The notes under the pieces are model-generated. The model ran no database searches and was not told the DNA's origin. It was given only the letters and a program-made list of their open reading frames with translations. A stretch of DNA of 64,000 nucleotides from Bacteroidota bacterium (lineage in GTDB: Bacteria > Bacteroidota > Bacteroidia > NS11-12g > UBA9320), in the NCBI GenBank assembly GCA_016124755.1, contig WGNA01000005.1, positions 62,001 to 126,000 on the forward strand, read 5' to 3'. The translations under genes and the position numbers were made by a program. Below are positions 1 to 64,000 of the stretch, piece after piece. How positions within the stretch are numbered: the stretch's first letter is position 1; each line of letters opens with the position of its first letter.

Positions 1-1242
1 AACCCGGATGAATTTCCTTTCAATTGATTTTAAGGAAACAGGTCTGAGATTATCCCAATAATCTTCTCCCCTTTTCATACTTTCTTTATCATACACTACC
101 GATCCTTGTCTCATAAATTTGGAAGTAACCGGAAGATTTATCTGGTAATTGCTGAAATAAACCTGTGTGTTTCCAAAAGTTGTTTTGTGATGTTCGATAG
201 CCGCATCGTAATTAAATTCCTCGCGAACCGGCATGCAATAATTCGGAGCAACTTCTTTATAATCCTGAAGAATGTGGAAGTGATCGAAAAACAATAAATC
301 ACCTTCCTGTAATTCCAGATCAACTGCCTTAATGGTAAAGTCTTTATCGTTGATGTAAATAATTCCGCTAACCGAATTCTTCAGCGTTTTGGGTGTTACT
401 CTGATTTTATAAATAAGAACTGAGTCTTCCGTAAATGATCCTAACAGTCGGTACGAATACAATCGGATTGCGTTATCCGCTATTGGTGAAACGAAAGGTA
501 TTGAACTCAAAACAGGGACATTTAAAAGTTCTGAATTGAAATTAATGTCTCCATCATTAATTCCGGTGAAGTAGAGATACGGATTGACAACCTTAACATT
601 CTGAACAGGTGATTCCCCCCCCAATTGAATTGTAACACTTGATGTCTGCGCTTTTTGACTGGCTAGATCACGATAGGCTTTTATAATTTCCTTAAAACCA
701 TCCCCCTCTTTATAATACACTTCACTAATGGATTCAATAAGATTAATGCTGGTTCGTGTGGTAAGATCCGGAGTTGAAGTGTCGGGGCGATTAAGATTTT
801 CCACTTCTAATGAAGCCTTTATATACATGTCGCTCTTCCAGGTTTCAAGATTAAGGTTGAGCGACTTTCTTCTTTTTATGGCTTCACGAATAATCCTATA
901 AGCAGGATCTTCCCGGTTTTTATCCACTTCAACAGCCGTGAGCATTTCGGTTGATGAACTCAGTTTCACATTTAATTCGACATCGCCGCTCACACTTATT
1001 TGTTGGGAAAACTCCTGAAAACCCAAACTGCTGAATGTAACTATATAGGTTCCGGCGTCCAGATTCATCCGGTACTGTCCTTTGATATTCGAAACTACTC
1101 CATACGAAGTTCCCTTTATGTAGGCGGTTGCATATGCGATCGGATCTGTTCCGTCGGTAATAGTTCCGTAAAGGGTGAATGCGCGAACATTCGTAAAAGC
1201 AAGACAACTTAAGAGGGCAAAGAGTATGGTTTTTTTCGACAT
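1..1242 (-). CDS. DUF5686 / carboxypeptidase-regulatory-like protein, 3' end cut off by window
   Basis: Open frame of 414 codons from ATG at 1242 that runs off the left edge without a stop. The N-terminus is a signal peptide (MSKKTILFALLSCLAFT). Residues about 23-100 resemble a CarboxypepD_reg-like beta-sandwich (YGTITDGTDPIAYATAYIKG, then GQYRMNLDAGTYIVTFSSLG), the plug-like domain common at the start of Bacteroidota outer-membrane proteins. Next comes DPAYRIIREAIKRRK, the usual opening of DUF5686. Full-length family members are about 800 residues and end in a predicted outer-membrane barrel, so roughly half is missing here. Family assignment is by motif recognition. The function of DUF5686 proteins is not established. 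Confidence 0.8.
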   Translation of the reverse strand, partial: MSKKTILFALLSCLAFTNVRAFTLYGTITDGTDPIAYATAYIKGTSYGVVSNIKGQYRMNLDAGTYIVTFSSLGFQEFSQQISVSGDVELNVKLSSSTEMLTAVEVDKNREDPAYRIIREAIKRRKSLNLNLETWKSDMYIKASLEVENLNRPDTSTPDLTTRTSINLIESISEVYYKEGDGFKEIIKAYRDLASQKAQTSSVTIQLGGESPVQNVKVVNPYLYFTGINDGDINFNSELLNVPVLSSIPFVSPIADNAIRLYSYRLLGSFTEDSVLIYKIRVTPKTLKNSVSGIIYINDKDFTIKAVDLELQEGDLLFFDHFHILQDYKEVAPNYCMPVREEFNYDAAIEHHKTTFGNTQVYFSNYQINLPVTSKFMRQGSVVYDKESMKRGEDYWDNLRPVSLKSIERKFIRV

Positions 1243-1410
1243 ATCCGAAATACGGAGTGAGTTAATAGTGGTTACAGTGTTCCGACAAAAGCAGCATCTG
1301 TTCAGATTAAATAAATTTGAACAGGGTGAATTAACGATTCTGTTATTCACCTGCCGCAGATTTGTTTTGCTCAAAGCAAGGCGAATTGTTGAATATCAAA
1401 AACTAAATTT

Positions 1411-2223
1411 ATGAATACAGATCAAATCATTGTTAAACTCACAGAAATTCTGGTTGAGTACGGTCCGAAGTTGATCGGTGCCATTGTCGTACTGATTGTG
1501 GGAACCTGGGTAATCAAACTTTTGGTAAAAGGCTTTACCCGATTGATGGAGAAGAGTAATGTTGATAATACCATCAGACCGTTTTTCAGAACCTTGGTTC
1601 ACGCATTACTAAGAGTGCTTTTAGTGCTGAGTGTTTTGGGAATGCTCGGAATTGAAATGACATCGTTCATTGCCATTCTGGGAGCGGTGGGTCTGGCAAT
1701 CGGCATGGCACTTTCCGGAACGCTGCAGAATTTTGCAGGCGGTGTGATTATACTGATATTTAAACCGTATAAAGTCGGTGATGTGATCGAAGCACAGGGC
1801 TACAAAGGTGTGGTAACAGCGATTCAGATTTTTAACACCATTCTTAGAACTCCCAATAACCGAACGGTAATTATTCCGAACGGACAAATGTCTACTTCAT
1901 CTATGGTCAACAACACAATGGAGGAAGATATGTGTGTGGAATGGATTTTTTCCATCAGTTACGGCGATAGCTATCCCAAAGCCAAAGAAGTAATTAAACA
2001 CTTGCTGGAAAACGACAGCCGGATACAAAAAGATAAGGATATTTTTATTGCACTTCTCGCAATGGCAGACAGTTCTATCAATATTGTAGCCCGCGCCTGG
2101 GTTCATAATTCAGATTACTGGGGAGTATTTTTTTCTATGAATGAACTGGTTTATGAAGCCTTCCCGAAAGAAGGACTCACAATTCCATTTCCTCAAATGG
2201 ATGTGCATGTTCACAAGCCGTGA
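1411..2223 (+). CDS. MscS-type small-conductance mechanosensitive channel (first of tandem pair)
   Basis: 270 residues, close to the size of E. coli MscS. Two hydrophobic segments at about 20-38 and 65-85 are followed by a Gly/Ala-rich pore helix at about 92-112 (GLAIGMALSGTLQNFAGG) and the beta domain (KVGDVIEAQG, then NNRTVIIPNG). Such channels form inner-membrane heptamers that open under membrane tension and release solutes on osmotic downshock. ATG at 1411 gives a full-length product. The gene lies 80 bp upstream of a paralogue of identical length, so the pair looks like a tandem duplication. The family call is secure. Gating behaviour cannot be read from sequence. Confidence 0.93.
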   Translation: MNTDQIIVKLTEILVEYGPKLIGAIVVLIVGTWVIKLLVKGFTRLMEKSNVDNTIRPFFRTLVHALLRVLLVLSVLGMLGIEMTSFIAILGAVGLAIGMALSGTLQNFAGGVIILIFKPYKVGDVIEAQGYKGVVTAIQIFNTILRTPNNRTVIIPNGQMSTSSMVNNTMEEDMCVEWIFSISYGDSYPKAKEVIKHLLENDSRIQKDKDIFIALLAMADSSINIVARAWVHNSDYWGVFFSMNELVYEAFPKEGLTIPFPQMDVHVHKP

Positions 2224-2279
2224 TTCCAATTTTATATTGATTTAATACACTTAATTCTGTGAGGCCGGTCTTGATTTTT

Positions 2280-2287
2280 TAGGTTTG
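2280..2287 (+). promoter_or_regulatory. Bacteroidota -7 box (TAGGTTTG) before second MscS gene
   Basis: A perfect TAnnTTTG match lies 16 bases before the ATG at 2304. No clear TTG at -33 is present, so the call rests on the -7 element alone. It would let the second channel be expressed apart from the first. Confidence 0.4.
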
Positions 2288-2303
2288 CCCTAAATTTCAA
2301 TTC

Positions 2304-3116
2304 ATGGATACAGAAAAAATTGTAGCAAAACTCACAGACATCTTTGTAGAATATGGCCCCCGGCTGGTTGGAGCTATTCTGGTTTTAATTATCGGTTTAT
2401 GGGTTGTTAAATTACTTACCAAAGGTTTTCTGAAAGCGATGCAGAAAGCCAATGTAGAAGAATCTCTCATCCCATTTTTAACCGGAATGATCCGGAATAT
2501 TCTCCGGATTATGTTGGTGCTGAGTGTACTTACTATGGTGGGTATTGAAATGACTTCTTTCATCGCCATTTTGGGTGCGGTTGGTCTGGCTGTTGGAATG
2601 GCATTGTCCGGCACACTTCAGAATTTTGCAGGCGGTGTGATCATTCTTCTTTTTAAGCCATTTAAAACAGGTGATTTTATTGAAGCGCAAGGTTATATGG
2701 GAACCGTAAACTCCATTCAGATATTCAATACCATTTTAAAAACACCCGACAATAAAACCATTGTGGTTCCCAATGGCGGATTGTCAACCGGCTCGCTCAT
2801 AAATTATAATCAGGAAGCAACCCGCCGGGTCGATTGGGTTTTCGGCATTGCTTACGGTGACGATTATGAACACGCAAAAAATGTAATCAGTCGTATGCTT
2901 AACGAAGATGAACGCGTGCTAAAAGAACCGGAATTTTTCATTGCCCTGCATCAGTTGGCCGACAGTTCGGTAAATATTGTTGTTCGCGCCTGGGTAAATA
3001 CACCTGATTACTGGGGAGTGTATTTCGACATGAACAAAAAAGTGTATTCTGTTTTCCCTATGGAAGGTCTTAATATTCCATTCCCACAAGTTGATGTTCA
3101 CTTACAGAAATCGTAA
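2304..3116 (+). CDS. MscS-type small-conductance mechanosensitive channel (second of tandem pair)
   Basis: 270 residues, alignable end to end without gaps to the preceding gene. The pore-lining helix is nearly identical (GLAVGMALSGTLQNFAGG), and so is the beta domain (KTGDFIEAQG, NKTIVVPNGG). Differences concentrate in the first 60 residues and in the C-terminal cytoplasmic cage, which would alter vestibule properties rather than the pore. It has its own candidate -7 box at 2280-2287. The C-terminus ends PFPQVDVHLQKS, the usual end of the MscS cage. Confidence 0.93.
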   Translation: MDTEKIVAKLTDIFVEYGPRLVGAILVLIIGLWVVKLLTKGFLKAMQKANVEESLIPFLTGMIRNILRIMLVLSVLTMVGIEMTSFIAILGAVGLAVGMALSGTLQNFAGGVIILLFKPFKTGDFIEAQGYMGTVNSIQIFNTILKTPDNKTIVVPNGGLSTGSLINYNQEATRRVDWVFGIAYGDDYEHAKNVISRMLNEDERVLKEPEFFIALHQLADSSVNIVVRAWVNTPDYWGVYFDMNKKVYSVFPMEGLNIPFPQVDVHLQKS

Positions 3117-3128
3117 ATATCAACACCT

Positions 3129-3644
3129 TTAGTTTTTAAGAATCTCAACTGAGTAATTGTCCGGCAATTCCGGAATTCTCACAAGGGTAGTGGTTTGTAG
3201 CAAAGTTGGCGGGAAGCAAATATCCTGGTTGAAAACATCAACGAATTCCAGCATCACTTTTTTCTCGGAGTGAACAATCCAGCAACGGAAAAATTCACTT
3301 ACGCCGCTGAATCCCAATTTTGCGAGATCTACAATTACAATTTCTTTTTCCGCGATAAAGATGTTCTTGTTCGTGCTGCCCTTTAAACATTGAAGCAACG
3401 ACTCATTGGTTGAAGTTCTCACCACTACTTTGTCGAGTGCGGATTGAAGGGATGTATTGCAATTGACTAATGATCCTTTGAGACCATTCGATTGTAAAAC
3501 AACTTCTGCAACAATTCTGTCGCTGTTCTCTGGCTGATTAAAATGTATGTCTGCCTCCGTTGTGTTGTCACAGCAACTTCCGGTAGTTAGCAATACCAAT
3601 CCGAAACCGATTGCAGCCCATAATTTCAAATAGGTCTTGATCAT
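3129..3644 (-). CDS. Small putative lipoprotein, unknown function
   Basis: Start taken at ATG 3644, which overlaps the stop of the upstream gene as ATGA, giving 171 residues. A longer frame exists upstream but its first 71 codons only shadow the neighbouring gene. The N-terminus is a lipoprotein-like signal (LVLLTTGSC, candidate lipidated Cys at about 24, followed by a second Cys), so the protein is probably anchored to a membrane in the periplasm. The remainder has scattered cysteines and no family I recognise. Coupled translation with the barrel-like protein upstream suggests the two act together. Confidence 0.65.
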   Translation of the reverse strand: MIKTYLKLWAAIGFGLVLLTTGSCCDNTTEADIHFNQPENSDRIVAEVVLQSNGLKGSLVNCNTSLQSALDKVVVRTSTNESLLQCLKGSTNKNIFIAEKEIVIVDLAKLGFSGVSEFFRCWIVHSEKKVMLEFVDVFNQDICFPPTLLQTTTLVRIPELPDNYSVEILKN

Positions 3645-4219
3645 CGTGAAACTCGTTTTACTCTCTCCATTTGAATGCTGTACCGGAAGGCAAGCATAAT
3701 GTTGTTCTGCCCGTAACCAACCAGAAGGGATGCATGCAGATTCGTAATAATTTCGGCGGATACCCCGAAGTTCAGCATGGCATACAATTTCGAAATTTCC
3801 GGATCCCGGGGAATTACATTTTCTCTCAAAAAAGGAACATCTGATTGTACGTTCCAACTGGCTTCATAAACTCCAAGTGAAAACATAAAGTACGGAGAGA
3901 GGAAGTAATCCTTTTCATTCAATTGAAGTGTAGTGATCATTCCGAAACCGGTTTGTTTCCGGTTTTGTATGTAACGCCCCTTCCCCGGCCAGTCTCTCGT
4001 AATTCTGTCTTGATTGGCAAAGCCTACTAATCCGAAGTGGAAACTTTCACCGCCAAACAACATCCCGAACCAGGCGTGTGGAGTGTATTGTTGGTTTCGG
4101 TTTTTGGGAAGATAATTATACCCTGCACCCAACAGAAAATCATATTGAATTGCTTTTCCCTTCGGAATCGAAATGATGATGAGAAGAGAAACAGACAAGA
4201 GCTTAAGAGCTGATTTCAA
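3641..4219 (-). CDS. Putative outer-membrane beta-barrel-like protein, unknown function
   Basis: 192 residues with a signal peptide (about 1-23, ending PKGKAIQ) followed by alternating aromatic/polar strands such as YDFLLGAGYNYLP, HFGLVGFANQD and SPYFMFSLGVYEAS. This is the look of a small outer-membrane barrel or lipocalin-like sheet. No named family recognised. It sits 54 bp after the LolD-like ATPase on the same strand and overlaps the following lipoprotein by 4 bp. It may be the last part of the 9.2-3.1 kb minus-strand operon. Confidence 0.6.
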   Translation of the reverse strand: MKSALKLLSVSLLIIISIPKGKAIQYDFLLGAGYNYLPKNRNQQYTPHAWFGMLFGGESFHFGLVGFANQDRITRDWPGKGRYIQNRKQTGFGMITTLQLNEKDYFLSPYFMFSLGVYEASWNVQSDVPFLRENVIPRDPEISKLYAMLNFGVSAEIITNLHASLLVGYGQNNIMLAFRYSIQMERVKRVSR

Positions 4220-4272
4220 GGCATAAGGTTACACCTCAAATATAAATGGAATATGATTTCTAAAAGAGGTAA

Positions 4273-4923
4273 TTAAATGAGCAAACCGTCTTTCATTACG
4301 ATTTTACGATCGGCCGAAGAAGCCAGTTCGTCGTTGTGTGTAACAATCACGAAAGTTTGTCCGAACTCATCCCGTAATCTGAAAAACATCTTGTGCAATT
4401 CAGAGGCATTTTCAGTATCCAGATTTCCGGAAGGCTCATCAGCAAGAACTGCTTTTGGCTGGTTCATCAGTGCTCTGGCAACGGCGACTCTTTGTTGTTC
4501 ACCTCCGCTTAATTGTGCGGGTTTATGCAGGAGTCGGTCTTTTAATCCTAAAAAGTCCAGCAGTTCGGCAGCCCTTTTTTCCGAAACCGATTTTTTAGCA
4601 CCAGAAATCAGTGCCGGCATGCACACATTTTCAATGGATGTGAATTCCGGAAGTAAATGGTGAAACTGAAAAATAAAACCGATGTTCCGGTTTCTGAATT
4701 CCGAGAGTTTTCGTGCACCAAGTGACGTAACCTCCATTTCATCATACCAGACTTCACCCTCGTCCGCCTTATCGAGCGTTCCCAGAATCTGAAGCAGCGT
4801 GGTTTTCCCGGCACCGGAAGCCCCGACAATACTAATTACTTCACCGGTTTGAATTTCCAGATTGATGTCTTTGAGAACCTCGAGATTCCCGTAAGACTTA
4901 CCAATATTGACAGCCCGAATCAA
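4273..4923 (-). CDS. ABC transporter ATP-binding protein, LolD/MacB subfamily
   Basis: 216 residues. Walker [10 protein letters not shown] (about 34-42), signature [15 protein letters not shown], Walker [13 protein letters not shown] and the H-loop IVTHND are all present, so the ATPase should be active. Sequence style is that of LolD-like subunits that drive lipoprotein release or FtsX-type permeases. No permease lies beside it, so its partner must be encoded elsewhere. It begins only 6 bp after the stop of the large M1 peptidase and is very likely co-transcribed with it. Confidence 0.9.
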
Positions 4924-4929
4924 AGCAGA

Positions 4930-7900
4930 TCAAAAGCTTCGGTTAATGCCAACCACATATCTGAATTTCAGATACTGATTTTCCTCTGCCGGAATGCGAT
5001 TGAGGAAGAAGGGCATATCAAATCTCAGATTCAATGCTTCAGGCGTTAATTTCGGAAGTCTTAAAACCACCATCGTTCCCAGCCCAGCATCTACTCTTAA
5101 TCCGCTCCATTGATTTGCTGAATTTCCCAAAACTCCTGCATCCGTAAACAGATAAGGATGCAACTGAAAATTGTTTTTGATCTTTCTTATTAATGAAGAT
5201 TTGAATACAAATAACCTTCTGATATCGAGTTCAAGACTCACTGAACTTCCCCGGGTTCCGGCAAAAATGTTAAAGGTATCTCCATTCTGAATATTGGTAG
5301 TTGCAACTCCGGCATAACCTCTCAGATTTAAACCTCCGCCTGCCTGAAAATTATTTCCGCTTCTGTCGAAACCATTGAAGTCGGCTCCGAAAATTCCTCT
5401 CGATCTGGTAAATCGGCTTTCCATCATTTCCGAAACATTTCCACCGCACATCAGTAACATCGATTCGGGGGCAATGCTCTTACCGTCCATGTATCTTGAA
5501 TACCAACGGCTTCTCAATGAAAGTTTTCCAAAATTTCTGTTGAACAGTAATTCAACACTTGCCCGTGCATACGAATAATACGAATTAACCGAAGTGGAAT
5601 AAGTGTTAATCTTCCAGACACCTCCGCCTTCCATTGTTCTGAAAGGAATGTCAAGCCCTGCCCGGATACCGGTTTCCCATTTGTCGATTGCGTTTCCAAA
5701 CTGTCGATAAATCAGATATTCGTTTCTTCTTCTCTGATTTCCGGAAACACCAAAGTGAATATTCACCTTTCCAAGTTCCCGCATCCAGCCGATTTCTTCG
5801 TATGTAAAACCATCAATAAATCGGCTTTTCAAACGCAATTCATTGTGCTGACCGGCTTGTGTTTTATACGAAAATGCATAAGACCAAAGATCGGGATTGT
5901 ACGGTTGAACGTCGAATGGATCAACAGAGTTAATGGTATTGTACCAAACGCCAAGATCCCAGATATGTCGGAGATTGAAGAAATTTCCATTCAGCTTTAC
6001 CCCCACTTTGGCAAAATCGGTTTTGTTGTACCAGATAGCCGGACGATAATAGGCAGAATACCTTCGGAAGGATGAATACTTATAACCTGTTTTTTCAAAG
6101 CGAATATCAACCGGGAATTTCTTGCTGTTGTTTAATCGGTTCACATCTGCAAGTCTTCCGGAAGAATCAATTACCACATCACGAATTCCGTTTTCAACAT
6201 GAATAACTGCTTCATATTCGGGTTGAACCAAATCAAATCCCAACCAGGTCGGAAGAATGGTGGCCGAAGTTTTTTTCTGGAAATAGGTATTCGGAATATA
6301 AAACTCATGTCGCTTGCCGTCCCGACTCACAACGGTTAAATCAACCGGCATTTGCGCCCCGAGTCTTTTTATTTTAATTCGGTAGTTGTCGTCTCCCAAC
6401 GATTTAATTCCGGCGAGTTTGTAATCAATCACCGAAGTGTTCTCGATCCATTCATCAAAAAACCAGTTGAGATCAACTTTAGTAAACCGGATAATGGATG
6501 AACGAAAATCTTCCCAATACGGATGACAGAACTTCCATTGATCGAAGTAGTTTTTAATGGCTGAAGCAAACAGCTCTTCTCCGAGTACGTACTCGAGATT
6601 ATTGAGCATTGTTGCCGTTTTATAATAAACCTGACCATACCCTCCGCCATGTCGTTCTGCCGAATTAAAATGATCTGAATGAATGTTTAGTCTGGCAGTA
6701 TTGTCTCCCATCGCATGAGCCATATATCCATAATATACGGTTCCGTCATCGGTATTATTCGGGTACGTAGTTACATTGTTAATTCTCTTTAGTGAAAGTG
6801 CTGTAAGAAACTGAGTGAAGCCTTCATCAAGCGAAGCCCGGTACGTCTCATTGTTGCCAACCATCCCAAAAAACCAATTATGGCCTACCTCGTGCGCAAT
6901 CACATATTTGTGTCCGGGCCAATTGCCTCCATCAAGAGTTAACATCGGATATTCCATTCCGTCTGCGGCGTCTGCGGCAATCATCTTCGGGTAGGCATAA
7001 TCTCCGATTTCCCGACTGTAAACGTTTACCACTTCGGCAACAAACTTCGCCGTTGGCCCCCAAAGGTGAGCGTGTTCCTCCTGTGCCAGAGCCAGACAAA
7101 TAGCTCCGTTATCTGCCTTGTATTCTCCAATTCTGTAAGTGGGATCTGCGGTAAATGCAAAGTCGTGAACGTTAATCGCTCTGAATTTCCAGGTCTTGGT
7201 TGTTCCGTTTGGCGGTACGGGGTTGGTGTAAACATCCCGCTCTGTCTTGTAATTGCTGATATCTATTCTCTGACGCAGATCTCCCGGGTAAACTTCTTTG
7301 GCATTTTGAAGTTCTCCGGTTGCTTCAACAATATATTGATTTGGGAAAGTGAGACTCACTTCATAAATGCCATAATCTCCATAAAACTCTTTCATGAGAT
7401 GCTGGTCGGTAGTCCAACCAAATTTTCGGTCGTAAACAGAAATTCTCGGATACCAATGCACTCCATCGAAATGCACAAAATCCTGATTGTATTTGTCCTT
7501 CCCGTGGCGAAAAGTTTTCATCCGGCGACGGATATTTCCCTTGTCTTCCTTGTCCCAATACGTTTTGAATTCAATGCTGATTGTGATGCCGGTTCCGGAT
7601 TTTAATGGTTGAGAAAGGTCGACCCACATAATAGAATTATCCATTATATAGGTGGAGACGTTACCATTAACTGAAAGCGAAGAAATGGTTGTTCCAAGTC
7701 CTTTTGATTCGCTGTCTCCGTAAGTCGATTTCACCTTGTCGTTTTTCCGCATATCGGCGAGATACGATCCCGGGACAAACGCATTCTGATAAAGATGAAA
7801 ATAGATCCGGTTGAGATTGTCCGGGGAATTATTCCAATACGTGACTTCGAGATTTCCGGAAACAGACTCTTCCTGATCATCAACTACCGCATCAATTTTA

Positions 7901-8064
7901 TAATGTACATCCTGTTGCCAATAATCAGCGAAAGGTTTGCGGTTTTTCCAGTAATATTTATTTGAAACGCTCTGGTATTCTTTAAGTGCCGAGGTCAGGT
8001 TTTGCCCGGATGCGATTGTACTTACAGCAAATACAACCGAAATAAAAATCAATGTTTTACGCAT
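4930..8064 (-). CDS. M1-family zinc metallopeptidase fused to a C-terminal outer-membrane-barrel-like region
   Basis: Start set at ATG 8064, which begins a clear signal peptide (MRKTLIFISVVFAVSTIASG). The frame continues upstream only to a TTG at 8082. Product 1044 residues. Residues 20-600 are an M1 (gluzincin) peptidase: exopeptidase motif GMEYP at 369-373, zinc site HEVGH at 391-395, and the third ligand E414, exactly the HExxH-x18-E spacing. From about 650 to the end the protein turns into alternating-strand sequence (WYNKTDFAKVGVKLNGNF), contains LRGY in GGGLNLRGYAG and ends in NRSF with a terminal Phe, as outer-membrane barrels do. M1 enzymes of this group are usually shorter. The peptidase is probably tethered to the outer membrane. 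It lies between folE and the LolD-like gene. Confidence 0.88.
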   Translation of the reverse strand: MRKTLIFISVVFAVSTIASGQNLTSALKEYQSVSNKYYWKNRKPFADYWQQDVHYKIDAVVDDQEESVSGNLEVTYWNNSPDNLNRIYFHLYQNAFVPGSYLADMRKNDKVKSTYGDSESKGLGTTISSLSVNGNVSTYIMDNSIMWVDLSQPLKSGTGITISIEFKTYWDKEDKGNIRRRMKTFRHGKDKYNQDFVHFDGVHWYPRISVYDRKFGWTTDQHLMKEFYGDYGIYEVSLTFPNQYIVEATGELQNAKEVYPGDLRQRIDISNYKTERDVYTNPVPPNGTTKTWKFRAINVHDFAFTADPTYRIGEYKADNGAICLALAQEEHAHLWGPTAKFVAEVVNVYSREIGDYAYPKMIAADAADGMEYPMLTLDGGNWPGHKYVIAHEVGHNWFFGMVGNNETYRASLDEGFTQFLTALSLKRINNVTTYPNNTDDGTVYYGYMAHAMGDNTARLNIHSDHFNSAERHGGGYGQVYYKTATMLNNLEYVLGEELFASAIKNYFDQWKFCHPYWEDFRSSIIRFTKVDLNWFFDEWIENTSVIDYKLAGIKSLGDDNYRIKIKRLGAQMPVDLTVVSRDGKRHEFYIPNTYFQKKTSATILPTWLGFDLVQPEYEAVIHVENGIRDVVIDSSGRLADVNRLNNSKKFPVDIRFEKTGYKYSSFRRYSAYYRPAIWYNKTDFAKVGVKLNGNFFNLRHIWDLGVWYNTINSVDPFDVQPYNPDLWSYAFSYKTQAGQHNELRLKSRFIDGFTYEEIGWMRELGKVNIHFGVSGNQRRRNEYLIYRQFGNAIDKWETGIRAGLDIPFRTMEGGGVWKINTYSTSVNSYYSYARASVELLFNRNFGKLSLRSRWYSRYMDGKSIAPESMLLMCGGNVSEMMESRFTRSRGIFGADFNGFDRSGNNFQAGGGLNLRGYAGVATTNIQNGDTFNIFAGTRGSSVSLELDIRRLFVFKSSLIRKIKNNFQLHPYLFTDAGVLGNSANQWSGLRVDAGLGTMVVLRLPKLTPEALNLRFDMPFFLNRIPAEENQYLKFRYVVGINRSF

Positions 8065-8111
8065 GTCGGATTCGTTCGACAAAGAAATAAAAATCGAGGG
8101 GAAATACCGGA

Positions 8112-8732
8112 TTAGTAACCGATATACCGCAGAAATTCCAGTCGGGTAGCTTCATTCTGAAACTGACCGCTGAGGTCGGCAGTAACCGTTGAAGAATTTA
8201 CATCTTCCACTCCCCTTGCCGCAACACACATATGCGTAGCATCAATTACTACCGCTACATCTTCGGTCTTTAATGTTTCCCGAAGTTCGGCCGCAATCTG
8301 CCGGGTTAATCTTTCCTGAACCTGTGGCCGTTTACTGAAATACTGAACAATCCGGTTGATTTTGGAAAGCCCGATCACCTCTCCGTTTGAAATGTAAGCA
8401 ACATGTGCTTTACCGTAAATCGGAACGAGATGATGTTCACAGGTTGAAAACACTGAAATATCTTTTTCGACCAACATCTGGCTGTACCGGTATTTGTTTT
8501 CAAACAGGGTAACTCTGGGTTTATTCTCCGGATTGAGCCCGGCAAAAAGTTCGGTTACATACATCTTGGCAACCCGGTGCGGAGTTCTGGATAAACTGTC
8601 GTCGGTTAAATCCATTCCGAGGATGTCCAGAATGCTTCGAACATGCATTTCGATTTTTTCAATCTTTTCCTCGTCTCCCATTTCAAATGCATCCGGACGA
8701 ATCGGGGTGTCGATAAAGTCTATTATATCCAT
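8112..8732 (-). CDS. folE: GTP cyclohydrolase I
   Basis: 206 residues, normal for FolE. It converts GTP to 7,8-dihydroneopterin triphosphate, the first step to folate, tetrahydropterins and queuosine. Visible signatures: SRTPHRVAKMY, the zinc site C98-E-H-H (STCEHHLVPIYGKAHVAY) with second cysteine C169 in THMCVAARGV, and IGLSKINRIVQYFSKRPQVQERL. All catalytic residues are in place. ATG at 8732 follows the stop of the PTPS-type gene by 21 bp, and the two most likely form one transcript feeding a single pterin route. Confidence 0.96.
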   Translation of the reverse strand: MDIIDFIDTPIRPDAFEMGDEEKIEKIEMHVRSILDILGMDLTDDSLSRTPHRVAKMYVTELFAGLNPENKPRVTLFENKYRYSQMLVEKDISVFSTCEHHLVPIYGKAHVAYISNGEVIGLSKINRIVQYFSKRPQVQERLTRQIAAELRETLKTEDVAVVIDATHMCVAARGVEDVNSSTVTADLSGQFQNEATRLEFLRYIGY

Positions 8733-8753
8733 TCGATTAATACGTGGTATCGT

Positions 8754-9161
8754 TTAAATATTGATTTCAACAAAGTTTCTTTCGGTTTCAAACAGCCGAA
8801 CGCCCACCTCGAATTCGTGTGCAATTCGTTTGCGGAGTTTATGGTAGATCACCGTTGCAATATTTTCAGCAGACGGATTAAGATCCCGAAATTCGGCAGT
8901 GTCTTCATTGAGATTTCTGTGATCAAAAGGTTCAATTACCTCTTCATCAATGATCTTCTTCAGAATACCAAGATCCATAACATATCCTGTTTCCGGATCA
9001 ACATTACCCGTAAGCTTTACTTCCAGCACATAGTTGTGACCGTGATAATTCGGAAGATTACACTTACCGAAAATTCTACGATTGGTTTCATCATCCCACT
9101 TCGGATTGTGAAGTCGGTGAGCAGCATTAAATTGGGCTTTTCTGAAAACAGAGACCTTCAT
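8754..9161 (-). CDS. 6-pyruvoyl-tetrahydropterin synthase family enzyme (PTPS-type active site)
   Basis: 135 residues. Zinc ligands H15 (FNAAHRL), H40 and H42 (in NYHGHNY), catalytic C34, and the DHRNLN and PSAENIA motifs are all visible. The spacing C-x5-HGH matches animal-type PTPS (C-N-N-P-N-G-H-G-H) rather than QueD, which has C-x3-HGH. Family knowledge therefore points to 6-pyruvoyl-tetrahydropterin formation from the FolE product, although QueD activity cannot be excluded. It is the first gene of the minus-strand block. A perfect -7 box ends 4 bases before its ATG. Confidence 0.9.
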   Translation of the reverse strand: MKVSVFRKAQFNAAHRLHNPKWDDETNRRIFGKCNLPNYHGHNYVLEVKLTGNVDPETGYVMDLGILKKIIDEEVIEPFDHRNLNEDTAEFRDLNPSAENIATVIYHKLRKRIAHEFEVGVRLFETERNFVEINI

Positions 9162-9165
9162 TGCG

Positions 9166-9173
9166 CAAAGCTA
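9166..9173 (-). promoter_or_regulatory. Bacteroidota -7 box (TAGCTTTG) directly before the PTPS start
   Basis: On the minus strand TAGCTTTG is followed by CGCA and then the ATG. Transcription would begin at or within a base or two of the start codon, so the message may be leaderless. The -33 element is only a T-run (about 18 bases upstream), so support is moderate. Confidence 0.45.
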
Positions 9174-9336
9174 ATTCAATTGTGGGACTGGAAATTTTGT
9201 TGAACAAAACTGGCAGAAAGGTTTAACAACACTTCGGACAAAATGTTGGGACTGTCATGAAATTTTTATGACGGCCTGTCAGTAGTCGTGGATTTAAAAG
9301 ACTATTTGATCGAACAATTTATAAATCAAAAAATTC

Positions 9337-9378
9337 AATATCAACGGGGATGCCCGCTGATATTGGATCAACCAATAT
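9337..9378. repeat. Two overlapping, mutually exclusive inverted repeats in a divergent intergenic region
   Basis: First hairpin: AATATCA (9337-9343) and CGGG (9345-9348) pair with CCCG (9353-9356) and TGATATT (9358-9364). Second: ATATTGG (9360-9366) pairs with CCAATAT (9372-9378). They share 9360-9364, so only one can form at a time. The 300-base gap between PTPS (minus) and the sigma factor (plus), 9162-9461, also has GTCAT/ATGAC (9254-9272) and the sigma promoter. No gene is seen in it. Confidence 0.6.
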
Positions 9379-9414
9379 TGTTTAACATTTGTCACTATAC
9401 GTTAAACATATTCA

Positions 9415-9445
9415 TTTGTAGGTACATCTATTGTTACTAATTTCG
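9415..9445 (+). promoter_or_regulatory. Bacteroidota-type promoter for the ECF sigma factor
   Basis: TTTG (9415-9418), 19-base spacer, TAATTTCG (9438-9445), which departs from TAnnTTTG at one base. It ends 16 bases before the ATG at 9462. Spacing and both elements agree with the Bacteroidota housekeeping consensus. Confidence 0.6.
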
Positions 9446-9461
9446 AAGCAAATTCTACGAC

Positions 9462-9980
9462 ATGAAACTAGACCAGGAAATCAACAATGAACAAGCTGCC
9501 TTAACCAGCTATGCTTTGCAACTCACAAAAAATGTTGAAGATGCAAACGACCTCGTTCAGGAAACACTCCTCAAGGCTCTGACATACCAATCAAAGTTCA
9601 CCGAAGGAACCAATCTTAAGGGTTGGTTGTACACAATAATGAGAAACAGTTTCATCAACAACTACCGAAGATTGATGCGGCGAAATACCTTTATTGACAC
9701 AACCGATAATACCTTTTTTATCGATGCTCCAACCCACACAACTGAGAATCTTGGAGAAGACAAATTCCTCAATAAAGATCTGCAAGACGCAATTGAAACA
9801 TTGCCGGAAGATTTGAAAATCACGTTCACCATGAACATGAGAGGATTTAAATATCATGAGATTGCAGAAGAACTCGACATCCCGATCGGAACGGTAAAAA
9901 CCAGAATCTTTGTTGCGAAAAGACGCCTCAGAAAATTATTGAAAAGCTATGCAGATGTGTATGGCCTGAAAGAAGATTAA
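9462..9980 (+). CDS. RNA polymerase sigma factor, ECF (sigma-70 family)
   Basis: 172 residues with sigma region 2 (about 15-80: DANDLVQETLLKAL, then LKGWLYTIMRNSFINNYRR) and region 4 (about 115-165: LPEDLKITFTMNMRGFKYHE, IAEELDIPIGTVKTRI). The helix-turn-helix of region 4 is intact. Regions 1 and 3 are absent, which defines the ECF class. No anti-sigma factor lies next to it; the neighbour downstream is a convergent ABC transporter pair. This subtype, without a partner anti-sigma, is common in Bacteroidota. Its target promoters are not deducible here. Confidence 0.93.
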   Translation: MKLDQEINNEQAALTSYALQLTKNVEDANDLVQETLLKALTYQSKFTEGTNLKGWLYTIMRNSFINNYRRLMRRNTFIDTTDNTFFIDAPTHTTENLGEDKFLNKDLQDAIETLPEDLKITFTMNMRGFKYHEIAEELDIPIGTVKTRIFVAKRRLRKLLKSYADVYGLKED

Positions 9981-9984
9981 CATT

Positions 9985-11211
9985 TCAATCTGCCGCCAGT
10001 GCTTCCACCGGTTTTATTCTGGAAGCTCTGGCTGCAGGTATCAGAGCAGAAAGTGCTCCGGCAACAACCAATACAATCAATGCATTGATCGCCGTACTAA
10101 AATCCACCGTTGGATTTGTAAAAACAGCCCCGTCTTCGGGAATCGCTTTAGAAATTAGTTCTAATAAAAACACTCCGAAGAACAAACCGAAATAGCCGAA
10201 AAATACCGTAATCAAAACAGCTTCCTCCACGATCATTAAAATGATGGAAAGAGGTTTGGCTCCGATTGCTTTTCTGATACCAATTTCTCTTGTTCGCTCC
10301 TGAACAGTTATCAGCATAATGTTGCTCACCCCGATAATTCCAGCAAAAATGGTGAGTATGCCGATCAGCCAGAAAAACTTATTCATCATTCCCAACACAT
10401 CGGCGATGCGCTTATATTCCTCAAAATTATTTCTCACATAAAGAGCGCGGTCATCTTCCAGCGAAAAATTATGGCGTTGGGCCATTCTTTCTTTAACCTG
10501 CTGAACCATTGCCTGCGATTCTTCCAGTGTTGCATCACCGATAGTAAACATTACCCGGTCAATTTTATCGGCGTACCCATACGCGAGTTGCATGGTATTA
10601 ACAGGTAGATAAATCGTAGAATTCTCACCTTCACTCCCTTCGTCCATAAAGGTTCCAACCACCCGAAAAGGAACTCCGCCAACACTTACCCACTCTCCTA
10701 TCGAACTTTTTTCACCAAACAGTTCCGTTTCCACCGGCTGTCCGATTACACAAACCTTTCGACGCTTCAACAAGTCTCCCTCATTGATAAATCGTCCGGT
10801 GAGCATAATGGTTTTCTCAACAAACTGGTGTTCCGGATGAACACCTCTCAACCGATACTGAGCCGACTTGGTTCCATAGGTAACACTTCTTCCTGCCCAA
10901 TCATCAACCCGTGCCGTGAATTTCTCTCCACCCTGAATTTCTGCTTTCAGTATATCAAAATCCTGATCGTGGAATTGGATCTTTCTTCCCGGTTGCATGC
11001 CGTTGTAGGAGATGCTTGTTTGACCGGGATTCACCCAAATGCTGTTGATCGCATCGTCTTTAAACTGATCGCGGGTTCCGTTTTGCAATCCGGTTCCCAC
11101 ACCCAATAGCAAAACCAACATAAAAATTCCCCAGGCAACACTGAAACCGGTTAAGAAAGTGCGAAGCTTATTCGACCTTATTCCAAGCCAGATTTCGGTA
11201 AGTCTTTCCAT
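9985..11211 (-). CDS. MacB-like ABC transporter permease
   Basis: 408 residues with the MacB/FtsX plan: one N-terminal membrane helix (about 18-40), a large periplasmic MacB-PCD domain (about 45-270), and three C-terminal helices forming the FtsX domain, with ISNIMLITVQERTREIGIRK and a PAARASRIKPVEALA end. Permeases of this class couple cytoplasmic ATPase strokes to periplasmic movements rather than moving substrate through the membrane. The ATG overlaps the stop of the upstream ATPase gene by one base, so the two are translationally coupled. Substrate unknown. It ends 4 bp from the convergent sigma gene. Confidence 0.92.
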   Translation of the reverse strand: MERLTEIWLGIRSNKLRTFLTGFSVAWGIFMLVLLLGVGTGLQNGTRDQFKDDAINSIWVNPGQTSISYNGMQPGRKIQFHDQDFDILKAEIQGGEKFTARVDDWAGRSVTYGTKSAQYRLRGVHPEHQFVEKTIMLTGRFINEGDLLKRRKVCVIGQPVETELFGEKSSIGEWVSVGGVPFRVVGTFMDEGSEGENSTIYLPVNTMQLAYGYADKIDRVMFTIGDATLEESQAMVQQVKERMAQRHNFSLEDDRALYVRNNFEEYKRIADVLGMMNKFFWLIGILTIFAGIIGVSNIMLITVQERTREIGIRKAIGAKPLSIILMIVEEAVLITVFFGYFGLFFGVFLLELISKAIPEDGAVFTNPTVDFSTAINALIVLVVAGALSALIPAARASRIKPVEALAAD

Positions 11212-11870
11212 CAGATCACCAATCCGTCTTTAACATTAATTACCCGTGAGGTCTGCCCGGCAATATCGTGTTCATGCGTTACGATAATTACCGTTCTCCC
11301 TTCTTTATTTATATCTTTCAAAAGATTCATCACTTCCTGAGAAGTTACCGAATCCAGTGCTCCAGTTGGTTCATCGGCCAGAATCAGTTTTGGATTATTG
11401 ATGAGAGCACGTGCAATGGCAACCCGTTGTTTTTGTCCGCCACTCATTTCAGACGGATGATGATTCGCCCAATCTTTTAAACCAACCTTATCCAGATAAT
11501 CGAGTGCTATTGCGTTTCGCTCACGTCTGCGAACGTTCTGATAATACAGCGGCATGGCTACATTCTCTAATGCGTTTTTAAAACTGATAAGATTAAAAGA
11601 TTGAAACACAAAACCGATGTATTGTCCTCGTAATGTTGCTGCTCTTGATTCTGACAAATCCTTTATAAGTTCATCATCAATATAATAGCTTCCCTTGTCG
11701 TAGGTGTCGAGAATACCAATGATATTGAGCAAAGTAGATTTGCCTGAACCGGATGAACCCATGATCGAAACGAATTCTCCGTCGTCTATTTTAAGATTTA
11801 TTCCTTTTAGAACTTTAAGGCTGTGTTGCCCCATTCGGTAAGACTTTTCGATTCCTTCGAGTTTTATCAC
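11211..11870 (-). CDS. MacB-like ABC transporter ATP-binding protein
   Basis: 219 residues starting with GTG at 11870. Walker [10 protein letters not shown], signature [15 protein letters not shown], Walker [13 protein letters not shown] and H-loop VTHEHD are all intact. Closest family is the MacB/LolD ATPase group, and it forms a complete transporter pair with the adjacent permease. The N-terminal [20 protein letters not shown] is typical. An 8-bp inverted repeat sits about 40 bases upstream. No membrane-fusion protein is adjacent, so this is not an obvious tripartite efflux operon. Confidence 0.93.
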
Positions 11871-11910
11871 AATGCCTGTGTTTAAAGTGGGTTCTACCCT
11901 GTGTAAGTAA

Positions 11911-11934
11911 TGGAATTTTTAATACGAAATTCCA
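11911..11934. repeat. Inverted repeat TGGAATTT-N8-AAATTCCA upstream of the MacB-like operon
   Basis: Perfect 8-bp arms (11911-11918 and 11927-11934) with an 8-base spacer, in the gap between the ABC operon and the GDPD gene. A smaller GGGT/ACCC hairpin lies at about 11889-11899. Either an operator for the operon or a structure in its leader. Confidence 0.5.
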
Positions 11935-12025
11935 ATGCATTTTCCGGGTTCAAAAATAAGCGGTCGATGTCACCGGGAAGGTTCTCTCGACCAACATTCG
12001 GGTTAATCAGATGCATTCGTAAGGA

Positions 12026-12883
12026 TTACTTATCCCGGATTTCAACGGTCAAAGGAATGTTGTCTGTTTGAACCATATCGGGGTGAAGTTCAAATGATTT
12101 CGAAATATCAGTTCTGATTTTCAATCCGTACAACACGTATATGAGTCCACGCGATTTGGCGTCTTCCGAAGATTTCTGATCTTCCTTCAGATAATTAGAA
12201 ACCATTCCTTCTAAATGATTTGAAGTCGCAAAATCCAGATTATCCGGAGTAGAATTTTCTGTGTAAAAAAGATGAATTCCCGAACCCGGTTTGTTATCGC
12301 GAACCAACGCCTTTAGAAGGTTTCGATCCGGACATTCAATAATGATAAAATAGTTCTCAGCATAAGGTTCAACACACTTTAGCAAATTCACGGAAAACGA
12401 ATCACAATAGTTTTGCTGATCCTGTACATCATACTGTGGATGTATATTTAATGAAATCACCGGAGTAAAACCTTTTGAACTCAGGTCATCGTAATCTGAA
12501 AGGAACTCTTTTAGAAAGTATAACGGAAACTTTTTAGCGGGATCGTTCGCATTTTTCAATGAACAGGATTGAAGGTCCTTTAGTTCATTATTGAATATAG
12601 TTCCTCTGCCATCTGTTGCAGTTTCCAAACGCTCATCGTGATAGATCACAACCTCTCCCGATTTGTTCAACTGAATATCGAACTCAACGCCATCAGCTCC
12701 CTGTAAGAGCAAAGCCTGTGAGATAGCCGCTTTCGAATTGGGCGGATACGGATTTTGAATCGCCGGAAAACCGGATCCTCCGTGTCCGAGCACTTTTATA
12801 TTTCGATTCGCATCCACCTGATCGTCGTTACAAGAAACGAAAACAACAATCAGAAGAAATAACCAATGGAGAGATTTGTACAA
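12026..12883 (-). CDS. Glycerophosphodiester phosphodiesterase family lipoprotein (atypical)
   Basis: 285 residues from TTG at 12883; no later Met would keep the signal. A lipoprotein signal (LIVVFVSC, Cys 18) suggests membrane attachment. The GDPD core is seen in GADGVEFDIQLNKSGEVV (E66, D68) and IYHDERLETATDG (H80, D81). However the phosphate-binding HRG motif reads H34-G-G, and the usual Lys-containing strand appears as VISLNIHP without Lys. The TIM-barrel fold is likely, but substrate range or activity may differ from standard GDPDs. It overlaps the upstream gene by 34 bp. Confidence 0.78.
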   Translation of the reverse strand: MYKSLHWLFLLIVVFVSCNDDQVDANRNIKVLGHGGSGFPAIQNPYPPNSKAAISQALLLQGADGVEFDIQLNKSGEVVIYHDERLETATDGRGTIFNNELKDLQSCSLKNANDPAKKFPLYFLKEFLSDYDDLSSKGFTPVISLNIHPQYDVQDQQNYCDSFSVNLLKCVEPYAENYFIIIECPDRNLLKALVRDNKPGSGIHLFYTENSTPDNLDFATSNHLEGMVSNYLKEDQKSSEDAKSRGLIYVLYGLKIRTDISKSFELHPDMVQTDNIPLTVEIRDK

Positions 12884-13329
12884 TAGGATAATCCGTTAAT
12901 TCCGTATTTATAAAGTGCAGAAGACGATTCTTTGTAACCGCCGACTCCGATTCCACTGTTAACAAACAAACCCGATTCAAATCTCCAGCGATATCCGTAA
13001 CCTGCATACGCTTCGTGTATGTTGGTAAGACCGCCCTTATTATTTTGAGGCAAATACTGATACAGGAAAAAAAACTTGCCTTTGCAATCGGGATGATAAT
13101 CGACCTGAAGAGAAGCTCCCGGCCAATAACTCAATGGAGATTTGTTTTTGGAAATATTGAAATTCGGACCTGCAAACACCGAAACCTTCTGCCATGAAAT
13201 TCCAAACCGAACGGCTTCCGAAAGTCCACTATAGCCAACCGACGTATTGAGAGAAACCGACTGAGACTGGCAAAAGCCATTGGTTATGGTCACTCCCCAA
13301 ATCAACATCAGGCAAAATAATCCTCGCAC
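12850..13329 (-). CDS. Putative exported beta-barrel-like protein, unknown function
   Basis: 159 residues from GTG at 13329. A signal peptide ends near NGFCQSQS. After it comes alternating-strand sequence with aromatic ends (VRFGISWQKVSVFAGPNF, YAGYGYRWRFESGLFVNSG) ending in SIGYFF, a terminal Phe as in outer-membrane barrels, though it is short for one. No named family recognised. Its 3' end overlaps the GDPD lipoprotein by 34 bp on the same strand, which implies coupled expression. An ATG at codon 8 is an alternative start that would weaken the signal. Confidence 0.6.
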   Translation of the reverse strand: MRGLFCLMLIWGVTITNGFCQSQSVSLNTSVGYSGLSEAVRFGISWQKVSVFAGPNFNISKNKSPLSYWPGASLQVDYHPDCKGKFFFLYQYLPQNNKGGLTNIHEAYAGYGYRWRFESGLFVNSGIGVGGYKESSSALYKYGINGLSYCTNLSIGYFF

Positions 13330-13478
13330 GGGGCGAAAGTAAATTATTGAACCTAATCTGAGAATCTGAGATTGAAAAACCGTTTAACCCGGTCACCACA
13401 AGAACATGCTTAATTTTACCCCGGATCCTTTATCCAATGCGATGATGCTCCAAATTATTTGATCTTCCTTTTAATTCA

Positions 13479-15206
13479 ATGTCCCGCATTTACAGGCTTG
13501 CTGCTTTTTTGATCCTAATAACTTTTGCGTATGTAAGCATTCGCATTGTGCTCAAAAACGATCTGGCTAAGCATGCTGTTCATGCAGATGCCGCCGGATA
13601 TTATTCCTGGTTACCGGCAATTTTTATCTACTCAGATTCACAATTTGCTTTTTGCGATTCGGTAGCCGTTTCCAAAGGTTTTTACCCTACAGGAAGTTTT
13701 TCCAACATCATTATTCCCGTTTCAGACGGTTCTACCATGAACAAATATGCCCCGGGATGCGCATTGGTTTCAATTCCTTTTTTTGGTGTGGCTCATGGTA
13801 TATCGACGCTGAAAGGCGCAAATTCGGGCTTTGAATTTCCCTATCAATTCGCCTGGTTTCTCAGTTCTGTTTTTTGGGTTTGTGCGGGAATCTGGTTTCT
13901 GTTCCGGCTTGGAAGTCTAACTAAAAAACCCGTACTGATTCCTCTTCTGGTTGCTTCCGGAGTTGTATTCGGCACCAATCTGTTTCATTATGCAACCTTT
14001 GATGCCGGATATTCTCACGCCTTTACTTTTGGTTGGATTTGTATCGCTTATTACTACGCATTTGCATTTCGAATCGCCGGTAAAGTCTCTGCACTTAATT
14101 TTTTGGCACTGGCTTGTGGAGTGCTGGTACTCATAAGACCTTTCAATATTGTTCTCATACCGACCGTTCTGATATTTATTCCATGGAAGACTATTCTTCA
14201 GGAAAAACCTAAAACACTACTGATCCCCGGATTCATTTTTTCCGGCTTCATATTTCTTTACGCACTTTCAAACTATTGGCAAACCGGTCGATTTATTATT
14301 TACAGTTATGGCCGGGAAACCTTTGACTTCGCCAACAGCCATTTCATTAAATTCTTATTTGGTTTCGAAATCGGAGCATTCATCTATAGCCCGTTATTTT
14401 TAATTCTGATTGCCCTCTCTCTTTATGCCGCTTCCAAAAGCAAGAGTGCATTGTTGTGGCTGAGCTCATTCGTGTTCTTTATTTCCATTAGCTGGCTGCT
14501 GAGCACCTGGCAAACCTGGTTATTTGGTTGCACATTGGGGAATCGTCCGCTTGCCGATTGGATCATGGTTTTCGGTTGTCCGTTGATCGCTTTCTGGCCA
14601 GTGGGAATCAGAAAAAATATGTTTGTTTATATGGTTTGGATTCCGGCCACCCTCGCCGGAATAGCTTATTCTCAGATTTTATGTTTTCAATACCGAAATA
14701 ATATCCTGGATTGGTGTGCTATGAATTATGAAAAATTTTCAGACGTCTTTCTGCAAACCAATCTGGATTATGCATACTACACCTCATCGGGATGGGATTT
14801 TTCGAACACATTAGAAGATTCCGTGGTTTTCGAAACAACTGTAGATTCTCTGCTAACAATTCAGGGCCCGTACAATCACACATTATTAAGCTTCGAAGGA
14901 TTAAAAATGGACAGTACCAAAAGCTACCGTTTCCTCTTTACGTGTGAGGTTAAGTTCATCGACAAAAAAGCGGACAATCAGTTGGTGGCCTTTATTAATA
15001 ATGGAAAAGATTATCTCGATTTTCAGCGGAAGTTCATTAAAAAGGATGTAAGGGAAACCGGTAAGTGGATGACTTTTAAATCGGAATTTCCGGTGCCGTA
15101 TGCTTCAAAAGAATTGAACGGACTCTTGTTTTCTGCCAACAACAATCGATACCGGATTTCTTTTCGAAACATTCGCGGTCAGTTAATCAGTTATACGTCT
15201 CCTTAA
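13479..15206 (+). CDS. Polytopic membrane protein, possible GT-C-type glycosyltransferase
   Basis: 575 residues. About ten hydrophobic segments span 5-400, followed by a roughly 140-residue soluble tail (VFETTVDSLLTIQGPYNHTL onward) that looks like a beta-sandwich. Near the N-terminus, HADAAGYYSWLP puts an acidic residue in the first periplasmic loop before YY, as in GT-C glycosyltransferases that use polyprenyl-linked sugars. This is suggestive only; no family signature is certain. It stands alone on the plus strand, divergent from the preceding gene and followed by a gene with its own promoter. Confidence 0.6.
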   Translation: MSRIYRLAAFLILITFAYVSIRIVLKNDLAKHAVHADAAGYYSWLPAIFIYSDSQFAFCDSVAVSKGFYPTGSFSNIIIPVSDGSTMNKYAPGCALVSIPFFGVAHGISTLKGANSGFEFPYQFAWFLSSVFWVCAGIWFLFRLGSLTKKPVLIPLLVASGVVFGTNLFHYATFDAGYSHAFTFGWICIAYYYAFAFRIAGKVSALNFLALACGVLVLIRPFNIVLIPTVLIFIPWKTILQEKPKTLLIPGFIFSGFIFLYALSNYWQTGRFIIYSYGRETFDFANSHFIKFLFGFEIGAFIYSPLFLILIALSLYAASKSKSALLWLSSFVFFISISWLLSTWQTWLFGCTLGNRPLADWIMVFGCPLIAFWPVGIRKNMFVYMVWIPATLAGIAYSQILCFQYRNNILDWCAMNYEKFSDVFLQTNLDYAYYTSSGWDFSNTLEDSVVFETTVDSLLTIQGPYNHTLLSFEGLKMDSTKSYRFLFTCEVKFIDKKADNQLVAFINNGKDYLDFQRKFIKKDVRETGKWMTFKSEFPVPYASKELNGLLFSANNNRYRISFRNIRGQLISYTSP

Positions 15207-15234
15207 TTTTTTTAGACCAGATTAAAATACGGTC

Positions 15235-15265
15235 TTGACTCGTGTGTGGAAAAACTATAATTTCG
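15235..15265 (+). promoter_or_regulatory. Bacteroidota-type promoter for the 57-residue membrane protein
   Basis: TTG (15235-15237), 20-base spacer, TAATTTCG (15258-15265). The ATG at 15280 follows 14 bases later. This placement argues against the in-frame TTG at 15235 as a translation start. Confidence 0.55.
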
Positions 15266-15279
15266 AAGTCTACTGTGTT

Positions 15280-15453
15280 ATGAAGTCCGAATTTGCTAAA
15301 AGTACATTGGTCTTTATTCCGCTTGCGGCGGCATTAAGTCTTATCAATATGAAGATCGAACACGAGTTGATTCCGGCTGTTCTGTACGGAATCCTCGGAG
15401 GTATTTGCGTGTATTTCGTTCCGTGGTTTTTCCGTGTACTAAAAAAATCCTGA
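15280..15453 (+). CDS. Small two-helix membrane protein, unknown function
   Basis: 57 residues from ATG 15280 (MKSEFAKSTLVFIPLAAAL). Two hydrophobic stretches (about 9-22 and 32-50) with a charged Lys-Lys C-terminus. A longer reading from TTG 15235 overlaps the promoter and is rejected. A Rho-independent terminator follows at once, so it is a single-gene transcript. No family recognised. It is supported by the fit of promoter, ATG and terminator. Confidence 0.6.
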   Translation: MKSEFAKSTLVFIPLAAALSLINMKIEHELIPAVLYGILGGICVYFVPWFFRVLKKS

Positions 15454-15463
15454 TTCTTTTTTG

Positions 15464-15488
15464 ATCCCGTTTGGCGGGATTATTTTTT
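15464..15488 (+). terminator. Rho-independent terminator
   Basis: ATCCCG (15464-15469), loop TTTGG, CGGGAT (15475-15480), then TATTTTTTTT. A perfect 6-bp GC-rich stem with a T tract, 10 bases after the stop of the small membrane protein. Confidence 0.85.
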
Positions 15489-15496
15489 TTGCTTTT

Positions 15497-15513
15497 ACTT
15501 TGCAATACAAAGT
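15497..15513. promoter_or_regulatory. Palindromic operator ACTTTG-N5-CAAAGT, copy 1
   Basis: Half-sites at 15497-15502 and 15508-15513, spacer CAATA. It ends 7 bases before the ATG at 15521. The same half-sites and the same 5-base spacer recur at 16486-16502. A TTTG at 15470 followed by TTACTTTG at 15495 could make the site overlap a weak -7 box. The probable ligand is the winged-helix protein encoded at 16179. Confidence 0.6.
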
Positions 15514-15520
15514 TATTTGT

Positions 15521-16147
15521 ATGAGCGAAAAAGATCATCTGCAACAACTGGCTGAAATAAGAGTAATGATGGAGAGGTCGTCACGATTTATTTCGTTGAG
15601 CGGACTTAGCGGTGTACTTGCCGGAACCTATGCACTAATAGGTGCTGCGTTCGTAAACTACAAACTGGGATTAATCCGGTACCACGTGAACCAAAGCGGA
15701 ATTCAACTCACCGATATCGGCAGTTACCTGATTGTTGCTGCACTCGTGATGTTCTTTTCTTTGGTGACCGGCTATTTATTAACACGACGCAGAGCCAGAA
15801 GCAATCGTCAAAAAATCTGGGATCGTGTGGGACTGCGAATGCTCATTAACCTGAGCATCCCGATTTCGATCGGAGGCCTGTTCGCACTGGTAATGATTAC
15901 CCGCGGCTATTACGATCTCATTTCTTCTTCCATGCTCGTATTTTACGGACTCGGATTAATCAATGGCGGCAAATACACTTTCGACGATATACGGTATCTC
16001 GGAATGTGCGAAGTAATTCTGGGTATTGCCGATTTGCTTTTGCCGGGACACGGATTGTTATTCTGGTCTCTGGGTTTCGGTGTTTTACACATTCTATATG
16101 GTACAAGAATGTGGTGGAAGTATGAAAGAACTCCCGCAGAATCCTGA
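15521..16147 (+). CDS. Conserved-type membrane protein of a regulator-linked module, unknown function
   Basis: 208 residues from ATG 15521. The frame extends back to a TTG inside the preceding terminator, which is rejected. A short N-terminal amphipathic part (HLQQLAEIRVMMERSSRF) precedes about five to six membrane segments (GVLAGTYALIGAAFVNY, YLIVAALVMFFSLVTGYLL, ALVMITRGYYDLI and others). The palindromic operator lies directly before it and the winged-helix regulator starts 31 bp after it. The pairing of such a membrane protein with a small HTH_34-like regulator recurs in Bacteroidota as I recall it; the role is unknown. Confidence 0.75.
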   Translation: MSEKDHLQQLAEIRVMMERSSRFISLSGLSGVLAGTYALIGAAFVNYKLGLIRYHVNQSGIQLTDIGSYLIVAALVMFFSLVTGYLLTRRRARSNRQKIWDRVGLRMLINLSIPISIGGLFALVMITRGYYDLISSSMLVFYGLGLINGGKYTFDDIRYLGMCEVILGIADLLLPGHGLLFWSLGFGVLHILYGTRMWWKYERTPAES

Positions 16148-16178
16148 AAATTTGTAACACCTTAAATCGCCTGAAGCA

Positions 16179-16469
16179 GTGATTCAAAACATTAATAAAT
16201 CTTTTGAAAGCCGGGTTCGCCTGGGGATAATGAGCGCTCTTATGGTGAACGAATGGCTTGACTTTAATACACTGAAAGATATGCTGCAAGTAACCGATGG
16301 CAACCTGTCGAGCCACATTCAGGCTTTAGAAAAAGAAAAATTTGTTGAGATGAAAAAGGAATTTGTCGGTCGAAGGCCCAAAACTTCTTTTCGGGTAACA
16401 AAGGATGGAAAGAAAGCTTTCTCTCTTCACCTCAATGCACTTGAACAAATCTTGAAAGGTCTGAGCTAA
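16179..16469 (+). CDS. Winged-helix transcriptional regulator (HTH_34/MarR-like)
   Basis: 96 residues from GTG at 16179 (no ATG is available upstream of the fold). Residues about 8-85 form one winged helix: SRVRLGIMSALMVNE, then FNTLKDMLQVTDGNLSSHI as the helix-turn-helix and RRPKTSFRVTKDGKKAF as the wing. There is no sensor domain, so any signal must come from a partner, perhaps the membrane protein encoded just upstream. Identical palindromes stand before the upstream gene and directly after this gene, as expected for a dimeric repressor of its own module. Confidence 0.88.
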   Translation: MIQNINKSFESRVRLGIMSALMVNEWLDFNTLKDMLQVTDGNLSSHIQALEKEKFVEMKKEFVGRRPKTSFRVTKDGKKAFSLHLNALEQILKGLS

Positions 16470-16485
16470 AATTTTTTATACACTC

Positions 16486-16502
16486 ACTTTGAAATGCAAA
16501 GT
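16486..16502. promoter_or_regulatory. Palindromic operator ACTTTG-N5-CAAAGT, copy 2
   Basis: Half-sites at 16486-16491 and 16497-16502, spacer AAATG. It lies 17 bases after the regulator stop and 86 bases before the ATG at 16589. Half-sites and spacing match copy 1 exactly while the flanks and spacer sequence differ, which speaks for selection on the site itself. Confidence 0.6.
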
Positions 16503-16588
16503 TCTTTACATTACTAAATAAACAAGATAGCTCCATCCTTACAAAAAGACATCAATCGGTATAAGATGAAATCAATAGAATCAAATAT

Positions 16589-18043
16589 ATGAACACCAGA
16601 AATTTCCCTTATGTGGGAACGGCAACCTTGTTGTTTGCCGCTCTCTTCTACAGAATAAACTTTTCGTTCGGATTAAACTGGTTTGTTTTTCTAAGCCTGA
16701 TAGCGCTGGCGACCTGGTTTAAAATCCGACAGCAAAATACCATTGGTTGGTTCGTTCCAACGATGACCATTTTTGCCGGTTTGGGCATGTTTCTTCATTG
16801 CACAGGTATCGCTGTATTTGCCTGCATTTTGAGTCTGCTAATGATTTCTGCAACCATCATTGCACCGAACTCAGGGGTTTTAGAAAGTCTTGTAATTTCA
16901 ATCTTCAATCTTATTCTGTCTCCCTTTCGGTTGGGAATCGATCTAATAAAATCCCTGAAAAAAGATAAATCAGACGATGCCCAGCACTCGGTGAAACGGT
17001 CTGCAACTCACTGGTTAATTCCGATTATTCTGGTAGTTGTATTTGTAATTCTCTATTATAATTCTTCCCCTGCTTTCCGCTTTCTGATTGATCAGTTCGA
17101 CTGGACAAAACTGGTAGAATTAATGGCGACTCTTTGGATTGGTTTGCTAATTAGTCATACCGCTTTCCGCTCCTACCTCCCACAGTTTCGCTTCCGAAAA
17201 ACCAATCCGGAATCGGAAAATAAATTATCACTGTTCCGATCAGAACTCCGGAAGCCCTGGTCTGTTTCCATGGCCTTACTTAGTTTACTTCTGGGTTTTG
17301 TGGTTTTTGCCGACCTCTGGTATCGATTTTACGCACGCAGTCTCCCTCCCGAATTAACGCTCAGTGAATATGTTCATCAGGGTGTTTTTTCGCTCGTTAT
17401 TTCCATTCTGCTCGCAACTTTTTTAAGTGTTCGGTTAAACACATCAGACGCAAATGCCGAGACTGGAATAATGCGATACGGCATTTACTCATTTCTGATT
17501 CTCAATTGTGTTTTTGTAATTCAAAATATATTCAGAAACTCAGACTATATAAACCATTTCGGACTAACGGAGAAGCGGATTGCGGTTTATTTTTATCTGG
17601 CTTTTTGTTTTATCGCTCTCATAATAACCTTTATCTATCTCGGTAAAAAAGCCGGAGTTTTCAGGTTCTACAAAATATTGGGAAATACAGCTTTTGCCCT
17701 GGTTGTGGCTGCTTCACTTTTAAACTGGTCTGTAGTGATTGTAAATTATAATTTAAAACACACCGGAACGGAGCAAATTGGTTACGACTTCGATTACATG
17801 TTATCACTCAATCGCGCGGTGTTGCCTTTACTAATTCCTCACGAGCCGGAAATGAGTAAATCTCAGATTCGAAAACTCAACCGCAGAGTTAGCCGCAATA
17901 TTTCCAGAGAAACCAGACAACTCAGCGACATACGGGGTTTTGTTTGGGATCACTATCAATTATTACAAGAATTAAAAAAGTTAAAACCCGAACTGGTTGA
18001 AGACGCCCTTAAAGAAGAGTATGTCGATGAATTTGAAGATTAA
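16589..18043 (+). CDS. Large polytopic membrane protein, DUF4153/DUF4173-like
   Basis: 484 residues with about twelve hydrophobic segments and a soluble C-terminus of about 70 residues rich in Arg, Glu and Asp (SKSQIRKLNRRVSRNISRET). Layout and local sequence (NLKHTGTEQIGYDFDYMLSL) resemble DUF4153/DUF4173 proteins, whose function is unknown. The second palindromic operator stands upstream, so it is probably under the same regulator as 15521-16469. The next gene follows 4 bp after the stop and should be co-transcribed. Confidence 0.78.
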   Translation: MNTRNFPYVGTATLLFAALFYRINFSFGLNWFVFLSLIALATWFKIRQQNTIGWFVPTMTIFAGLGMFLHCTGIAVFACILSLLMISATIIAPNSGVLESLVISIFNLILSPFRLGIDLIKSLKKDKSDDAQHSVKRSATHWLIPIILVVVFVILYYNSSPAFRFLIDQFDWTKLVELMATLWIGLLISHTAFRSYLPQFRFRKTNPESENKLSLFRSELRKPWSVSMALLSLLLGFVVFADLWYRFYARSLPPELTLSEYVHQGVFSLVISILLATFLSVRLNTSDANAETGIMRYGIYSFLILNCVFVIQNIFRNSDYINHFGLTEKRIAVYFYLAFCFIALIITFIYLGKKAGVFRFYKILGNTAFALVVAASLLNWSVVIVNYNLKHTGTEQIGYDFDYMLSLNRAVLPLLIPHEPEMSKSQIRKLNRRVSRNISRETRQLSDIRGFVWDHYQLLQELKKLKPELVEDALKEEYVDEFED

Positions 18044-18047
18044 TAAA

Positions 18048-18776
18048 ATGAATAATACAATTCAATTCCCGTATAAAACCTTACTAATGGTTACCGGATT
18101 TGCCATCTCCATGGCGCTTCTTGAAAGTGCTGTTGTGATTTATCTGAGAACTCTGATGTATCCGGATGGTTTCGAATTTCCCCTGAGAACACTGAATAAA
18201 AATCTGGCAGTCGTTGAAATTTGCCGAGAAGCTGCAACGATCTTTATGCTGATCGCCATCGGTTGGCTGTCGGGAAAGAATGGGAACTCCCGGTTTGCCT
18301 GGTTTCTTCATGCCTTTGCCGTTTGGGATATTTTCTATTACGTGTTTCTCAAAGTGTTTTTAAACTGGCCGGCATCTATGGCTACATGGGATGTTTTGTT
18401 TCTGATTCCCGTTATGTGGGTCGGTCCGGTGTGGGCTCCGGTTTTACTGTCTTTGCTAATGATTTGGTTAGCGATGATTATTATTAAAATCAATATTCGG
18501 GGTCAGATACCCATTGGCAAAAGGTGGTATGCACTCATCGGTGGAGCGGTTATCTGCATTGTAGCCTTTTGTTGGGATGTGGTGATTTTTCTGCAAAAGC
18601 TATCCGGTTCAAAATGGTACGATGCCGATGCAATTTTTAAATCGAACTACGTTCCTAGCCATTTCCCCCTGCTGCTTTTTATAGCCGGATTAGTAACGAT
18701 TATAGCTGCTTCTATTGATTATTATCGATCAAATAAATTCGGAAAACGAACTCTTCACTTTGGTCAACTCATGTGA
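18048..18776 (+). CDS. Polytopic membrane protein, unknown function
   Basis: 242 residues from ATG 18048. An in-frame TTG within the preceding gene is rejected because the ATG lies 4 bp after that gene's stop. Six or seven membrane helices. The stretch AVWDIFYYVFLKV then WDVLFLIPVMWVGPVWAPVL is conserved in a family of uncharacterised membrane proteins I have seen in several phyla, but I cannot attach a function. It overlaps the following kinase gene by 4 bp, suggesting one transcript from 16589 to 19177. Confidence 0.72.
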   Translation: MNNTIQFPYKTLLMVTGFAISMALLESAVVIYLRTLMYPDGFEFPLRTLNKNLAVVEICREAATIFMLIAIGWLSGKNGNSRFAWFLHAFAVWDIFYYVFLKVFLNWPASMATWDVLFLIPVMWVGPVWAPVLLSLLMIWLAMIIIKINIRGQIPIGKRWYALIGGAVICIVAFCWDVVIFLQKLSGSKWYDADAIFKSNYVPSHFPLLLFIAGLVTIIAASIDYYRSNKFGKRTLHFGQLM

Positions 18777-19177
18777 TTTCGCTCATTATTTTTGTTCGCA
18801 GTATGTTGAGATGGCTTAAAAGTGCACGATATGCAACCAATGGGATTCGCAATTTTTTTTTGAAAGAAAGAAATGCTCAAATTCAATTCGTTCTTTTTCT
18901 GATTGCTATAATCTCGGGAGTAATCTTAAAAATTTCCACAACAGAATGGAGTCTGGTTCTACTCTGTTCAGCCATGGTTTTCGGCCTTGAACTAATTAAT
19001 TCTTCCATCGAATCGCTTCTTGATCACCTGCATCCGGAAGAGCACAAAATAATTGGAAAGTCGAAAGATCTTGCAGCTGGCGGAGTCTTGTTGGTTTCCG
19101 TTTTTTCCGCCGTTGTGGGTGGAATCATTTTTCTACCCAAATACATCCATTACTTCACCACCTTATTCGCACAATAA
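18773..19177 (+). CDS. Diacylglycerol kinase / undecaprenol kinase family protein
   Basis: 134 residues from GTG 18773, which overlaps the previous stop; ATG at 18803 is an alternative start. The family signature is clear: FGLELINSSIESLLDHLHPE followed by HKIIGKSKDLAAGGVL, with three membrane helices, the usual DgkA/UdpK plan. The enzyme phosphorylates diacylglycerol or undecaprenol at the inner membrane; in most non-enteric bacteria undecaprenol is the substrate, recycling the cell-wall lipid carrier. Which one applies here is not decided. Its 3' end overlaps the convergent YkuK-like gene by 28 bp. Confidence 0.9.
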   Translation: MISLIIFVRSMLRWLKSARYATNGIRNFFLKERNAQIQFVLFLIAIISGVILKISTTEWSLVLLCSAMVFGLELINSSIESLLDHLHPEEHKIIGKSKDLAAGGVLLVSVFSAVVGGIIFLPKYIHYFTTLFAQ

Positions 19178-19623
19178 GTTGAGGCAAATGCTTCCGGTTT
19201 CGCTTTAAATGTATACCCCATACCCAGAATATAACCCATCGCTTCCTTCAAGGCGATATTCGACCGGAATTGAGGATCGGTGTTTATATCGGCGTGAACT
19301 TCCATTTCAACATGGTATTTATCGAACAACGGACAAAGCAAATAGGCTGCTTCAATAGAATCGGATACTTCCCGGATCATTCGCTCCTTTAATGAGAACT
19401 TCTGATTGGTTCGGTATTTATTCAGAAAAATAAAACCGCCTTTACCTTCTCTTAAAAATACCACAGCTGTTGCGAACTCGGTAATTTCCCCTTTCACCTG
19501 CGAATCCGATCCGATGCAAACCTTCAACCGGTGAAATCTGATTTCGTTTTTGAGAACATCTTCCACCTCTTCAAAAAGAGATCTTTGCAATCGTTCTCCG
19601 CTAAGTTTTCTCCAGACTTTCAT
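19150..19623 (-). CDS. YkuK-like protein (RNase H-like fold, DUF458)
   Basis: 157 residues. CIGSDSQV near residue 37 provides the Asp of an RNase H-like fold, followed by EFATAVVFLREGKGGF and EVHADINTDPQFRSN with further acidic positions. The layout matches the Bacillus YkuK family, an RNase H-like group without a proven function. It is divergent from the acyl-CoA reductase gene. The family call is made from remembered motif layout. Confidence 0.78.
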   Translation of the reverse strand: MKVWRKLSGERLQRSLFEEVEDVLKNEIRFHRLKVCIGSDSQVKGEITEFATAVVFLREGKGGFIFLNKYRTNQKFSLKERMIREVSDSIEAAYLLCPLFDKYHVEMEVHADINTDPQFRSNIALKEAMGYILGMGYTFKAKPEAFASTYCANKVVK

Positions 19624-19655
19624 TGTTTAAAATTCAATTATTAGATGATCAAAAA

Positions 19656-19691
19656 GGCGTTTTAGTTTTTAACAATATGTTATTAAACGCC
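19656..19691. repeat. Two-tier inverted repeat in a divergent promoter region
   Basis: Outer arms GGCGTTT (19656-19662) and AAACGCC (19685-19691) enclose TAACA (19670-19674) and TGTTA (19678-19682). Read on the minus strand it ends AAACGCCTTTTT, so it could act as a terminator-like hairpin in the leader of the YkuK-like gene. It may equally be an operator shared by the two divergent genes. Confidence 0.5.
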
Positions 19692-19749
19692 ATTTGACGG
19701 TAAGCTTACGCTCCAAAGAATTTGTGGATGTTACCACGCTGATGTTGAT

Positions 19750-20766
19750 TTGCACAAATTTTCATCAGTGGAGAAAGCACAACTTTCAGAGGCCTTTTAT
19801 CGATTCGGAATTTTAATGAATCCCGATAAACCCGAATGGGTTTCTGTAATGGATTCGGCATCCTTAGAAAATCCATGGTTTACAAAAGACAATATTTATT
19901 TTAGTCTCAAAACCTGGCATGAGGCCCTTCAACCAAACGGAATTGACGAATGGTTAAAACCTTTGAACAGTTCTTCCGGTAATAAAAATATCGGAATTGT
20001 GATGGCAGGTAATATTCCGATGGTCGGACTTCACGATTTGCTGTGTGTACTCGCTACGGGAAATACCGCTTTAGTGAAGTTATCCTCATCCGATACAGTG
20101 CTAATGAAGGAGTGCATCCGGTTATTGAACGTAGTGAACGCATCCTTTGGAAGCAGAATTCAACTGATTGATAGAATTGAAAACGCAGATTCTGTAATCG
20201 CTACCGGTAGTAACAATTCGTCCCGGTACTTTGAATATTATTTCCGGAATATGCCCAGTCTCATTCGAAAAAGCAGAACCGGAGTGGCGATATTAAATGG
20301 AGAAGAAACCCAATCCGAATTAAAACTGCTGGGCGAAGATTGTTTCCGGTATTTCGGAATGGGATGCCGAAATGTTACGCACCTTTGGATCCCCGAATCT
20401 TATGCAATCAGTGACCTATTAGATCAGTGGACAGAATATTCTTACCTGATTGATCATCACAAATACGCTAATAACTACACCTATCACAAAGCGATTTTCC
20501 TGATGAATCTCGATGCACATTTCGATACGGGATTTGTATTATTAAAAGAGGATTCTTCGGTTCACGCACCTGTTGGTTGCATATTTTTTCAGCGCTATTC
20601 TCATCCGGATGAACCTGTAAAATGGTTAGAAAAACATCGCGGGGATTTGCAGGTAATTGTTGGAAATATCACCGGTGGAGTGCCATTTGGTTCTGCACAA
20701 CACACGGGACTTTCTGATTATGCGGATAATATTAATACGCTGGAATTCCTGCTCTCACTGGAATAA
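19750..20766 (+). CDS. LuxC-family acyl-CoA reductase
   Basis: 338 residues from TTG at 19750; no better start is present before the conserved region. The Rossmann part NIGIVMAGNIPMVGLHDLL followed by ATGNTALVKLSSSD and the active-site segment FGMGCRNVTHLWIP carry the LuxC signature with the catalytic Cys. Members reduce acyl-CoA to aldehyde. In Bacteroidota they are widespread without luciferase, and no lux genes are nearby, so luminescence is not implied. The actual acyl substrate is unknown. Confidence 0.85.
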   Translation: MHKFSSVEKAQLSEAFYRFGILMNPDKPEWVSVMDSASLENPWFTKDNIYFSLKTWHEALQPNGIDEWLKPLNSSSGNKNIGIVMAGNIPMVGLHDLLCVLATGNTALVKLSSSDTVLMKECIRLLNVVNASFGSRIQLIDRIENADSVIATGSNNSSRYFEYYFRNMPSLIRKSRTGVAILNGEETQSELKLLGEDCFRYFGMGCRNVTHLWIPESYAISDLLDQWTEYSYLIDHHKYANNYTYHKAIFLMNLDAHFDTGFVLLKEDSSVHAPVGCIFFQRYSHPDEPVKWLEKHRGDLQVIVGNITGGVPFGSAQHTGLSDYADNINTLEFLLSLE

Positions 20767-20832
20767 CCGAGGTGTGATAAAAGGTACATCCAAATTTTTC
20801 CCACTTGTGTTAGCGTGTTAGAAGTGAAAACA

Positions 20833-20840
20833 TACATTTG
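20833..20840 (+). promoter_or_regulatory. Bacteroidota -7 box (TACATTTG) before purC
   Basis: Perfect TAnnTTTG, 19 bases before the ATG at 20860. The -33 region has TTA about 20 bases upstream, a weak match. No purine riboswitch or PurR-like site is visible in the short leader. Confidence 0.5.
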
Positions 20841-20859
20841 AAGCCTGAAAAGTAGTAAG

Positions 20860-21816
20860 ATGGATTCACTGGTCTCAACGAACTTTTATTTTCGGGGGCA
20901 AAAGGACTTCTATCGCGGGAAGGTGCGGGACGTTTATAACATCGAAGACAACCTTCTTGTGATGATTGCCACCGACCGAATTTCTGCCTTCGATAATGTT
21001 TTACCTCACCCTATTCCTTATAAAGGTCAGGTTTTAAATCAGATCGCTTCTTCGTTTTTAGATGAAACTGCGGATCTGGTTCCGAACTGGAAAATTGCCG
21101 AACCCGATCCTCATGTTACCATTGGATATCTGTGTGAACCGATACCTGTGGAAATAGTGGTTCGCGGTTATCTTGCCGGGCATTCCTGGAGGATATACAG
21201 AGATGGCGGACGTGAAATATGCGGAGAAAAGCTCCCGGAAGGATTAAAAGAAAACGATAGACTTCCCAAGCCGATCATTACACCAACCACCAAAGCCAAG
21301 AGTGGTCACGATACCGATATTTCGTTTGCCGAATTATACGATCAGAAGGTGTTGAAGAAGCGGCAGATTGATCAACTCGTACAGTACGCTCATTCTTTGT
21401 TCGAGGCCGGAAGCAATAAAGCCGAATCCAGAAACCTGATTTTGGTTGATACCAAATACGAATTCGGTATCCGGAACGAGAACATCACATTGATTGACGA
21501 GATTCATACACCCGACAGCAGCCGCTACTTTTATCGGGATACGTACGAAGAAATTCAGAATAAAGATCAACAACAAAGGCAGCTTTCTAAAGAATTTGTG
21601 CGGAAGTGGCTTATCGATAACGGCTTTCAGGGAAATCCCGGAGAGTTGATTCCAGAAATGACGCCGGAATTTATCGATAGTGTTTCCGGAAGGTACATTG
21701 AACTTTATGAACAGATTACCGGAAAATCTTTTGTGAAGCGCGACTATCATAACATTATGAATGTGATCGAAGAGCATGTGAGTACTTTTATATCCCGCAA
21801 TCTGCAGGGTATTTAA
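20860..21816 (+). CDS. purC: Phosphoribosylaminoimidazole-succinocarboxamide synthase
   Basis: 318 residues, the longer (yeast/Bacteroidota-like) PurC form. It joins CAIR and aspartate with ATP to give SAICAR in purine synthesis. Visible signatures: KVRDVYNIEDNLLVMIATDR, ISAFDNVLPHPIPYKGQVLN, EIVVRGYLAGHSW, the TTKAKSGHDTDIS motif, and LVDTKYEFGIRN. All expected active-site segments are present. It stands alone with its own promoter. Confidence 0.97.
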   Translation: MDSLVSTNFYFRGQKDFYRGKVRDVYNIEDNLLVMIATDRISAFDNVLPHPIPYKGQVLNQIASSFLDETADLVPNWKIAEPDPHVTIGYLCEPIPVEIVVRGYLAGHSWRIYRDGGREICGEKLPEGLKENDRLPKPIITPTTKAKSGHDTDISFAELYDQKVLKKRQIDQLVQYAHSLFEAGSNKAESRNLILVDTKYEFGIRNENITLIDEIHTPDSSRYFYRDTYEEIQNKDQQQRQLSKEFVRKWLIDNGFQGNPGELIPEMTPEFIDSVSGRYIELYEQITGKSFVKRDYHNIMNVIEEHVSTFISRNLQGI

Positions 21817-21866
21817 TCACTTTGCTTATTTTCGAAACGCTTTCAAATCAATTGCTTAACATCTAC

Positions 21867-23552
21867 ATGAAAACAAGGGACATAAAAATAATTGCTTCTG
21901 CTCTTTTATTTACTTTTTATCTGGGAGCTAATGCACAAACCGTTACAACTTTTGCCGGACAAGACAACAGTACAGATTGGGCAAATAATTTTAATAACAG
22001 TACGGCAACTTTAAGTCAGGCTTATTTTTATCTGCCAGAAGGAATTTGCTGGGATAACAACGGCAAGATGTACATCACCGAATCAAACAAAATAAGACTG
22101 ATCGACGGAAATGATGTTTACAACAGAAGTGGTGCTCTGGGCGATCCGTCGTTCTCACTGGGTTTTCATGATGGCACCGGAGTCGCCGGAAAATATTACT
22201 CGCCAACTTCTGCGGTTTGCGATGCTTCAGGCAATGTTTATATAGTGGATTCTGAAAACCACGCTATCCGGAAATTAGCCCCTTTTGTTAATGTTGGAAA
22301 CGGACAGGTACTTGCAACCTTTGCCGGTGGTGCTCCGGACGGAACACAAAGCGCGAAAGGAACACCGGATCACAAAGACGCAACCGGAACTGCCTCCAGA
22401 TTCAACACTCCAAAGGGAATTACCATGGATGCCAGTGGCAACATGTACGTAACAGATTACAACAATTACTGTATTCGTAAGATAACTTCGTCCGGCGTGG
22501 TAACAACACTTTCCGGTAAACCCGGCACTGATGGTTCGGATGACGGAACCGGTGGAGCTAATTGCACATTTGGCGGACCTTACGGAATTGCCATGCTCGA
22601 TGCGAACAATGTTATTATCACAGATAACTGGAACCTCACAATTCGAAAAGTTAATATCACTTCGGGATCTACCACAACTATCTGTGGTAAAACAGGTGTT
22701 CTTGGAACCAAAGACGGTTCTCTTTCTGAAGCTACCTTCAAAAGCCCGAAAGGAATTGCGGTTGTTAACGGATTAATATATGTTGCCGACGATTCGCGTA
22801 TTCGTGTAATCGATCTTACCAACGGAACCGTGAGCACATTTGCGGGAAGCAGCAGTCAGGGTCTTGAAGACGGAGTTGGTGACAAGGCAAAATTCGGAAG
22901 GCTTGCAGGTCTTGCATACGATGGCAACAATGCCCTTTTTGCAACAGATGTTTATTTTAATGTTATCCGCAAAATAACCATTGACAACCTCGCTCCTACT
23001 GCGAATTTCACGGCAACCAAAACGTCATTGGTGGTAAATGAAGAAACCACCTTAAGCGATATCAGCGGTGGCAAACCGGCGACTTCCAGAAAATGGGATG
23101 TTAAAAATCAGCAAACCGGAGCAACGGTAAACGTATCCGTTGTTAGTGGAGATCTAAACAGTTCTTCTTCTGTTACAGTTAAGTTTCTGGCCACCGGATT
23201 CTATACGGTCGCACTAACCGTAACTAATGAGTTCGGCACCGATAAAGCTGAGAAAGCTCCGTACATCAACGTTTCCACCACGGGCATTGAAACACTGGAT
23301 CAGTTGAGCAATCTCAAAATCTATCCGAACCCTCTTCCCGGCGGTAGCGATATCAATCTGTTTTTGGGTAATGGAAACTTTCAAAATGCTACCATCGAAC
23401 TGATGGATGCCACCGGACGTACCCTTCAGGTGTTCGAAAATGTGAATGGTTCATCTTTTCAGATCCATTCTCCGGCGCTTACTTCCGGAAACTATTTCGT
23501 TGTGGTTAGAAGTGCAAATCTAACCGGGGCGAAAATGATTAGCGTTCAATAA
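21867..23552 (+). CDS. NHL-repeat secreted protein with T9SS type A sorting domain
   Basis: 561 residues from ATG 21867, which opens the signal peptide (KIIASALLFTFYLGANAQT). Residues 20-390 hold about six NHL beta-propeller blades (for example ICWDNNGKMYITESNKIRLI and ITMDASGNMYVTDYNNYCIR), followed by a PKD-like domain (about 395-480, ending in FYTVALTVTNEFGTDKA). The final 80 residues are a type IX secretion sorting domain with IYPNP and GNYFVVV. The protein should be exported through the T9SS and attached to, or released from, the surface. Ligand unknown. Confidence 0.92.
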   Translation: MKTRDIKIIASALLFTFYLGANAQTVTTFAGQDNSTDWANNFNNSTATLSQAYFYLPEGICWDNNGKMYITESNKIRLIDGNDVYNRSGALGDPSFSLGFHDGTGVAGKYYSPTSAVCDASGNVYIVDSENHAIRKLAPFVNVGNGQVLATFAGGAPDGTQSAKGTPDHKDATGTASRFNTPKGITMDASGNMYVTDYNNYCIRKITSSGVVTTLSGKPGTDGSDDGTGGANCTFGGPYGIAMLDANNVIITDNWNLTIRKVNITSGSTTTICGKTGVLGTKDGSLSEATFKSPKGIAVVNGLIYVADDSRIRVIDLTNGTVSTFAGSSSQGLEDGVGDKAKFGRLAGLAYDGNNALFATDVYFNVIRKITIDNLAPTANFTATKTSLVVNEETTLSDISGGKPATSRKWDVKNQQTGATVNVSVVSGDLNSSSSVTVKFLATGFYTVALTVTNEFGTDKAEKAPYINVSTTGIETLDQLSNLKIYPNPLPGGSDINLFLGNGNFQNATIELMDATGRTLQVFENVNGSSFQIHSPALTSGNYFVVVRSANLTGAKMISVQ

Positions 23553-23587
23553 AAGTTTTTGTATTAAGAAAAAAGTTATTTTCGCGG

Positions 23588-23648
23588 GCCTTTTGGCGAA
23601 CGGGATAACTTGGCGTTTGATCGTTCTTGCCTCTATCGGGCAAAAGGC
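23588..23648 (+). promoter_or_regulatory. Leader hairpin pairing with the ribosome-binding region of the DEAD-box helicase
   Basis: GCCTTTTG (23588-23595) is exactly complementary to CAAAAGGC (23641-23648). The second arm contains the purine-rich AAAAGGCGG stretch that lies 7 bases before the ATG at 23657. A fold would hide the ribosome-binding region. This is sequence complementarity only; the loop is 45 bases, so stability is uncertain. Confidence 0.4.
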
Positions 23649-23656
23649 GGTTAAAC

Positions 23657-25444
23657 ATGATAAAATTTGATTCCCTCGGCCTGAGCGAAAATATCCTCAG
23701 TGCCATTCAGGAGATTGGTTTCGAAACTCCGACTCCTGTTCAGCAACAAACCATTCCGGTTATTCTTTCTAATGACAGTGATCTGGTAGCTCTGGCTCAA
23801 ACAGGTACCGGTAAGACTGCGGCGTTCGCTCTTCCTCTGCTGGAATTGATTGACTCGCAGAGTTCCTTAACACAAGCCATCGTATTGTGTCCGACACGCG
23901 AATTGTGCCGGCAGATTTTTGATGACGTTGTGCGGTTCAGTTCCAATTTAAAAGGTCTGAAACCCGTTGCGGTTTACGGCGGGGCTTCGATTGGCAATCA
24001 GATACGCGATGTTAAGAGAGGTAGTCAGTTGATTATCGGAACACCTGGCCGGGTTCGCGATCTCATCGAGAGAAGTGTACTCGATCTATCTACCATAAAC
24101 TACGTTGTGCTCGACGAAGCGGACGAAATGCTCAATATGGGTTTTAAAGATGAAATCGAATTCATCTTAAGTTCGACTCCGGAAACGCGACGAACATTTT
24201 TATTCTCAGCCACAATGCCGAAGGAAGTGAAAAGAATTTCCGGGCATTATATGAATAATCCGACCGAAGTTTCGGTTTCGGATGGAAAAACCACTGCCAG
24301 AAATATTACGCATTCCTATTGTTTGATTAATGCTTCCGACAGAATTGAAGCGTTAACAAGGATTCTGGATTTCCACACCGACGCCTACTCCATTATTTTC
24401 TGCAGAACGCGGAAAGAAACTCAAGATGTTAGTGATCATCTGGGTAAGAGAAATTTTGCCGCGGATTGTCTTCACGGCGATCTTTCTCAGGCACAGCGCG
24501 ATCACGTAATGAAAAGATTCAGAAATCGGAACATTACCATTTTGGTTGCGACTGATGTAGCTGCCAGAGGTTTGGATATTGATGACATTCGGCTGGTTGT
24601 GCACTTTCAGCTTCCCGATGAACCGGAATCTTATGTTCACCGAAGTGGTCGAACCGCCAGAGCCGGAAAATCCGGGGAATCAGTTGCCCTAACTTCAAGG
24701 CGCGATCTTTCAAAAATTCACAGTTTTGAGAAACACATCGGAAGCGAGATAAAACGAATCATGATTCCGGGTGGAAATGAAATTATCGAGTCTAAGCTGA
24801 TCGCCAATCTCGAAAGACTGAATCACCAGAACACTGAGATTAATCTCCCGGAAGTAGTGATTAATTCCATTCGTGAAATGGCTCAGAACGTAAGTACCGA
24901 AGAACTTTTTCTGAAGTACCTTTCGCTTGTGAATACCAACCTTAGCGACCGGTATCAGAACGCACCGGATATTAACGTAACAGATTCACCCAGACGAAAC
25001 GACAAGAAGGATCGTCCGAAAAAATCGGAAAGAAGTTTTGATCGCGACCGGGATTTTGCATCCGGTTCAAATGGAGGTTCCTTTACCCGATTCCATATCA
25101 ATCTTGGCAAGAAAGATAATCTGAATCCGAATCGTTTAATGGGCTTTATTAATGAATATCCGGAATTGAAAGGATGTTCTATCGGACGAATTGAAATCTT
25201 GAAGACCTTCTCCTTTTTTGAAATCTCAGAACGAGTGAGTGATCAGGTTGAATTTGCATTAGGTGGTGAAGATTTCCATGGAAGAAAGGTACAGATTCAA
25301 CCGGCAGATTCTAAGAAGAACTTTAAAAAAGCCTCCCGATCCCGAAATTCTTTTGGTGGAAATAATTCATACGCAAAACCTGCGAAAGATTTTAAAAATC
25401 ACTCCAAATCAAAAAAGAAAAAGCAAAAGGATTTTGCCTTTTAA
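23657..25444 (+). CDS. DEAD-box RNA helicase with DbpA-type RNA-binding domain
   Basis: 595 residues from ATG 23657; an upstream TTG frame crosses the leader and is rejected. Helicase motifs in order: Q motif (TPTPVQQQTIPVIL), I AQTGTGKT, Ia PTREL, Ib TPGR, II DEAD, III SAT, V ATDVAARGLDID, VI HRSGRTARAG. A DbpA-like RRM follows at about 475-560 (RFHINLGKKDNLNPNRLMGF), then a Lys/Ser-rich basic tail. Expected role is remodelling of structured RNA, in ribosome assembly or cold adaptation (DeaD/CsdA-like). It ends 3 bp from the convergent HMG-CoA lyase gene. Confidence 0.95.
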   Translation: MIKFDSLGLSENILSAIQEIGFETPTPVQQQTIPVILSNDSDLVALAQTGTGKTAAFALPLLELIDSQSSLTQAIVLCPTRELCRQIFDDVVRFSSNLKGLKPVAVYGGASIGNQIRDVKRGSQLIIGTPGRVRDLIERSVLDLSTINYVVLDEADEMLNMGFKDEIEFILSSTPETRRTFLFSATMPKEVKRISGHYMNNPTEVSVSDGKTTARNITHSYCLINASDRIEALTRILDFHTDAYSIIFCRTRKETQDVSDHLGKRNFAADCLHGDLSQAQRDHVMKRFRNRNITILVATDVAARGLDIDDIRLVVHFQLPDEPESYVHRSGRTARAGKSGESVALTSRRDLSKIHSFEKHIGSEIKRIMIPGGNEIIESKLIANLERLNHQNTEINLPEVVINSIREMAQNVSTEELFLKYLSLVNTNLSDRYQNAPDINVTDSPRRNDKKDRPKKSERSFDRDRDFASGSNGGSFTRFHINLGKKDNLNPNRLMGFINEYPELKGCSIGRIEILKTFSFFEISERVSDQVEFALGGEDFHGRKVQIQPADSKKNFKKASRSRNSFGGNNSYAKPAKDFKNHSKSKKKKQKDFAF

Positions 25445-25447
25445 GAT

Positions 25448-26293
25448 TTAGCTGAATACACGCGTAGCAATTAGTTTTGCCAGTGTAAATTGTTCCGGAT
25501 CAAGTCCGGTATTCACATTAATTTCAGCGAAAAATTCGACCAGATTTTCGGTTGGCATATTTCCGACGAGTTCGTCTTCAGCCATCGGACAACCGCCAAA
25601 ACCGGCAATGGCACCATCGAATCTGCGACAACCGCTTTCCCATGCACTTTGTACTTTTTCCTTCCAGTTTTCAGGAGTGGTGTGAAAGTGAGCTCCGAAT
25701 TCTACATCTGAATAATGTTTCAGAAGTGATGTAAATACATCTGTAATTTCAGTAGCATGGGAAACTCCAACCGTATCGCTGATTGAAAAAGAATCGGCAC
25801 CCAATTCCCTGAGTTTACCCACCCATTCGGTAACAATTTCGGCATTCCATTCTTCACCGTAGGGATTTCCAAAACCCATTGAAATGTAGATCACCACTTC
25901 TTTTCCGGCCTTGGTTGATTTTTCTAAAAGATATTTTACAACATCAAAACTGTCGGCAATTGACCGATGCGTATTTCGCTGCTGAAAAATCTCGGAAACG
26001 CTGAAAGGGTAACCGAGATAATTAACCCGTTCTTCCTTACATGCGAGGTCAATCCCTTTTTGATTGGCAACAATTACCGAGAGTCTAGTTGAGGATTTAT
26101 CAAGTTTGGCCAACACTTCTGATGTGTCTCTCATCTGTGGAATGGCGGCAGGTGACACAAAACTTCCACAGTCGATTGTGTGATAACCAACTTTTAAAAG
26201 AGCATTGAGATATTCCACTTTTAACTCCGTTGGAACAAACCTGTCCAAGCCCTGCATTGCGTCCCTCGGACACTCAATGATTTTAACCCTCAT
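25448..26293 (-). CDS. Hydroxymethylglutaryl-CoA lyase family protein
   Basis: 281 residues forming an HMGL-type TIM barrel. IIECPRDAMQG carries the metal/Arg motif at the first strand, FSISDTVGVSHATE and EFGAHFHTTPENW the metal-binding His pair, and IAGFGGCPMAEDELVGN the catalytic Cys of the HMG-CoA lyase signature. The family cleaves 3-hydroxy-3-methylglutaryl-CoA to acetoacetate and acetyl-CoA in leucine degradation. No other leucine-degradation gene is adjacent. The GFGG and MAEDELVGN wording differs slightly from the usual GLGGCP and FAPGATGN, so a related acyl-CoA substrate remains possible. Confidence 0.88.
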   Translation of the reverse strand: MRVKIIECPRDAMQGLDRFVPTELKVEYLNALLKVGYHTIDCGSFVSPAAIPQMRDTSEVLAKLDKSSTRLSVIVANQKGIDLACKEERVNYLGYPFSVSEIFQQRNTHRSIADSFDVVKYLLEKSTKAGKEVVIYISMGFGNPYGEEWNAEIVTEWVGKLRELGADSFSISDTVGVSHATEITDVFTSLLKHYSDVEFGAHFHTTPENWKEKVQSAWESGCRRFDGAIAGFGGCPMAEDELVGNMPTENLVEFFAEINVNTGLDPEQFTLAKLIATRVFS

Positions 26294-26308
26294 ATTACTG
26301 ATACATGG

Positions 26309-26338
26309 TTGATTTTCCTGCCAAAATTACCATTTTTG
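26309..26338 (+). promoter_or_regulatory. Probable promoter of the DUF349 protein gene
   Basis: TTG (26309-26311), 19-base spacer, CATTTTTG (26331-26338), one base off TAnnTTTG. It ends 27 bases before the ATG at 26366. Confidence 0.45.
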
Positions 26339-26365
26339 CTGCTTCGATAGCAAGCACGACTATAC

Positions 26366-28543
26366 ATGTCTAATGACCCAAAAGAGTTGGTGAACAATCA
26401 GGAAGAAAGCCACCAAAATCCTTCTGAAAATCCTGTGGAAACCAACGTAACTCCGGTTGAAATGAACGAAAAAAATGAAGATGAAAATCCTTCAGAAACT
26501 TCAACCGATCAAACTGATGAAACGGTAACAGATGCTGTAACCGAAACGGTAACAGAAACAGTAACAGAAACAGTAACAGAAACAGAAACGGTAACAGATG
26601 CTGTAACAGCAACGGAAACCCAATCAAATCCGGAAAGTGAATCGACGGATCGTTCAGAAATTATTGCGGATTCATCTAATCCAACTGATGCAACTGAAGA
26701 ACACACATCAGTAGTTATTAATTCTGAAGATCAGGATCACGATGACGCGGACGACTCCGACGATTCGGATGATGATGAAGAAGATTCGGACGAGGAAACG
26801 ACTTCATCTTTAGCCAACATCAATGGGATGACCAAGGAGCAATTGCTTCAGGCAGCTATTGATGCGAACACGCTTACTCCGAGAGAAGCACTGAAACGCA
26901 TACGAGAAATCCGGCCGGTTTTCCTCGACATCCTCAGAAATGAAAGAAGGGAAGCGCAACAGGCTTTTGTTGAGGCTGAAAACGAAGCGGAAGAATTTCA
27001 ATACGACGATTCTGAAATCCGGGAGAAATTTAAAGCGGCTCACAATCAGGCGAAGGATGCGAGAAAAGAGGAACGTGATCGCATCGAAAAGGAAAAACTA
27101 AAAAACCTCGCTCTAAAAAGAGACATTCTCGAGAAACTAAAAACTATCACCGATTCAGACGAGACGGAGCAAAGCTTTAGTGATGTTCGGGAATTACAGG
27201 CTGAATGGAAAAAAATCAGGGTGGTTCCGGCCGAATTTTCCCAGGAGCTATGGGAACGGTATCAATATTATCTCGATAAATTTTACGACAACCATTCGAT
27301 TAATATCGAACTAAAGGAACTTGATCGTAAGAAAAATCTGGAAGTTAAAATTGAGCTCTGCAAAAAAGTTGACGAGTTAAGCTCAGAGAATTCTCTTAAG
27401 AAGAGTTTTATTCTGCTTAAAAAATATCAGGAGGAATTCAGAAATACCGGTCCGGTTCCGAGAGAATACAACAAAGATATCTGGGAAAGATTTCAGCAGG
27501 CTTGTGATAAAATCTACGAACAAAAACGGGTTGTCTTCGAAGCGCTTGAAACCGAACGAAAGCAAAATCTTGAGTTAAAAGAAGTTCTGGTTGAGAAGGC
27601 TTCCGTACTTGCAGAAACACCTTGCAAAAAGCATAAAGACTGGGCACAGAAAACTTCCGAAATGGAAGCTCTGATGGAAGAATGGAAAAAAATCGGTCCG
27701 GTAACCAAGAATCAAAGTGAGACAATTTGGAAAAGTTTCCGCTCCCATTTCAACACTTTTTACAACAACAAAAGCGCATTTTATAAGCAACTTCAAAAAG
27801 AGCGAAAAGCGAATCTTATTCTCAAGGAAGATATCTGCAAACGAGCGGAGGAATTGCAGCAGAGTGATGATTTTTCATTTGCAACCAACGAATTAATCAG
27901 ACTGCAAAAAGAATGGAAAGAAATCGGGCCGGTTCCCGATAAAGTCTCCAATGCTATCTGGAAGAGATTCAGGGCTGCCTGCGATATTTTCTTCGAACGG
28001 AAAAATCAGCAGTTTGCCTCTAAACGCGAGGAGGAAAATGAAAATCTCCGCAAAAAGGAAGAAATCATTTCTCGCTTGAATGAAATGGTTTCAGAAGAAA
28101 AAGTCGCTGATTTATTAGATCAGTTAAAAGCCATACAGCGCGAATGGAGAACCATTGGTTTCGTGCCAATTAAAAAGAAAAAGGAGATCGAAAACCGATA
28201 CCAAAAAGCATCCGATAAGGTATTTGATAAATTCAAACTGGATCGTCAATCAATCAAAGATGGTCAGATGCGGGAACACTATCAACAATTATCTGAGTTG
28301 CCGGCAGGTGGTCAGCGACTGGGATCAGAAGAAGATAAAATCCGGAAGAAGATCAGTTTCCTCCAGAGTGAAATTCAAACGCTGGAGAACAACATGGAAT
28401 TCTTCGGACGATCCGCAGGTGCTCAGAAATTAAAAAAGGAGATCGAAGACAAAATTTCCAAAACTCACGATCAAATTGATCGTCTGAAAAAGGAAATGAA
28501 AGCCATTCGAAACATCCGGCAATCTGCTGCAACCGGCGAATGA
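26366..28543 (+). CDS. DUF349 repeat protein with acidic, repetitive N-terminus
   Basis: 725 residues. Residues 1-155 are low-complexity and strongly acidic: Thr-Glu-Thr-Val repeats at 52-86, then a long Asp/Ser/Glu run. From about 215 there are five DUF349 units, each with a W/F-x-x-x/GPVP/I-W-x-R-F pattern (for example EEFRNTGPVP with DIWERF, KEWKEIGPVP with AIWKRF). The end is a Lys-rich coiled coil (SFLQSEIQTLENNMEFFGR). DUF349 proteins are cytoplasmic helical-repeat proteins of unknown function. There is no signal peptide. The stop overlaps the next gene as ATGA. Confidence 0.9.
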   Translation: MSNDPKELVNNQEESHQNPSENPVETNVTPVEMNEKNEDENPSETSTDQTDETVTDAVTETVTETVTETVTETETVTDAVTATETQSNPESESTDRSEIIADSSNPTDATEEHTSVVINSEDQDHDDADDSDDSDDDEEDSDEETTSSLANINGMTKEQLLQAAIDANTLTPREALKRIREIRPVFLDILRNERREAQQAFVEAENEAEEFQYDDSEIREKFKAAHNQAKDARKEERDRIEKEKLKNLALKRDILEKLKTITDSDETEQSFSDVRELQAEWKKIRVVPAEFSQELWERYQYYLDKFYDNHSINIELKELDRKKNLEVKIELCKKVDELSSENSLKKSFILLKKYQEEFRNTGPVPREYNKDIWERFQQACDKIYEQKRVVFEALETERKQNLELKEVLVEKASVLAETPCKKHKDWAQKTSEMEALMEEWKKIGPVTKNQSETIWKSFRSHFNTFYNNKSAFYKQLQKERKANLILKEDICKRAEELQQSDDFSFATNELIRLQKEWKEIGPVPDKVSNAIWKRFRAACDIFFERKNQQFASKREEENENLRKKEEIISRLNEMVSEEKVADLLDQLKAIQREWRTIGFVPIKKKKEIENRYQKASDKVFDKFKLDRQSIKDGQMREHYQQLSELPAGGQRLGSEEDKIRKKISFLQSEIQTLENNMEFFGRSAGAQKLKKEIEDKISKTHDQIDRLKKEMKAIRNIRQSAATGE
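26519..26620 (+). repeat. Degenerate 12-bp tandem repeat encoding Thr-Glu-Thr-Val units
   Basis: Units of the form GTAACAGAAACA/G repeat through 26519-26620 within the DUF349 gene. The length is a multiple of three, so gain or loss of units keeps the frame. Confidence 0.7.
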
Positions 28544-29331
28544 CAGACGAAGACCTTCCGTACGGTCCGGTTTCTAAATCGCTTTCATATTTAAAATTTC
28601 TTTCCCGGGCAGGTAATGCACACAGCATTCACTCTCCTCAGGTTTTTGCGCTTTACAACTTGCTCCGTTGTGCGCCTCCCAAAGAGGTTCGCAATGCTAT
28701 CGAGTTGCTGAGGAAACAAAATTTGCGGGACAAACGCGTCCTTCAATATCCGGATCCGGGAAAAGATCTGCAAGTGGTTGAAAACAGCATTCGACACATG
28801 GCTAAATCATTTGTTAAAAAACCGGTTGTCGGCAAACTTCTCTATCAGACCGTTCGTTTTTTTGAACCCAGCAAAATTCTGGAACTGGGGACTTCGCTTG
28901 GGATAAGTGCCGCCTGGCAACATTATGCTAATCCCTCAGCGGAATTCATTTCGGTGGAAGGCGTAAAAGCCATTGCAGATGAGGCTGCTAAAAATCTTTC
29001 CGGTCTTGGATTAAAAACGCAAGTAGAATGTTCTCTTTTCAATGATTGGTTGCATTTGGCAAAAAGCGAAAATCCTGAATTTAATTATGTCTATCTCGAC
29101 GGTCATCACAAGAAACTTCCAACGCTTAAATATTTCGAATCGGTTAAATCATTAATCTCAAAAAATGCGGTGGTTGTGCTGGACGATATACATTGGTCTA
29201 AAGGAATGGAAAGCGCCTGGCAAGAAATCATTGCCGATAGAGATGTAGCTATAAGTATCGATCTGTTTCACATCGGAATTCTGATCTTCAGAGAGGGGGT
29301 TACCAAACAACACTTCACTCTTTTTGCCTGA
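28540..29331 (+). CDS. Class I SAM-dependent methyltransferase
   Basis: 263 residues. The SAM-binding motif I is ILELGTSLGISAAW (about 112-125), followed by FISVEGVKAIADEA (motif II acid) and FNYVYLDGHHKKLPTLKYF with AVVVLDDIHWSKGM, the style of O-methyltransferases (Methyltransf_24-like). Substrate unknown. It is translationally coupled to the DUF349 gene (ATGA overlap), and its 3' end overlaps the convergent glycosyltransferase by 17 bp. Confidence 0.87.
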   Translation: MTDEDLPYGPVSKSLSYLKFLSRAGNAHSIHSPQVFALYNLLRCAPPKEVRNAIELLRKQNLRDKRVLQYPDPGKDLQVVENSIRHMAKSFVKKPVVGKLLYQTVRFFEPSKILELGTSLGISAAWQHYANPSAEFISVEGVKAIADEAAKNLSGLGLKTQVECSLFNDWLHLAKSENPEFNYVYLDGHHKKLPTLKYFESVKSLISKNAVVVLDDIHWSKGMESAWQEIIADRDVAISIDLFHIGILIFREGVTKQHFTLFA

Positions 29332-30391
29332 GAATTTTGTCGTACTCACCAATTTGTTCACTCCATATAAAACGATTCAGTGATGACCTGAAATCCAGCT
29401 TTATTCTGTTTGTGAGAATTTGTGCAGATCTTTCAAAAAATTCTTTTTCCGAATCATAAAAGCAATCCAAATCACTATATAATTCGGGATAGGAAAGTCG
29501 GTTCGGAAGCAGAGGTGTTACACCACTCATAATGGCCTCCATCACACTTAAACCGAAAAACTCCTGAACATTAGTTACCGGAATCAAATCGCATTTGCTC
29601 ATTATTTCGAAATAATCCTTCCGGTTTTCGAACCTGCCCCAATGAATTATTTGCGATGAAAATTCTTTTTCAATTGCATTAAAAACATCCGGACAGCGGT
29701 CGTATTTTTCACCACAAACCACGAGTTTAAAATCAATTCCAGCGGACTTTAAATGTTTAATCAAACGATAAAACGTCTCCGGATTTTTATCGTATTCCCA
29801 TCGGTGATTCCAGAGAATGACCGGCGTTTCAGTTATTATATCATCAGAAAAAACCAATTCTTCTCCATCAATTCCGGGATATAAAACCGATGATTTATTC
29901 TGAATTCGGTTTACTAAATCCGGAGGTAGATCATCCGGGAACGCCTTTAAAAATTCGGGAAGTGATTTCAGAACACTCCCGCGATGAAATTCTGAATTAA
30001 AAATAACAGAGTCTCCAACCAGCATTGAGGTCAGGTTTCTCCAGGCATACTGTCTGTCACGATTTCTGAATTCTGCTTCATTCCATGGGTAAGTCAATTG
30101 ATTCTCGTGCATATACAGCAAGTGCGGAATACCCTGAAATCGATGATGAAGCAGAGATTTGAAAAGTGGCAGGTCAATTATGCCGGTTATCAAAAAAGTA
30201 TCGGGTGTAATTGTTTCCTGATTTACTTTTTCGGCCAAAGAAATTGCGGCGGCAGCCATTCTCCATTTCCAGTGCCGGCCGGGAAGACTGAAGATTCGGA
30301 TATTATGTGCAGAATATTTCTTTAAACAATCAGCCCAGTGGGCATGAGAACCGGAATAAAAAGATTCAATGAGAAATACGAGAGATTTCAT
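29315..30391 (-). CDS. tRNA-queuosine alpha-mannosyltransferase homologue (DUF3524 glycosyltransferase)
   Basis: 358 residues. The N-terminal domain (about 1-165) has the DUF3524 hallmarks: ESFYSGSHAHWADCL, then SLPGRHWKWRMAAAA and HENQLTYPWNE. The C-terminal GT-B domain contains ILWNHRWEYDKNPETF and the donor-site EFFGLSVMEAIMSG. The animal homologue (GTDC1/QTMAN) mannosylates queuosine in tRNA-Asp. The bacterial enzymes carry the same name by homology only. Its ATG overlaps the end of mltG (ATGA), so it should be expressed with that gene. Lack of a signal peptide fits a cytoplasmic tRNA enzyme. Confidence 0.85.
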   Translation of the reverse strand: MKSLVFLIESFYSGSHAHWADCLKKYSAHNIRIFSLPGRHWKWRMAAAAISLAEKVNQETITPDTFLITGIIDLPLFKSLLHHRFQGIPHLLYMHENQLTYPWNEAEFRNRDRQYAWRNLTSMLVGDSVIFNSEFHRGSVLKSLPEFLKAFPDDLPPDLVNRIQNKSSVLYPGIDGEELVFSDDIITETPVILWNHRWEYDKNPETFYRLIKHLKSAGIDFKLVVCGEKYDRCPDVFNAIEKEFSSQIIHWGRFENRKDYFEIMSKCDLIPVTNVQEFFGLSVMEAIMSGVTPLLPNRLSYPELYSDLDCFYDSEKEFFERSAQILTNRIKLDFRSSLNRFIWSEQIGEYDKILRQKE

Positions 30392-31416
30392 CTCATAATA
30401 TTCCGGGCATCAAGTGCTTTGTGATATCGAACCGCATTGCGCTCATGCTCCTTAGCCGACGCCGTAAATAAGTGGTAACCCGACAAATCGTCTTTCGCAC
30501 AAAAGAACATGTAATCGTGCGAACTGGCATTTAAAACTGCATCAATCGCTTTTAAACTTGGCAACATTACCGGACCGGGTGGCAAGCCTTTATTGAGGTA
30601 AGTATTATACGGATGTTCAACCTTTAGATCGGCTTTCAGTACGCGCTTTCTCCCTTTTTCCCACACCATAAAACGAATTGTAGGATCAGCCTGTAGAGGC
30701 CAGTCTTTTTGCAAACGATTGAGATAAACACCCGCAACAACAGGCATTTCCTCTGAGAAAATGGTCTCGGCATCTACAATGCTGGCAAGAATGATGGCTT
30801 CGTTCATACTCAAACCGGTCTTTTTCAATTTAATCATGCGGTCGTTGTTCCAGAATTTTTTCTTTTCATCTTCAAAGCGACTAAAAACCTTTTCCGGTGA
30901 AGAAGCCCAATAAAAGAAATAGGTATTGGCCATCATTACACATGGCCAGTTGTCGGAGTTGTAACCATTGGCAGAAAGCCATTTTGTTGTGTCGAGCCAT
31001 TGTTCCCAGCCGGATGTGTCGGTAATTAATTTGGTCCCGAGTTCTCGAAGAATGTCTTTCCTGTCGATACTTCCTTTGAGTAATATTTTTATTTCGTCTT
31101 GTTTTCCGCTACGCAGTTTGCGGATCAGTGGCCGGTTTCCAAGATCATCAGTAATGGTGTACTTACCGGGAATAATGTTGTTCGCGAGATTCATTCTTCC
31201 TGCCAGTTGATGAAATCCCCACTTGTCAATAATAACGGTATCCAATGCCCGGTCAAGCGAATCCATGTTCCAACCCGGACGTATATATAAAGTGTAGAAA
31301 CCTGATTCGGAATTAACCACATTATCTGAATAAAGTGCCCGCCAGATCTTAAAACCGTAGTATCCACCTGCAGCAAGCATCAGAATTAATAAAGTACGTA
31401 AAACTCTTTTTTTCAC
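30388..31416 (-). CDS. mltG: Endolytic murein transglycosylase MltG
   Basis: 342 residues from GTG 31416, placed six bases after a perfect -7 box; the frame stays open to GTG 31446, which would add 10 residues. One N-terminal membrane helix (VLRTLLILMLAAGGYYGF), a LysM-like segment, then the YceG/MltG domain: ILASIVDAETIFSEEMPVVAGVYLNRL in pieces, QADPTIRF, and NTYLNKGLPPGPV. The Glu of the SIVxxET motif is present. MltG cuts nascent glycan strands at the inner membrane and sets their length. It is divergent from dapB and coupled to the QTMAN homologue. Confidence 0.93.
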   Translation of the reverse strand: MKKRVLRTLLILMLAAGGYYGFKIWRALYSDNVVNSESGFYTLYIRPGWNMDSLDRALDTVIIDKWGFHQLAGRMNLANNIIPGKYTITDDLGNRPLIRKLRSGKQDEIKILLKGSIDRKDILRELGTKLITDTSGWEQWLDTTKWLSANGYNSDNWPCVMMANTYFFYWASSPEKVFSRFEDEKKKFWNNDRMIKLKKTGLSMNEAIILASIVDAETIFSEEMPVVAGVYLNRLQKDWPLQADPTIRFMVWEKGRKRVLKADLKVEHPYNTYLNKGLPPGPVMLPSLKAIDAVLNASSHDYMFFCAKDDLSGYHLFTASAKEHERNAVRYHKALDARNIMR

Positions 31417-31422
31417 TAATGG

Positions 31423-31430
31423 CAAATATA
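31423..31430 (-). promoter_or_regulatory. Bacteroidota -7 box (TATATTTG) at the mltG start
   Basis: Minus-strand TATATTTG followed by CCATTA and GTG (31416). Transcription would begin at about the start codon, so mltG could be leaderless. The -33 element is poor (T-rich only). Confidence 0.45.
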
Positions 31431-31510
31431 TATGTGGGACACGCACAGTGAGAAAAGTAACCTTATGTCGAATCCGTTGTAAACTTCATCACGGGTGTGG
31501 GCAATTCAGA

Positions 31511-31540
31511 TTTTGCGTTTAAGCCAATGTGGTAGATTTG
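31511..31540 (+). promoter_or_regulatory. dapB promoter overlapping the long reading of its start
   Basis: TTTTG (31511-31515), 17-base spacer, TAGATTTG (31533-31540), both elements perfect. Six bases (CAATCG) separate the -7 box from GTG 31547. The position makes GTG 31529 an unlikely start. Confidence 0.6.
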
Positions 31541-31546
31541 CAATCG

Positions 31547-32287
31547 GTGAACAAGAACTTAAGGATCGCCCTGATCGGTTATGGCAAAATGGGTAAAGCC
31601 ATTGAAGAATTGTCGGAAGGACGAGGGCACGAAATCGCTTTCAAAGTTGGTCGGGAAGGATTTTCCGCTGATCAACTGAAGTCGCAACAGATTGATGTAG
31701 CGATTGAATTCAGCACGCCCGACAGCGCCGTCGCCAACATCCGAAAGTGTATTGAAGCAGGAGTTCCGGTTGTTGTGGGCACAACAGCGTGGTACGATCA
31801 ATACGACAAAATTTGTAATGAAGTAGAGGCTCAAAACGGGTCTTTACTTACCGCTACGAATTTTAGTATTGGCGTAAATCTGTTTTGGAAAATTGTGAAT
31901 GAGGCTGCAAGATTATTCAACAGCCAGCCGGATTATGATGTGGATGTAAAAGAAATCCATCATCTTCAAAAACTCGATGCTCCCAGTGGAACTGCAATTA
32001 CCACGGCACAAAAACTACTTGCCGAACTTGACGGAAAATCCAAATGGGTTCATCACGAAAAAGGCAGTGATCCGAGTAATGAACCGAATCACCTGAATAT
32101 AGAATCGGAACGTGTTGACGGTGTTCCCGGAACGCATATCGTCGATTTTCACGGACCAATCGATTCTATCGAAATAATACACACTGCACACAACCGAAGA
32201 GGGTTTGCTTTGGGAGCATTGCGTGCGGCCGAATGGTTGGCCGGACGCAAAGGCATATTTACAATGAATGATGTTCTTGAACTTTAA
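31547..32287 (+). CDS. dapB: 4-hydroxy-tetrahydrodipicolinate reductase
   Basis: 246 residues from GTG 31547, or 252 if GTG 31529 is used. The former is chosen because the promoter -7 box lies inside the longer reading. Signatures: nucleotide-binding IALIGYGKMGKAI, EFSTPDSAVANI, GTTAWYD, and the active-site EIHHLQKLDAPSGTA. The enzyme makes tetrahydrodipicolinate for lysine and meso-diaminopimelate, which feed peptidoglycan. It is followed 9 bp later by lepB and faces mltG, another cell-wall gene, across a shared promoter region. Confidence 0.96.
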   Translation: MNKNLRIALIGYGKMGKAIEELSEGRGHEIAFKVGREGFSADQLKSQQIDVAIEFSTPDSAVANIRKCIEAGVPVVVGTTAWYDQYDKICNEVEAQNGSLLTATNFSIGVNLFWKIVNEAARLFNSQPDYDVDVKEIHHLQKLDAPSGTAITTAQKLLAELDGKSKWVHHEKGSDPSNEPNHLNIESERVDGVPGTHIVDFHGPIDSIEIIHTAHNRRGFALGALRAAEWLAGRKGIFTMNDVLEL

Positions 32288-32296
32288 TTTCCACGA

Positions 32297-33616
32297 ATGA
32301 ACTTTAACCTGATTCAGATCTTTAAAGGATTCCGAACCCGGACGCAAATAATCATTGCGGTTTGGACCTTTTTCAACTTGCTGTTAACCTGTCTGATGAT
32401 TTTTGGCGGCGGAGCTCCTGTACTTAATGCCGTAATCTTCTTTTTGATATGGGAGCTGGCCATTGGGGGTTACTACGTATACCGCTATCATTATAAGGAT
32501 CGTCATAAAATGGGTGAATGGGTTGACGCAATCATTTTTGCTGTTATCGCGGCAACCGTAATTCGAAGTCTTTTTATTGAAGCATACCAGATCCCGACAT
32601 CCTCGATGGAAAAAACGCTGATGGTCGGTGATTTTCTCTTCGTGAGCAAGGTGAATTACGGAGCACGACTTCCCATGACTCCGATCAGCTTTCCGTTTGC
32701 ACATCACACCATGCCTTTTACGAAAGACACGAAGTCGTACATCGAAGCTTTAAAACTGCCGTATTACCGATTGCCCGGTTTTCAGAAAATTAAAAACGGA
32801 GATGTGGTCGTCTTTAACTGGCCGGCTGAAAGAGAAGGCCGACCTGTTGATAAAAAAGAAAATTATATCAAGCGGTGTGTGGCTATTCCGGGAGATGTGC
32901 TGGAAGTTCGGGAAGGAATGGTTTATATCAACGGAGTCGCTGAACATGTTCCGCCGAAACGCCAATTTGAATACGAAGTAAAAACCAGCAGTTACGATCT
33001 TCCTAAAGAGTTTTATGAAGAACAGGATATTACAGATCGTTCACCGGCTACCGGAGTTCCCGTTCATTATATGCACCTTACCGATAAGGCCCGGGATGCC
33101 GTTAAAGGTTTATCCGAAGTAATTTCCATTGATACGAACCTTCATAGAAGAGGTGAAGAAGGACACGGAATGCTGTTTCCTTTTAGCAAACAACACGATT
33201 GGAGCAGAGATTTTTATGGTCCGCTTACTATACCTAAAAAAGGAGTTACTGTAAAACTCGACAGTTCGAATTATTTCATTTATGAAAGATTGATTCAGGA
33301 ATACGAGAATCATCCCTCATTCGAAATGAGAGGAAACAAGTTTTACATGGATGATCAGGAAATAACAGACTACACTTTTGAAATGAATTATTATTTCATG
33401 ATGGGTGATAATCGACACAACAGTCTGGATTCAAGAGCCTGGGGTTTTGTACCGGAAGATCATATCGTGGGGAAAGCAATCTTTGTCGCATTCTCCGTTA
33501 AACACGAGATCACACACCGTCCGAAAAGGGATGCTTCCGGAAATGTGGTTGAATATGTAGAAACAAAGAAGTTTAAAGGCATACGCTGGAGCCGCATTTT
33601 TATGGGCATTGAATGA
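32297..33616 (+). CDS. lepB: Signal peptidase I
   Basis: 439 residues. Three N-terminal hydrophobic stretches (about 17-36, 42-60, 76-94) precede the catalytic site: nucleophile S103 in PTSSMEKT and general base K192 in [11 protein letters not shown]. The late signature [14 protein letters not shown] is also present. It cleaves signal peptides on the outer face of the inner membrane. The protein is longer than the E. coli enzyme because of an insertion of about 150 residues between the Lys segment and the last signature, a feature often seen in Bacteroidota. The stop overlaps fmt (ATGA). Confidence 0.96.
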
Positions 33617-34539
33617 TTCCGGAAGAATGCAGGCTCATTTTCATTGGAACACCTGAATTCGCTGTTCCTTCTCTAAAGGCGATCGTGGAAGCCGGATTTC
33701 GGGTTGTAGGTGTTATTACCGTTCCCGATAAACCGGCAGGTCGGGGAATGTCGCTCACCGAATCTCCGGTGAAACAATTTGCACCTCAACACGGGTTGAA
33801 AATTATGCAACCTACGAATCTGAAGAATGCAGAATTTATTGAAGAACTAAAAAGCCTCAGGGCAGATATTCAGGTGGTGATCGCATTTCGAATGCTTCCG
33901 GAAATGGTTTGGAACATGCCTCCGCTTGGCACAATAAATCTGCACGCTTCCCTCCTGCCCGATTACCGGGGAGCCGCACCAATCAACCGGGCCATCATGA
34001 ACGGTGAGACTAAAACCGGACTAACGACATTCCGGTTACAGCATGAGATCGATACCGGCGAGATACTTATGCAACAAGAAATAGAAATTCTGCCGGAAGA
34101 CAACGCCGGTTCGATGCACGATAAAATGATGGTGGAAGGTGCTTCACTAATGGTTAAAACGCTCAAAGGAATTCTTGATCAAACCATTAAACCGAAACCT
34201 CAGATCGTAAAACCCATTCACCACACTGCCCCCAAAATATTTAAGGAAGATTGTGAAATCGACTGGAATAAAAAAGGTCTGGAAATTCTGAATCAAATTC
34301 GTGGATTAAGTCCTTACCCGGTTGCCCGAACTCGCTTTAATGGTAAGGTTCTAAAAATTTATGAAGCCTTCTTTATTCCCGGAAAAGAATTAACGTTAGC
34401 AGCAGGCGAACACGAAATCACTGAAAATAAAAATCTCCGCTTTGTTTGTTCCGACGGTTGGATACAAGTAAATCAAATTCAGCTTGAAGGCAAAAAGAGA
34501 ATGTTGGTTCCGGAATTTCTGAACGGCATCAGAAATTGA
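33613..34539 (+). CDS. fmt: Methionyl-tRNA formyltransferase
   Basis: 308 residues, normal length. It formylates initiator Met-tRNA with 10-formyl-tetrahydrofolate. Signatures: [29 protein letters not shown], the catalytic N109 and H111 in [16 protein letters not shown], and the later acidic residue in HEIDTGEIL. The C-terminal tRNA-binding barrel is complete. It starts inside the lepB stop, and the partner def gene is not adjacent. Confidence 0.96.
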
Positions 34540-34584
34540 AATACTAAAACCGACAGCATTCTGTTAAGAGAAAAAATTTAACAG

Positions 34585-36234
34585 ATGAGAAGAACAAGTT
34601 TATTCACCTTGCTCTCCATCTTAGCTAACTTCACCTTCGCTCAAAGTAAATTTACCCGCCACTTCTATTTTGAGTCAGACAGTTTTAATGTTACCCAAAG
34701 CCATAATTCCGGCTTAAACTACATCATCAGCGAACTGCACAAAAATCCGTATTACCGAATTCAGATCGACGGAAACACAGACAGCATCGGTGATCGTAAT
34801 TACAATGTTGAACTCAGCAAAAAGAGAATCAAAAGTATTTCTGAAGAACTCATCTCCCATGGTATCCGAAGAGATCGTATCAAGGTTTCGGCAAAAGGAG
34901 AAGAGTGGCCAAAATTCAACAATGGCACAGACGCCGGAAAAAGTCTGAATCGCAGAGTTGATGTTTTAGTGCTTATGGACCGTGATTCCTGTTTCAAAGA
35001 CGGGTGCGCACAAACCTGTATTCCGAAAGGCACCTTCGATCCTTATTTTACAAATGAGATTGAGATCAAATTTATTCCCATCACCAATGTGCAGCAAATG
35101 CAGGAAAACAACATTTCTGCGCAGACCACTTCAGGAGGATATTTAATTTCCAGCGGCATGCTTAGGGTTACTTCTACCTATCGGGGAAGCCCGGTTTATC
35201 CGAAAAAAAATGTTACGATCAGAGTTCCGGCTTACAAACTCGACCAAACCTTTCAGTTGTATGAAGGAAGTGGAAGCCAAAGCGTACAATGGACTCAAAA
35301 GAAAATTGAAATGAAACGGGGCAGCGGCGATTGTCAGTATTTTGAAATTGACGGTTCGTATCTTAACAAATGGGTGAATCTCGACAAACCGAGACCAAAA
35401 GGAAATATGATTTGTGTTAACAACCCTTTTGCATATCGCGACATGCCTTCTATCGACAGCGATTCCTCGGTGGTTATTCAAAACGACATTGTGCTAAGTT
35501 TTTCGGAGGGAACCTTTGGAACAATAAATCCATCCAATCTGGATGTTCAGTCAACCCGGGTAACAACACTTTGTGATATGATCCAAAATCGCATGACTTC
35601 GGCGACAACCGATAATAAAATCGTAAAGGATAAAGACATTCTGATCCTCAATTCTTTTAAGCTGAGGGACTCACTTATTCATCCCAAAAATCCCGGATTC
35701 ACTGCATATTTCCCGGCAACAGAAGACCTGAAAGACAAAGAATTTTTCACGGGAGTAAGAGGGCAAAACAACGAAATTATTTGGGCAAGTGCCGGTAAAG
35801 CAGACAGCGTTTACAACATTGAAGGTTGCAGTTGCAAATACGTTGTGAAGTCATTTAATCAAAATGCAGAATTCCTGAACGTAGGTGTTTCATCTGAAAA
35901 ATCTTCTGACCTTATAAATCGCCAGAAACTTTTAATCAGGGATGATAATGTGAACGAAATCTTTGTTTACGACAAGTTTCATAAATCACTTTCTGTAGTT
36001 AAGATTGATAGCAACGGCAGATTCGTTATTCCGGTTATCGATGATCTGAGTAAGATAATTATTGTCGCAACTTACAAGTCGGGAAAAGACCAATTTCTTT
36101 TCGACAGCAAACTCAGTACTTGTCACCGGCGATGGTTCCACAATGAGCGGATAGTAAAATCCAAACATTTCAGAAAGGTGGAAGGCAAAAAGGGCTTTCG
36201 TTTGAAAAGTGTTTCGTGCCGTTCTAAAATCTGA
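34585..36234 (+). CDS. OmpA-domain protein with a long C-terminal region of unknown fold
   Basis: 549 residues. Signal peptide about 1-19. The OmpA-like peptidoglycan-binding domain is N-terminal (about 25-132: IQIDGNTDSIGDRNYNVELS, KRIKSISEELISHGI, then SLNRRVDVLV). OmpA domains usually sit at the C-terminus, so the order is reversed. The remaining 420 residues are unrecognised and beta-rich, with the Cys-rich patch CFKDGCAQTC near 135-145. A role linking peptidoglycan to an envelope complex is inference from the OmpA part only. It is 45 bp after fmt and ends 2 bp from the convergent CAP gene. Confidence 0.75.
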   Translation: MRRTSLFTLLSILANFTFAQSKFTRHFYFESDSFNVTQSHNSGLNYIISELHKNPYYRIQIDGNTDSIGDRNYNVELSKKRIKSISEELISHGIRRDRIKVSAKGEEWPKFNNGTDAGKSLNRRVDVLVLMDRDSCFKDGCAQTCIPKGTFDPYFTNEIEIKFIPITNVQQMQENNISAQTTSGGYLISSGMLRVTSTYRGSPVYPKKNVTIRVPAYKLDQTFQLYEGSGSQSVQWTQKKIEMKRGSGDCQYFEIDGSYLNKWVNLDKPRPKGNMICVNNPFAYRDMPSIDSDSSVVIQNDIVLSFSEGTFGTINPSNLDVQSTRVTTLCDMIQNRMTSATTDNKIVKDKDILILNSFKLRDSLIHPKNPGFTAYFPATEDLKDKEFFTGVRGQNNEIIWASAGKADSVYNIEGCSCKYVVKSFNQNAEFLNVGVSSEKSSDLINRQKLLIRDDNVNEIFVYDKFHKSLSVVKIDSNGRFVIPVIDDLSKIIIVATYKSGKDQFLFDSKLSTCHRRWFHNERIVKSKHFRKVEGKKGFRLKSVSCRSKI

Positions 36235-36236
36235 CT

Positions 36237-37205
36237 TTACATCGCGGTGCAAAACACCCAGTAATAGCCAAAACTGCTGTTGGGATTAAAAGCCACGCCG
36301 ATCCCTACTTTTTTGCTCGAAGGATTAAACATGTTTTCGTAGTGACCTTTACTGGTGTACCACTGGTGATATGTGTCTTCCGGTCGTCGGGATCCGGCAG
36401 CAATATTTTCTGAGTTCACAAAACTCTCGTGATAGAAAGATCGGATTCTCGGGAAAGTAGTTCCGATCTGCACTAATTTCCCTCCGAGACTATCGTAACT
36501 GGCATGATCGAAATAATTCTGAGTTGCCATGTCATTTGCATGATATCGCGCAGCACGTCTCAGATATTCGTTCATTTCGAGTGGTTCCATTCCTTTTTTT
36601 ACGCGATCAATGTTGAGTATTCTCAAAACTTCAGCTTCTCCGTCCGGATCAAACGATGTTATATTTTCGAGCCCGGTTGGCATTCCGAAATACTGATTGT
36701 TATAAAACCCCTGAACTAATGGCTTTGACTCTTCCAGAACATTGGTTTGCATTTCGGTTTCATCTCCGGACTTTTTTCTTTCGTAAATTCTGTCGAGTTT
36801 GGTCTGAATAAGTGTAATTCTGGAACTGTCGTGTTCTGCCTGAAGTGCGTTGATCATCTTGTTGGATAATTTGTCGATAGCCAGCATTTGTTCAGACCAG
36901 TTCATTTTGGTTAACAATTCCGCGTCTGCATAACGATGAAACTTGTAAGCATCCGAAAGTATTGAACTAATGAGTTTATAGCGGAATCTGGAACGGGTTT
37001 CTTTTTCAGCCAGATTCAGATTTGATTTAATCCGGTAGTAATATGGAATTGCATCTTTCGGATATTTCGAAATGTATTTATCTGCGAGCTCAATACAGGC
37101 TTCAGGATTTCGGTTGAATTTTTCTTCAAGTCTTTGCGACATTTTTTCTGAACCCGGTTTACCAAACCATGGCAGAAAGAACAGGATGGCCATCAGAGTT
37201 TTCAT
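36237..37205 (-). CDS. CAP (SCP/PR-1) domain protein
   Basis: 322 residues. Signal peptide about 1-18, a helical region with many charged residues (about 20-170), then a C-terminal CAP domain (about 185-322): INIDRVKKGMEPLEMNEYL, the first His in RRAARYHANDMATQNYFDH, SENIAAG, and HYENMFNPSSKKVGIGVAF. The four residues that form the CAP cavity (His, Glu, Glu, His) appear to be present. Bacterial CAP proteins are secreted or envelope proteins of generally unproven function. Confidence 0.85.
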   Translation of the reverse strand: MKTLMAILFFLPWFGKPGSEKMSQRLEEKFNRNPEACIELADKYISKYPKDAIPYYYRIKSNLNLAEKETRSRFRYKLISSILSDAYKFHRYADAELLTKMNWSEQMLAIDKLSNKMINALQAEHDSSRITLIQTKLDRIYERKKSGDETEMQTNVLEESKPLVQGFYNNQYFGMPTGLENITSFDPDGEAEVLRILNIDRVKKGMEPLEMNEYLRRAARYHANDMATQNYFDHASYDSLGGKLVQIGTTFPRIRSFYHESFVNSENIAAGSRRPEDTYHQWYTSKGHYENMFNPSSKKVGIGVAFNPNSSFGYYWVFCTAM

Positions 37206-37324
37206 ACGGTTTCGATTTAGGATATCATACCCTAAACTCAGAACATGTAAAACCCGATATGAATGATTTTTAAGTTTTGCAAAAAGCCAATTAAAATTGA
37301 ACTTCCGACAAATGTGAATCGGTA

Positions 37325-37332
37325 TATATTTG
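37325..37332 (+). promoter_or_regulatory. Bacteroidota -7 box (TATATTTG) before tRNA-Arg
   Basis: A perfect -7 element 14 bases before the tRNA 5' end. The nearest TTG at -33 (37297-37299) is 25 bases away, longer than usual. Confidence 0.45.
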
Positions 37333-37346
37333 CACCCTCATTTTTC

Positions 37347-37420
37347 GCATCCGTAGTTCAACTGGATAGAATACCAGATTTCGGCTCTGGGGGTTAGGGG
37401 TTCGAATCCTCTCGGGTGCA
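37347..37420 (+). tRNA. tRNA-Arg (anticodon TCG)
   Basis: 74 bases. Acceptor GCATCCG pairs with CGGGTGC (one G-T), discriminator A. D stem GTTC/GAAT, anticodon stem CCAGA/TCTGG with loop TTTCGGC (anticodon TCG, reading CGA and probably other CGN codons), and T stem AGGGG/CCTCT around TTCGAAT. CCA is not encoded. It is followed directly by a strong terminator, so it is a single-gene unit. Confidence 0.96.
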
Positions 37421-37429
37421 CAAACTTTC

Positions 37430-37451
37430 AGCCGCTTTTGCGGCTTTTTTT
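37430..37451 (+). terminator. Rho-independent terminator after tRNA-Arg
   Basis: AGCCGC (37430-37435), TTTT loop, GCGGCT (37440-37445), then a T tract. On the other strand there is no T tract, so it serves the tRNA only. Confidence 0.9.
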
Positions 37452-37456
37452 ATATT

Positions 37457-38845
37457 CTAAAGTCCCATCTTTCCGGGGTTTAGAATTCCATTTGGATCAA
37501 AAACCTTTTTAATCCCCTTCATTAGATTAATATGTGTTTCAGCCATTACCTCATTGAGGTATTTCTGTTGTACCAGGCCAACACCATGTTCGCCGCTGAT
37601 TGTGCCACCGAGTTTTTTGCATAATCTGAAAATTTCCCGGATTCCTTCCTCCAGATGAGGTCCGCTCCAATCTTCCTCCGACATATTTTCTTTCAGAATA
37701 TTCACGTGTAGATTTCCGTCACCGGCATGACCATAACAAACAGAACTAAATCCATATCGATTCCCGATTTCCTTTACACCGCTCATCAACTCAGGAAGTC
37801 CCGCCCGCATCACAACGGTGTCTTCTTCCTTATAGGTCGAATACAGTTTTACCACCTCTCCGATCGATTTTCGAATCTTCCACCACTTTTCTTTTTGGTC
37901 ATTCGAATCGGCAAACAAAACCTCCGAAACGCCATATTTTTCGAGAATGCCATTGATCAATTCGGCTTGTTCAAATAACAAATCCAACTGATCACCATCC
38001 AGTTCTATCAATAAAACCGCATCGTCGTCGGCATTTGTTGGGTCGTGCAGTTCGTTGTATTTACAGGTAATTCGAATGCCGCTTCGTTCCATTAATTCCA
38101 ATGCCGAAGGTGTTACACCCGATCGCATTATTTCACTTACAGATGCACAAGCAGGAACTGCATTTTTAAAGGAGCACCACATCAACACATCGTGTTTGGG
38201 CCTGGCGATTAGTTTCACTACAATTTTCGTTACCACGGCAAGAGTCCCTTCACTGCCGATCATCAATTGAGTTAGATTATAACCGGTAGAATATTTCAGC
38301 GTATTTGCACCTGTCCAGATTACTTCACCGTTTGCCAGAACCACCTCAAGATTTAGAATATAATCGCGGGTAACTCCATATTTTACGGCTTTCGGACCAC
38401 CACTGCAATGCGCAATATTGCCCCCGAGAAAACAGCTTCCTCTGCTTGCCGGATCCGGCGGATAGAACAAACCTTTTAATTCAACCTGATCTCTGAAATT
38501 CTGATTAATTACTCCGGGCTCAACCGTTGCCTGTAAATTTTCTTCATCAATTTCCAGAACCTTGTTAAACTTTTCCATGGAGAGCGTTATCCCTCCTTTA
38601 ATGGGAAGGCATCCTCCGCTTAATCCGGTACCCGCTCCTCTTACGGTAAGCGGAATTTTGTTTTCATTACACCATCTAAGCACTTTCGAAACTTGTTCAA
38701 CATTTTCCGGAATCACAACGGCATCCGGCATAAAAACAAAATCTTCTGTGTAATCGTGTCCGTAGCCTTTTCGGTTTTCCTCATCGGTGAGGATCAAAAT
38801 GTCATCTATCGAATTGTTTAGTTTCTGAATTTGATCAGTTGTCAT
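37457..38845 (-). CDS. FAD-linked oxidase, GlcD / D-2-hydroxyacid dehydrogenase family
   Basis: 462 residues. The N-terminal PCMH-type FAD domain has TVRGAGTGLSGGCLPIKGGI and GNIAHCSGGPKAVKYGVTRD; the C-terminal domain has YGHAGDGNLHVNI and SGEHGVGLVQQKYL with the metal-binding His pair. This is the glycolate oxidase GlcD / D-lactate / D-2-hydroxyglutarate dehydrogenase family. No GlcE/GlcF partner is next to it, so a stand-alone dehydrogenase of D-lactate or D-2-hydroxyglutarate type is likelier than a three-subunit glycolate oxidase. The exact substrate is open. Confidence 0.9.
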   Translation of the reverse strand: MTTDQIQKLNNSIDDILILTDEENRKGYGHDYTEDFVFMPDAVVIPENVEQVSKVLRWCNENKIPLTVRGAGTGLSGGCLPIKGGITLSMEKFNKVLEIDEENLQATVEPGVINQNFRDQVELKGLFYPPDPASRGSCFLGGNIAHCSGGPKAVKYGVTRDYILNLEVVLANGEVIWTGANTLKYSTGYNLTQLMIGSEGTLAVVTKIVVKLIARPKHDVLMWCSFKNAVPACASVSEIMRSGVTPSALELMERSGIRITCKYNELHDPTNADDDAVLLIELDGDQLDLLFEQAELINGILEKYGVSEVLFADSNDQKEKWWKIRKSIGEVVKLYSTYKEEDTVVMRAGLPELMSGVKEIGNRYGFSSVCYGHAGDGNLHVNILKENMSEEDWSGPHLEEGIREIFRLCKKLGGTISGEHGVGLVQQKYLNEVMAETHINLMKGIKKVFDPNGILNPGKMGL

Positions 38846-38932
38846 TTTTATCTTTCTAATAAATTATCTGATTCGTCTATTGAACTACCTTGAGATGCCA
38901 AATTACGTAATATTTAATCCAATATTTGCGGC

Positions 38933-41119
38933 ATGAAGAAAGCAAGTGGTTTTTTATTTCTGCTATTGGTTGCATCGGGCTTATTCGCTCAGGGAACCGA
39001 TACCATCACGCTCGAAAAAATCTGGAAGGATTACGCTTTTTACCCCAAACTGGTGAGTGGTTTTATTAATCTTAACGATGGCAAAACCTATTGTAAAATT
39101 GAATCAGACGAAAAGAAAAACACTCAGGTTGTTACATATAGTTACGAAACCGGAGAGAAGACCGGAGTACTGATTGATGGCGGCAAAATCGCAGAAGTCA
39201 ATAAGCTGGAAGCATTCAGATTCGGATCCTTCGATCTGAACCGAACCGAAAGTCTTGCCGTAATTCCACAAAATACACGAAGCATTTATCGCAGATCGAG
39301 CGAATCCATTTATTTCATTTGGTCTAAAGCAGATAACAAACTCACCAAAATTTCGGATCAGTATATCCGGTACGCGACGATGAATCCAGATGGTACCAAG
39401 GTAGCCTATGTACTCAACAACGATCTCTATGTTTACGACGTCGCCAAGAAAAAAACTAAAAGATTAACCAAAGACGGAAAACAAAACTCCATTATAAACG
39501 GAGCTGTGGACTGGGTTTATGAAGAAGAATTTGGTATGAGCCGTGGTTTTGAATGGAATGAAGACGGAACCAAAATCGCCTATTACCGTTTTGACGAAAC
39601 CGCCGTTCCCGAATGGGATATTACCCTTTATGGAAACCTCTATCCCACTCACGAAAAATATAAATATCCCAAAGCCGGTGAAAAGAATTCGGTGGTGGAT
39701 GTTTACATCTGCGACCTGAAAGGCAAACGAAAAAAGGTTGATCTTCACTCAGAACAGGATCAGTACATTTCTCGTATTATCTGGACTAAAGATCCAAATA
39801 TGCTCAGTGTTCAACGGCTGAACCGTCACCAAAATCACTGGGAACTTCTGATGGCGGATGCAAAAACAGGAAAGGTTACTCTTAGCCTCGAAGAAGACAA
39901 TAAATACTATGTAGATATCACAGACGACATTCTCTTTTTAAACGACGGGCGACACTTCGTAATTAAAAGTGAAAGAACCGGATTCTGGCATTTGTACATG
40001 CACAAGATAGACGGGCCGCAGGTTTTCGAAATCACGAAAGGCGATTGGGAAGTTGATCATCTTTTGGGAGTTGACGAAAAAAATCAGAAAGTCTATTTCA
40101 CCTCAACAGAAGACTCTCCGCTTGAGCGTCAGATTTACGTGTGTGACATTACCGGAAAAAACAAAAAGAAAATTTCGGAAGGTCATGGCAATCATTCAGC
40201 AAGGTTCAGCAACGACTTCACCTATTATTTCCATACGTTCAGCAGCATCATGACGCCTCATATTTTCAGTATCCGAAAAAACGATGGCAGTTTAGTAAGA
40301 ACCATTGAAGACAATACGCAATTCGCCGCAGAAATGTCGAAATACCGGATGGGAACAACTGAGTTCAGAGAAATCCCCATCGGCAACAACCAACATTTAA
40401 ACGCCTATATGATTTACCCCAAGGATTTCGATCCCAACAAAAAATACCCCGTGCTGATGCATGTTTATGGCGGACCGGGCGATCAACAGGTAATGAATCA
40501 GTGGTTGTGGTTCAATTTCTTTTGGCATCACATGTTGGCAACCGAGCATCAATACATTATTGCGGTAGTCGATAATCGGGGCACCGGAGGCAGAGGAGAA
40601 GAATTTAAAAAGATGACTTATCTGCAATTGGGCAAATACGAAACAGAAGATCAGATTTCGGCTGCCAGATACCTTGGAAGTCTCTCGTTTGTGGACGCCG
40701 GACGTATCGGGATTTGGGGCTGGAGTTTTGGAGGTTACATGAGCAGCCTTTGCATTACCAAAGGAGCTGATGTTTTTAAAATGGCCATTGCAGTTGCACC
40801 GGTTACAAACTGGAGATTCTATGATAATATTTATACGGAAAGATTTATGCGCACTCCTGCAGAGAATGCTTCCGGTTATGACGACAACTCACCGATTAAC
40901 CACATCGACAAACTGAAAGGAAAATATCTGATCATTCACGGTTTAGCAGACGATAATGTGCATTTCCAGAACACTGCCGAAATGGTGAAGAAAATGATTG
41001 AAATGGATATTCCTTTTGATTCAGAATTTTATCCAAACAAAAATCACGGAATCAGCGGTGGAAATACCCGACTGCATTTATATAAGAGAATGACCAACTA
41101 CGTGTTAGACAATTTATAG
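38933..41119 (+). CDS. Dipeptidyl peptidase IV (S9B family)
   Basis: 728 residues with a signal peptide (about 1-19). A beta-propeller comes first (DPPIV_N, about 80-440; VDWVYEEEFGMSRGFEWNED includes the substrate-binding double Glu), then the alpha/beta hydrolase: S598 in GWSFGGY, Asp in GLADDNVHF (673/674), H705 in KNHGISGG. It removes X-Pro dipeptides from peptides in the periplasm. Two POT peptide transporters follow at 42.5-45.8 kb, which suggests a local peptide-use theme, although WecB separates them. Confidence 0.94.
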   Translation: MKKASGFLFLLLVASGLFAQGTDTITLEKIWKDYAFYPKLVSGFINLNDGKTYCKIESDEKKNTQVVTYSYETGEKTGVLIDGGKIAEVNKLEAFRFGSFDLNRTESLAVIPQNTRSIYRRSSESIYFIWSKADNKLTKISDQYIRYATMNPDGTKVAYVLNNDLYVYDVAKKKTKRLTKDGKQNSIINGAVDWVYEEEFGMSRGFEWNEDGTKIAYYRFDETAVPEWDITLYGNLYPTHEKYKYPKAGEKNSVVDVYICDLKGKRKKVDLHSEQDQYISRIIWTKDPNMLSVQRLNRHQNHWELLMADAKTGKVTLSLEEDNKYYVDITDDILFLNDGRHFVIKSERTGFWHLYMHKIDGPQVFEITKGDWEVDHLLGVDEKNQKVYFTSTEDSPLERQIYVCDITGKNKKKISEGHGNHSARFSNDFTYYFHTFSSIMTPHIFSIRKNDGSLVRTIEDNTQFAAEMSKYRMGTTEFREIPIGNNQHLNAYMIYPKDFDPNKKYPVLMHVYGGPGDQQVMNQWLWFNFFWHHMLATEHQYIIAVVDNRGTGGRGEEFKKMTYLQLGKYETEDQISAARYLGSLSFVDAGRIGIWGWSFGGYMSSLCITKGADVFKMAIAVAPVTNWRFYDNIYTERFMRTPAENASGYDDNSPINHIDKLKGKYLIIHGLADDNVHFQNTAEMVKKMIEMDIPFDSEFYPNKNHGISGGNTRLHLYKRMTNYVLDNL

Positions 41120-41123
41120 GAAT

Positions 41124-42218
41124 TCAGCTCTTCAGATCCTGAAGAATTCGAACCAATCTTTCTGCGGCGTGACCATCCCACAATTCGGGAATGGCTCCTC
41201 GTTTCCAATTGCCTTCGAATAGTTTTTCGATTGCCGGAGCTATGGATTTCGGATTGGTTCCGATTAGTTCATTTGTGCCGATCGTAACCGTTTCAGGTCG
41301 TTCAGTATTATCCCGCAAAGTGATACACGGAATTCCCATAACGGTTGTTTCTTCTGTAATTCCTCCGGAATCCGTAATTACCGCTTTCGCATTTTCAACC
41401 AGATAATTAAACTCCAGATATCCCAGCGGATCAATTAAAAACAGATTGCTGAACTGAGTCTGATGTTTTTCAAAAACCTTTCGTGATCTTGGATGAATTG
41501 GCCAGATTACCGGGAGGTCTCGGCAGGATGTTACGATCGATTCGATAATGCGTTCCAAGGTATTGATATCGTCTACGTTTGCCGGTCGATGCAAGGTGAG
41601 AACAAAATAATTCCCACGTTCAAGGCCCATTTCATTCCAGATTGGTGGCGCTTTAAATTTGGGTTGATTCGCAAGCAAGGTGTCTATCATCACATTGCCG
41701 ATACGGTAAATTCTATCTTCAGAAACACCCATATTTCTAAGATTTTCATCGGCTAATGTTGTGGTGGTGAAAAAGTAATCTGTAATGCTGTCGGTAACCA
41801 TCCGGTTGATTTCTTCCGGCATCGACAAATCCCAGGAACGAATACCCGCTTCAACATGCGCAACTTTTATATTTAATTTTTTCGCGACTATGCTGCACGC
41901 AAGAGTTGAGGTAACATCTCCTACCACCAAAGTTAAATCGCATGATTCTTTGAGTAAAAGTTGTTCATAACCCAACATTATTCTGGAGGTTTGTTCCGCC
42001 TGCGTGCCGCCTCCCGCTTCCAGATTAATGTCGGGTTCCGGGATGTTGAGTTGGGTAAAGAACTGCTCCGACATGTTTTTATCGTAGTGCTGACCGGTGT
42101 GCACCAACCGGAAAGACATGGTTCCATTCAGGTATGCATCCGAAGCTTTTATTGCATGAATGATCGGTGCGATTTTCATGAAGTTTGGCCTTGCTCCGGC
42201 GATTAAATCAATTTTCAT
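41124..42218 (-). CDS. wecB: UDP-N-acetylglucosamine 2-epimerase (non-hydrolysing)
   Basis: 364 residues. Hallmarks of the non-hydrolysing epimerase: GARPNFMKIAPIIHA, HTGQHYDKNMSEQFF, HVEAGIRSWDLSMPEEINR, LTLHRPANVD and ITDSGGITEETTVMGIPCI with ERPETV. It interconverts UDP-GlcNAc and UDP-ManNAc. Such enzymes usually sit in surface-glycan loci. Here it is on the opposite strand, 3.8 kb before the polysaccharide operon, and convergent with DPP-IV (4 bp apart). The hydrolysing homologue NeuC is a separate gene at 53302. Confidence 0.94.
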   Translation of the reverse strand: MKIDLIAGARPNFMKIAPIIHAIKASDAYLNGTMSFRLVHTGQHYDKNMSEQFFTQLNIPEPDINLEAGGGTQAEQTSRIMLGYEQLLLKESCDLTLVVGDVTSTLACSIVAKKLNIKVAHVEAGIRSWDLSMPEEINRMVTDSITDYFFTTTTLADENLRNMGVSEDRIYRIGNVMIDTLLANQPKFKAPPIWNEMGLERGNYFVLTLHRPANVDDINTLERIIESIVTSCRDLPVIWPIHPRSRKVFEKHQTQFSNLFLIDPLGYLEFNYLVENAKAVITDSGGITEETTVMGIPCITLRDNTERPETVTIGTNELIGTNPKSIAPAIEKLFEGNWKRGAIPELWDGHAAERLVRILQDLKS

Positions 42219-42525
42219 TTTAACAGATTTAGAACTCTCGTTTCAGCTTTTATCCTCAATTTTTCCGGCTAATTCAGCTTTTCTGAAACGGAGTGGCAAT
42301 ATTAGGCAGGAGCGTTCTCATTTACTTCAACGGTATGCCAACACTTTATAATAAAGCTGCATTTAGATTCACGATCGAAAAAACAACCGAAGATTTTCTG
42401 ATACTTGCAATTGCGATTCTGGAATCCAGATGTGTGTTTTTTGTTCCGGGCTTATTTTCGGACACACATCCTATTCTAAATCATTGATGATCAAAAATTC
42501 TTAGTTTTACCCCATAATCAATTGT
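42219..42525 (+). other. 307-bp gene-free region with a stem-loop before the POT transporter
   Basis: No convincing ORF; the short open frames here lack coding character. It holds a perfect 9-bp inverted repeat, GATGTGTGT (42429-42437) with ACACACATC (42462-42470), and inner TCCG/CGGA arms. A possible promoter (TAGTTTTA at about 42512) lies between the stem-loop and the ATG at 42526. Upstream of wecB nothing else is evident. Confidence 0.5.
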
Positions 42526-44238
42526 ATGAGCAACACAACAAATTCGAATAAACACCCCAAAGGTTTAATGTATTTGTTTCTCACCGAAATGTGGGAACGA
42601 TTCGGTTATTATCTGATGTTGGGAATCTTCTCCCTTTACATGCTCGACAGCGTGCAAAACGGAGGAATGGGATTTTCACCGGAAAAGAAATCGGATATAT
42701 ACGGGACCTATCTCGGACTGGTTTACCTCACGCCTTTTATTGGGGGTTTATTAGCCGACAGAATTCTGGGGTATCGCAAATCAATTATTATAGGCGGGTT
42801 GCTAATGGCTGCCGGATATTTTGCTTTGGCCATCCCGGGTGTAAGTACCTTCTACATTGCATTGCTTCTGATAATTGTAGGAAACGGGTTTTTTAAACCC
42901 AATATCTCAACACTTCTTGGAAATTTATATTCCGTGGATGAGTATAAAGCAAACAAGGATTCCGGCTACAACATTTTCTACATGGGTATTAATGTCGGAG
43001 CTTTTGTCTGCAACTTCGTGGCAGCTTACATGCGTATCAATTACGGATGGGGATGGGCCTTCGGGGCAGCAGGTGTCGGGATGTTGATCGGTGTTCTCAT
43101 TTTTAGTCGCGGTATTCCGCACATAAAATCGGCTGATGTAATAAAACCGCTTGAACCCGGTGATCAGTCCACTGCAAGAATCCTCGGATTTACTCTTTTG
43201 CCGATGTTCGTCTTCGGTTTATTGGGATATCTGATCCCCGGAAATTTGTTGGGATCAGATTCTAATGATGCGTTTATTATTGGCTGTATTCCGGTAGTTG
43301 CCTTTTTCATTTACCTGTATGTTAAAGCGAATGAAAACGATAAGCGACCAATCGGGGCTTTGTTGGCGGTGTATGGATGTTTGGTTGTTTTCTGGGCAAT
43401 CTTTCACCAAAACGGAGATGCTCTTACAGTTTGGGCTGAGGATTACACCGATCGCCAACCAACTGCCGTTGTTGAAACATCTTTGGATAAAATGAACTTG
43501 CTGCAAACGGTTTCCAACGATTCGGTTGCCCAGCTCAGCAAAGATGAATTTACCAAATACAAAGGTTGGGTGCATATTCAGGATTCGATGTACAAAGCGG
43601 CAGGAAACAACGATGCACGAATTGCACTCGGCAAATTATTCAAAGAACAATCGGCGAGCAGGTCTTACTTTGAAAATATGGATCCGGAGAACATTCCGGA
43701 AAAAGGTGAAAGCCTCAAGCTCATATCAACCGAGATATATCAATCGGTGAATCCGTTCTGGATTGTTTTATTAACCCCATTATTGGTTGGTTTCTGGAAT
43801 ATGCTTCGGAGGCGAAAACGTGAACCGACAACCGCCGCCAAAATTGCCATCGGTTTGGTGATTACGGGCTTGTCGGCATTAGTGATGGTCGCCGCGGTAA
43901 AATCCACCAATATTGCAGAACACAAGGTAAGTCAGTTTTGGCTGATTGCCTGTTACGGTGTGATTTCACTTGGTGAATTATGCTTGTCTCCGATGGGGCT
44001 TTCGCTCGTTTCGAAACTCAGTCCCCCGAGAATCACGGCTTTAATGATGGGTGGATTCTTTCTCTCTACATCCATTGGTAACAAACTTTCGGGTATGTTA
44101 TCCAGCATGTGGGAAAGCTATGAAGATAAATCTTCCTTCTTCTTTGTGAACATGCTTCTGGCGCTTGCATCGGCTGCGATAATGTTTGCCATTTTAAGAT
44201 GGCTGAACAGCGTGATGAAAGAAAAGAATATCCATTAA
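42526..44238 (+). CDS. Proton-coupled oligopeptide transporter (POT/PTR2), first of pair
   Basis: 570 residues, about 14 membrane helices. The family motif ExxERFxYY is intact (EMWERFGYYLM), and GNGFFKPNISTLLG is the second POT signature. The transporters move di- and tripeptides inward with protons. A soluble segment at about 300-400 (many charges; VQNGG near 45 is short) lies between helices 8 and 9 and is longer than in the second copy. This periplasmic-side insertion is the main difference between the two paralogues. Confidence 0.93.
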   Translation: MSNTTNSNKHPKGLMYLFLTEMWERFGYYLMLGIFSLYMLDSVQNGGMGFSPEKKSDIYGTYLGLVYLTPFIGGLLADRILGYRKSIIIGGLLMAAGYFALAIPGVSTFYIALLLIIVGNGFFKPNISTLLGNLYSVDEYKANKDSGYNIFYMGINVGAFVCNFVAAYMRINYGWGWAFGAAGVGMLIGVLIFSRGIPHIKSADVIKPLEPGDQSTARILGFTLLPMFVFGLLGYLIPGNLLGSDSNDAFIIGCIPVVAFFIYLYVKANENDKRPIGALLAVYGCLVVFWAIFHQNGDALTVWAEDYTDRQPTAVVETSLDKMNLLQTVSNDSVAQLSKDEFTKYKGWVHIQDSMYKAAGNNDARIALGKLFKEQSASRSYFENMDPENIPEKGESLKLISTEIYQSVNPFWIVLLTPLLVGFWNMLRRRKREPTTAAKIAIGLVITGLSALVMVAAVKSTNIAEHKVSQFWLIACYGVISLGELCLSPMGLSLVSKLSPPRITALMMGGFFLSTSIGNKLSGMLSSMWESYEDKSSFFFVNMLLALASAAIMFAILRWLNSVMKEKNIH

Positions 44239-44288
44239 TTTCTTCTTGTTGGCTAATAATTTAACCTCAGCTATTAACTGAAAACAAT

Positions 44289-45794
44289 ATGAGTGAATCT
44301 CAAACTGCCTCACTGGAGTCGATCCAGAATTTTGAAGGCAAATACCCCAAGCAACTTTGGTCATTGTTTTTCTCCGAAATGTGGGAACGTTTCTGTTTCT
44401 ATGGAATGCGGGGAATGCTCACCTTTTTTATGGTGTATAAAATGGGTATGGAAAAAGAAACGGCCAACCTTCAATATGGTGCGACGCAAGCTTGGGTTTA
44501 TGCATTCACCTTCATTGGAGGAATGTTCGCTGATAAAATTCTCGGGTTTAAAAAATCCCTGTTTTGGGGCGGTATTTTAATGATTGCCGGTAGCATCATC
44601 CTTGCTATCGACCCAAATGCTTTCTTTTTTCTTGGCATCAGCTTTCTGATCGTTGGTACCGGATTCTTTAAGCCGAACATATCATCCATGGTAGGTCAGC
44701 TTTATAAAAAAGGGGATCATCGGAGAGATGCCGGATTCTCACTTTTTTATTCTGGTATCAACACCGGAGCCTTGCTCGGTGGTATTCTGATGATTGGTGT
44801 TGGAAAAGGTGAAATTTTCAGTTCGGTGATTCCTGAAAATGCGCGTTGGAATGTTGCCTTCGGATTGGTTGCTGTGGTAATGCTTATCAGTTTGTTAACC
44901 TTCGCGTTTACCCGAAAAAATCTGGGGCCGATCGGAGATACTCCCATTGATTACGAAAAAGAAAAACAGAAAAAGTGGTATGTGTACGCCGTATATATAG
45001 GTGCTCTTGCCTGTATACCGATCATCGTTAACATGGTATCCCACACAAAATATACGGATTACTTCATGTATTTTATCGGGCCATTTAGTGTCGCCTATTT
45101 GATCTTTGAGATGACCAGACTCGACAGGGCTTCGAATATGAAACTTCTTGCCGCTTTGGTTTTTATCGTCTTCTCAAGTTTATTCTGGGCCATCTTCGAA
45201 CAAGCCGGCGGATCACTGAGTCTTTACGCTGCTGAACACTTAGACAGAGGATCGTTTAATCTGGATCCCAATATTGTGAACAACTCATCCAATTCGCTTT
45301 TCGTAATCATTTTTGCTCCGATCATCGGTTTGCTCTGGCTGTGGTTAAACAAGTATAAAATTGAGCCCAACAGTGTGGTGAAATTCGGAATCGGATTTAT
45401 TCTTCTCGGAGCCGGTTTCTATATTTTCGGTGCCAATAAAATGTTTGCGACAAGTGGTGTAGCCATGCTCGACATTTTTGCACTGGGATATCTGATCGTC
45501 ACGTTTGGTGAAATCTCCCTCTCTCCCATCGGATTATCTCTAATGACAAAGTTGGCCACGCCCAAACTTCAGGGTTTTATGATGGGAATGTGGTTTCTCG
45601 CAAGTGCCTACGGACAATACGTTGCCGGATTATTCGGTGCATCGATTTCACCGGCAGAAACCGCAACTCCAATGGAAAAACTCGAAGTGTACTCGAGCGG
45701 TTATCAGCAATTTGCTCTTTATGCTTTGATCGCCGGGGTAGTTGTTATCGCCATTTCACCATTAGTGAGAAAGCTGATGGGAGACGTAAAGTAG
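44289..45794 (+). CDS. Proton-coupled oligopeptide transporter (POT/PTR2), second of pair
   Basis: 501 residues, about 14 helices. EMWERFCFYGMRGML carries the ExxERFxxYG proton-site motif; GTGFFKPNISSMVG is the second signature. It starts 50 bp after the first copy and shares its transcript direction, so the two are probably co-expressed. Compared with the first copy it lacks the long insertion in the middle. Two paralogues in tandem may differ in peptide preference. Confidence 0.93.
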   Translation: MSESQTASLESIQNFEGKYPKQLWSLFFSEMWERFCFYGMRGMLTFFMVYKMGMEKETANLQYGATQAWVYAFTFIGGMFADKILGFKKSLFWGGILMIAGSIILAIDPNAFFFLGISFLIVGTGFFKPNISSMVGQLYKKGDHRRDAGFSLFYSGINTGALLGGILMIGVGKGEIFSSVIPENARWNVAFGLVAVVMLISLLTFAFTRKNLGPIGDTPIDYEKEKQKKWYVYAVYIGALACIPIIVNMVSHTKYTDYFMYFIGPFSVAYLIFEMTRLDRASNMKLLAALVFIVFSSLFWAIFEQAGGSLSLYAAEHLDRGSFNLDPNIVNNSSNSLFVIIFAPIIGLLWLWLNKYKIEPNSVVKFGIGFILLGAGFYIFGANKMFATSGVAMLDIFALGYLIVTFGEISLSPIGLSLMTKLATPKLQGFMMGMWFLASAYGQYVAGLFGASISPAETATPMEKLEVYSSGYQQFALYALIAGVVVIAISPLVRKLMGDVK

Positions 45795-45984
45795 TATTTT
45801 ACTTCTGGTATAATCAAAGGATGAAGCCGTAAAATGCCCGAACAAACGATAATACGTTCAGGTAGTGAAAAGACTTTAATCTTATCAATTGTATCAGAAT
45901 CCCTTCAGACACCAGGTTTCATGAGCCAAATTAAGGGATGGTTATTTCTCTGAAGTCTATCCTGTAAAATGTGGCGGCTTGGAT

Positions 45985-45992
45985 TATTTTTG
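45985..45992 (+). promoter_or_regulatory. Bacteroidota -7 box (TATTTTTG) heading the polysaccharide locus
   Basis: A perfect TAnnTTTG, 17 bases before the ATG at 46010. The -33 element is not clear. The 215 bp before it (45795-46009) contain no gene and are the natural promoter region for the operon. Confidence 0.5.
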
Positions 45993-46009
45993 CCGCGTAT
46001 TGAAAGCTT

Positions 46010-46780
46010 ATGACAAACTATTCAATCAGATTCACCTTTCTGACCTTAATTTCATTGATGATTCTTTCTTCCTGTGGGGGCAAGATGATTTATTTTCAGA
46101 AGAAAAAAGAAAGCAAAAACGATTTCAGCCAGATTAAAGTTGCCCAACCCAATCAGGTACAAAATCACATTATTGAAGAAGGAGATGTACTTCAGATTCG
46201 GGTCTTCAGCGACGATAAAAATCTGATCGAAACTTTTAATAAGAATACGCTTGATGCTGAAAACTCCATAGTGGGTTATCAGGTTCAGAATGATGGTTCC
46301 ATATTTATTCCCTTCGCCGGAAACGTATTTGTAAAAGGGTTAACAATGAATTCAGCTGAAAAGAGTCTGAGAGATACTCTTTCATATTTTACGAAAATTC
46401 CAAATCTTGTTCTTGACCTCGTTGCATTTAAAGTTACCGTTTTAGGTTCTGTAAATAAAGCCGGATCGGTGTTGGTGCCAACCGATAATGCATCCATTAT
46501 TGATGTGCTTGCATTAACCGGCGACCTCACAGAATTTGGTAACCCAAACCAGATTAAAGTTATTCGCCAGAAGGGAGTTGATAAGGAAATACACATTTTG
46601 GATTTGTCTGACATTGACGTTTTCAGTGATTCTTTTTATTACGTTCAGAGCAACGACATTATCTATGTAGAACCTTTAAAGAGAAGGTTTGTAAAAGAGA
46701 ACGTTTCGTATATATCAATCTTTGCCACTTTACTAAATACTGCGGTTCTTATTAACTACAGAATAGCTCTCACCAAATGA
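46010..46780 (+). CDS. Polysaccharide export lipoprotein (Wza-like)
   Basis: 256 residues. Lipoprotein signal (LISLMILSSC, Cys about 22), Poly_export domain (about 55-130: IIEEGDVLQIRVFSDD, QNDGSIFIPFAGNVFVKG), one SLBB domain (about 140-200: VTVLGSVNKAGSVLVP, then IDVLALTGDL), and a C-terminal hydrophobic helix (SIFATLLNTAVLINY) matching Wza's outer-membrane helix. It forms the outer-membrane exit for the polymer. It is shorter than Wza (one SLBB instead of two or three). The stop overlaps the wzc-like gene (ATGA). Confidence 0.92.
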   Translation: MTNYSIRFTFLTLISLMILSSCGGKMIYFQKKKESKNDFSQIKVAQPNQVQNHIIEEGDVLQIRVFSDDKNLIETFNKNTLDAENSIVGYQVQNDGSIFIPFAGNVFVKGLTMNSAEKSLRDTLSYFTKIPNLVLDLVAFKVTVLGSVNKAGSVLVPTDNASIIDVLALTGDLTEFGNPNQIKVIRQKGVDKEIHILDLSDIDVFSDSFYYVQSNDIIYVEPLKRRFVKENVSYISIFATLLNTAVLINYRIALTK

Positions 46781-49272
46781 CAAGTAAGCCAGCGATTGCC
46801 TCGCCGATTGATGAAGAATCATCGTCAGGTCTTAATATCAAATCCATTTTTATAATTGTTCGTGTTTATTGGCACTTATTCGCCATATCCATTCTGATTT
46901 GTTTGGGTATTGCTTTTCTGATAAATCGCTATCAAACTCCGAAATATGTGATCAAATCACAGTTGCTCCTCAGCAATGAAGAAGCCGGAATGGAGGGAAT
47001 GGATATTCTTGGAGTTCAGAATTTCGGTTCTGCATACAGCCCGTGGGATCCAACATTTATTAATGATAAAATACAGATCATTAAATCTAAAGGCTTTATT
47101 ACTCCGGTAATTGAAAAATTAGGTTTAACCGAAAAGTATTTCCAGCAAGGAGATGTTAAAGTTAGTGAGTTGTATGATGAATCTCCGATAAAGGTTAAGG
47201 TTACCAAATTTCAGGGATTAAACGACGGCCTGAAACTCATTCTGGATTTTAAGAAAAACAGCGTAGACGTTACAGTTGAAAGTGGATACAATGAGAACTT
47301 TAATTTCTCTTGTCAAAAAGGAAAAATCTTCAAGAATAAATATCTGTCCTTTCAGGTAGAGATTTCCAAATTGTACACCGATGTAAAAAAAGAAAACTGG
47401 GAATCTCTGATCGGAAAAAAGTTTGAGTACACTTACTCACCTCTTCCAACCGAAGTAAAATCATATTCCAAAAGTCTTGACATCGATAAAATCGAACAAA
47501 CAAAAGCACTTGAGCTTAGCATTACCGTTGAAAATGTAAATAAAGGAAAAGACTTTCTTAATGAAATAGGGAACTCATTTGTTCAAAAAGGTCTTGAAGA
47601 TAAAAACCAATCCTTTGAAAAAAGTCTCGAGTTTATCCGGGGTGAACTGGAGTCGGTTGAGTTGAATTTATCACTAATCGAAGGTCAGATTACTCAGTTC
47701 AAAGAGGATCATCGAATAATATCCATTCAGGAACAAACAAATACCCTTATCGGGGAAGCATCCACAGTTGAAACGGAAAAATACAAGCAACAACTGTTAG
47801 TTGAAAGTATCAACAGTCTTAATAAATACCTCAATACACATGAAGATCTTTCTTCTGTAGCGCCAGCTACTTTCGGTATTACAGAACCTCTGTTGGTGAC
47901 GTATCTGCAGGAAGTTTCGAAGGCGTACAATAATTTTAAGGCTACAGAAAATTCCTTCACACCACAGTCGAACAAATACAAAAACGAAAAAGCCCTTCTT
48001 GAACAAGCCAAATCAACATTATTGGAAAACGCCAATAATATGAAGAAGCAGTCTATCAAAATTTTGGAAGAGTATGAATCCAGAATCCATCAATTTGATG
48101 AACGTTTGGCCAGAATTCCAAAGATTGAAAGAACCATGGCCGGCTTGCTTCGTCAGAAAAATGTTCAGGAGAATATTTACATAATGCTCCTGGGGAAGAA
48201 AACAGAATTTGAGATCGCCAAGTCTGGAAATAAAAGTGATTATTCCATATTGAATCCCGCATTTGTAGACGAACAAAAGTCTCCGAGAAAGCGAAACAAT
48301 TATTTGATGTCGGTGGTGATCGGATTGATCTTACCCGCTATTTATATCTTTTTGAAAATTTTCCTAGACACTAAGGTTAGAAGCCGTGAGCAAATTGAAG
48401 AAAGATCCGGAGTTCCGTTCTTAGCAGCCATTCCTCACCACTCGGGTGAATCGCAGCTTGTGTTTGAGAACAACTCTAAGTCGGTTACCGCTGAGGCCTA
48501 TCGAAATTTACGAACCTCGATAGATTATATGTTGAAGACGGATAACCGTGCGGAGAAAAAGTCGAAGGTGATTCTGGTAACTTCCACCATTAGCGGGGAA
48601 GGAAAGACCTTTTGTACCATGAACATCGCGAACGTATTGAGTATTTCAGGAAACAAGGTTGTGATTCTCGGACTCGATCTCAGAAAGCCCAAACTGCATC
48701 TTGAATTCAATATCGACAATACCATTGGTCTGAGTAACTACCTTATTGGCAGAGCAACGTACGAACAGATTATTCACCCGACGCAGATTGATAATATTGA
48801 AATTATTCCCTCCGGGCCGATTCCTCCAAACCCATCCGAATTAATTCTCAGCGAACAAATGTCTAATCTGCTTGAAGAATTGAAACAGGTTTATGATTTC
48901 ATCTTATTAGATACTGCTCCGTTGGGTCTTATAACAGACGCGGTGGACTTGATGAAACAAAGTGATCTGTGTATCTATATCATGCGCGAAGGATTTACCA
49001 ATGTGAACTCAATTGACTTCCTGAACGAATTCTACGAAAATAAAAACGTCCGCAATATGGGTGTCGTTCTCAACGACAGCACGTTCTCTGGAATTAAGTA
49101 CGGTTACGGTTACAACTATGGCTATGGTTATGGCTACGGTTACGGTTACGGCTACGGTTATGGATACGGTTACGGTTACGGTTATGGTTATGGCTATTAT
49201 GCAGAAGACCGCGAACCTCAGAAATCGTTGTTCAGCCGGTTAATTGGTAACCTTTTTAAAACAAAGAAATAA
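46777..49272 (+). CDS. Wzc-type polysaccharide co-polymerase with tyrosine autokinase and Tyr-Gly tail
   Basis: 831 residues. Wzz domain between two membrane helices (about 33-52 and 508-528), with a long periplasmic coiled coil. BY-kinase domain at about 575-765: Walker A ISGEGKT (about 603-610), Walker A' VVILGLDLRKP, Walker B FILLDTAPLG. The C-terminus has the tyrosine cluster that BY-kinases autophosphorylate, here extended to 34 residues of alternating Tyr-Gly (775-808, 18 Tyr), then 23 residues rich in Lys and Arg. It controls chain length and export with the Wza-like lipoprotein. No dedicated phosphatase is seen nearby. Confidence 0.95.
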   Translation: MTSKPAIASPIDEESSSGLNIKSIFIIVRVYWHLFAISILICLGIAFLINRYQTPKYVIKSQLLLSNEEAGMEGMDILGVQNFGSAYSPWDPTFINDKIQIIKSKGFITPVIEKLGLTEKYFQQGDVKVSELYDESPIKVKVTKFQGLNDGLKLILDFKKNSVDVTVESGYNENFNFSCQKGKIFKNKYLSFQVEISKLYTDVKKENWESLIGKKFEYTYSPLPTEVKSYSKSLDIDKIEQTKALELSITVENVNKGKDFLNEIGNSFVQKGLEDKNQSFEKSLEFIRGELESVELNLSLIEGQITQFKEDHRIISIQEQTNTLIGEASTVETEKYKQQLLVESINSLNKYLNTHEDLSSVAPATFGITEPLLVTYLQEVSKAYNNFKATENSFTPQSNKYKNEKALLEQAKSTLLENANNMKKQSIKILEEYESRIHQFDERLARIPKIERTMAGLLRQKNVQENIYIMLLGKKTEFEIAKSGNKSDYSILNPAFVDEQKSPRKRNNYLMSVVIGLILPAIYIFLKIFLDTKVRSREQIEERSGVPFLAAIPHHSGESQLVFENNSKSVTAEAYRNLRTSIDYMLKTDNRAEKKSKVILVTSTISGEGKTFCTMNIANVLSISGNKVVILGLDLRKPKLHLEFNIDNTIGLSNYLIGRATYEQIIHPTQIDNIEIIPSGPIPPNPSELILSEQMSNLLEELKQVYDFILLDTAPLGLITDAVDLMKQSDLCIYIMREGFTNVNSIDFLNEFYENKNVRNMGVVLNDSTFSGIKYGYGYNYGYGYGYGYGYGYGYGYGYGYGYGYGYYAEDREPQKSLFSRLIGNLFKTKK
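49099..49200 (+). repeat. Hexanucleotide repeat encoding the Wzc Tyr-Gly tail
   Basis: 17 units, mostly TAYGGN (TACGGT, TATGGC and variants), with one TACAAC unit and a final TATTAT. Units are 6 bases, so slippage adds or removes Tyr-Gly without shifting the frame. Synonymous variation between units shows the array is not freshly expanded. Confidence 0.9.
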
Positions 49273-49274
49273 TG

Positions 49275-49309
49275 TTGCATAACACTAAAACGAGTAACTT
49301 TGCTACTCG
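49275..49309 (+). promoter_or_regulatory. Internal promoter with palindromic operator over the -7 box
   Basis: TTG (49275-49277), 17-base spacer, TAACTTTG (49295-49302, perfect). The -7 box lies inside the inverted repeat CGAGTA (49291-49296)-N7-TACTCG (49304-49309). It sits 66 bases before the regulator's GTG. Binding of a dimer there would block initiation. No T tract follows, so it is not a terminator. Confidence 0.65.
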
Positions 49310-49374
49310 AAAATGTAACTCAAGTGGCGAAGCTGTATTCCATTATCAGTTAGCCGAATTTCTACCGATTAATA

Positions 49375-49917
49375 GTGCTGGATTCTCTCATCACTTCTAA
49401 AACCAGGATCAAGCTTTTGCTGCGATTGTTTCTTAACCCCGACACAAGAGGTTATTTAAGAGGGCTCGCAGAAGAATTTAGTGAAAGTACGAATTCGGTG
49501 AGAACCGAACTCAACCGACTGGAAGATGCCGGGCTTCTCGAAAGCTCAACCTCGGGCAACCGAAGATATTATAAAGCAAATGTTCTGCATCCGCTTTTTC
49601 CCGAGTTGCGAAACATTTTGCACAAAGTCACCGGAATAGATCAGATCATTCAACGGGTTGTTAAACGACTGGGTGGTTTGGATAAGGTTTATTTAACCGG
49701 TCAACTTGCAAGCGGATCCGATTCAAATTTGATTGATCTGGTACTCATTGGTGAAAAGATCGATCAGCATTACCTTCATGATTTGTGTGAAAAAGCTTCC
49801 GAAATGGTAAAGCGGAGAATCAGAACTCTCAGTTTTAACCGGGAAGAGTTTGACACCTGGCAATCGGAATGGAATCAAAAACTATTATTGCTCTGGTCTT
49901 CAGACGAAAATAATTAA
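49375..49917 (+). CDS. Winged-helix regulator with a degenerate nucleotidyltransferase-like domain
   Basis: 180 residues from GTG 49375. Residues 1-80 are a winged helix ([40 protein letters not shown], then [13 protein letters not shown]). Residues 95-175 look like a nucleotidyltransferase fold: [20 protein letters not shown] parallels GSxxxGxxxxxSDIDL but lacks the first catalytic Asp, so transferase activity is doubtful. Genes of this design recur in Bacteroidota polysaccharide loci between wzc and the sugar genes as I recall them. A promoter with a palindrome over its -7 box stands just upstream, suggesting self-regulation. Confidence 0.8.
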
Positions 49918-49937
49918 GAACTTATTTCTCGATAAAT

Positions 49938-51227
49938 ATGAAACAATCTAAATCCTACAAAATCTCTGTAATCGGTTTGGGGTATGTAGGTCTGCCTCTC
50001 GCTGTTGAATTTGCTAAAAAGTTCAATGTAGTTGGTTTCGACATCAACCAGGAAAGAGTGAAGTCTTTGCAATCCGGCACAGACCGCACTCTGGAAGTTA
50101 CCTCCGAAAATCTGTTGTCTGTACTTAAAGAAAAGTCGGAAGGGAATGGCCTGCTTTGTACCTGGCAACTTGAGGACATCGCAGATTCAAACATTTATAT
50201 CATTACAGTACCAACGCCTGTTGACGAAAACCACAGACCTGATCTTACGCCACTTGTAAAAGCAAGTGAAACGGTTGGCAAGGTGCTCTCTCAGGGTGAT
50301 ATTGTTATTTACGAATCAACTGTTTATCCGGGAGCGACAGAGGAAGATTGTATTCCTGTACTGGAAAGAGCCAGTGGTTTAGTCTTCAATAAAGACTTCT
50401 ATGTTGGTTATTCTCCGGAAAGAATTAATCCGGGAGATAAGGAACATACCGTTACCAAAATTAAAAAGGTTACCTCCGGTTCAACTCCAGAGATCGGAAA
50501 AGAAGTAGATGATCTTTATTCCACCATCATTGTTGCCGGTACGCATCTGGCCCCATCGATCAAGGTTGCCGAAGCAGCAAAGGTTATTGAGAACAGTCAG
50601 CGTGATATCAACATTGCCTTCGTGAATGAATTGGCTAAAATATTCGGCCGAATGAATATTGATACTCATTCTGTACTCGAAGCTGCCGGAACCAAATGGA
50701 ATTTTCTTCCTTTCAAACCGGGGTTAGTTGGTGGTCATTGCATTGGCGTGGATCCATACTACCTCGCCCAAAAAGCTCAGGGAGTAGGCTATCATCCGGA
50801 AATTATTCTCGCTGGAAGACGACTCAACGACGGAATGGGTAAGTTCATTTCTGAGGAAGTTGTGAAACTCATGATTGGCAAAAATCTGCCGATTAAAGCG
50901 GCAAGAGTTCTGTTGCTCGGAATCACTTTTAAAGAAAATTGTCCGGATATCCGAAATACAAGAGTGATCGACATTGTTGACGAATTAAAAGATTTCGAAC
51001 TCAATGTTGATGTTTACGATCCATGGGCTGATCCGGGTGAAGTAGAACACGAATACGGTCTCACATTAAAAGATGCACCGGATACAAATGCTTACGAAGC
51101 GATTATTCTCGCTGTTGCACACAACGAATTCCTTGGTTTGGATTTAAACCAGTTCAAATCAGGTGATACGGTTGTGTATGACGTAAAAGGAATCCTTCCT
51201 AAAGATCAAATTGATAAACGATTGTAA
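49938..51227 (+). CDS. UDP-sugar 6-dehydrogenase (TviB/WbpA type)
   Basis: 429 residues. The NAD-binding [47 protein letters not shown], and the catalytic C268 in [13 protein letters not shown] are complete. It oxidises C6 of a UDP-hexose or UDP-N-acetylhexosamine to the uronic acid. The NHRPDLTPL wording is that of the UDP-GlcNAc/UDP-GalNAc dehydrogenases (WbpA, TviB) rather than Ugd, but the exact sugar cannot be fixed. It lies 20 bp after the regulator and 19 bp before the epimerase. Confidence 0.93.
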
Positions 51228-51246
51228 GCGTAAAAACCATTTTTCA

Positions 51247-52305
51247 GTGAAACTACTCATAACAGGAACGGCCGGTTTTATAGGATATCATCTCGTGGAG
51301 AAGATGATTGACATTCAGAACATAGAAATTATTGGACTGGATGTGATCAACGACTATTACGATGTTAACCTCAAGTTTGATCGACTAAAAAATCACGGAA
51401 TTGAAAAATCACAAATTGGTGATGGCAATCTCGTGCAAAGTAGCCGTTGGAACAATTACCGCTTTATTCGTCTTGACCTGATGAATAAATCTGCCCTGGA
51501 TGAGCTATTCCAAAATGAAGGATTTACACATGTCTGCAATTTAGCGGCTCAGGCCGGTGTGCGTTACAGTCTTGAAAATCCACAGGCTTACATCAATTCA
51601 AATATTCAGGGTTTTATAAATATTCTCGAAGCTTGTCGTCACAACAAGATTCAACATCTTACCTACGCAAGTTCTTCCAGTGTTTATGGCTTAAATGAAA
51701 CCATGCCCTTCTCGGTACATCACAATGTTGATCATCCGATTTCACTTTATGCCGCCAGTAAGAAAAGTAATGAGCTGATGGCACACACCTACAGCAAATT
51801 ATTTAATCTGCCTACAACCGGTTTGCGGTTCTTTACTGTTTACGGCCCTTGGGGAAGACCCGATATGGCGTTGTTTCTCTTTACGGAAGCAATGTTGAAA
51901 GGCAAACCCATTAAAGTATTTAATCACGGTAAGATGCGCCGGGATTTCACCTACGTGGCAGATATTGTTGAAGGAGTAAGCCGGGTAATTCAAACGACCG
52001 CATCACCCAACCCAGAATGGTCTGGAAAGGAACCGGATCCGGGAACCTCCGTAGCTCCTTACAGAGTTTACAACATCGGTAATAATAATCCGGTCGAATT
52101 GATGTCGTTTGTTGAGGCAATCGAGAATAAACTTGATATTGAAGCAGAGAAAGAATTTCTTCCCTTGCAATTGGGCGATGTACCCGAGACCAGCGCAGAT
52201 GTTTCTGACCTGGCCCGCGATATCGGATTTCAACCATCAACCTCCATCAACGAAGGAATAGATCAATTCATAGACTGGTATCTTTCTTATTACCATAAAA
52301 AATGA
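51247..52305 (+). CDS. UDP-glucuronate 4-epimerase-like NAD-dependent epimerase
   Basis: 352 residues from GTG 51247. A TTG frame at 51211 overlaps the preceding gene and is rejected. SDR signatures: [15 protein letters not shown] (GxxGxxG), [20 protein letters not shown], and catalytic YAASKKSNE. The AAQAGVRYS and [12 protein letters not shown] wording is that of GAE/LpsL-type UDP-glucuronate 4-epimerases, giving UDP-galacturonate. With the preceding dehydrogenase it supplies uronic acids. It could also act on a UDP-N-acetyl uronate. Stop overlaps neuB (ATGA). Confidence 0.9.
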
Positions 52306-53300
52306 TTGAACTGATTGCAGAAATCGGTCAGGCGCACGAAGGAAGTCTGGGTATTGCGCATTCTTACATCGATGCTCTGGCAAAAACCGGCATCGATGCA
52401 ATTAAATGGCAAACACATATTGCGGAAGCCGAAAGTTCAGCATTTGAAGAATTCAGAGTGCCGTTTTCATACGAGGATAAAAAACGTATCGACTACTGGC
52501 GAAGAATGGAATTCACCGAAGAGCAGTGGCAAGGGTTAAAAGATCATTGCGAAGAAAAAGGTTTGGAATTTATGAGTTCTCCTTTTTCATGTGAAGCAGT
52601 AAAACTTCTGGAACGCCTCGGTGTAAAGCGATATAAAATTGGTTCTGGTGAAGTCACCAATCATTTGATGCTTGAACAAATCGCACGAACCGGAAAACCC
52701 ATTATCCTGTCTTCCGGTATGAGTTCATTGCGGGAACTGGAAGCTACCATTGCACTTCTAAAACCGTTTGGTAATGAATTGTCGGTTTTGCAATGCACAA
52801 CCAGTTACCCTACAGCTCCCGAAGATTGGGGATTAAATGTTATTGAAGAACTAAAATCCAGATTCGGATTAAAAGTTGGTTTCAGCGATCACTCGGGTGA
52901 TATTTATGCATGTTTGGCTGCCGCTTCCGTTGGCGCAGACATTTTGGAATTTCATGCCGTTTTCAGCAAAGAAATATTTGGTCCGGATTCTAAAGCTTCC
53001 TTAACCATGGACCAGATTTCCTCTCTGGTTAACGGGGTAAGGCAAATTGAAACAGCCCGGAAAAGCTCAATTGACAAAAGCAGTAATGAGCGATTCACCA
53101 AACTGAAATCTATTTTCGAAAAAACCCTTTCATTAAATCAGGATTGTAAAGCCGGAATGGTAATCACGGTTGATTTGCTGGAAGGTAAAAAACCCAGTGG
53201 GATGGGAATTCCAGCTTCAGAATTCCGGTCTGTATTAGGAAAAACCCTTGTTACAGACAAGGCTAAGTGGGATTTTCTGTTGCCGTCTGATATTAATTGA
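52302..53300 (+). CDS. neuB: N-acetylneuraminate synthase family protein
   Basis: 332 residues. TIM barrel with [65 protein letters not shown] and EFHAVF. A C-terminal SAF-like domain of about 60 residues follows ([13 protein letters not shown]). It condenses ManNAc (or a related sugar) with phosphoenolpyruvate. KIGSGE agrees with NeuB, whereas PseI and LegI more often read KIASFE, and no Pse or Leg genes are found in the window. Neighbours neuC and neuA complete the route. Confidence 0.9.
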
Positions 53301-53301
53301 T

Positions 53302-54453
53302 ATGAGAAAAATCTGTGTAGTTGTTACTGCCCGCCCTTCTTACAGCAGAGTAAAAACAGTTTTAAAAGCAATACAGGAGCACCCTGAACTGGAGTTGCAA
53401 CTTGTAATTGCCGCATCTGCTCTGCTCGACAGATATGGCTCCGCTGTAAATTATATTCAAAACGACGGATTCGAAATTTCCGCAAAAGTTTTCAATGTAC
53501 TGGAAGGTGAAAATCTTACCGCAGCGGCGAAAACAACCGGGATCGGAATACTCGAACTTTCTACCGTGTTCGACAACCTGCGTCCCGATATGGTAGTAAC
53601 CGTCGCGGATCGTTTCGAAACCATTGCAACGGCTATTTCCGCTTCATATATGAATATTCCTCTTGTGCATATTCAGGGCGGCGAGGTCACCGGCAACATA
53701 GATGAAAAGGTTCGCCATTCGATTACCAAACTTTCGGATTATCATTTTGTAGCTTCCAACGATGCCTATGAACGGGTAATTAAGTTGGGGGAAGATCCGG
53801 AAACAGTTTTCAATACCGGTTGCCCGTCGATTGATCTGGCAGAAATGGTAATGCAGAAACCGGAATTAGGATTCGATCCGTATGTGAAATATGGAGGCGT
53901 GGGATTCACTCCCGACCTATCCAAAGGCTACGTTGTAGTGATGCAACATCCGGTTACAACCGAATATCAAAACAGCAGAAAACACATCATGGAAACCCTT
54001 CATGCTGTTGAAGATTTGGGCTTACCGGTTCTGATGTTCTGGCCGAATGTTGACGCCGGAGCTGATGGCACTTCTGCCGGAATCCGGTCTTTCCGCGAAT
54101 CGCATAATCTCTCCAATTTCCATTTTTTCAAGAACATGGATGGAGAGGATTTTCTGCGACTTCTGGTAAACAGCAAAGCGCTTATCGGTAATTCCAGCGT
54201 AGGAATACGAGAATGTGCCTATTTAGGTGTTCCGGTAGTAAACATCGGATCTCGACAAAACCGCAGAGCTCGCGGAAATAATGTGATTGATGTCGATTAC
54301 GACGCATCACAAATTAAAGCCGCTATCAATAAATGGCTGGTTTCTGAAAGACCTCAGCCTTCAGAAGTTTATGGAGGTGGAAATGCAGGTGAAAACATTG
54401 CTTCATTATTGGCAACGCTTCCACCGGTCTTCAGCAAAACCATAACGTATTAA
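53302..54453 (+). CDS. neuC: UDP-N-acetylglucosamine 2-epimerase, hydrolysing (NeuC type)
   Basis: 383 residues from ATG 53302, one base after the neuB stop codon; an in-frame TTG upstream is rejected. Signatures: VVVTARPSYSRVKTVL, VVTVADRFETIATAI, HIQGGEVTGNIDEKVRHSIT, and GNSSVGIRECAYLGVPVVN. The RPSYSR and GEVTGNIDE forms differ from WecB (RPNFMK, HVEAGIRS) and are those of hydrolysing enzymes, which release ManNAc and UDP. Its product is the NeuB substrate. If the substrate is a diacetamido sugar, it would be a LegG-like enzyme. Confidence 0.9.
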   Translation: MRKICVVVTARPSYSRVKTVLKAIQEHPELELQLVIAASALLDRYGSAVNYIQNDGFEISAKVFNVLEGENLTAAAKTTGIGILELSTVFDNLRPDMVVTVADRFETIATAISASYMNIPLVHIQGGEVTGNIDEKVRHSITKLSDYHFVASNDAYERVIKLGEDPETVFNTGCPSIDLAEMVMQKPELGFDPYVKYGGVGFTPDLSKGYVVVMQHPVTTEYQNSRKHIMETLHAVEDLGLPVLMFWPNVDAGADGTSAGIRSFRESHNLSNFHFFKNMDGEDFLRLLVNSKALIGNSSVGIRECAYLGVPVVNIGSRQNRRARGNNVIDVDYDASQIKAAINKWLVSERPQPSEVYGGGNAGENIASLLATLPPVFSKTITY

Positions 54454-55142
54454 TGAAAGTTCTTGCAATTATTCCGGCCCGTGGTGGATCTAAAGGTGTT
54501 CCCGGGAAGAACAAAGCAATTATTAACGGAAAACCTTTAATCAATTACACGATTGAAGTTGCCGTTGCTGCAGACGTGCTTGACCACATTGTGGTTTCAA
54601 CGGATGATCCCGATATTCTGGAACTTGCAAAAGCTTTTGAAGGGGTAACACTGCATCAGCGCGACAACAGTCTCGCGGAAGATACCAGTCCGATTGCCGA
54701 CACCATTCGGGTTCTGGCGGAAAAATATCCTGCGGATGCAATCATGTTGCTTCAACCAACATCTCCGATTCGAACAGTTGATCAGATTCAACAGGCCATT
54801 GCACTTTTAGAACGAAATGAACTGGCAAACTCCGTTATTTCCGTAACGGCCATGAGCGACACGCATCCGGCACGTATGTACTGGAAAAACAATGGATTTC
54901 TAAACTCTATTCTTCCGGAATTTGAGGAATACAGACGCCAGGATATTCCAAGTGCTTATTATAGAAATGGTGCCGTTTATTTAGTGCGAACCCAAGCATT
55001 TCTGAATACATCGAAGGTAATGGTGAAACCATCCATTGGTTTGGAAATGCCCTCAGCTCAATTATTAAATATTGACGAACCCAAAGATCTTTTGATTGCA
55101 GAAGTAATCTTAAAAGCATGGGAAGAGGGCAAATTAAAATGA
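54453..55142 (+). CDS. neuA: CMP-nonulosonate (acylneuraminate) cytidylyltransferase
   Basis: 229 residues. AIIPARGGSKGVPGKNK is the CMP-NeuAc synthetase P-loop. VVSTDDPDI, RDNSLAEDTSPI, LLQPTSPIRT and YYRNGAVYLV follow in the right order. It activates the nonulosonate with CTP. It overlaps neuC by one base and the following dehydrogenase by 4 bp. A second, more divergent enzyme of the same family is at 63337. Confidence 0.92.
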   Translation: MKVLAIIPARGGSKGVPGKNKAIINGKPLINYTIEVAVAADVLDHIVVSTDDPDILELAKAFEGVTLHQRDNSLAEDTSPIADTIRVLAEKYPADAIMLLQPTSPIRTVDQIQQAIALLERNELANSVISVTAMSDTHPARMYWKNNGFLNSILPEFEEYRRQDIPSAYYRNGAVYLVRTQAFLNTSKVMVKPSIGLEMPSAQLLNIDEPKDLLIAEVILKAWEEGKLK

Positions 55143-56062
55143 ACATTTACAACGCAGAACCTTACGGATACAGCCCCGGAGCCATTAAACTCTGGGAATC
55201 AAACGGGTATAGCTATCGGGCCGGAAGCTGGGAAGAAATCGAAAAGACTGATTCTTTCCCGGGAGTTCATATTTTGATCGTACGACTTCAGAAAAAGGTT
55301 AACGAAGAAATTCTCTCCCGGTTCCCGGATTTGCGTTATGTTATTTCTGCCACAACAGGTCATGATCATCTCGACATACCGGAGATCGAAAAAAGAAATG
55401 TAAAACTCATTTCGCTCCGACCACATCCCGAATTTCTCGAAACGATTCCATCCACCGCTGAACACACCTGGGGACTCCTGCTTTCCCTGATGCGCAACAT
55501 TCCGGCAGCTTGTAATGATGTAATAAATGGCAACTGGAACAGAGACGCTTTCAGGGGATACGAACTAAAAAATAAAACCATCGGAATAATTGGAATGGGC
55601 AGAACCGGTAAAAAGGTTGCCAGGTATGCAAGTGCCTTTGGTATGCGCATCATCTACTCAGATCCGAATGTTTCACAGGCTGAAAACGGTACCAGAGTAG
55701 CTCTGGAAAAGTTGCTTTCCGATTCTGATATTATAACTCTTCATGTTCACCTTACTCCCGAAACAGTGCATTTGATTGCTGAAAGGGAAATTGTCGCCAT
55801 GAAGAAAAATGTGTTTTTAGTGAACACTTCGCGGGGCAAAATTTGGGACGAAAATGCCATAACTACTGCTCTTCGAAACGGTAATATTTCCGGTATTGCT
55901 ACCGATGTACTCAGCGATGAATTCGGAAAAATTGAAAACACACCCATCTGGAAATGCGCTAAAGATGGCCACAACGTAATTATTACTCCTCACATTGGCG
56001 GAGCTACCTGGGATGCCATGCATACCTGTGAAGAGTTTTGCTGTAAGTTAATAATCGGATGA
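55139..56062 (+). CDS. D-2-hydroxyacid dehydrogenase family protein (SerA-like)
   Basis: 307 residues from ATG 55139 (ATGA overlap with neuA). Rossmann motif TIGIIGMGRTGKKVAR, substrate-domain TTGHDHLDIPEIEKR, and catalytic set Arg in LVNTSRGKIWDENA, Glu in the following segment, and His in VIITPHIGGATWDAM. This is the fold of D-3-phosphoglycerate dehydrogenase. Position between CMP-sugar and sulfotransferase genes suggests a role in making a modifying group or precursor of the polymer rather than in serine synthesis. Substrate unknown. Confidence 0.87.
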   Translation: MNIYNAEPYGYSPGAIKLWESNGYSYRAGSWEEIEKTDSFPGVHILIVRLQKKVNEEILSRFPDLRYVISATTGHDHLDIPEIEKRNVKLISLRPHPEFLETIPSTAEHTWGLLLSLMRNIPAACNDVINGNWNRDAFRGYELKNKTIGIIGMGRTGKKVARYASAFGMRIIYSDPNVSQAENGTRVALEKLLSDSDIITLHVHLTPETVHLIAEREIVAMKKNVFLVNTSRGKIWDENAITTALRNGNISGIATDVLSDEFGKIENTPIWKCAKDGHNVIITPHIGGATWDAMHTCEEFCCKLIIG

Positions 56063-57078
56063 CCCGTACTCAAGATAAATATCCATTTGTTGTATTCGGA
56101 CCTTCAAAATCAGGAACTACCTGGTTGCAAAAATCACTGAATCAACTGCATGGTATTACCTGTCATTTTCAGTTGCCTATTTTTCCTTTTTCTAAATCTG
56201 AACTGGACAAACTGAATGGCAACCGGAAAACAATGTTCAGTGCTTTTGAAAGTTCCCCGTTTGCAGGTGTTTTTGAAAGTGACGACAAATACAACGAATA
56301 CAAAGACATCAATAATTTTCTGCGGAAATTCCCTCTGAATCAGAAAGGGTTTACCGAGAAATTTATGGATTCTGATTCTAAAGCACTAAATGATTTAGTA
56401 AAAAAAATAAAGCAGAATTATACTTCTGCAGTTTTAGATTTAGAGAACAATCCGGATTGTGTTGGTACAAAGGCATATACCAATATCGGAGAATATTTTA
56501 AAGTATATCCGAATGGAAAAGTGATCTGTATTGTTCGCAATATCCGCGATGTTATTGTCTCAAAACGTTTTCATAATCTTCGCGGTGGAAATTATTTCAT
56601 ACACGATATTAAAACCTTTCATGTGCGGCTTATCGGTCGGTTATTTGGTAAAAAGGTTTTAATGAAATTGTTCAAATCCAACATTAAATCACATCTTTAT
56701 TCAGATGAAGAGTTGGAGAATAAAGGCTTAATCGTAACCAAAGAAGTGATCGATGCTTTCGGAACCGATTGGATTGAAGTGGTAGATCACATACACAAAT
56801 ACAGAGAACATCCCGGTGTCCTGATAGTTAAATATGAGGATATGAAAACCGAATTCGTTAAAACCATGTACTCGGTTTTAGAGCACATTGAATTAAATCC
56901 TACTGAATACAAAGACGAGCTCGAGGCTATGGTTAAGCAGAAAAAAGAGTTTGGTAAAAACAGTTTTTACAGAAGTGGTAAAATCGGAGATTTTGAAAAT
57001 CATTTTAATAATTCAACGAATGCCTACATCATTTCAAAATCAAAGAAACTTATGACAGAAATGAATTACGAATTCTGA
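56059..57078 (+). CDS. Sulfotransferase family protein 1
   Basis: 339 residues. The PAPS 5'-phosphosulfate loop is GPSKSGTTWLQKSL (residues 14-27) and the 3'-phosphate motif is ICIVRNIRDVIVSKRFH. Both define a functional-looking PAPS-dependent sulfotransferase. It starts inside the stop of the dehydrogenase gene. The likely acceptor is a sugar of the polymer or its lipid-linked repeat, to be sulfated on the cytoplasmic side. PAPS synthesis genes are not in the window. Confidence 0.88.
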   Translation: MTRTQDKYPFVVFGPSKSGTTWLQKSLNQLHGITCHFQLPIFPFSKSELDKLNGNRKTMFSAFESSPFAGVFESDDKYNEYKDINNFLRKFPLNQKGFTEKFMDSDSKALNDLVKKIKQNYTSAVLDLENNPDCVGTKAYTNIGEYFKVYPNGKVICIVRNIRDVIVSKRFHNLRGGNYFIHDIKTFHVRLIGRLFGKKVLMKLFKSNIKSHLYSDEELENKGLIVTKEVIDAFGTDWIEVVDHIHKYREHPGVLIVKYEDMKTEFVKTMYSVLEHIELNPTEYKDELEAMVKQKKEFGKNSFYRSGKIGDFENHFNNSTNAYIISKSKKLMTEMNYEF

Positions 57079-57079
57079 G

Positions 57080-58030
57080 ATGGAAGGTCAGTTGTTTATT
57101 ATCGCAGGAGAGAGAAGAAGTGGCACCTCAACCCTTGCCAAATGGATTGAAGCTCATCCGGATGTTTACCTTAACCCAAAACTGGATCAGGCTTATTTTG
57201 TGGATGATGTTCTCCGTGGCAGAAGAGAATGGATGGATGGAAAAATCGATCCGGCGGAATGGGATAAAAATCACTCGAGAGAAGAATATGAAAAACTTCT
57301 GTTTGATCCCAATGCCAAATGTATAGCACGGGGTGAGAAGAGTGCAGATTATTTCTTTTGGAATCCCTGCCTTTCCAGAATAAAAGAGATAACTCCCGAG
57401 GCCAAAATAATTTTGATTTTCCGAAATCCGGTTGAACGTGCCTGGTCACAGTACTGGAACGAATTGGGAAAAGGAAGAGAGTGGTTATCGTTTGAAGAAG
57501 CAATAAAAAAGGAAGAAGAAAGAAGTCAAAAATCGGATTACGCCAGACATCATCTTTCCTACATTGAAAGAGGCAAGTTTGTAAACAGTCTTAACAGATG
57601 GATTGAAGCCTTTGGAAGAAATAACATTCATGTTGTAATTCTCGAAGAAATGATCAAGGAGCCGGTGCAGGAACTTAAGAAGGTTTATTCGTTTCTGGGT
57701 GTAAATCCGGAAATGGGTCTTGAACTCGCCGGCAAACGATTTAATAACAACTGGACGACTATTCCGTACGCTTTCTGGCGGAAAAACAAAATGCTTATTA
57801 AAACCGAATCGGCAATTAATAATCTAATTAAACGATTTGTAAAACTGGCTTACTCTGATGTTTACAAGAGAAGACTCATGAGCCCAAAGCTCGAAAGAAT
57901 CACCCGATTTGAGCAAAAGCAAGTTTCGATGAACCCGCAAACCCGCGAAGAATTGCACAATCTTTTTGAACCTTTTAATCAGGAATTGTCAAAAGTGATC
58001 AACAACCCACTTACCGCGTGGAGCAAATGA
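57080..58030 (+). CDS. Sulfotransferase family protein 2 (heparan-sulfotransferase-like)
   Basis: 316 residues, starting 1 bp after the first sulfotransferase. PAPS loop GERRSGTSTLAKWI (10-23) and 3'-phosphate motif KIILIFRNPVERAWSQYW, where FRNPVERAxSxY is the wording of heparan N/O-sulfotransferases (Sulfotransfer_1). It is not a close copy of its neighbour; the two belong to different branches and probably act at different positions. The stop overlaps the deacetylase gene (ATGA). Confidence 0.88.
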   Translation: MEGQLFIIAGERRSGTSTLAKWIEAHPDVYLNPKLDQAYFVDDVLRGRREWMDGKIDPAEWDKNHSREEYEKLLFDPNAKCIARGEKSADYFFWNPCLSRIKEITPEAKIILIFRNPVERAWSQYWNELGKGREWLSFEEAIKKEEERSQKSDYARHHLSYIERGKFVNSLNRWIEAFGRNNIHVVILEEMIKEPVQELKKVYSFLGVNPEMGLELAGKRFNNNWTTIPYAFWRKNKMLIKTESAINNLIKRFVKLAYSDVYKRRLMSPKLERITRFEQKQVSMNPQTREELHNLFEPFNQELSKVINNPLTAWSK

Positions 58031-58890
58031 AAAAGTTGTTGTACCGCTTGGTCACCGGTTTAAACCGACGTACCTCCTACCCTATGCTGGTTACCGACTG
58101 GAAAAAATTTAACAGTTCGTCGGTATTGGCAGAGGTGATGAATTCGGGTTATTTTAAACAAACGGTTCGGCCGGTAGAACCAGAGCTCAGTAATTTTAAA
58201 AATGTTTTGGTGATTGCACCGCATCAGGATGATGAAGCAATTGGCTGCGGCGGGTTATTAATTAAAATGAAGAATCAGTGGAATTCTACAGTTTTATTTG
58301 TAACCGACGGGTTTCAAACCAATTTCCTTAAACGGTATCCAGATATTATTAATGTTCGCAAAGAAGAAGCGAAGCAAGCTTTAAAATTTGCGAATTCGGA
58401 TGTAGTTTTTGCCGATTTACCCAACGAAGAATTAAATGTTTCGGATAGCGAATCCATTCAAAAATTAGCCGGAATTATTAAAGGTAAAAATCCGGATTTA
58501 ATTCTCACCACCTGGTTTTTGGATCGTCCCGAAAAACATCGCGCCTGCACTATTTTGCTTTATGAAGCATTAAAAAAAGCCGGACTGAGCAGTGAGTTGC
58601 CTATCTGGAGCTATCAGGTTCATAATGTACTTTTCCCCAATGTTGCCGTTGACATCAGCAATGTTGTTGATGATAAAATTTCCATGATTCGATGCTATAA
58701 AAGCCAAATCGAAGGTGGAACTGCCTACGACCGGTACATCATCGGAATGAATCAGTGGAATGCTCAGTATCATCCGACCAAAAAAGATGGCTACACCGAG
58801 TTGTTCTTTGCTCTTCCGAACAAAGACTGGCAAAAACTGATTTCCAAACTCATTCTGTCTGACGTAAAAAAGTATCTCAATTTTGAGTAA
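58027..58890 (+). CDS. PIG-L/LmbE-family deacetylase
   Basis: 287 residues from ATG 58027 (ATGA overlap). The zinc motif PHQDDE (65-70) in VIAPHQDDEAIGCGG and the downstream His in RPEKHRACTILLYEAL match the family, which removes N-acetyl groups from GlcNAc-type sugars. About 55 residues precede the domain. Its place between the sulfotransferases and the flippase suggests it exposes amino groups on the glycan, possibly as the target for N-sulfation by a neighbouring sulfotransferase. That link is inference. Confidence 0.87.
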   Translation: MKKLLYRLVTGLNRRTSYPMLVTDWKKFNSSSVLAEVMNSGYFKQTVRPVEPELSNFKNVLVIAPHQDDEAIGCGGLLIKMKNQWNSTVLFVTDGFQTNFLKRYPDIINVRKEEAKQALKFANSDVVFADLPNEELNVSDSESIQKLAGIIKGKNPDLILTTWFLDRPEKHRACTILLYEALKKAGLSSELPIWSYQVHNVLFPNVAVDISNVVDDKISMIRCYKSQIEGGTAYDRYIIGMNQWNAQYHPTKKDGYTELFFALPNKDWQKLISKLILSDVKKYLNFE

Positions 58891-60208
58891 AACCATCAAG
58901 GCAGATAGTTCTGTTAAAAGTACGTTAAGTAACTTTATCACCAACATCTTTATGACCGTTGCGGGTCTGGTGTCGAGTATAATTGTTACGCGAAATCTGG
59001 GAGCTGAACTCAAAGGAGAATACAACGGGCTTTTACTTATTACTTCCTTTTACGCCCCCATGCTGTTATTCGGTTATACAAACGGTGTTTTGTATTATGG
59101 GATTCGCAAGATTATTGACGTTCGAAAATATTTCTGGACAGGTTTGTTGATCGTAACACTCGCTTCACTACCTATCATAATTCTGGTTTATGTTTTAATG
59201 CAAAACGGTTTGTTGGGAAGTATTCTGGAGAATGTTCCAAAGTCCATTAAATTGTTGTTGTTTTATGTAACACCGTTTGTATTGCTCAATGTTTATTGTG
59301 AACGGGTTTTTAAAACTTTCCATTTGTTTTTAGCATCCAATAAACGATTGATTATTTCAACCATTCTGATGTTGGTTTATTACATCGTTTATTTTTTAAT
59401 TACGAAAACAATCACACTTGAGGTAGCTATGATTGGTTTGATTATCAATCAGGTTTCTCAGTTTATTTTTAATCTGCAATTTATTTATCGCCACATAAAG
59501 GTTGAAAACAAACTTCAAAAGGACCAGTTGTTCCTTCCCTGGAAATATGGGATTCAGGTTTGGATGAATCAGATAATTGCAAAATCAAACGACAAATTTG
59601 ATCAATTGATTCTGTCCTTTTTGATGATTGCCAGTCAGTTCGGACTTTATGTAGTGGGAGTCTCATACAGTAATCTGGTAACTAAATTACCTGAGAGCTA
59701 CATTCAGGTCTTTTACAATAAGGTAGTTGGAAAAGAATTAGAATTTCAGATTCAGATTTTTAAGGTTCTTCAAAGATTTACCATGTTGGTTTCTCTGATT
59801 ATCGGGATTGTGTTAACTGTTTTGTCTATCTATCTGATTCCGCTCATGTACGGAACCGGATACAGCGAATCCATTATAGTAGTAGCTTTTTATTTACCCG
59901 GTGTTGTGTTTCAGATTATCGGTAGATTAAACATCAAATTTTACGCTGCTTTGGGCAAGCCACTTAAAAATTCATTAGTATATGTGGTAGGATTGGTCGT
60001 GAGTCTTCCCTTCTACTTTTTGCTGGTTCCCATGTACGGAATTGCAGGCGCAGCGATTTCTTCCAGTATTGCTTATCTGGCAGCTTACGCCTTTTCTTTC
60101 TGGCAAATCAGTCGGGATTATAAAGTCAACTGGTTCGACACCATCATATTTAGAAGATCCGATATTGCCTTTTGGAAAACACAATTAGCACAATTGAGAA
60201 AAAAATGA
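58883..60208 (+). CDS. Oligosaccharide flippase (Wzx-like)
   Basis: 441 residues from TTG 58883, overlapping the deacetylase by 8 bp. About 12 to 14 membrane helices; the opening (NFITNIFMTVAGLVSSIIVT, RNLGAELKGEYNGLL) is that of the MATE-like PST/Wzx exporters. It flips the lipid-linked repeat unit to the periplasm. This fits a Wzy-dependent pathway with the Wza/Wzc pair above, though no Wzy polymerase is in the window. Substrate is not predictable. Confidence 0.9.
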   Translation: MSKTIKADSSVKSTLSNFITNIFMTVAGLVSSIIVTRNLGAELKGEYNGLLLITSFYAPMLLFGYTNGVLYYGIRKIIDVRKYFWTGLLIVTLASLPIIILVYVLMQNGLLGSILENVPKSIKLLLFYVTPFVLLNVYCERVFKTFHLFLASNKRLIISTILMLVYYIVYFLITKTITLEVAMIGLIINQVSQFIFNLQFIYRHIKVENKLQKDQLFLPWKYGIQVWMNQIIAKSNDKFDQLILSFLMIASQFGLYVVGVSYSNLVTKLPESYIQVFYNKVVGKELEFQIQIFKVLQRFTMLVSLIIGIVLTVLSIYLIPLMYGTGYSESIIVVAFYLPGVVFQIIGRLNIKFYAALGKPLKNSLVYVVGLVVSLPFYFLLVPMYGIAGAAISSSIAYLAAYAFSFWQISRDYKVNWFDTIIFRRSDIAFWKTQLAQLRKK

Positions 60209-61641
60209 GTTCAGAAACTCAGGGTAATTCTAAACGTCTCCGACTAGCCTATCTCATTTCGCACGGTCACACGGCCAGAGGTGCTTTTCAGACAGGTTTG
60301 CTCGACAAACTGAATGAAACTTTTGACGTCCAAATTATTGCGAAACCCGACGCTCTTGAAGCACTGGCGGGTGTGTTGAACCATTCCGGAATAAAAATTC
60401 ACTCCTACGATTACAAGATCAGCCGGGGAGATACCGTACAAAGCATGCTGCGGGCTCACGTGCATCAGAATATCCGCAAGAATCCTGCCTTATGGGAAAA
60501 GCATCTTTGGAGAATTAATTCAAAAAAGAATAGTCTGCCCAGAAGACTAATGAATAAAATGTACTTCTATCTCGGTGCATTTCTAAGGGTTTTTCCGGGT
60601 GGACGAAGTCTCTTCTCTAAACTGGAATCAAGCGTTTATCACAGACCAGACGCGCAAGAACTTTTGAAGAATATCGGTGCGGATATCGTTTTATCAACCC
60701 GACCGGTTGATGAAATGGAAGTTACCCTTTTAGAATCCGCTCAACGATTAGGAATTCATAAAACCTTTTACATTCTGAGTTGGGATAACATCACCTCAAA
60801 AGGCATTTTTCCGGTGATTGGTGATACGTTTCTAACGTGGGGTCCGGTAATGAACGACGAATTAAAGGAGTATTATCAAATTAACGAATCCCGGATTTAT
60901 AATACCGGAGTTACGCATTTCGACATACATTTTAAAGTACGTAGCGGTGAATTGCGAATAAATGATTTGCTGAGTTCCATGGGGCTCAACGATCAGAAAC
61001 CGTATCTTCTGTTTACCATGTCTGCCTCCTATTATGCTCCGACCGAAATTGATATAGTTGAGTGGCTGGCTGAAGAGGTCCGGAATAATTCTTTTGGCCC
61101 GGATATGCAATTGGTAATTCGGCCACACATGGCAAATCTGATGGCGAGTCGTTCGGATCAAAGCTGGTTAGAGCGATTGCAAAATTTAAAATCAGATCGG
61201 GTTGCACTCGACATTCCCGACTCCGAGAACAGCCTGCTGACCTGGTATATGAAACAGGACGACATGGTAAAATTATCGAACCTGATTTACGGATCTGCCA
61301 TGTGCCTGAATTCAGGATCAACCATCGCAATTGAAGCCGCCTATCTCGACCGGCCCGTTATTTTAACGTCGTTCGACACAAAGCCTTTTCCCAAGTGGCA
61401 GTCGGCAACACGACTTTTAGAATATATTCATCTTGAGAAATTTGTTTCTTTCGGAGGTTGTCTTCTACCGAAAAATTTAGAAACACTAAAGACCGATATC
61501 AATCAATACATTCAAACTCCGGAACTTCAATCTGCAGAAAGAAAGAAAACCGTAGAAATGGAATGTTTCAAAAATGATGGTAAAGCCACCGATCGGTTCG
61601 TTGAGAACATGAACACAATAGCCCGGAACCTGAATGGATAA
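60205..61641 (+). CDS. CDP-glycerol-glycerophosphotransferase-like glycosyltransferase
   Basis: 478 residues from ATG 60205 (ATGA overlap); a longer TTG-initiated frame is rejected. No membrane helix. GT-B-like order: LAYLISHGHTARGAFQTGLL at the start, LSWDNITSKGIFPV, and a C-terminal donor site LNSGSTIAIEAAYLDRPVI as in CDP-glycerol glycerophosphotransferases and related GT-B enzymes. The product is probably a transferase adding a sugar or polyol phosphate to the repeat unit. It lacks the N-terminal glycosyltransferase domain seen in some TagF proteins. Confidence 0.75.
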   Translation: MSSETQGNSKRLRLAYLISHGHTARGAFQTGLLDKLNETFDVQIIAKPDALEALAGVLNHSGIKIHSYDYKISRGDTVQSMLRAHVHQNIRKNPALWEKHLWRINSKKNSLPRRLMNKMYFYLGAFLRVFPGGRSLFSKLESSVYHRPDAQELLKNIGADIVLSTRPVDEMEVTLLESAQRLGIHKTFYILSWDNITSKGIFPVIGDTFLTWGPVMNDELKEYYQINESRIYNTGVTHFDIHFKVRSGELRINDLLSSMGLNDQKPYLLFTMSASYYAPTEIDIVEWLAEEVRNNSFGPDMQLVIRPHMANLMASRSDQSWLERLQNLKSDRVALDIPDSENSLLTWYMKQDDMVKLSNLIYGSAMCLNSGSTIAIEAAYLDRPVILTSFDTKPFPKWQSATRLLEYIHLEKFVSFGGCLLPKNLETLKTDINQYIQTPELQSAERKKTVEMECFKNDGKATDRFVENMNTIARNLNG

Positions 61642-62257
61642 ACCGGCAACGTATATTCTCGATGTGGACGGAGTGATTTTCGACTCCAATCACCTCAAGA
61701 TGGAAAACATTCGATTGGCTGCTACACCTTTTGTGAATTCCGAAAAAGAACTCGACGAATTTGTTTCCTATTTTGTTTCTAATAACGGATCACCGAGAGA
61801 AGGAAAAATTGAATTGTTTTTTGGCAAAGGCTCTGAGAAAAGTGAAGCCCTTCTGCAATCATACAACTCCATAAACGCAAATAACCTGAAGTCTGTAAAT
61901 TTCACGGAAGGAGCGTATGAATTCATTGAAAAGAACTTTGGCAAAGTTGAACTAATGGCTTTGTCGGGCGGATTAGAAACGGAAGTACGTGCGCTATTCG
62001 AGGAAAAAGGTATTTCGAAATACTTTAACAAAATTCTCGGTGGGCCTAAGACCAAAAAAGAGCATCTGAGTTTGGAGAAACCCAAAGGTGCTTGTGTTTA
62101 TTTTGGTGACAGCAGACTTGATTTCGAATCGGCACAGTATATTGATGCCCGATTTGTTTTTATTTACGGGTACACACAATTCAACAATTGGCAGCAATAT
62201 TTCGCTGATAAGAAGAATGTATTAATGATTAAGAATTTAACTGAATTTAATAACTAA
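61634..62257 (+). CDS. HAD-superfamily phosphatase
   Basis: 207 residues overlapping the previous gene by 8 bp. HAD motif I ILDVDGVIFDS (nucleophile Asp), motif II MALSGG, motif III Lys (TKKEH), motif IV YFGDSRLDFESA. A helical cap lies between motifs I and II (class C1). All catalytic residues are present. Enzymes of this type dephosphorylate small sugar or acid phosphates. Being placed directly before the GAPDH-like gene and a cytidylyltransferase, it may remove a phosphate from an intermediate of the same route. Confidence 0.85.
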   Translation: MDKPATYILDVDGVIFDSNHLKMENIRLAATPFVNSEKELDEFVSYFVSNNGSPREGKIELFFGKGSEKSEALLQSYNSINANNLKSVNFTEGAYEFIEKNFGKVELMALSGGLETEVRALFEEKGISKYFNKILGGPKTKKEHLSLEKPKGACVYFGDSRLDFESAQYIDARFVFIYGYTQFNNWQQYFADKKNVLMIKNLTEFNN

Positions 62258-62275
62258 TAACAAAAAAATCTAATT

Positions 62276-63340
62276 ATGATCAAAATTGGCATCAACGGGT
62301 TTGGCAGAATAGGTCGGGCTATTTTCAGAAATAACCTCGACAAGAAGTATTTTAAAGTGGTGGCGATAAACGATGTGAATCCCGACAACGAAAACATTGC
62401 GTACACCTTAAATTATGATACGCTGTACGACAGACTTCCAGAACCTTTCCGTGTGGAAGGAGACAATTTAATTAGTCCGGATGGATCTGATTCCATTCGT
62501 ATTACTCATCAAAAATCGGTAGCAGATGTTGATTGGAAGAGTGCAGGAGTTGATTTCGTAATTGATGCTTCCGGTGTTTATCAGAATGTTCTGGATGCTC
62601 AAAAATTGATTGAATCCAAGAGTGTTAAAAAAGTATTTATCACACACTCTCCAAAAAATGTAGATTTTACCATGGTATTGGGTGCCAATGAACATTTACT
62701 GGATTTAAATAAACACCACGTTATTTCTACCAGTATTTGTGATGCAACTGCAATCGCTCCGGTTACCAAAGCCATTCACGAAGAATTTGGAATTGCTCAC
62801 GGATATGCAACCACGCTTCACCCTTGGCTTAACTACCAGAACCTGATGGATGGACCTGCTAGTTCCTGGGCTGTACCGGGTCAGATTTATCACCACTTCG
62901 CACTTGGAAGATCTGCCATCGGTAATATGATTCCGAAACCAACAACAGCTATTACAGCAACCTGCACGGTTCTCGAATCCTACGGAATTACCGAAGAAAT
63001 TATCGGATCATTTTCTTACAGAACACCTACTGCAATTGTGGGAAGTGCCGACCTTACCTTCCATCTAAGCAAAGATGCTCAAACCAGTGACGTGCTTTCC
63101 TTATTCGAAAGAATGGAAACCGAACAACACTGGAGAGTCGTTCACAACAACTGGGAACCTTTGGTATCACTTGATTTTAAAAAGGCAGATTTTTCAGCAG
63201 TTATCGATCACAGATGGACGAACATTATGCAAAAAAGAATGCTGAAACTCGTTCTGTGGTATGATAACGAATGGGGTTATGCTGCGAGAGTACTGGATCA
63301 GGTAATGCTTGTAACCGATAAACTCGGACTTTCTAAATGA
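62276..63340 (+). CDS. GAPDH-fold dehydrogenase with remodelled active-site motif
   Basis: 354 residues. The NAD domain is standard (KIGINGFGRIGRAIF, D33 typical of NAD use), catalytic C155 and H182 align with GAPDH Cys149/His176, and R249 and N331/Y335 (YDNEWGYAARV) are kept. But the CTTNCLAP motif reads CDATAIAP, the second Cys is lost, and the phosphate-site segment STGAAK reads TTAITA. These changes suggest an aldehyde substrate other than glyceraldehyde 3-phosphate. It lies 18 bp after the HAD gene and overlaps the next gene (ATGA). A glycolytic copy presumably exists elsewhere. Confidence 0.85.
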   Translation: MIKIGINGFGRIGRAIFRNNLDKKYFKVVAINDVNPDNENIAYTLNYDTLYDRLPEPFRVEGDNLISPDGSDSIRITHQKSVADVDWKSAGVDFVIDASGVYQNVLDAQKLIESKSVKKVFITHSPKNVDFTMVLGANEHLLDLNKHHVISTSICDATAIAPVTKAIHEEFGIAHGYATTLHPWLNYQNLMDGPASSWAVPGQIYHHFALGRSAIGNMIPKPTTAITATCTVLESYGITEEIIGSFSYRTPTAIVGSADLTFHLSKDAQTSDVLSLFERMETEQHWRVVHNNWEPLVSLDFKKADFSAVIDHRWTNIMQKRMLKLVLWYDNEWGYAARVLDQVMLVTDKLGLSK

Positions 63341-64000
63341 AACGCAGCGAGAAATTAGTAACCGTAATTCCTTCGAGATCCGGGAGTAACCGTGTACCAA
63401 TGAAAGGCATGAGGTTACTCGGAGACAAGACTCTGATTGAATATACGATTGCGGCTGTTAAGGGAAGTAAATATCTGTCGAACCAGATCTATATAAATTC
63501 TGACGGTACACAATGGGGCAAGCTGGCTGAAGATCTTGGGGTTAAATACTACCATCGCAGACCAGAACTGGCAACGAGTAAATCTATGATCGACGATTAC
63601 CTGTACGACTTTATGTGCAACGTTGAAATGGACTATCTCGCGGTAATCACCCCAACTGCTCCTTTTGTTTCTTCAACAGACCTTGACAATGCATGGGAAG
63701 CTTATGCCAAGAGCGAAGCCAATACGGTTATTTCGGCAGAGGCGATTCAGACACACTGTTTTTTTAACGGTTCCAGTCTGAACTTTTCAACCGACGGGCA
63801 GCTTCCACGTTCACAGGATCTCACACCGGTTCACGCTTTAAATTTTTTAATTGCCATTTACGATTGCACATTCTTCAAAAAACAATACGAAGAAAAAGGG
63901 TATGCGGTTTTAGGAGGCAAGATCGACACCTTTATCCTCGATGATTTCGCCACGATCGATATTGATGAGGAAAAGGATTTCATAATGGCGGAATTGGCAC
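63337..64000 (+). CDS. Second acylneuraminate-type cytidylyltransferase, cut off by window end
   Basis: 221 codons from ATG 63337, no stop within the window. VIPSRSGSNRVPMKGM is a variant of the CMP-sugar synthetase P-loop (IPARGGSKxxPxKN); INSDGTQWGKLAEDLGV and ITPTAPFVSSTDLD follow the NeuA/KdsB plan. It differs clearly from the neuA product at 54453, so the activated sugar is likely different. Start overlaps the GAPDH-like stop. The missing C-terminus should be short. Confidence 0.85.
   Translation, partial: MKRSEKLVTVIPSRSGSNRVPMKGMRLLGDKTLIEYTIAAVKGSKYLSNQIYINSDGTQWGKLAEDLGVKYYHRRPELATSKSMIDDYLYDFMCNVEMDYLAVITPTAPFVSSTDLDNAWEAYAKSEANTVISAEAIQTHCFFNGSSLNFSTDGQLPRSQDLTPVHALNFLIAIYDCTFFKKQYEEKGYAVLGGKIDTFILDDFATIDIDEEKDFIMAELA

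Follow-up and report, generated by a model that had tools for sequence, protein, structure and literature searches.

A conserved fusion of an M1 metallopeptidase and a predicted Omp85-type beta-barrel in Bacteroidota

A gene in a 64,000-nucleotide stretch of Bacteroidota DNA (hereafter, the window) encodes an M1 peptidase module and an Omp85-type barrel in a single chain of 1044 aa, as had been noticed from the sequence in an earlier reading (the original prediction). The gene occupies positions 4930-8064, with the ATG at 8064 and the stop codon at 4930-4932. These coordinates had been given correctly; the strand, missing there, is minus, and the first forward-strand frame across the same interval is riddled with stops. 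From the computed M1 site, Omp85 fold and fusion we infer membrane insertion, the side of the membrane on which the enzyme lies and its activity, and consider that the protein is probably an outer-membrane-anchored, periplasmic M1 aminopeptidase.

Domain layout and the M1 module

The chain starts with a signal peptide of the Sec type without a lipobox, read from the sequence (residues 1-20, MRKTLIFISVVFAVSTIASG; positions 8005..8064, minus strand, as for all features of the gene given below), and hydrophobic N-termini of the same kind are also present in relatives. It is followed by the M1 metallopeptidase module (residues 21-647; 6124..8004), delimited by Pfam, Foldseek and the ends of soluble M1 relatives, by a linker lacking a POTRA domain (residues 648-668; 6061..6123), delimited by the AlphaFold2 secondary structure and by the M1 relatives that stop just ahead of it, and by a 16-stranded Omp85-type beta-barrel predicted with AlphaFold2 and Foldseek against the PDB (residues 669-1044; 4933..6060). 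A single, uninterrupted fused frame recurs in dozens of independent genomes, which excludes an assembly artefact as the source of the fusion. Extra N-terminal domains suggested by frames of 1522 and 1695 aa in two relatives were rejected, because the additional sequence is GC-rich open frame upstream of the usual start.

Peptidase_M1 (PF01433) matches residues 387-539 with E=1.7e-15 and 57.7 bits against a Pfam cut-off of 27.7. The module consists of an N-terminal beta domain, the catalytic domain and a beta-sandwich, without the helical C-terminal domain, and in a Foldseek search the full model was aligned with M1 structures (IRAP, ERAP1 and ERAP2) at E about 1e-22 across about 650 columns. 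All elements of the M1 site named in the original prediction are present and invariant in the covering relatives: the HEVGH zinc-binding motif (residues 391-395; 6880..6894), with H391, E392 and H395 conserved in 34 of 34; the third zinc ligand, E414 (6823..6825; 35 of 35); and GMEY (residues 369-372; 6949..6960; 34 of 34), the counterpart of the GxMEN aminopeptidase motif. In all 34 relatives, GMEY retains the Glu of this exopeptidase motif and carries Tyr in place of Asn. Likewise, Y480 of VYYKT (6625..6627), the counterpart of the M1 catalytic tyrosine, is invariant in 35 of 35 covering relatives and pairs with the YxKG motif in an alignment to an M1 enzyme of solved structure. Because the catalytic residues and GMEY are invariant in the covering relatives, the M1 enzyme is very probably active.

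The M1 module ends near residue 647 with RLADVNRLNN, past the beta-sandwich that follows the catalytic domain, and the same motif also closes the soluble M1 proteins, about 630 aa long, that relatives encode. Furthermore, plasmid-borne M1 proteins, some of them from another phylum, align up to query residues 646-647; in the plasmid search with the whole protein, the five matches listed covered the M1 half only, and query coverage of at least 80% was reached in no record. Given that the M1 relatives end at 646-647 and that the barrel begins at 669, the fusion joins two whole modules through a linker of about 20 residues. No POTRA was found by Pfam or in the AlphaFold2 secondary structure, either between the halves or elsewhere in the protein, in line with the initial impression that no such segment separates them. 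POTRA-less Omp85 subfamilies have been recognized (PMC4104836).

The C-terminal barrel and its loop 6

The C-terminal half had been proposed to be an outer-membrane barrel, with a predicted closed barrel of 14-18 strands named as support. In the AlphaFold2 model, built on a 36-sequence alignment (mean pLDDT of 83.1 over the full chain, and of 84.5 in a model of only the barrel), the strand map indeed comprises 16 strands, from residue 669 to 1040. Comparison of the barrel model with the PDB using Foldseek yielded 117 matches at E<=0.001, of which the best 50 all belong to the Omp85 superfamily by title, namely, TamA, yeast Sam50 and BamA or BAM complexes, with TamA 4c00 at the top (E=3.4e-9); the TM-scores were moderate (0.38-0.52 by query). 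A soluble beta-sandwich or immunoglobulin-like fold of the C-terminal half was rejected, since AlphaFold2 predicts a barrel and the Omp85 superfamily accounts for the fold matches listed.

Sequence profiles gave a different picture. The barrel, searched as a single sequence or as a profile built from 36 relatives, produced chance matches only against Pfam and PDB sequences; the Pfam Omp85 family (PF01103) was matched by none of the 36 fused and none of the 15 barrel-only barrels, and an Omp85 family search of the organism's own genome does not retrieve the fusion gene. The HMM search proposed as a check was thus negative: no profile recognizes the barrel, although its predicted fold is that of Omp85. 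We regard the failed PF01103 match as a matter of detection that is outweighed by the fold and the motif described below. In profile-profile comparisons with hhalign, the barrel profile scored 39 against Bacteroidota Omp85 lipoproteins, compared to 13-21 for reversed and shuffled controls, with GGGLNLRGY and FxDAG paired up; as a yardstick, BamA and Omp85-lipoprotein, whose kinship is accepted, reach 28 with each other in the same comparison. Against Bacteroidota BamA barrels alone, the barrel profile remained at the control level (20 versus 13-19). A pooled profile of fused and barrel-only sequences scored 36 and 34, compared to 15 and 20 for reversed controls. The profile-profile E-values are weak, and the BamA comparison exceeded the controls only once the barrel-only relatives had joined; these scores agree with an Omp85 identity but are weak by themselves.

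Loop 6, assigned from the AlphaFold2 strand map, spans 74 residues between strands 11 and 12 (residues 864-937; 5254..5475). It contains LRGY (residues 914-917; 5314..5325), the counterpart of the Omp85 VRGF/Y motif, in which R915 is invariant in 36 of 36 relatives; F. johnsoniae BamA also has LRGY. Equally invariant (36 of 36) are E945 in strand 12 (5230..5232), the counterpart of BamA E717; F973 and D975 of F973-T-D975 in strand 13 (5140..5148), D975 being the counterpart of BamA D740; and the C-terminal Phe1044 (4933..4935). Of the features first noticed in this half, R915 of LRGY and the terminal Phe are thus conserved across the relatives. The contact partners of the loop-6 RGF motif in E. 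coli BamA are E717, on strand 12, and D740, on strand 13 (PMC3871556); R661 and E717 form a salt bridge (PMC12505904). R915, E945 and D975 fall at the positions of BamA R661, E717 and D740, on equivalent strands, and the R, E, F and D counterparts are also invariant in 15 of 15 barrel-only relatives. These residue positions predict that the Omp85 loop-6 lock, R915 with E945 and D975, is present. Taken together, the fold search, the strand count and the invariant motif residues support the assignment of the C-terminal half as an Omp85-type barrel.

Distribution and gene neighborhoods

The barrel profile matches in 70 of the 108 genomes of the order and in 166 of the 295 Bacteroidia genomes, the other 129 being without a match, and the fusion is present in most of these 166 genomes. 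Among the matches listed, nearly all are located in frames of about 950-1120 aa; about nine frames are shorter, and several of these may reflect contig ends. Outside the class, the barrel occurs on its own as a protein of 400-440 aa, chiefly in two families within the phylum, and no M1 gene was found in the surrounding 9-10 kb. Such barrel-only relatives in other Bacteroidota (L144-L156 and L159; e.g., L144:4003-5250:-) are usually encoded beside a NUDIX-like gene and carry the full set of Omp85 loop-6 lock residues, without a Pfam match. Within the class, two genomes (G480 and G508) encode the barrel alone and, elsewhere in the genome, a soluble M1 protein of 635-658 aa. Thus, barrel-only, enzyme-only and fused forms all exist.

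The organism's own genome encodes a further M1 protein (C24, 1024 aa; G000:C24:34708-36180, L002:1384-4455:+). The C-terminal half of this paralogue has a strand-rich look, lacks LRGY and is diverged, aligning with the barrel profile only at the first 50 columns. Proteins like it are common in the family. On Bacteroidales contigs (L067, L065, L076 and L078), M1 peptidase genes are found in tandem.

Directly downstream of the fusion gene, on the same strand, lies a gene for a LolD-like ABC ATPase (4273..4923, minus strand), which reaches 263 bits with TIGR02211, below the cut-off of 307.75. It adjoins the fusion gene in all loci of the same taxonomic family with enough sequence to show it, and folE and queD are often located upstream in that family. 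Because the LolD linkage is confined to the same taxonomic family, we did not use it as evidence of function. In more distant relatives, 11 loci carry a downstream gene for a TPR-like, exported protein (about 258 aa; e.g., L037:9333-10106:+). BBJ25 of Borrelia, likewise a POTRA-less Omp85 protein, has TPR proteins and an ABC transporter of the Lol-like type as neighbors (PMC13078400), and the parallel with the neighborhoods of the fusion gene may serve as a lead only. In one sister genus, a protein of 378-386 aa with a Pfam Omp85 match and without POTRA is encoded convergently to the LolD-like gene beside the fusion (L160:786-1943:+, L161:793-1926:-, L162:853-1992:- and L163:682-1815:+); no such gene is found at the corresponding place in the window. 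Elsewhere in the window, we recognized by eye a tandem pair of genes for MscS-like channels, each of 270 aa (1411-3116), and an ORF of 576 aa carries a T9SS C-terminal sorting tail (21822-23552).

Side of the membrane, proposed role and relation to known systems

As a rule, the loops of outer-membrane barrels are long on the outside, and the turns on the inside are short. In the model, the loops after odd strands add up to 143 residues, compared to 38 after even strands, which, by this rule, implies that strand 1 starts in the periplasm, as in known Omp85 structures. Since the N-terminus of the barrel would then be periplasmic, the linker spans 20 residues and loop 6 occupies the lumen, the M1 domain can be expected in the periplasm; judging from the Omp85 fold and the loop lengths, it most likely lies just inside the outer membrane.

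In the mechanism that we propose, the protein would be exported by Sec and its signal peptide then cleaved off, whereupon BAM would insert the C-terminal POTRA-less Omp85 barrel into the outer membrane, with loop 6 locked inside the barrel by R915-E945/D975 and the last strand ending in Phe. The M1 module would hang at the periplasmic face, the short linker holding it right under the barrel mouth, and could trim N-terminal residues from peptides reaching the inner side of the outer membrane. Candidate substrates would be peptides from import, on the one hand, or degradation products and stalled proteins of the envelope, on the other.

Among the alternatives, we consider rather unlikely a role in envelope assembly or quality control, in which the barrel would retain Omp85 activity and insert proteins or lipids, while the M1 module, replacing POTRA, would bind or trim the clients, somewhat like BepA, which works beside BAM. 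The complete conservation of the loop-6 lock residues of active Omp85 proteins would fit such a role, as would the maintenance of the barrel without M1 in other Bacteroidota, the LolD-like ATPase gene directly after the fusion in the same family and the TPR gene downstream in 11 other loci. However, the protein lacks a POTRA for client handling, PlpD likewise retains an Omp85 barrel and has no known insertase role, and the LolD and TPR neighbors are each limited to some lineages. Moreover, the absence of a match in 129 of 295 Bacteroidia argues against a core machine.

The original prediction went further on another point, envisaging a surface-displayed, peptide-scavenging enzyme. In this type Vd-like route, the barrel, alone or with BAM, would carry the M1 domain over the outer membrane, and the aminopeptidase would act on the surface. 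TpsB-type Omp85 relatives do translocate proteins, and here, as in PlpD, a protein originally described as secreted (PMC11116518), the enzyme and the Omp85 barrel that follows it share one chain. However, when PlpD (type Vd) was re-examined in 2024, the enzyme domain was found to be periplasmic (PMC11116518). Furthermore, the M1 module is large and globular, in contrast to the beta-helical passengers threaded through barrels, it is tethered by a linker of about 20 residues, and the Omp85 orientation and loop lengths place the junction in the periplasm. In addition, the T9SS gives the organism another way to the surface: its own genome has about 150 T9SS tails, one of them on another M1 protein, of 656 aa. 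Thus, the M1 enzyme with an Omp85-type barrel stands, on the evidence of fold, strands and motif, whereas the topology, the short linker, PlpD and the T9SS speak against the scavenging role outside; surface display of the M1 domain is unlikely, and the type Vd-like route quite improbable. Finally, an import pore with a built-in peptidase, whereby peptides would pass through the barrel and be trimmed at the M1 site below, is highly improbable: the short linker would put the M1 site beneath the barrel mouth, but Omp85 barrels are plugged by loop 6, the lock residues are invariant here, and no recurring SusD-like or TonB-dependent partner was seen among the neighbors, which were clustered, with few annotated.

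Omp85 proteins are familiar mainly as protein-inserting or protein-translocating machines equipped with POTRA domains. The outer-membrane-anchored aminopeptidase that we favor resembles PlpD and the patatin-like Omp85 proteins in being a single chain with a signal peptide, a catalytic domain and, at the C-terminus, an Omp85 barrel of 16 strands. It differs in having an M1 domain instead of the patatin phospholipase, in lacking the one POTRA that accompanies patatin in PlpD-type proteins, in a barrel unrecognized by the Omp85 Pfam model and in its lineage, Bacteroidota. The 'Metallo' subfamily of Omp85 also has a metal-dependent enzyme domain before a POTRA-less Omp85 barrel; its domain is PF00149, which, following Pfam, we take to be the calcineurin-like phosphoesterase family, whereas that of the window protein is PF01433. 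Assignment to 'Metallo' was rejected, no PF00149 match being found at E up to 10. In the survey of Heinz and Lithgow (2014; PMC4104836), where PF00149 is called a metalloprotease, ten Omp85 subfamilies are distinguished, including patatin, WD40, 'Metallo' (PF00149), lipoprotein and no-N-terminus, and the M1 type is absent from the ten. No earlier report of M1-Omp85 was found in the open-licence literature, to which the search was limited. That M1-Omp85 is an uncatalogued subfamily with the peptidase in place of POTRA, its barrel actively passing peptides or unfolded envelope proteins to the peptidase or away from it, is conceivable and, on balance, doubtful.

The 'noNterm' Omp85 proteins and Borrelia BBJ25 (PMC13078400) have a POTRA-less barrel without an enzyme domain, a build also found in the barrel-only relatives. 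Conversely, soluble M1 metallopeptidases (e.g., in Riemerella, Xanthomonas and Bacteroidota) are homologous over residues 21-647 (26-35% identity) and share the same end point, but lack the barrel. Aminopeptidase N, ERAP and IRAP resemble the enzyme in the fold of the first three domains, HExxH-E and the catalytic Tyr, but have a helical C-terminal domain instead of the barrel and GxMEN instead of GMEY. The fusion is present in over half of the sampled Bacteroidia genomes, yet has been overlooked by standard profile searches, and its natural barrel-only and enzyme-only relatives offer a clean system for addressing the role of an Omp85 barrel when it is not an insertase. We conclude that M1-Omp85 is an Omp85 protein of the catalytic-domain kind that lacks POTRA and brings in a new enzyme, which extends this set of proteins beyond the patatin type.

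Follow-up and report, generated by a model that had tools for sequence, protein, structure and literature searches.

Sequence comparison makes it highly probable that a small, little-studied winged-helix regulator of the HTH_34 family acts, as a dimer, to repress its own operon, which it shares with a membrane-protein gene (MP), as well as the downstream DUF4153 or CreD operon, through a palindromic operator, ACTTTG-N5-CAAAGT, and that distal envelope genes are included in the same control. Regulator and palindrome co-occur across genomes, the palindrome overlaps promoter elements at the sequence level, and the same kinds of target genes recur beside it. The observation from which this analysis started, made in an initial annotation of the window (the whole 64-kb stretch of DNA that was analysed), was correct, and is stronger than first stated.

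The initial annotation had described two copies of the palindrome with identical arms and identical 5-base spacing. Direct reading of the window confirmed both, as ACTTTG-CAATA-CAAAGT at 15497-15513, and as ACTTTG-AAATG-CAAAGT at 16486-16502. The locus contains the following features:

15464-15490: terminator-like hairpin ATCCCG/CGGGAT (hairpin 15464-15480) with a T-run, ending directly before the 5′ operator; its loop supplies the -33-like TTTG
15470-15473, forward strand: -33-like TTTG, by reading, inside the hairpin loop and 21 nt before TTACTTTG, compared with 19 nt in the class consensus
15495-15502, forward strand: -7-like box TTACTTTG, which shares its final six bases with the palindrome as the left arm
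15497-15513, no strand: predicted 5′ operator
15514-15518: third half-site of the 5′ operator, by reading, TATTT, an imperfect DCTTT
15521-16147, forward strand: MP, a 208-aa membrane protein and candidate sensor or antagonist of the regulator, from alignment and structure model
16179-16469, forward strand: HTH_34 winged-helix regulator, 96 aa, GTG start (PF13601, 1ub9, structure model)
16472-16477, forward strand: T-run before the 3′ operator, by reading
16486-16502, no strand: predicted 3′ operator
16503-16507, forward strand: third half-site TCTTT, which fits the extended pattern with DCTTT
16589-18043, forward strand: DUF4153 gene (PF13687, 117.6 bits), the proposed target of the 3′ operator
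18048-18776, forward strand: 242-aa membrane protein with no Pfam family match, probably in the same operon as DUF4153; relatives lie downstream of the regulator in 10/80 loci
18773-19177, forward strand: diacylglycerol kinase gene (PF01219, 105.1 bits), possibly in the same operon; relatives lie downstream in 6/80 loci

The gene after the 3′ operator had been called DUF4153/DUF4173-like; the first half of this label was borne out, and DUF4173 was absent among its Pfam matches.

The two copies are the only exact ones in the window, and only three were found in the 4.05 Mb of the genome, compared with none of the reversed pattern. The window holds 13 occurrences of one arm and 20 of the other, giving an expectation of 0.004 pairs at 5-base spacing. 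Twenty perfect 6-5-6 palindromes are present in the window, and only the ACTTTG arm occurs twice. Among dinucleotide-preserving shuffles of the window, 1/60 contained any identical-arm pair within 1.5 kb. When two mismatches were allowed, the palindrome was not enriched in the window (6 versus 4.6 expected) or in the genome (199 versus 407 for the reversed pattern), indicating that only near-exact copies are meaningful; weak, two-mismatch sites were set aside, and near-exact copies were used. A chance origin of the pair is unlikely from the window alone, and the comparison with other genomes settles the question.

Conservation of the palindrome beside orthologous genes had been named beforehand as one of the points on which the reading would stand or fall, and this conservation held phylum-wide. 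A match was found in 13/58 relatives (own genome included). Close orthologues, with 55-73% identity, were found in nine relatives. In every one of these the two sites are present with no more than one mismatch, and in most of the nine the exact copies are confined to the flanking sites. Two genomes (G005 and G007) have a CreD homologue inside the operon, between the MP and regulator genes, which places the 5′ site further away; the NF008712 match in G005, on a partial protein, is below cut-off. A database scan led to 80 fetched named loci, mostly from Bacteroidota with one from Ignavibacteria. L052 is apparently the G009 locus a second time, the two contigs being equally long. These loci (748,199 bp) contain 119 exact and 32 one-mismatch copies, whereas the reversed pattern has no exact copy and a single one-mismatch copy; at least one exact copy of the palindrome is present in 69/80. 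With at most one mismatch, the 5′ site stands before the MP gene in 79/80 loci, the 3′ site follows the regulator in 66/80, and both are present in 65/80; the 3′ site is absent at this threshold from 14/80 loci, some of which lie on cut contigs. The distance from the 5′ site to the first ATG is mostly 7-9 nt, and the distance from the regulator stop codon to the 3′ site is 15-27 nt in 57/66. No site was found near a second, weakly similar protein of the own genome (26% identity), and distant HTH_34 homologues, with the recognition helix SKGNLS, SAGNLS or TAGNLS, have the site in 0/5 cases (L027-L030, L322).

The consensus of Bacteroidota promoters comprises a -7 element, TAnnTTTG, and a TTTG near -33, according to PMC7366714 and PMC9723704. 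At the 5′ sites, the left arm provides the -7 box: a T is present at position -1 in 79/80, position 0 is split between A (39%) and T (61%), and a TTG lies approximately 19 nt further upstream (at -24, within one base) in 61/80, giving these sites both elements of a primary-sigma promoter. The 3′ sites lack this combination, with T at -1 in 44/69 and TTG in 1/69, and the distal sites have T at -1 in 38/42. The earlier suggestion that the arms overlap a -7 element thus stands for the 5′ sites, and holds more weakly for the 3′ sites. The -7 box is placed at -12 to -5 in PMC9723704, so that transcription from the 5′ sites would start inside the palindrome, and a bound protein would cover both the -7 box and the start.

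Beyond the left arm, the site profiles showed that the right arm, CAAAGT, is conserved at 84-100% per base, that the spacer is not wholly free (NANTN is favoured), and that an additional element, DCTTT, is conserved directly after the right arm. In the own genome, two of the three sites have an imperfect third half-site, TATTT. A run of at least six T shortly before the palindrome was found at 60/69 3′ sites, compared with 4/80 5′ sites, and occupies positions -14 to -8. Its distance to the palindrome is fixed, and its distance to the stop codon is variable, indicating that the T-run is part of the control region. Neither a terminator nor a -33 box accounts for the run. The third half-site, the T-run and the distal targets described below go beyond the initial annotation.

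These differences between 5′ and 3′ sites bear on the direction of control. The same protein, acting through the same operator, might repress its own promoter and activate the 3′ promoter, together with some distal promoters, that have no -33 box, making it an activator or a dual regulator. The near-absence of TTG at the 3′ sites, and the presence there of a different upstream element, the locked T-run, would suit such a scheme. However, the palindrome overlaps a -7-like box at the 3′ and distal sites as well, in the proportions given above, and the third half-site is common to 5′ and 3′ sites. Proteins bound over the position of the -7 box usually block polymerase. We regard activation as unlikely, and repression at both operons as the preferred reading.

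Palindrome and regulator tend to occur in the same genomes. In a phylum sample of 296 genomes, the exact palindrome was present in 86/113 genomes with the regulator, and in 25/183 without it; copies numbered 170, versus 95 for the reversed control, in the former, and 28 versus 85 in the latter. The extended pattern, ACTTTGN5CAAAGT-DCTTT, was found in 67/80 class genomes with the regulator (and was absent from 13/80), compared with 0/167 without it, and its reversed control was found in none of the 247. The class sample (247 genomes) overlaps the phylum sample (296), with some genomes numbered below G353 in both. Twenty-seven phylum genomes have the regulator and no exact palindrome; twenty of these were fetched, and most carry sites with 1-2 mismatches at the expected places.

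A relaxed scan further suggested that site and protein vary together. The inner base of the right arm is altered in 34/47 sites of regulators with GNLATH, versus 6/167 sites of regulators with GNLASH or GNLSSH. Three of the four GNLASH regulators in the GNLATH family share the altered 5′ base. A clean residue-to-base rule was considered as proof of recognition and rejected, since the relation follows one family; because it tracks lineage, the relation supports recognition by this protein, and does not prove it.

It has to be asked whether the palindrome is read mainly by another regulator, for instance one of the PadR type, with the HTH_34 protein a bystander. Genome G008, which has a distant HTH_34 homologue only and no close orthologue, carries an exact copy (L038:1501-1517) before a PadR-PspC operon. 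That copy, however, is followed by ACCTT rather than DCTTT, the extended site is missing from every one of the 167 class genomes without the HTH_34 regulator, and in regulator-less phylum genomes the palindrome falls below its control, all of which make another reader very improbable. Least probable of all is that the palindrome is a mere promoter element or RNA hairpin rather than a protein operator: the left arm does fit the -7 box, but neither the right arm nor DCTTT is an element of promoters, one would not expect a general promoter motif to track the genomes of one regulator, and the predicted start inside the palindrome at the 5′ sites, derived from the box position in PMC9723704, would leave the left arm out of the RNA.

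With the HTH_34 protein as the preferred reader, the genes that follow the sites outline a candidate regulon. DUF4153 was found in 39/80 loci and CreD in 26/80, in each case no more than 4.5 kb downstream of the regulator, and one locus has both. The list of 125 extended sites includes 34, from 25 genomes, that lie more than 2.5 kb from a regulator. The third exact copy in the own genome (L031:6360-6376, contig C5) is directly before an exosortase-N/VIT-domain protein, and the pair encoded there matches TIGR04477 and then TIGR04476, both over cut-off. Besides this case, exosortase-N/VIT proteins stand behind distal sites in G231, G302, and G538; in G542 and G498 they come after the local 3′ site. 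A related protein of VIT type comes after a site in G223, and after a site and one short ORF in G363. As a control, G166, which has an exosortase-N/VIT gene and no regulator, has no site. Two exact palindromes in G247 lie 27 bp apart (L198:2949-2992), with DCTTT in neither direction.

A small membrane protein follows nine distal sites, which are spread over several families. Its homologues were compared between the full set of 80 class genomes that have the regulator and 80 of the 167 that lack it: an upstream site was found for 9/15 in the former and 0/5 in the latter, a test that is not independent, because at least seven of the nine were first found via the site. DUF4153 follows distal sites in three genomes, and a C92 amidase stands after four distal sites, all from genomes labelled as the same genus. 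Sites also precede Coq4-like proteins in three genomes; of two searched against Pfam, one is over and one just below the cut-off. Three loci of one family (L292-L294, from G397, G427, and G530) have a distal site before a Poly_export (PF02563) lipoprotein-like gene, the Pfam match having been obtained on L292 only. The remaining distal sites precede genes of no recurring family.

The 96-aa regulator belongs to HTH_34 (PF13601), with 102.5 bits against a cut-off of 27, over profile positions 1-80 of 80. Its structure model is a winged helix (pLDDT 94.4), and its nearest solved relative, by sequence and fold, is PH1061 of Pyrococcus horikoshii (1ub9; sequence E 3.1e-9; Foldseek E 2.1e-6, 33% identity, TM 0.83). 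The SdpR family (NF033789, 12.8 bits versus a cut-off of 100), the ArsR/SmtB metalloregulators (NF033788, 27.1 versus 55), and the PadR family (PF03551, 20.0 versus 27) were each rejected, and the protein contains no cysteine. MP has no Pfam family over cut-off. It was aligned over 64 sequences, and its model (pLDDT 90.6) consists of six long helices plus one at the N terminus, with no Foldseek match at E ≤0.001. The best match in a second look, TMEM45A (Z 9.7, rmsd 5.4, 177 aligned), is within the possible chance range of helical bundles, and no fold is therefore claimed for MP.

In the proposed mechanism, the regulator would form a dimer, with each subunit contacting one arm of the palindrome. 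Since the predicted 5′ operator covers both the -7 box and the expected transcription start of the MP-regulator operon, binding would block RNA polymerase, making the protein an autorepressor. The 3′ operator would impose the same block on the next operon (DUF4153 here, CreD elsewhere), and distal copies would bring further envelope genes under common control, including, in the own genome, the exosortase-N/VIT operon. The third half-site would make the operator directional, and a second dimer may be recruited through it. MP nearly always adjoins the regulator in the same operon, which makes it the likely switch: it would hold the regulator at the membrane under envelope disturbance. That MP relieves repression is the weakest step of the scheme, suggested by operon linkage and by a likeness to SdpI/SdpR.

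SdpI holds SdpR at the membrane in Bacillus subtilis, according to PMC1626106. In both systems, a two-gene operon encodes a polytopic membrane protein together with a small autorepressor (presumptive here). However, the present regulator is an HTH_34 protein, far under the SdpR cut-off, and MP matches no SdpI family; the present system is found in Bacteroidota and has distal targets, and membrane capture is proposed from operon linkage. The CreD homologues after the regulator recall the CreD of enterobacteria. In E. coli, creD is under the control of the two-component system CreBC, whereas the candidate controller here is a one-component regulator. Exosortase N (XrtN) and its VIT-domain substrate are represented by the same pair in the own genome, here carrying a predicted operator.

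Autorepressors whose palindromic operator covers their own promoter are already known as a kind. In the open-licence literature, no report was found of this operator, its direction, its targets or its phylum-wide reach, and no paper was found there on HTH_34 by that name, or on the regulation of exosortase N. More tentatively, and with somewhat less than even confidence, the system may constitute a phylum-wide regulon for envelope surveillance in Bacteroidota, in which a switch, formed by a six-helix MP sensor and an HTH_34 autorepressor, acts through a directional operator of three half-sites set in the -7 box, and would set the expression of CreD/DUF4153, exosortase-N sorting with its VIT substrate, and other envelope genes. 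For several proteins without an assigned role (MP, DUF4153, small membrane proteins, and exosortase-N/VIT), the analysis provides a candidate regulon, and with it a DNA site that can be tested, across a major phylum.
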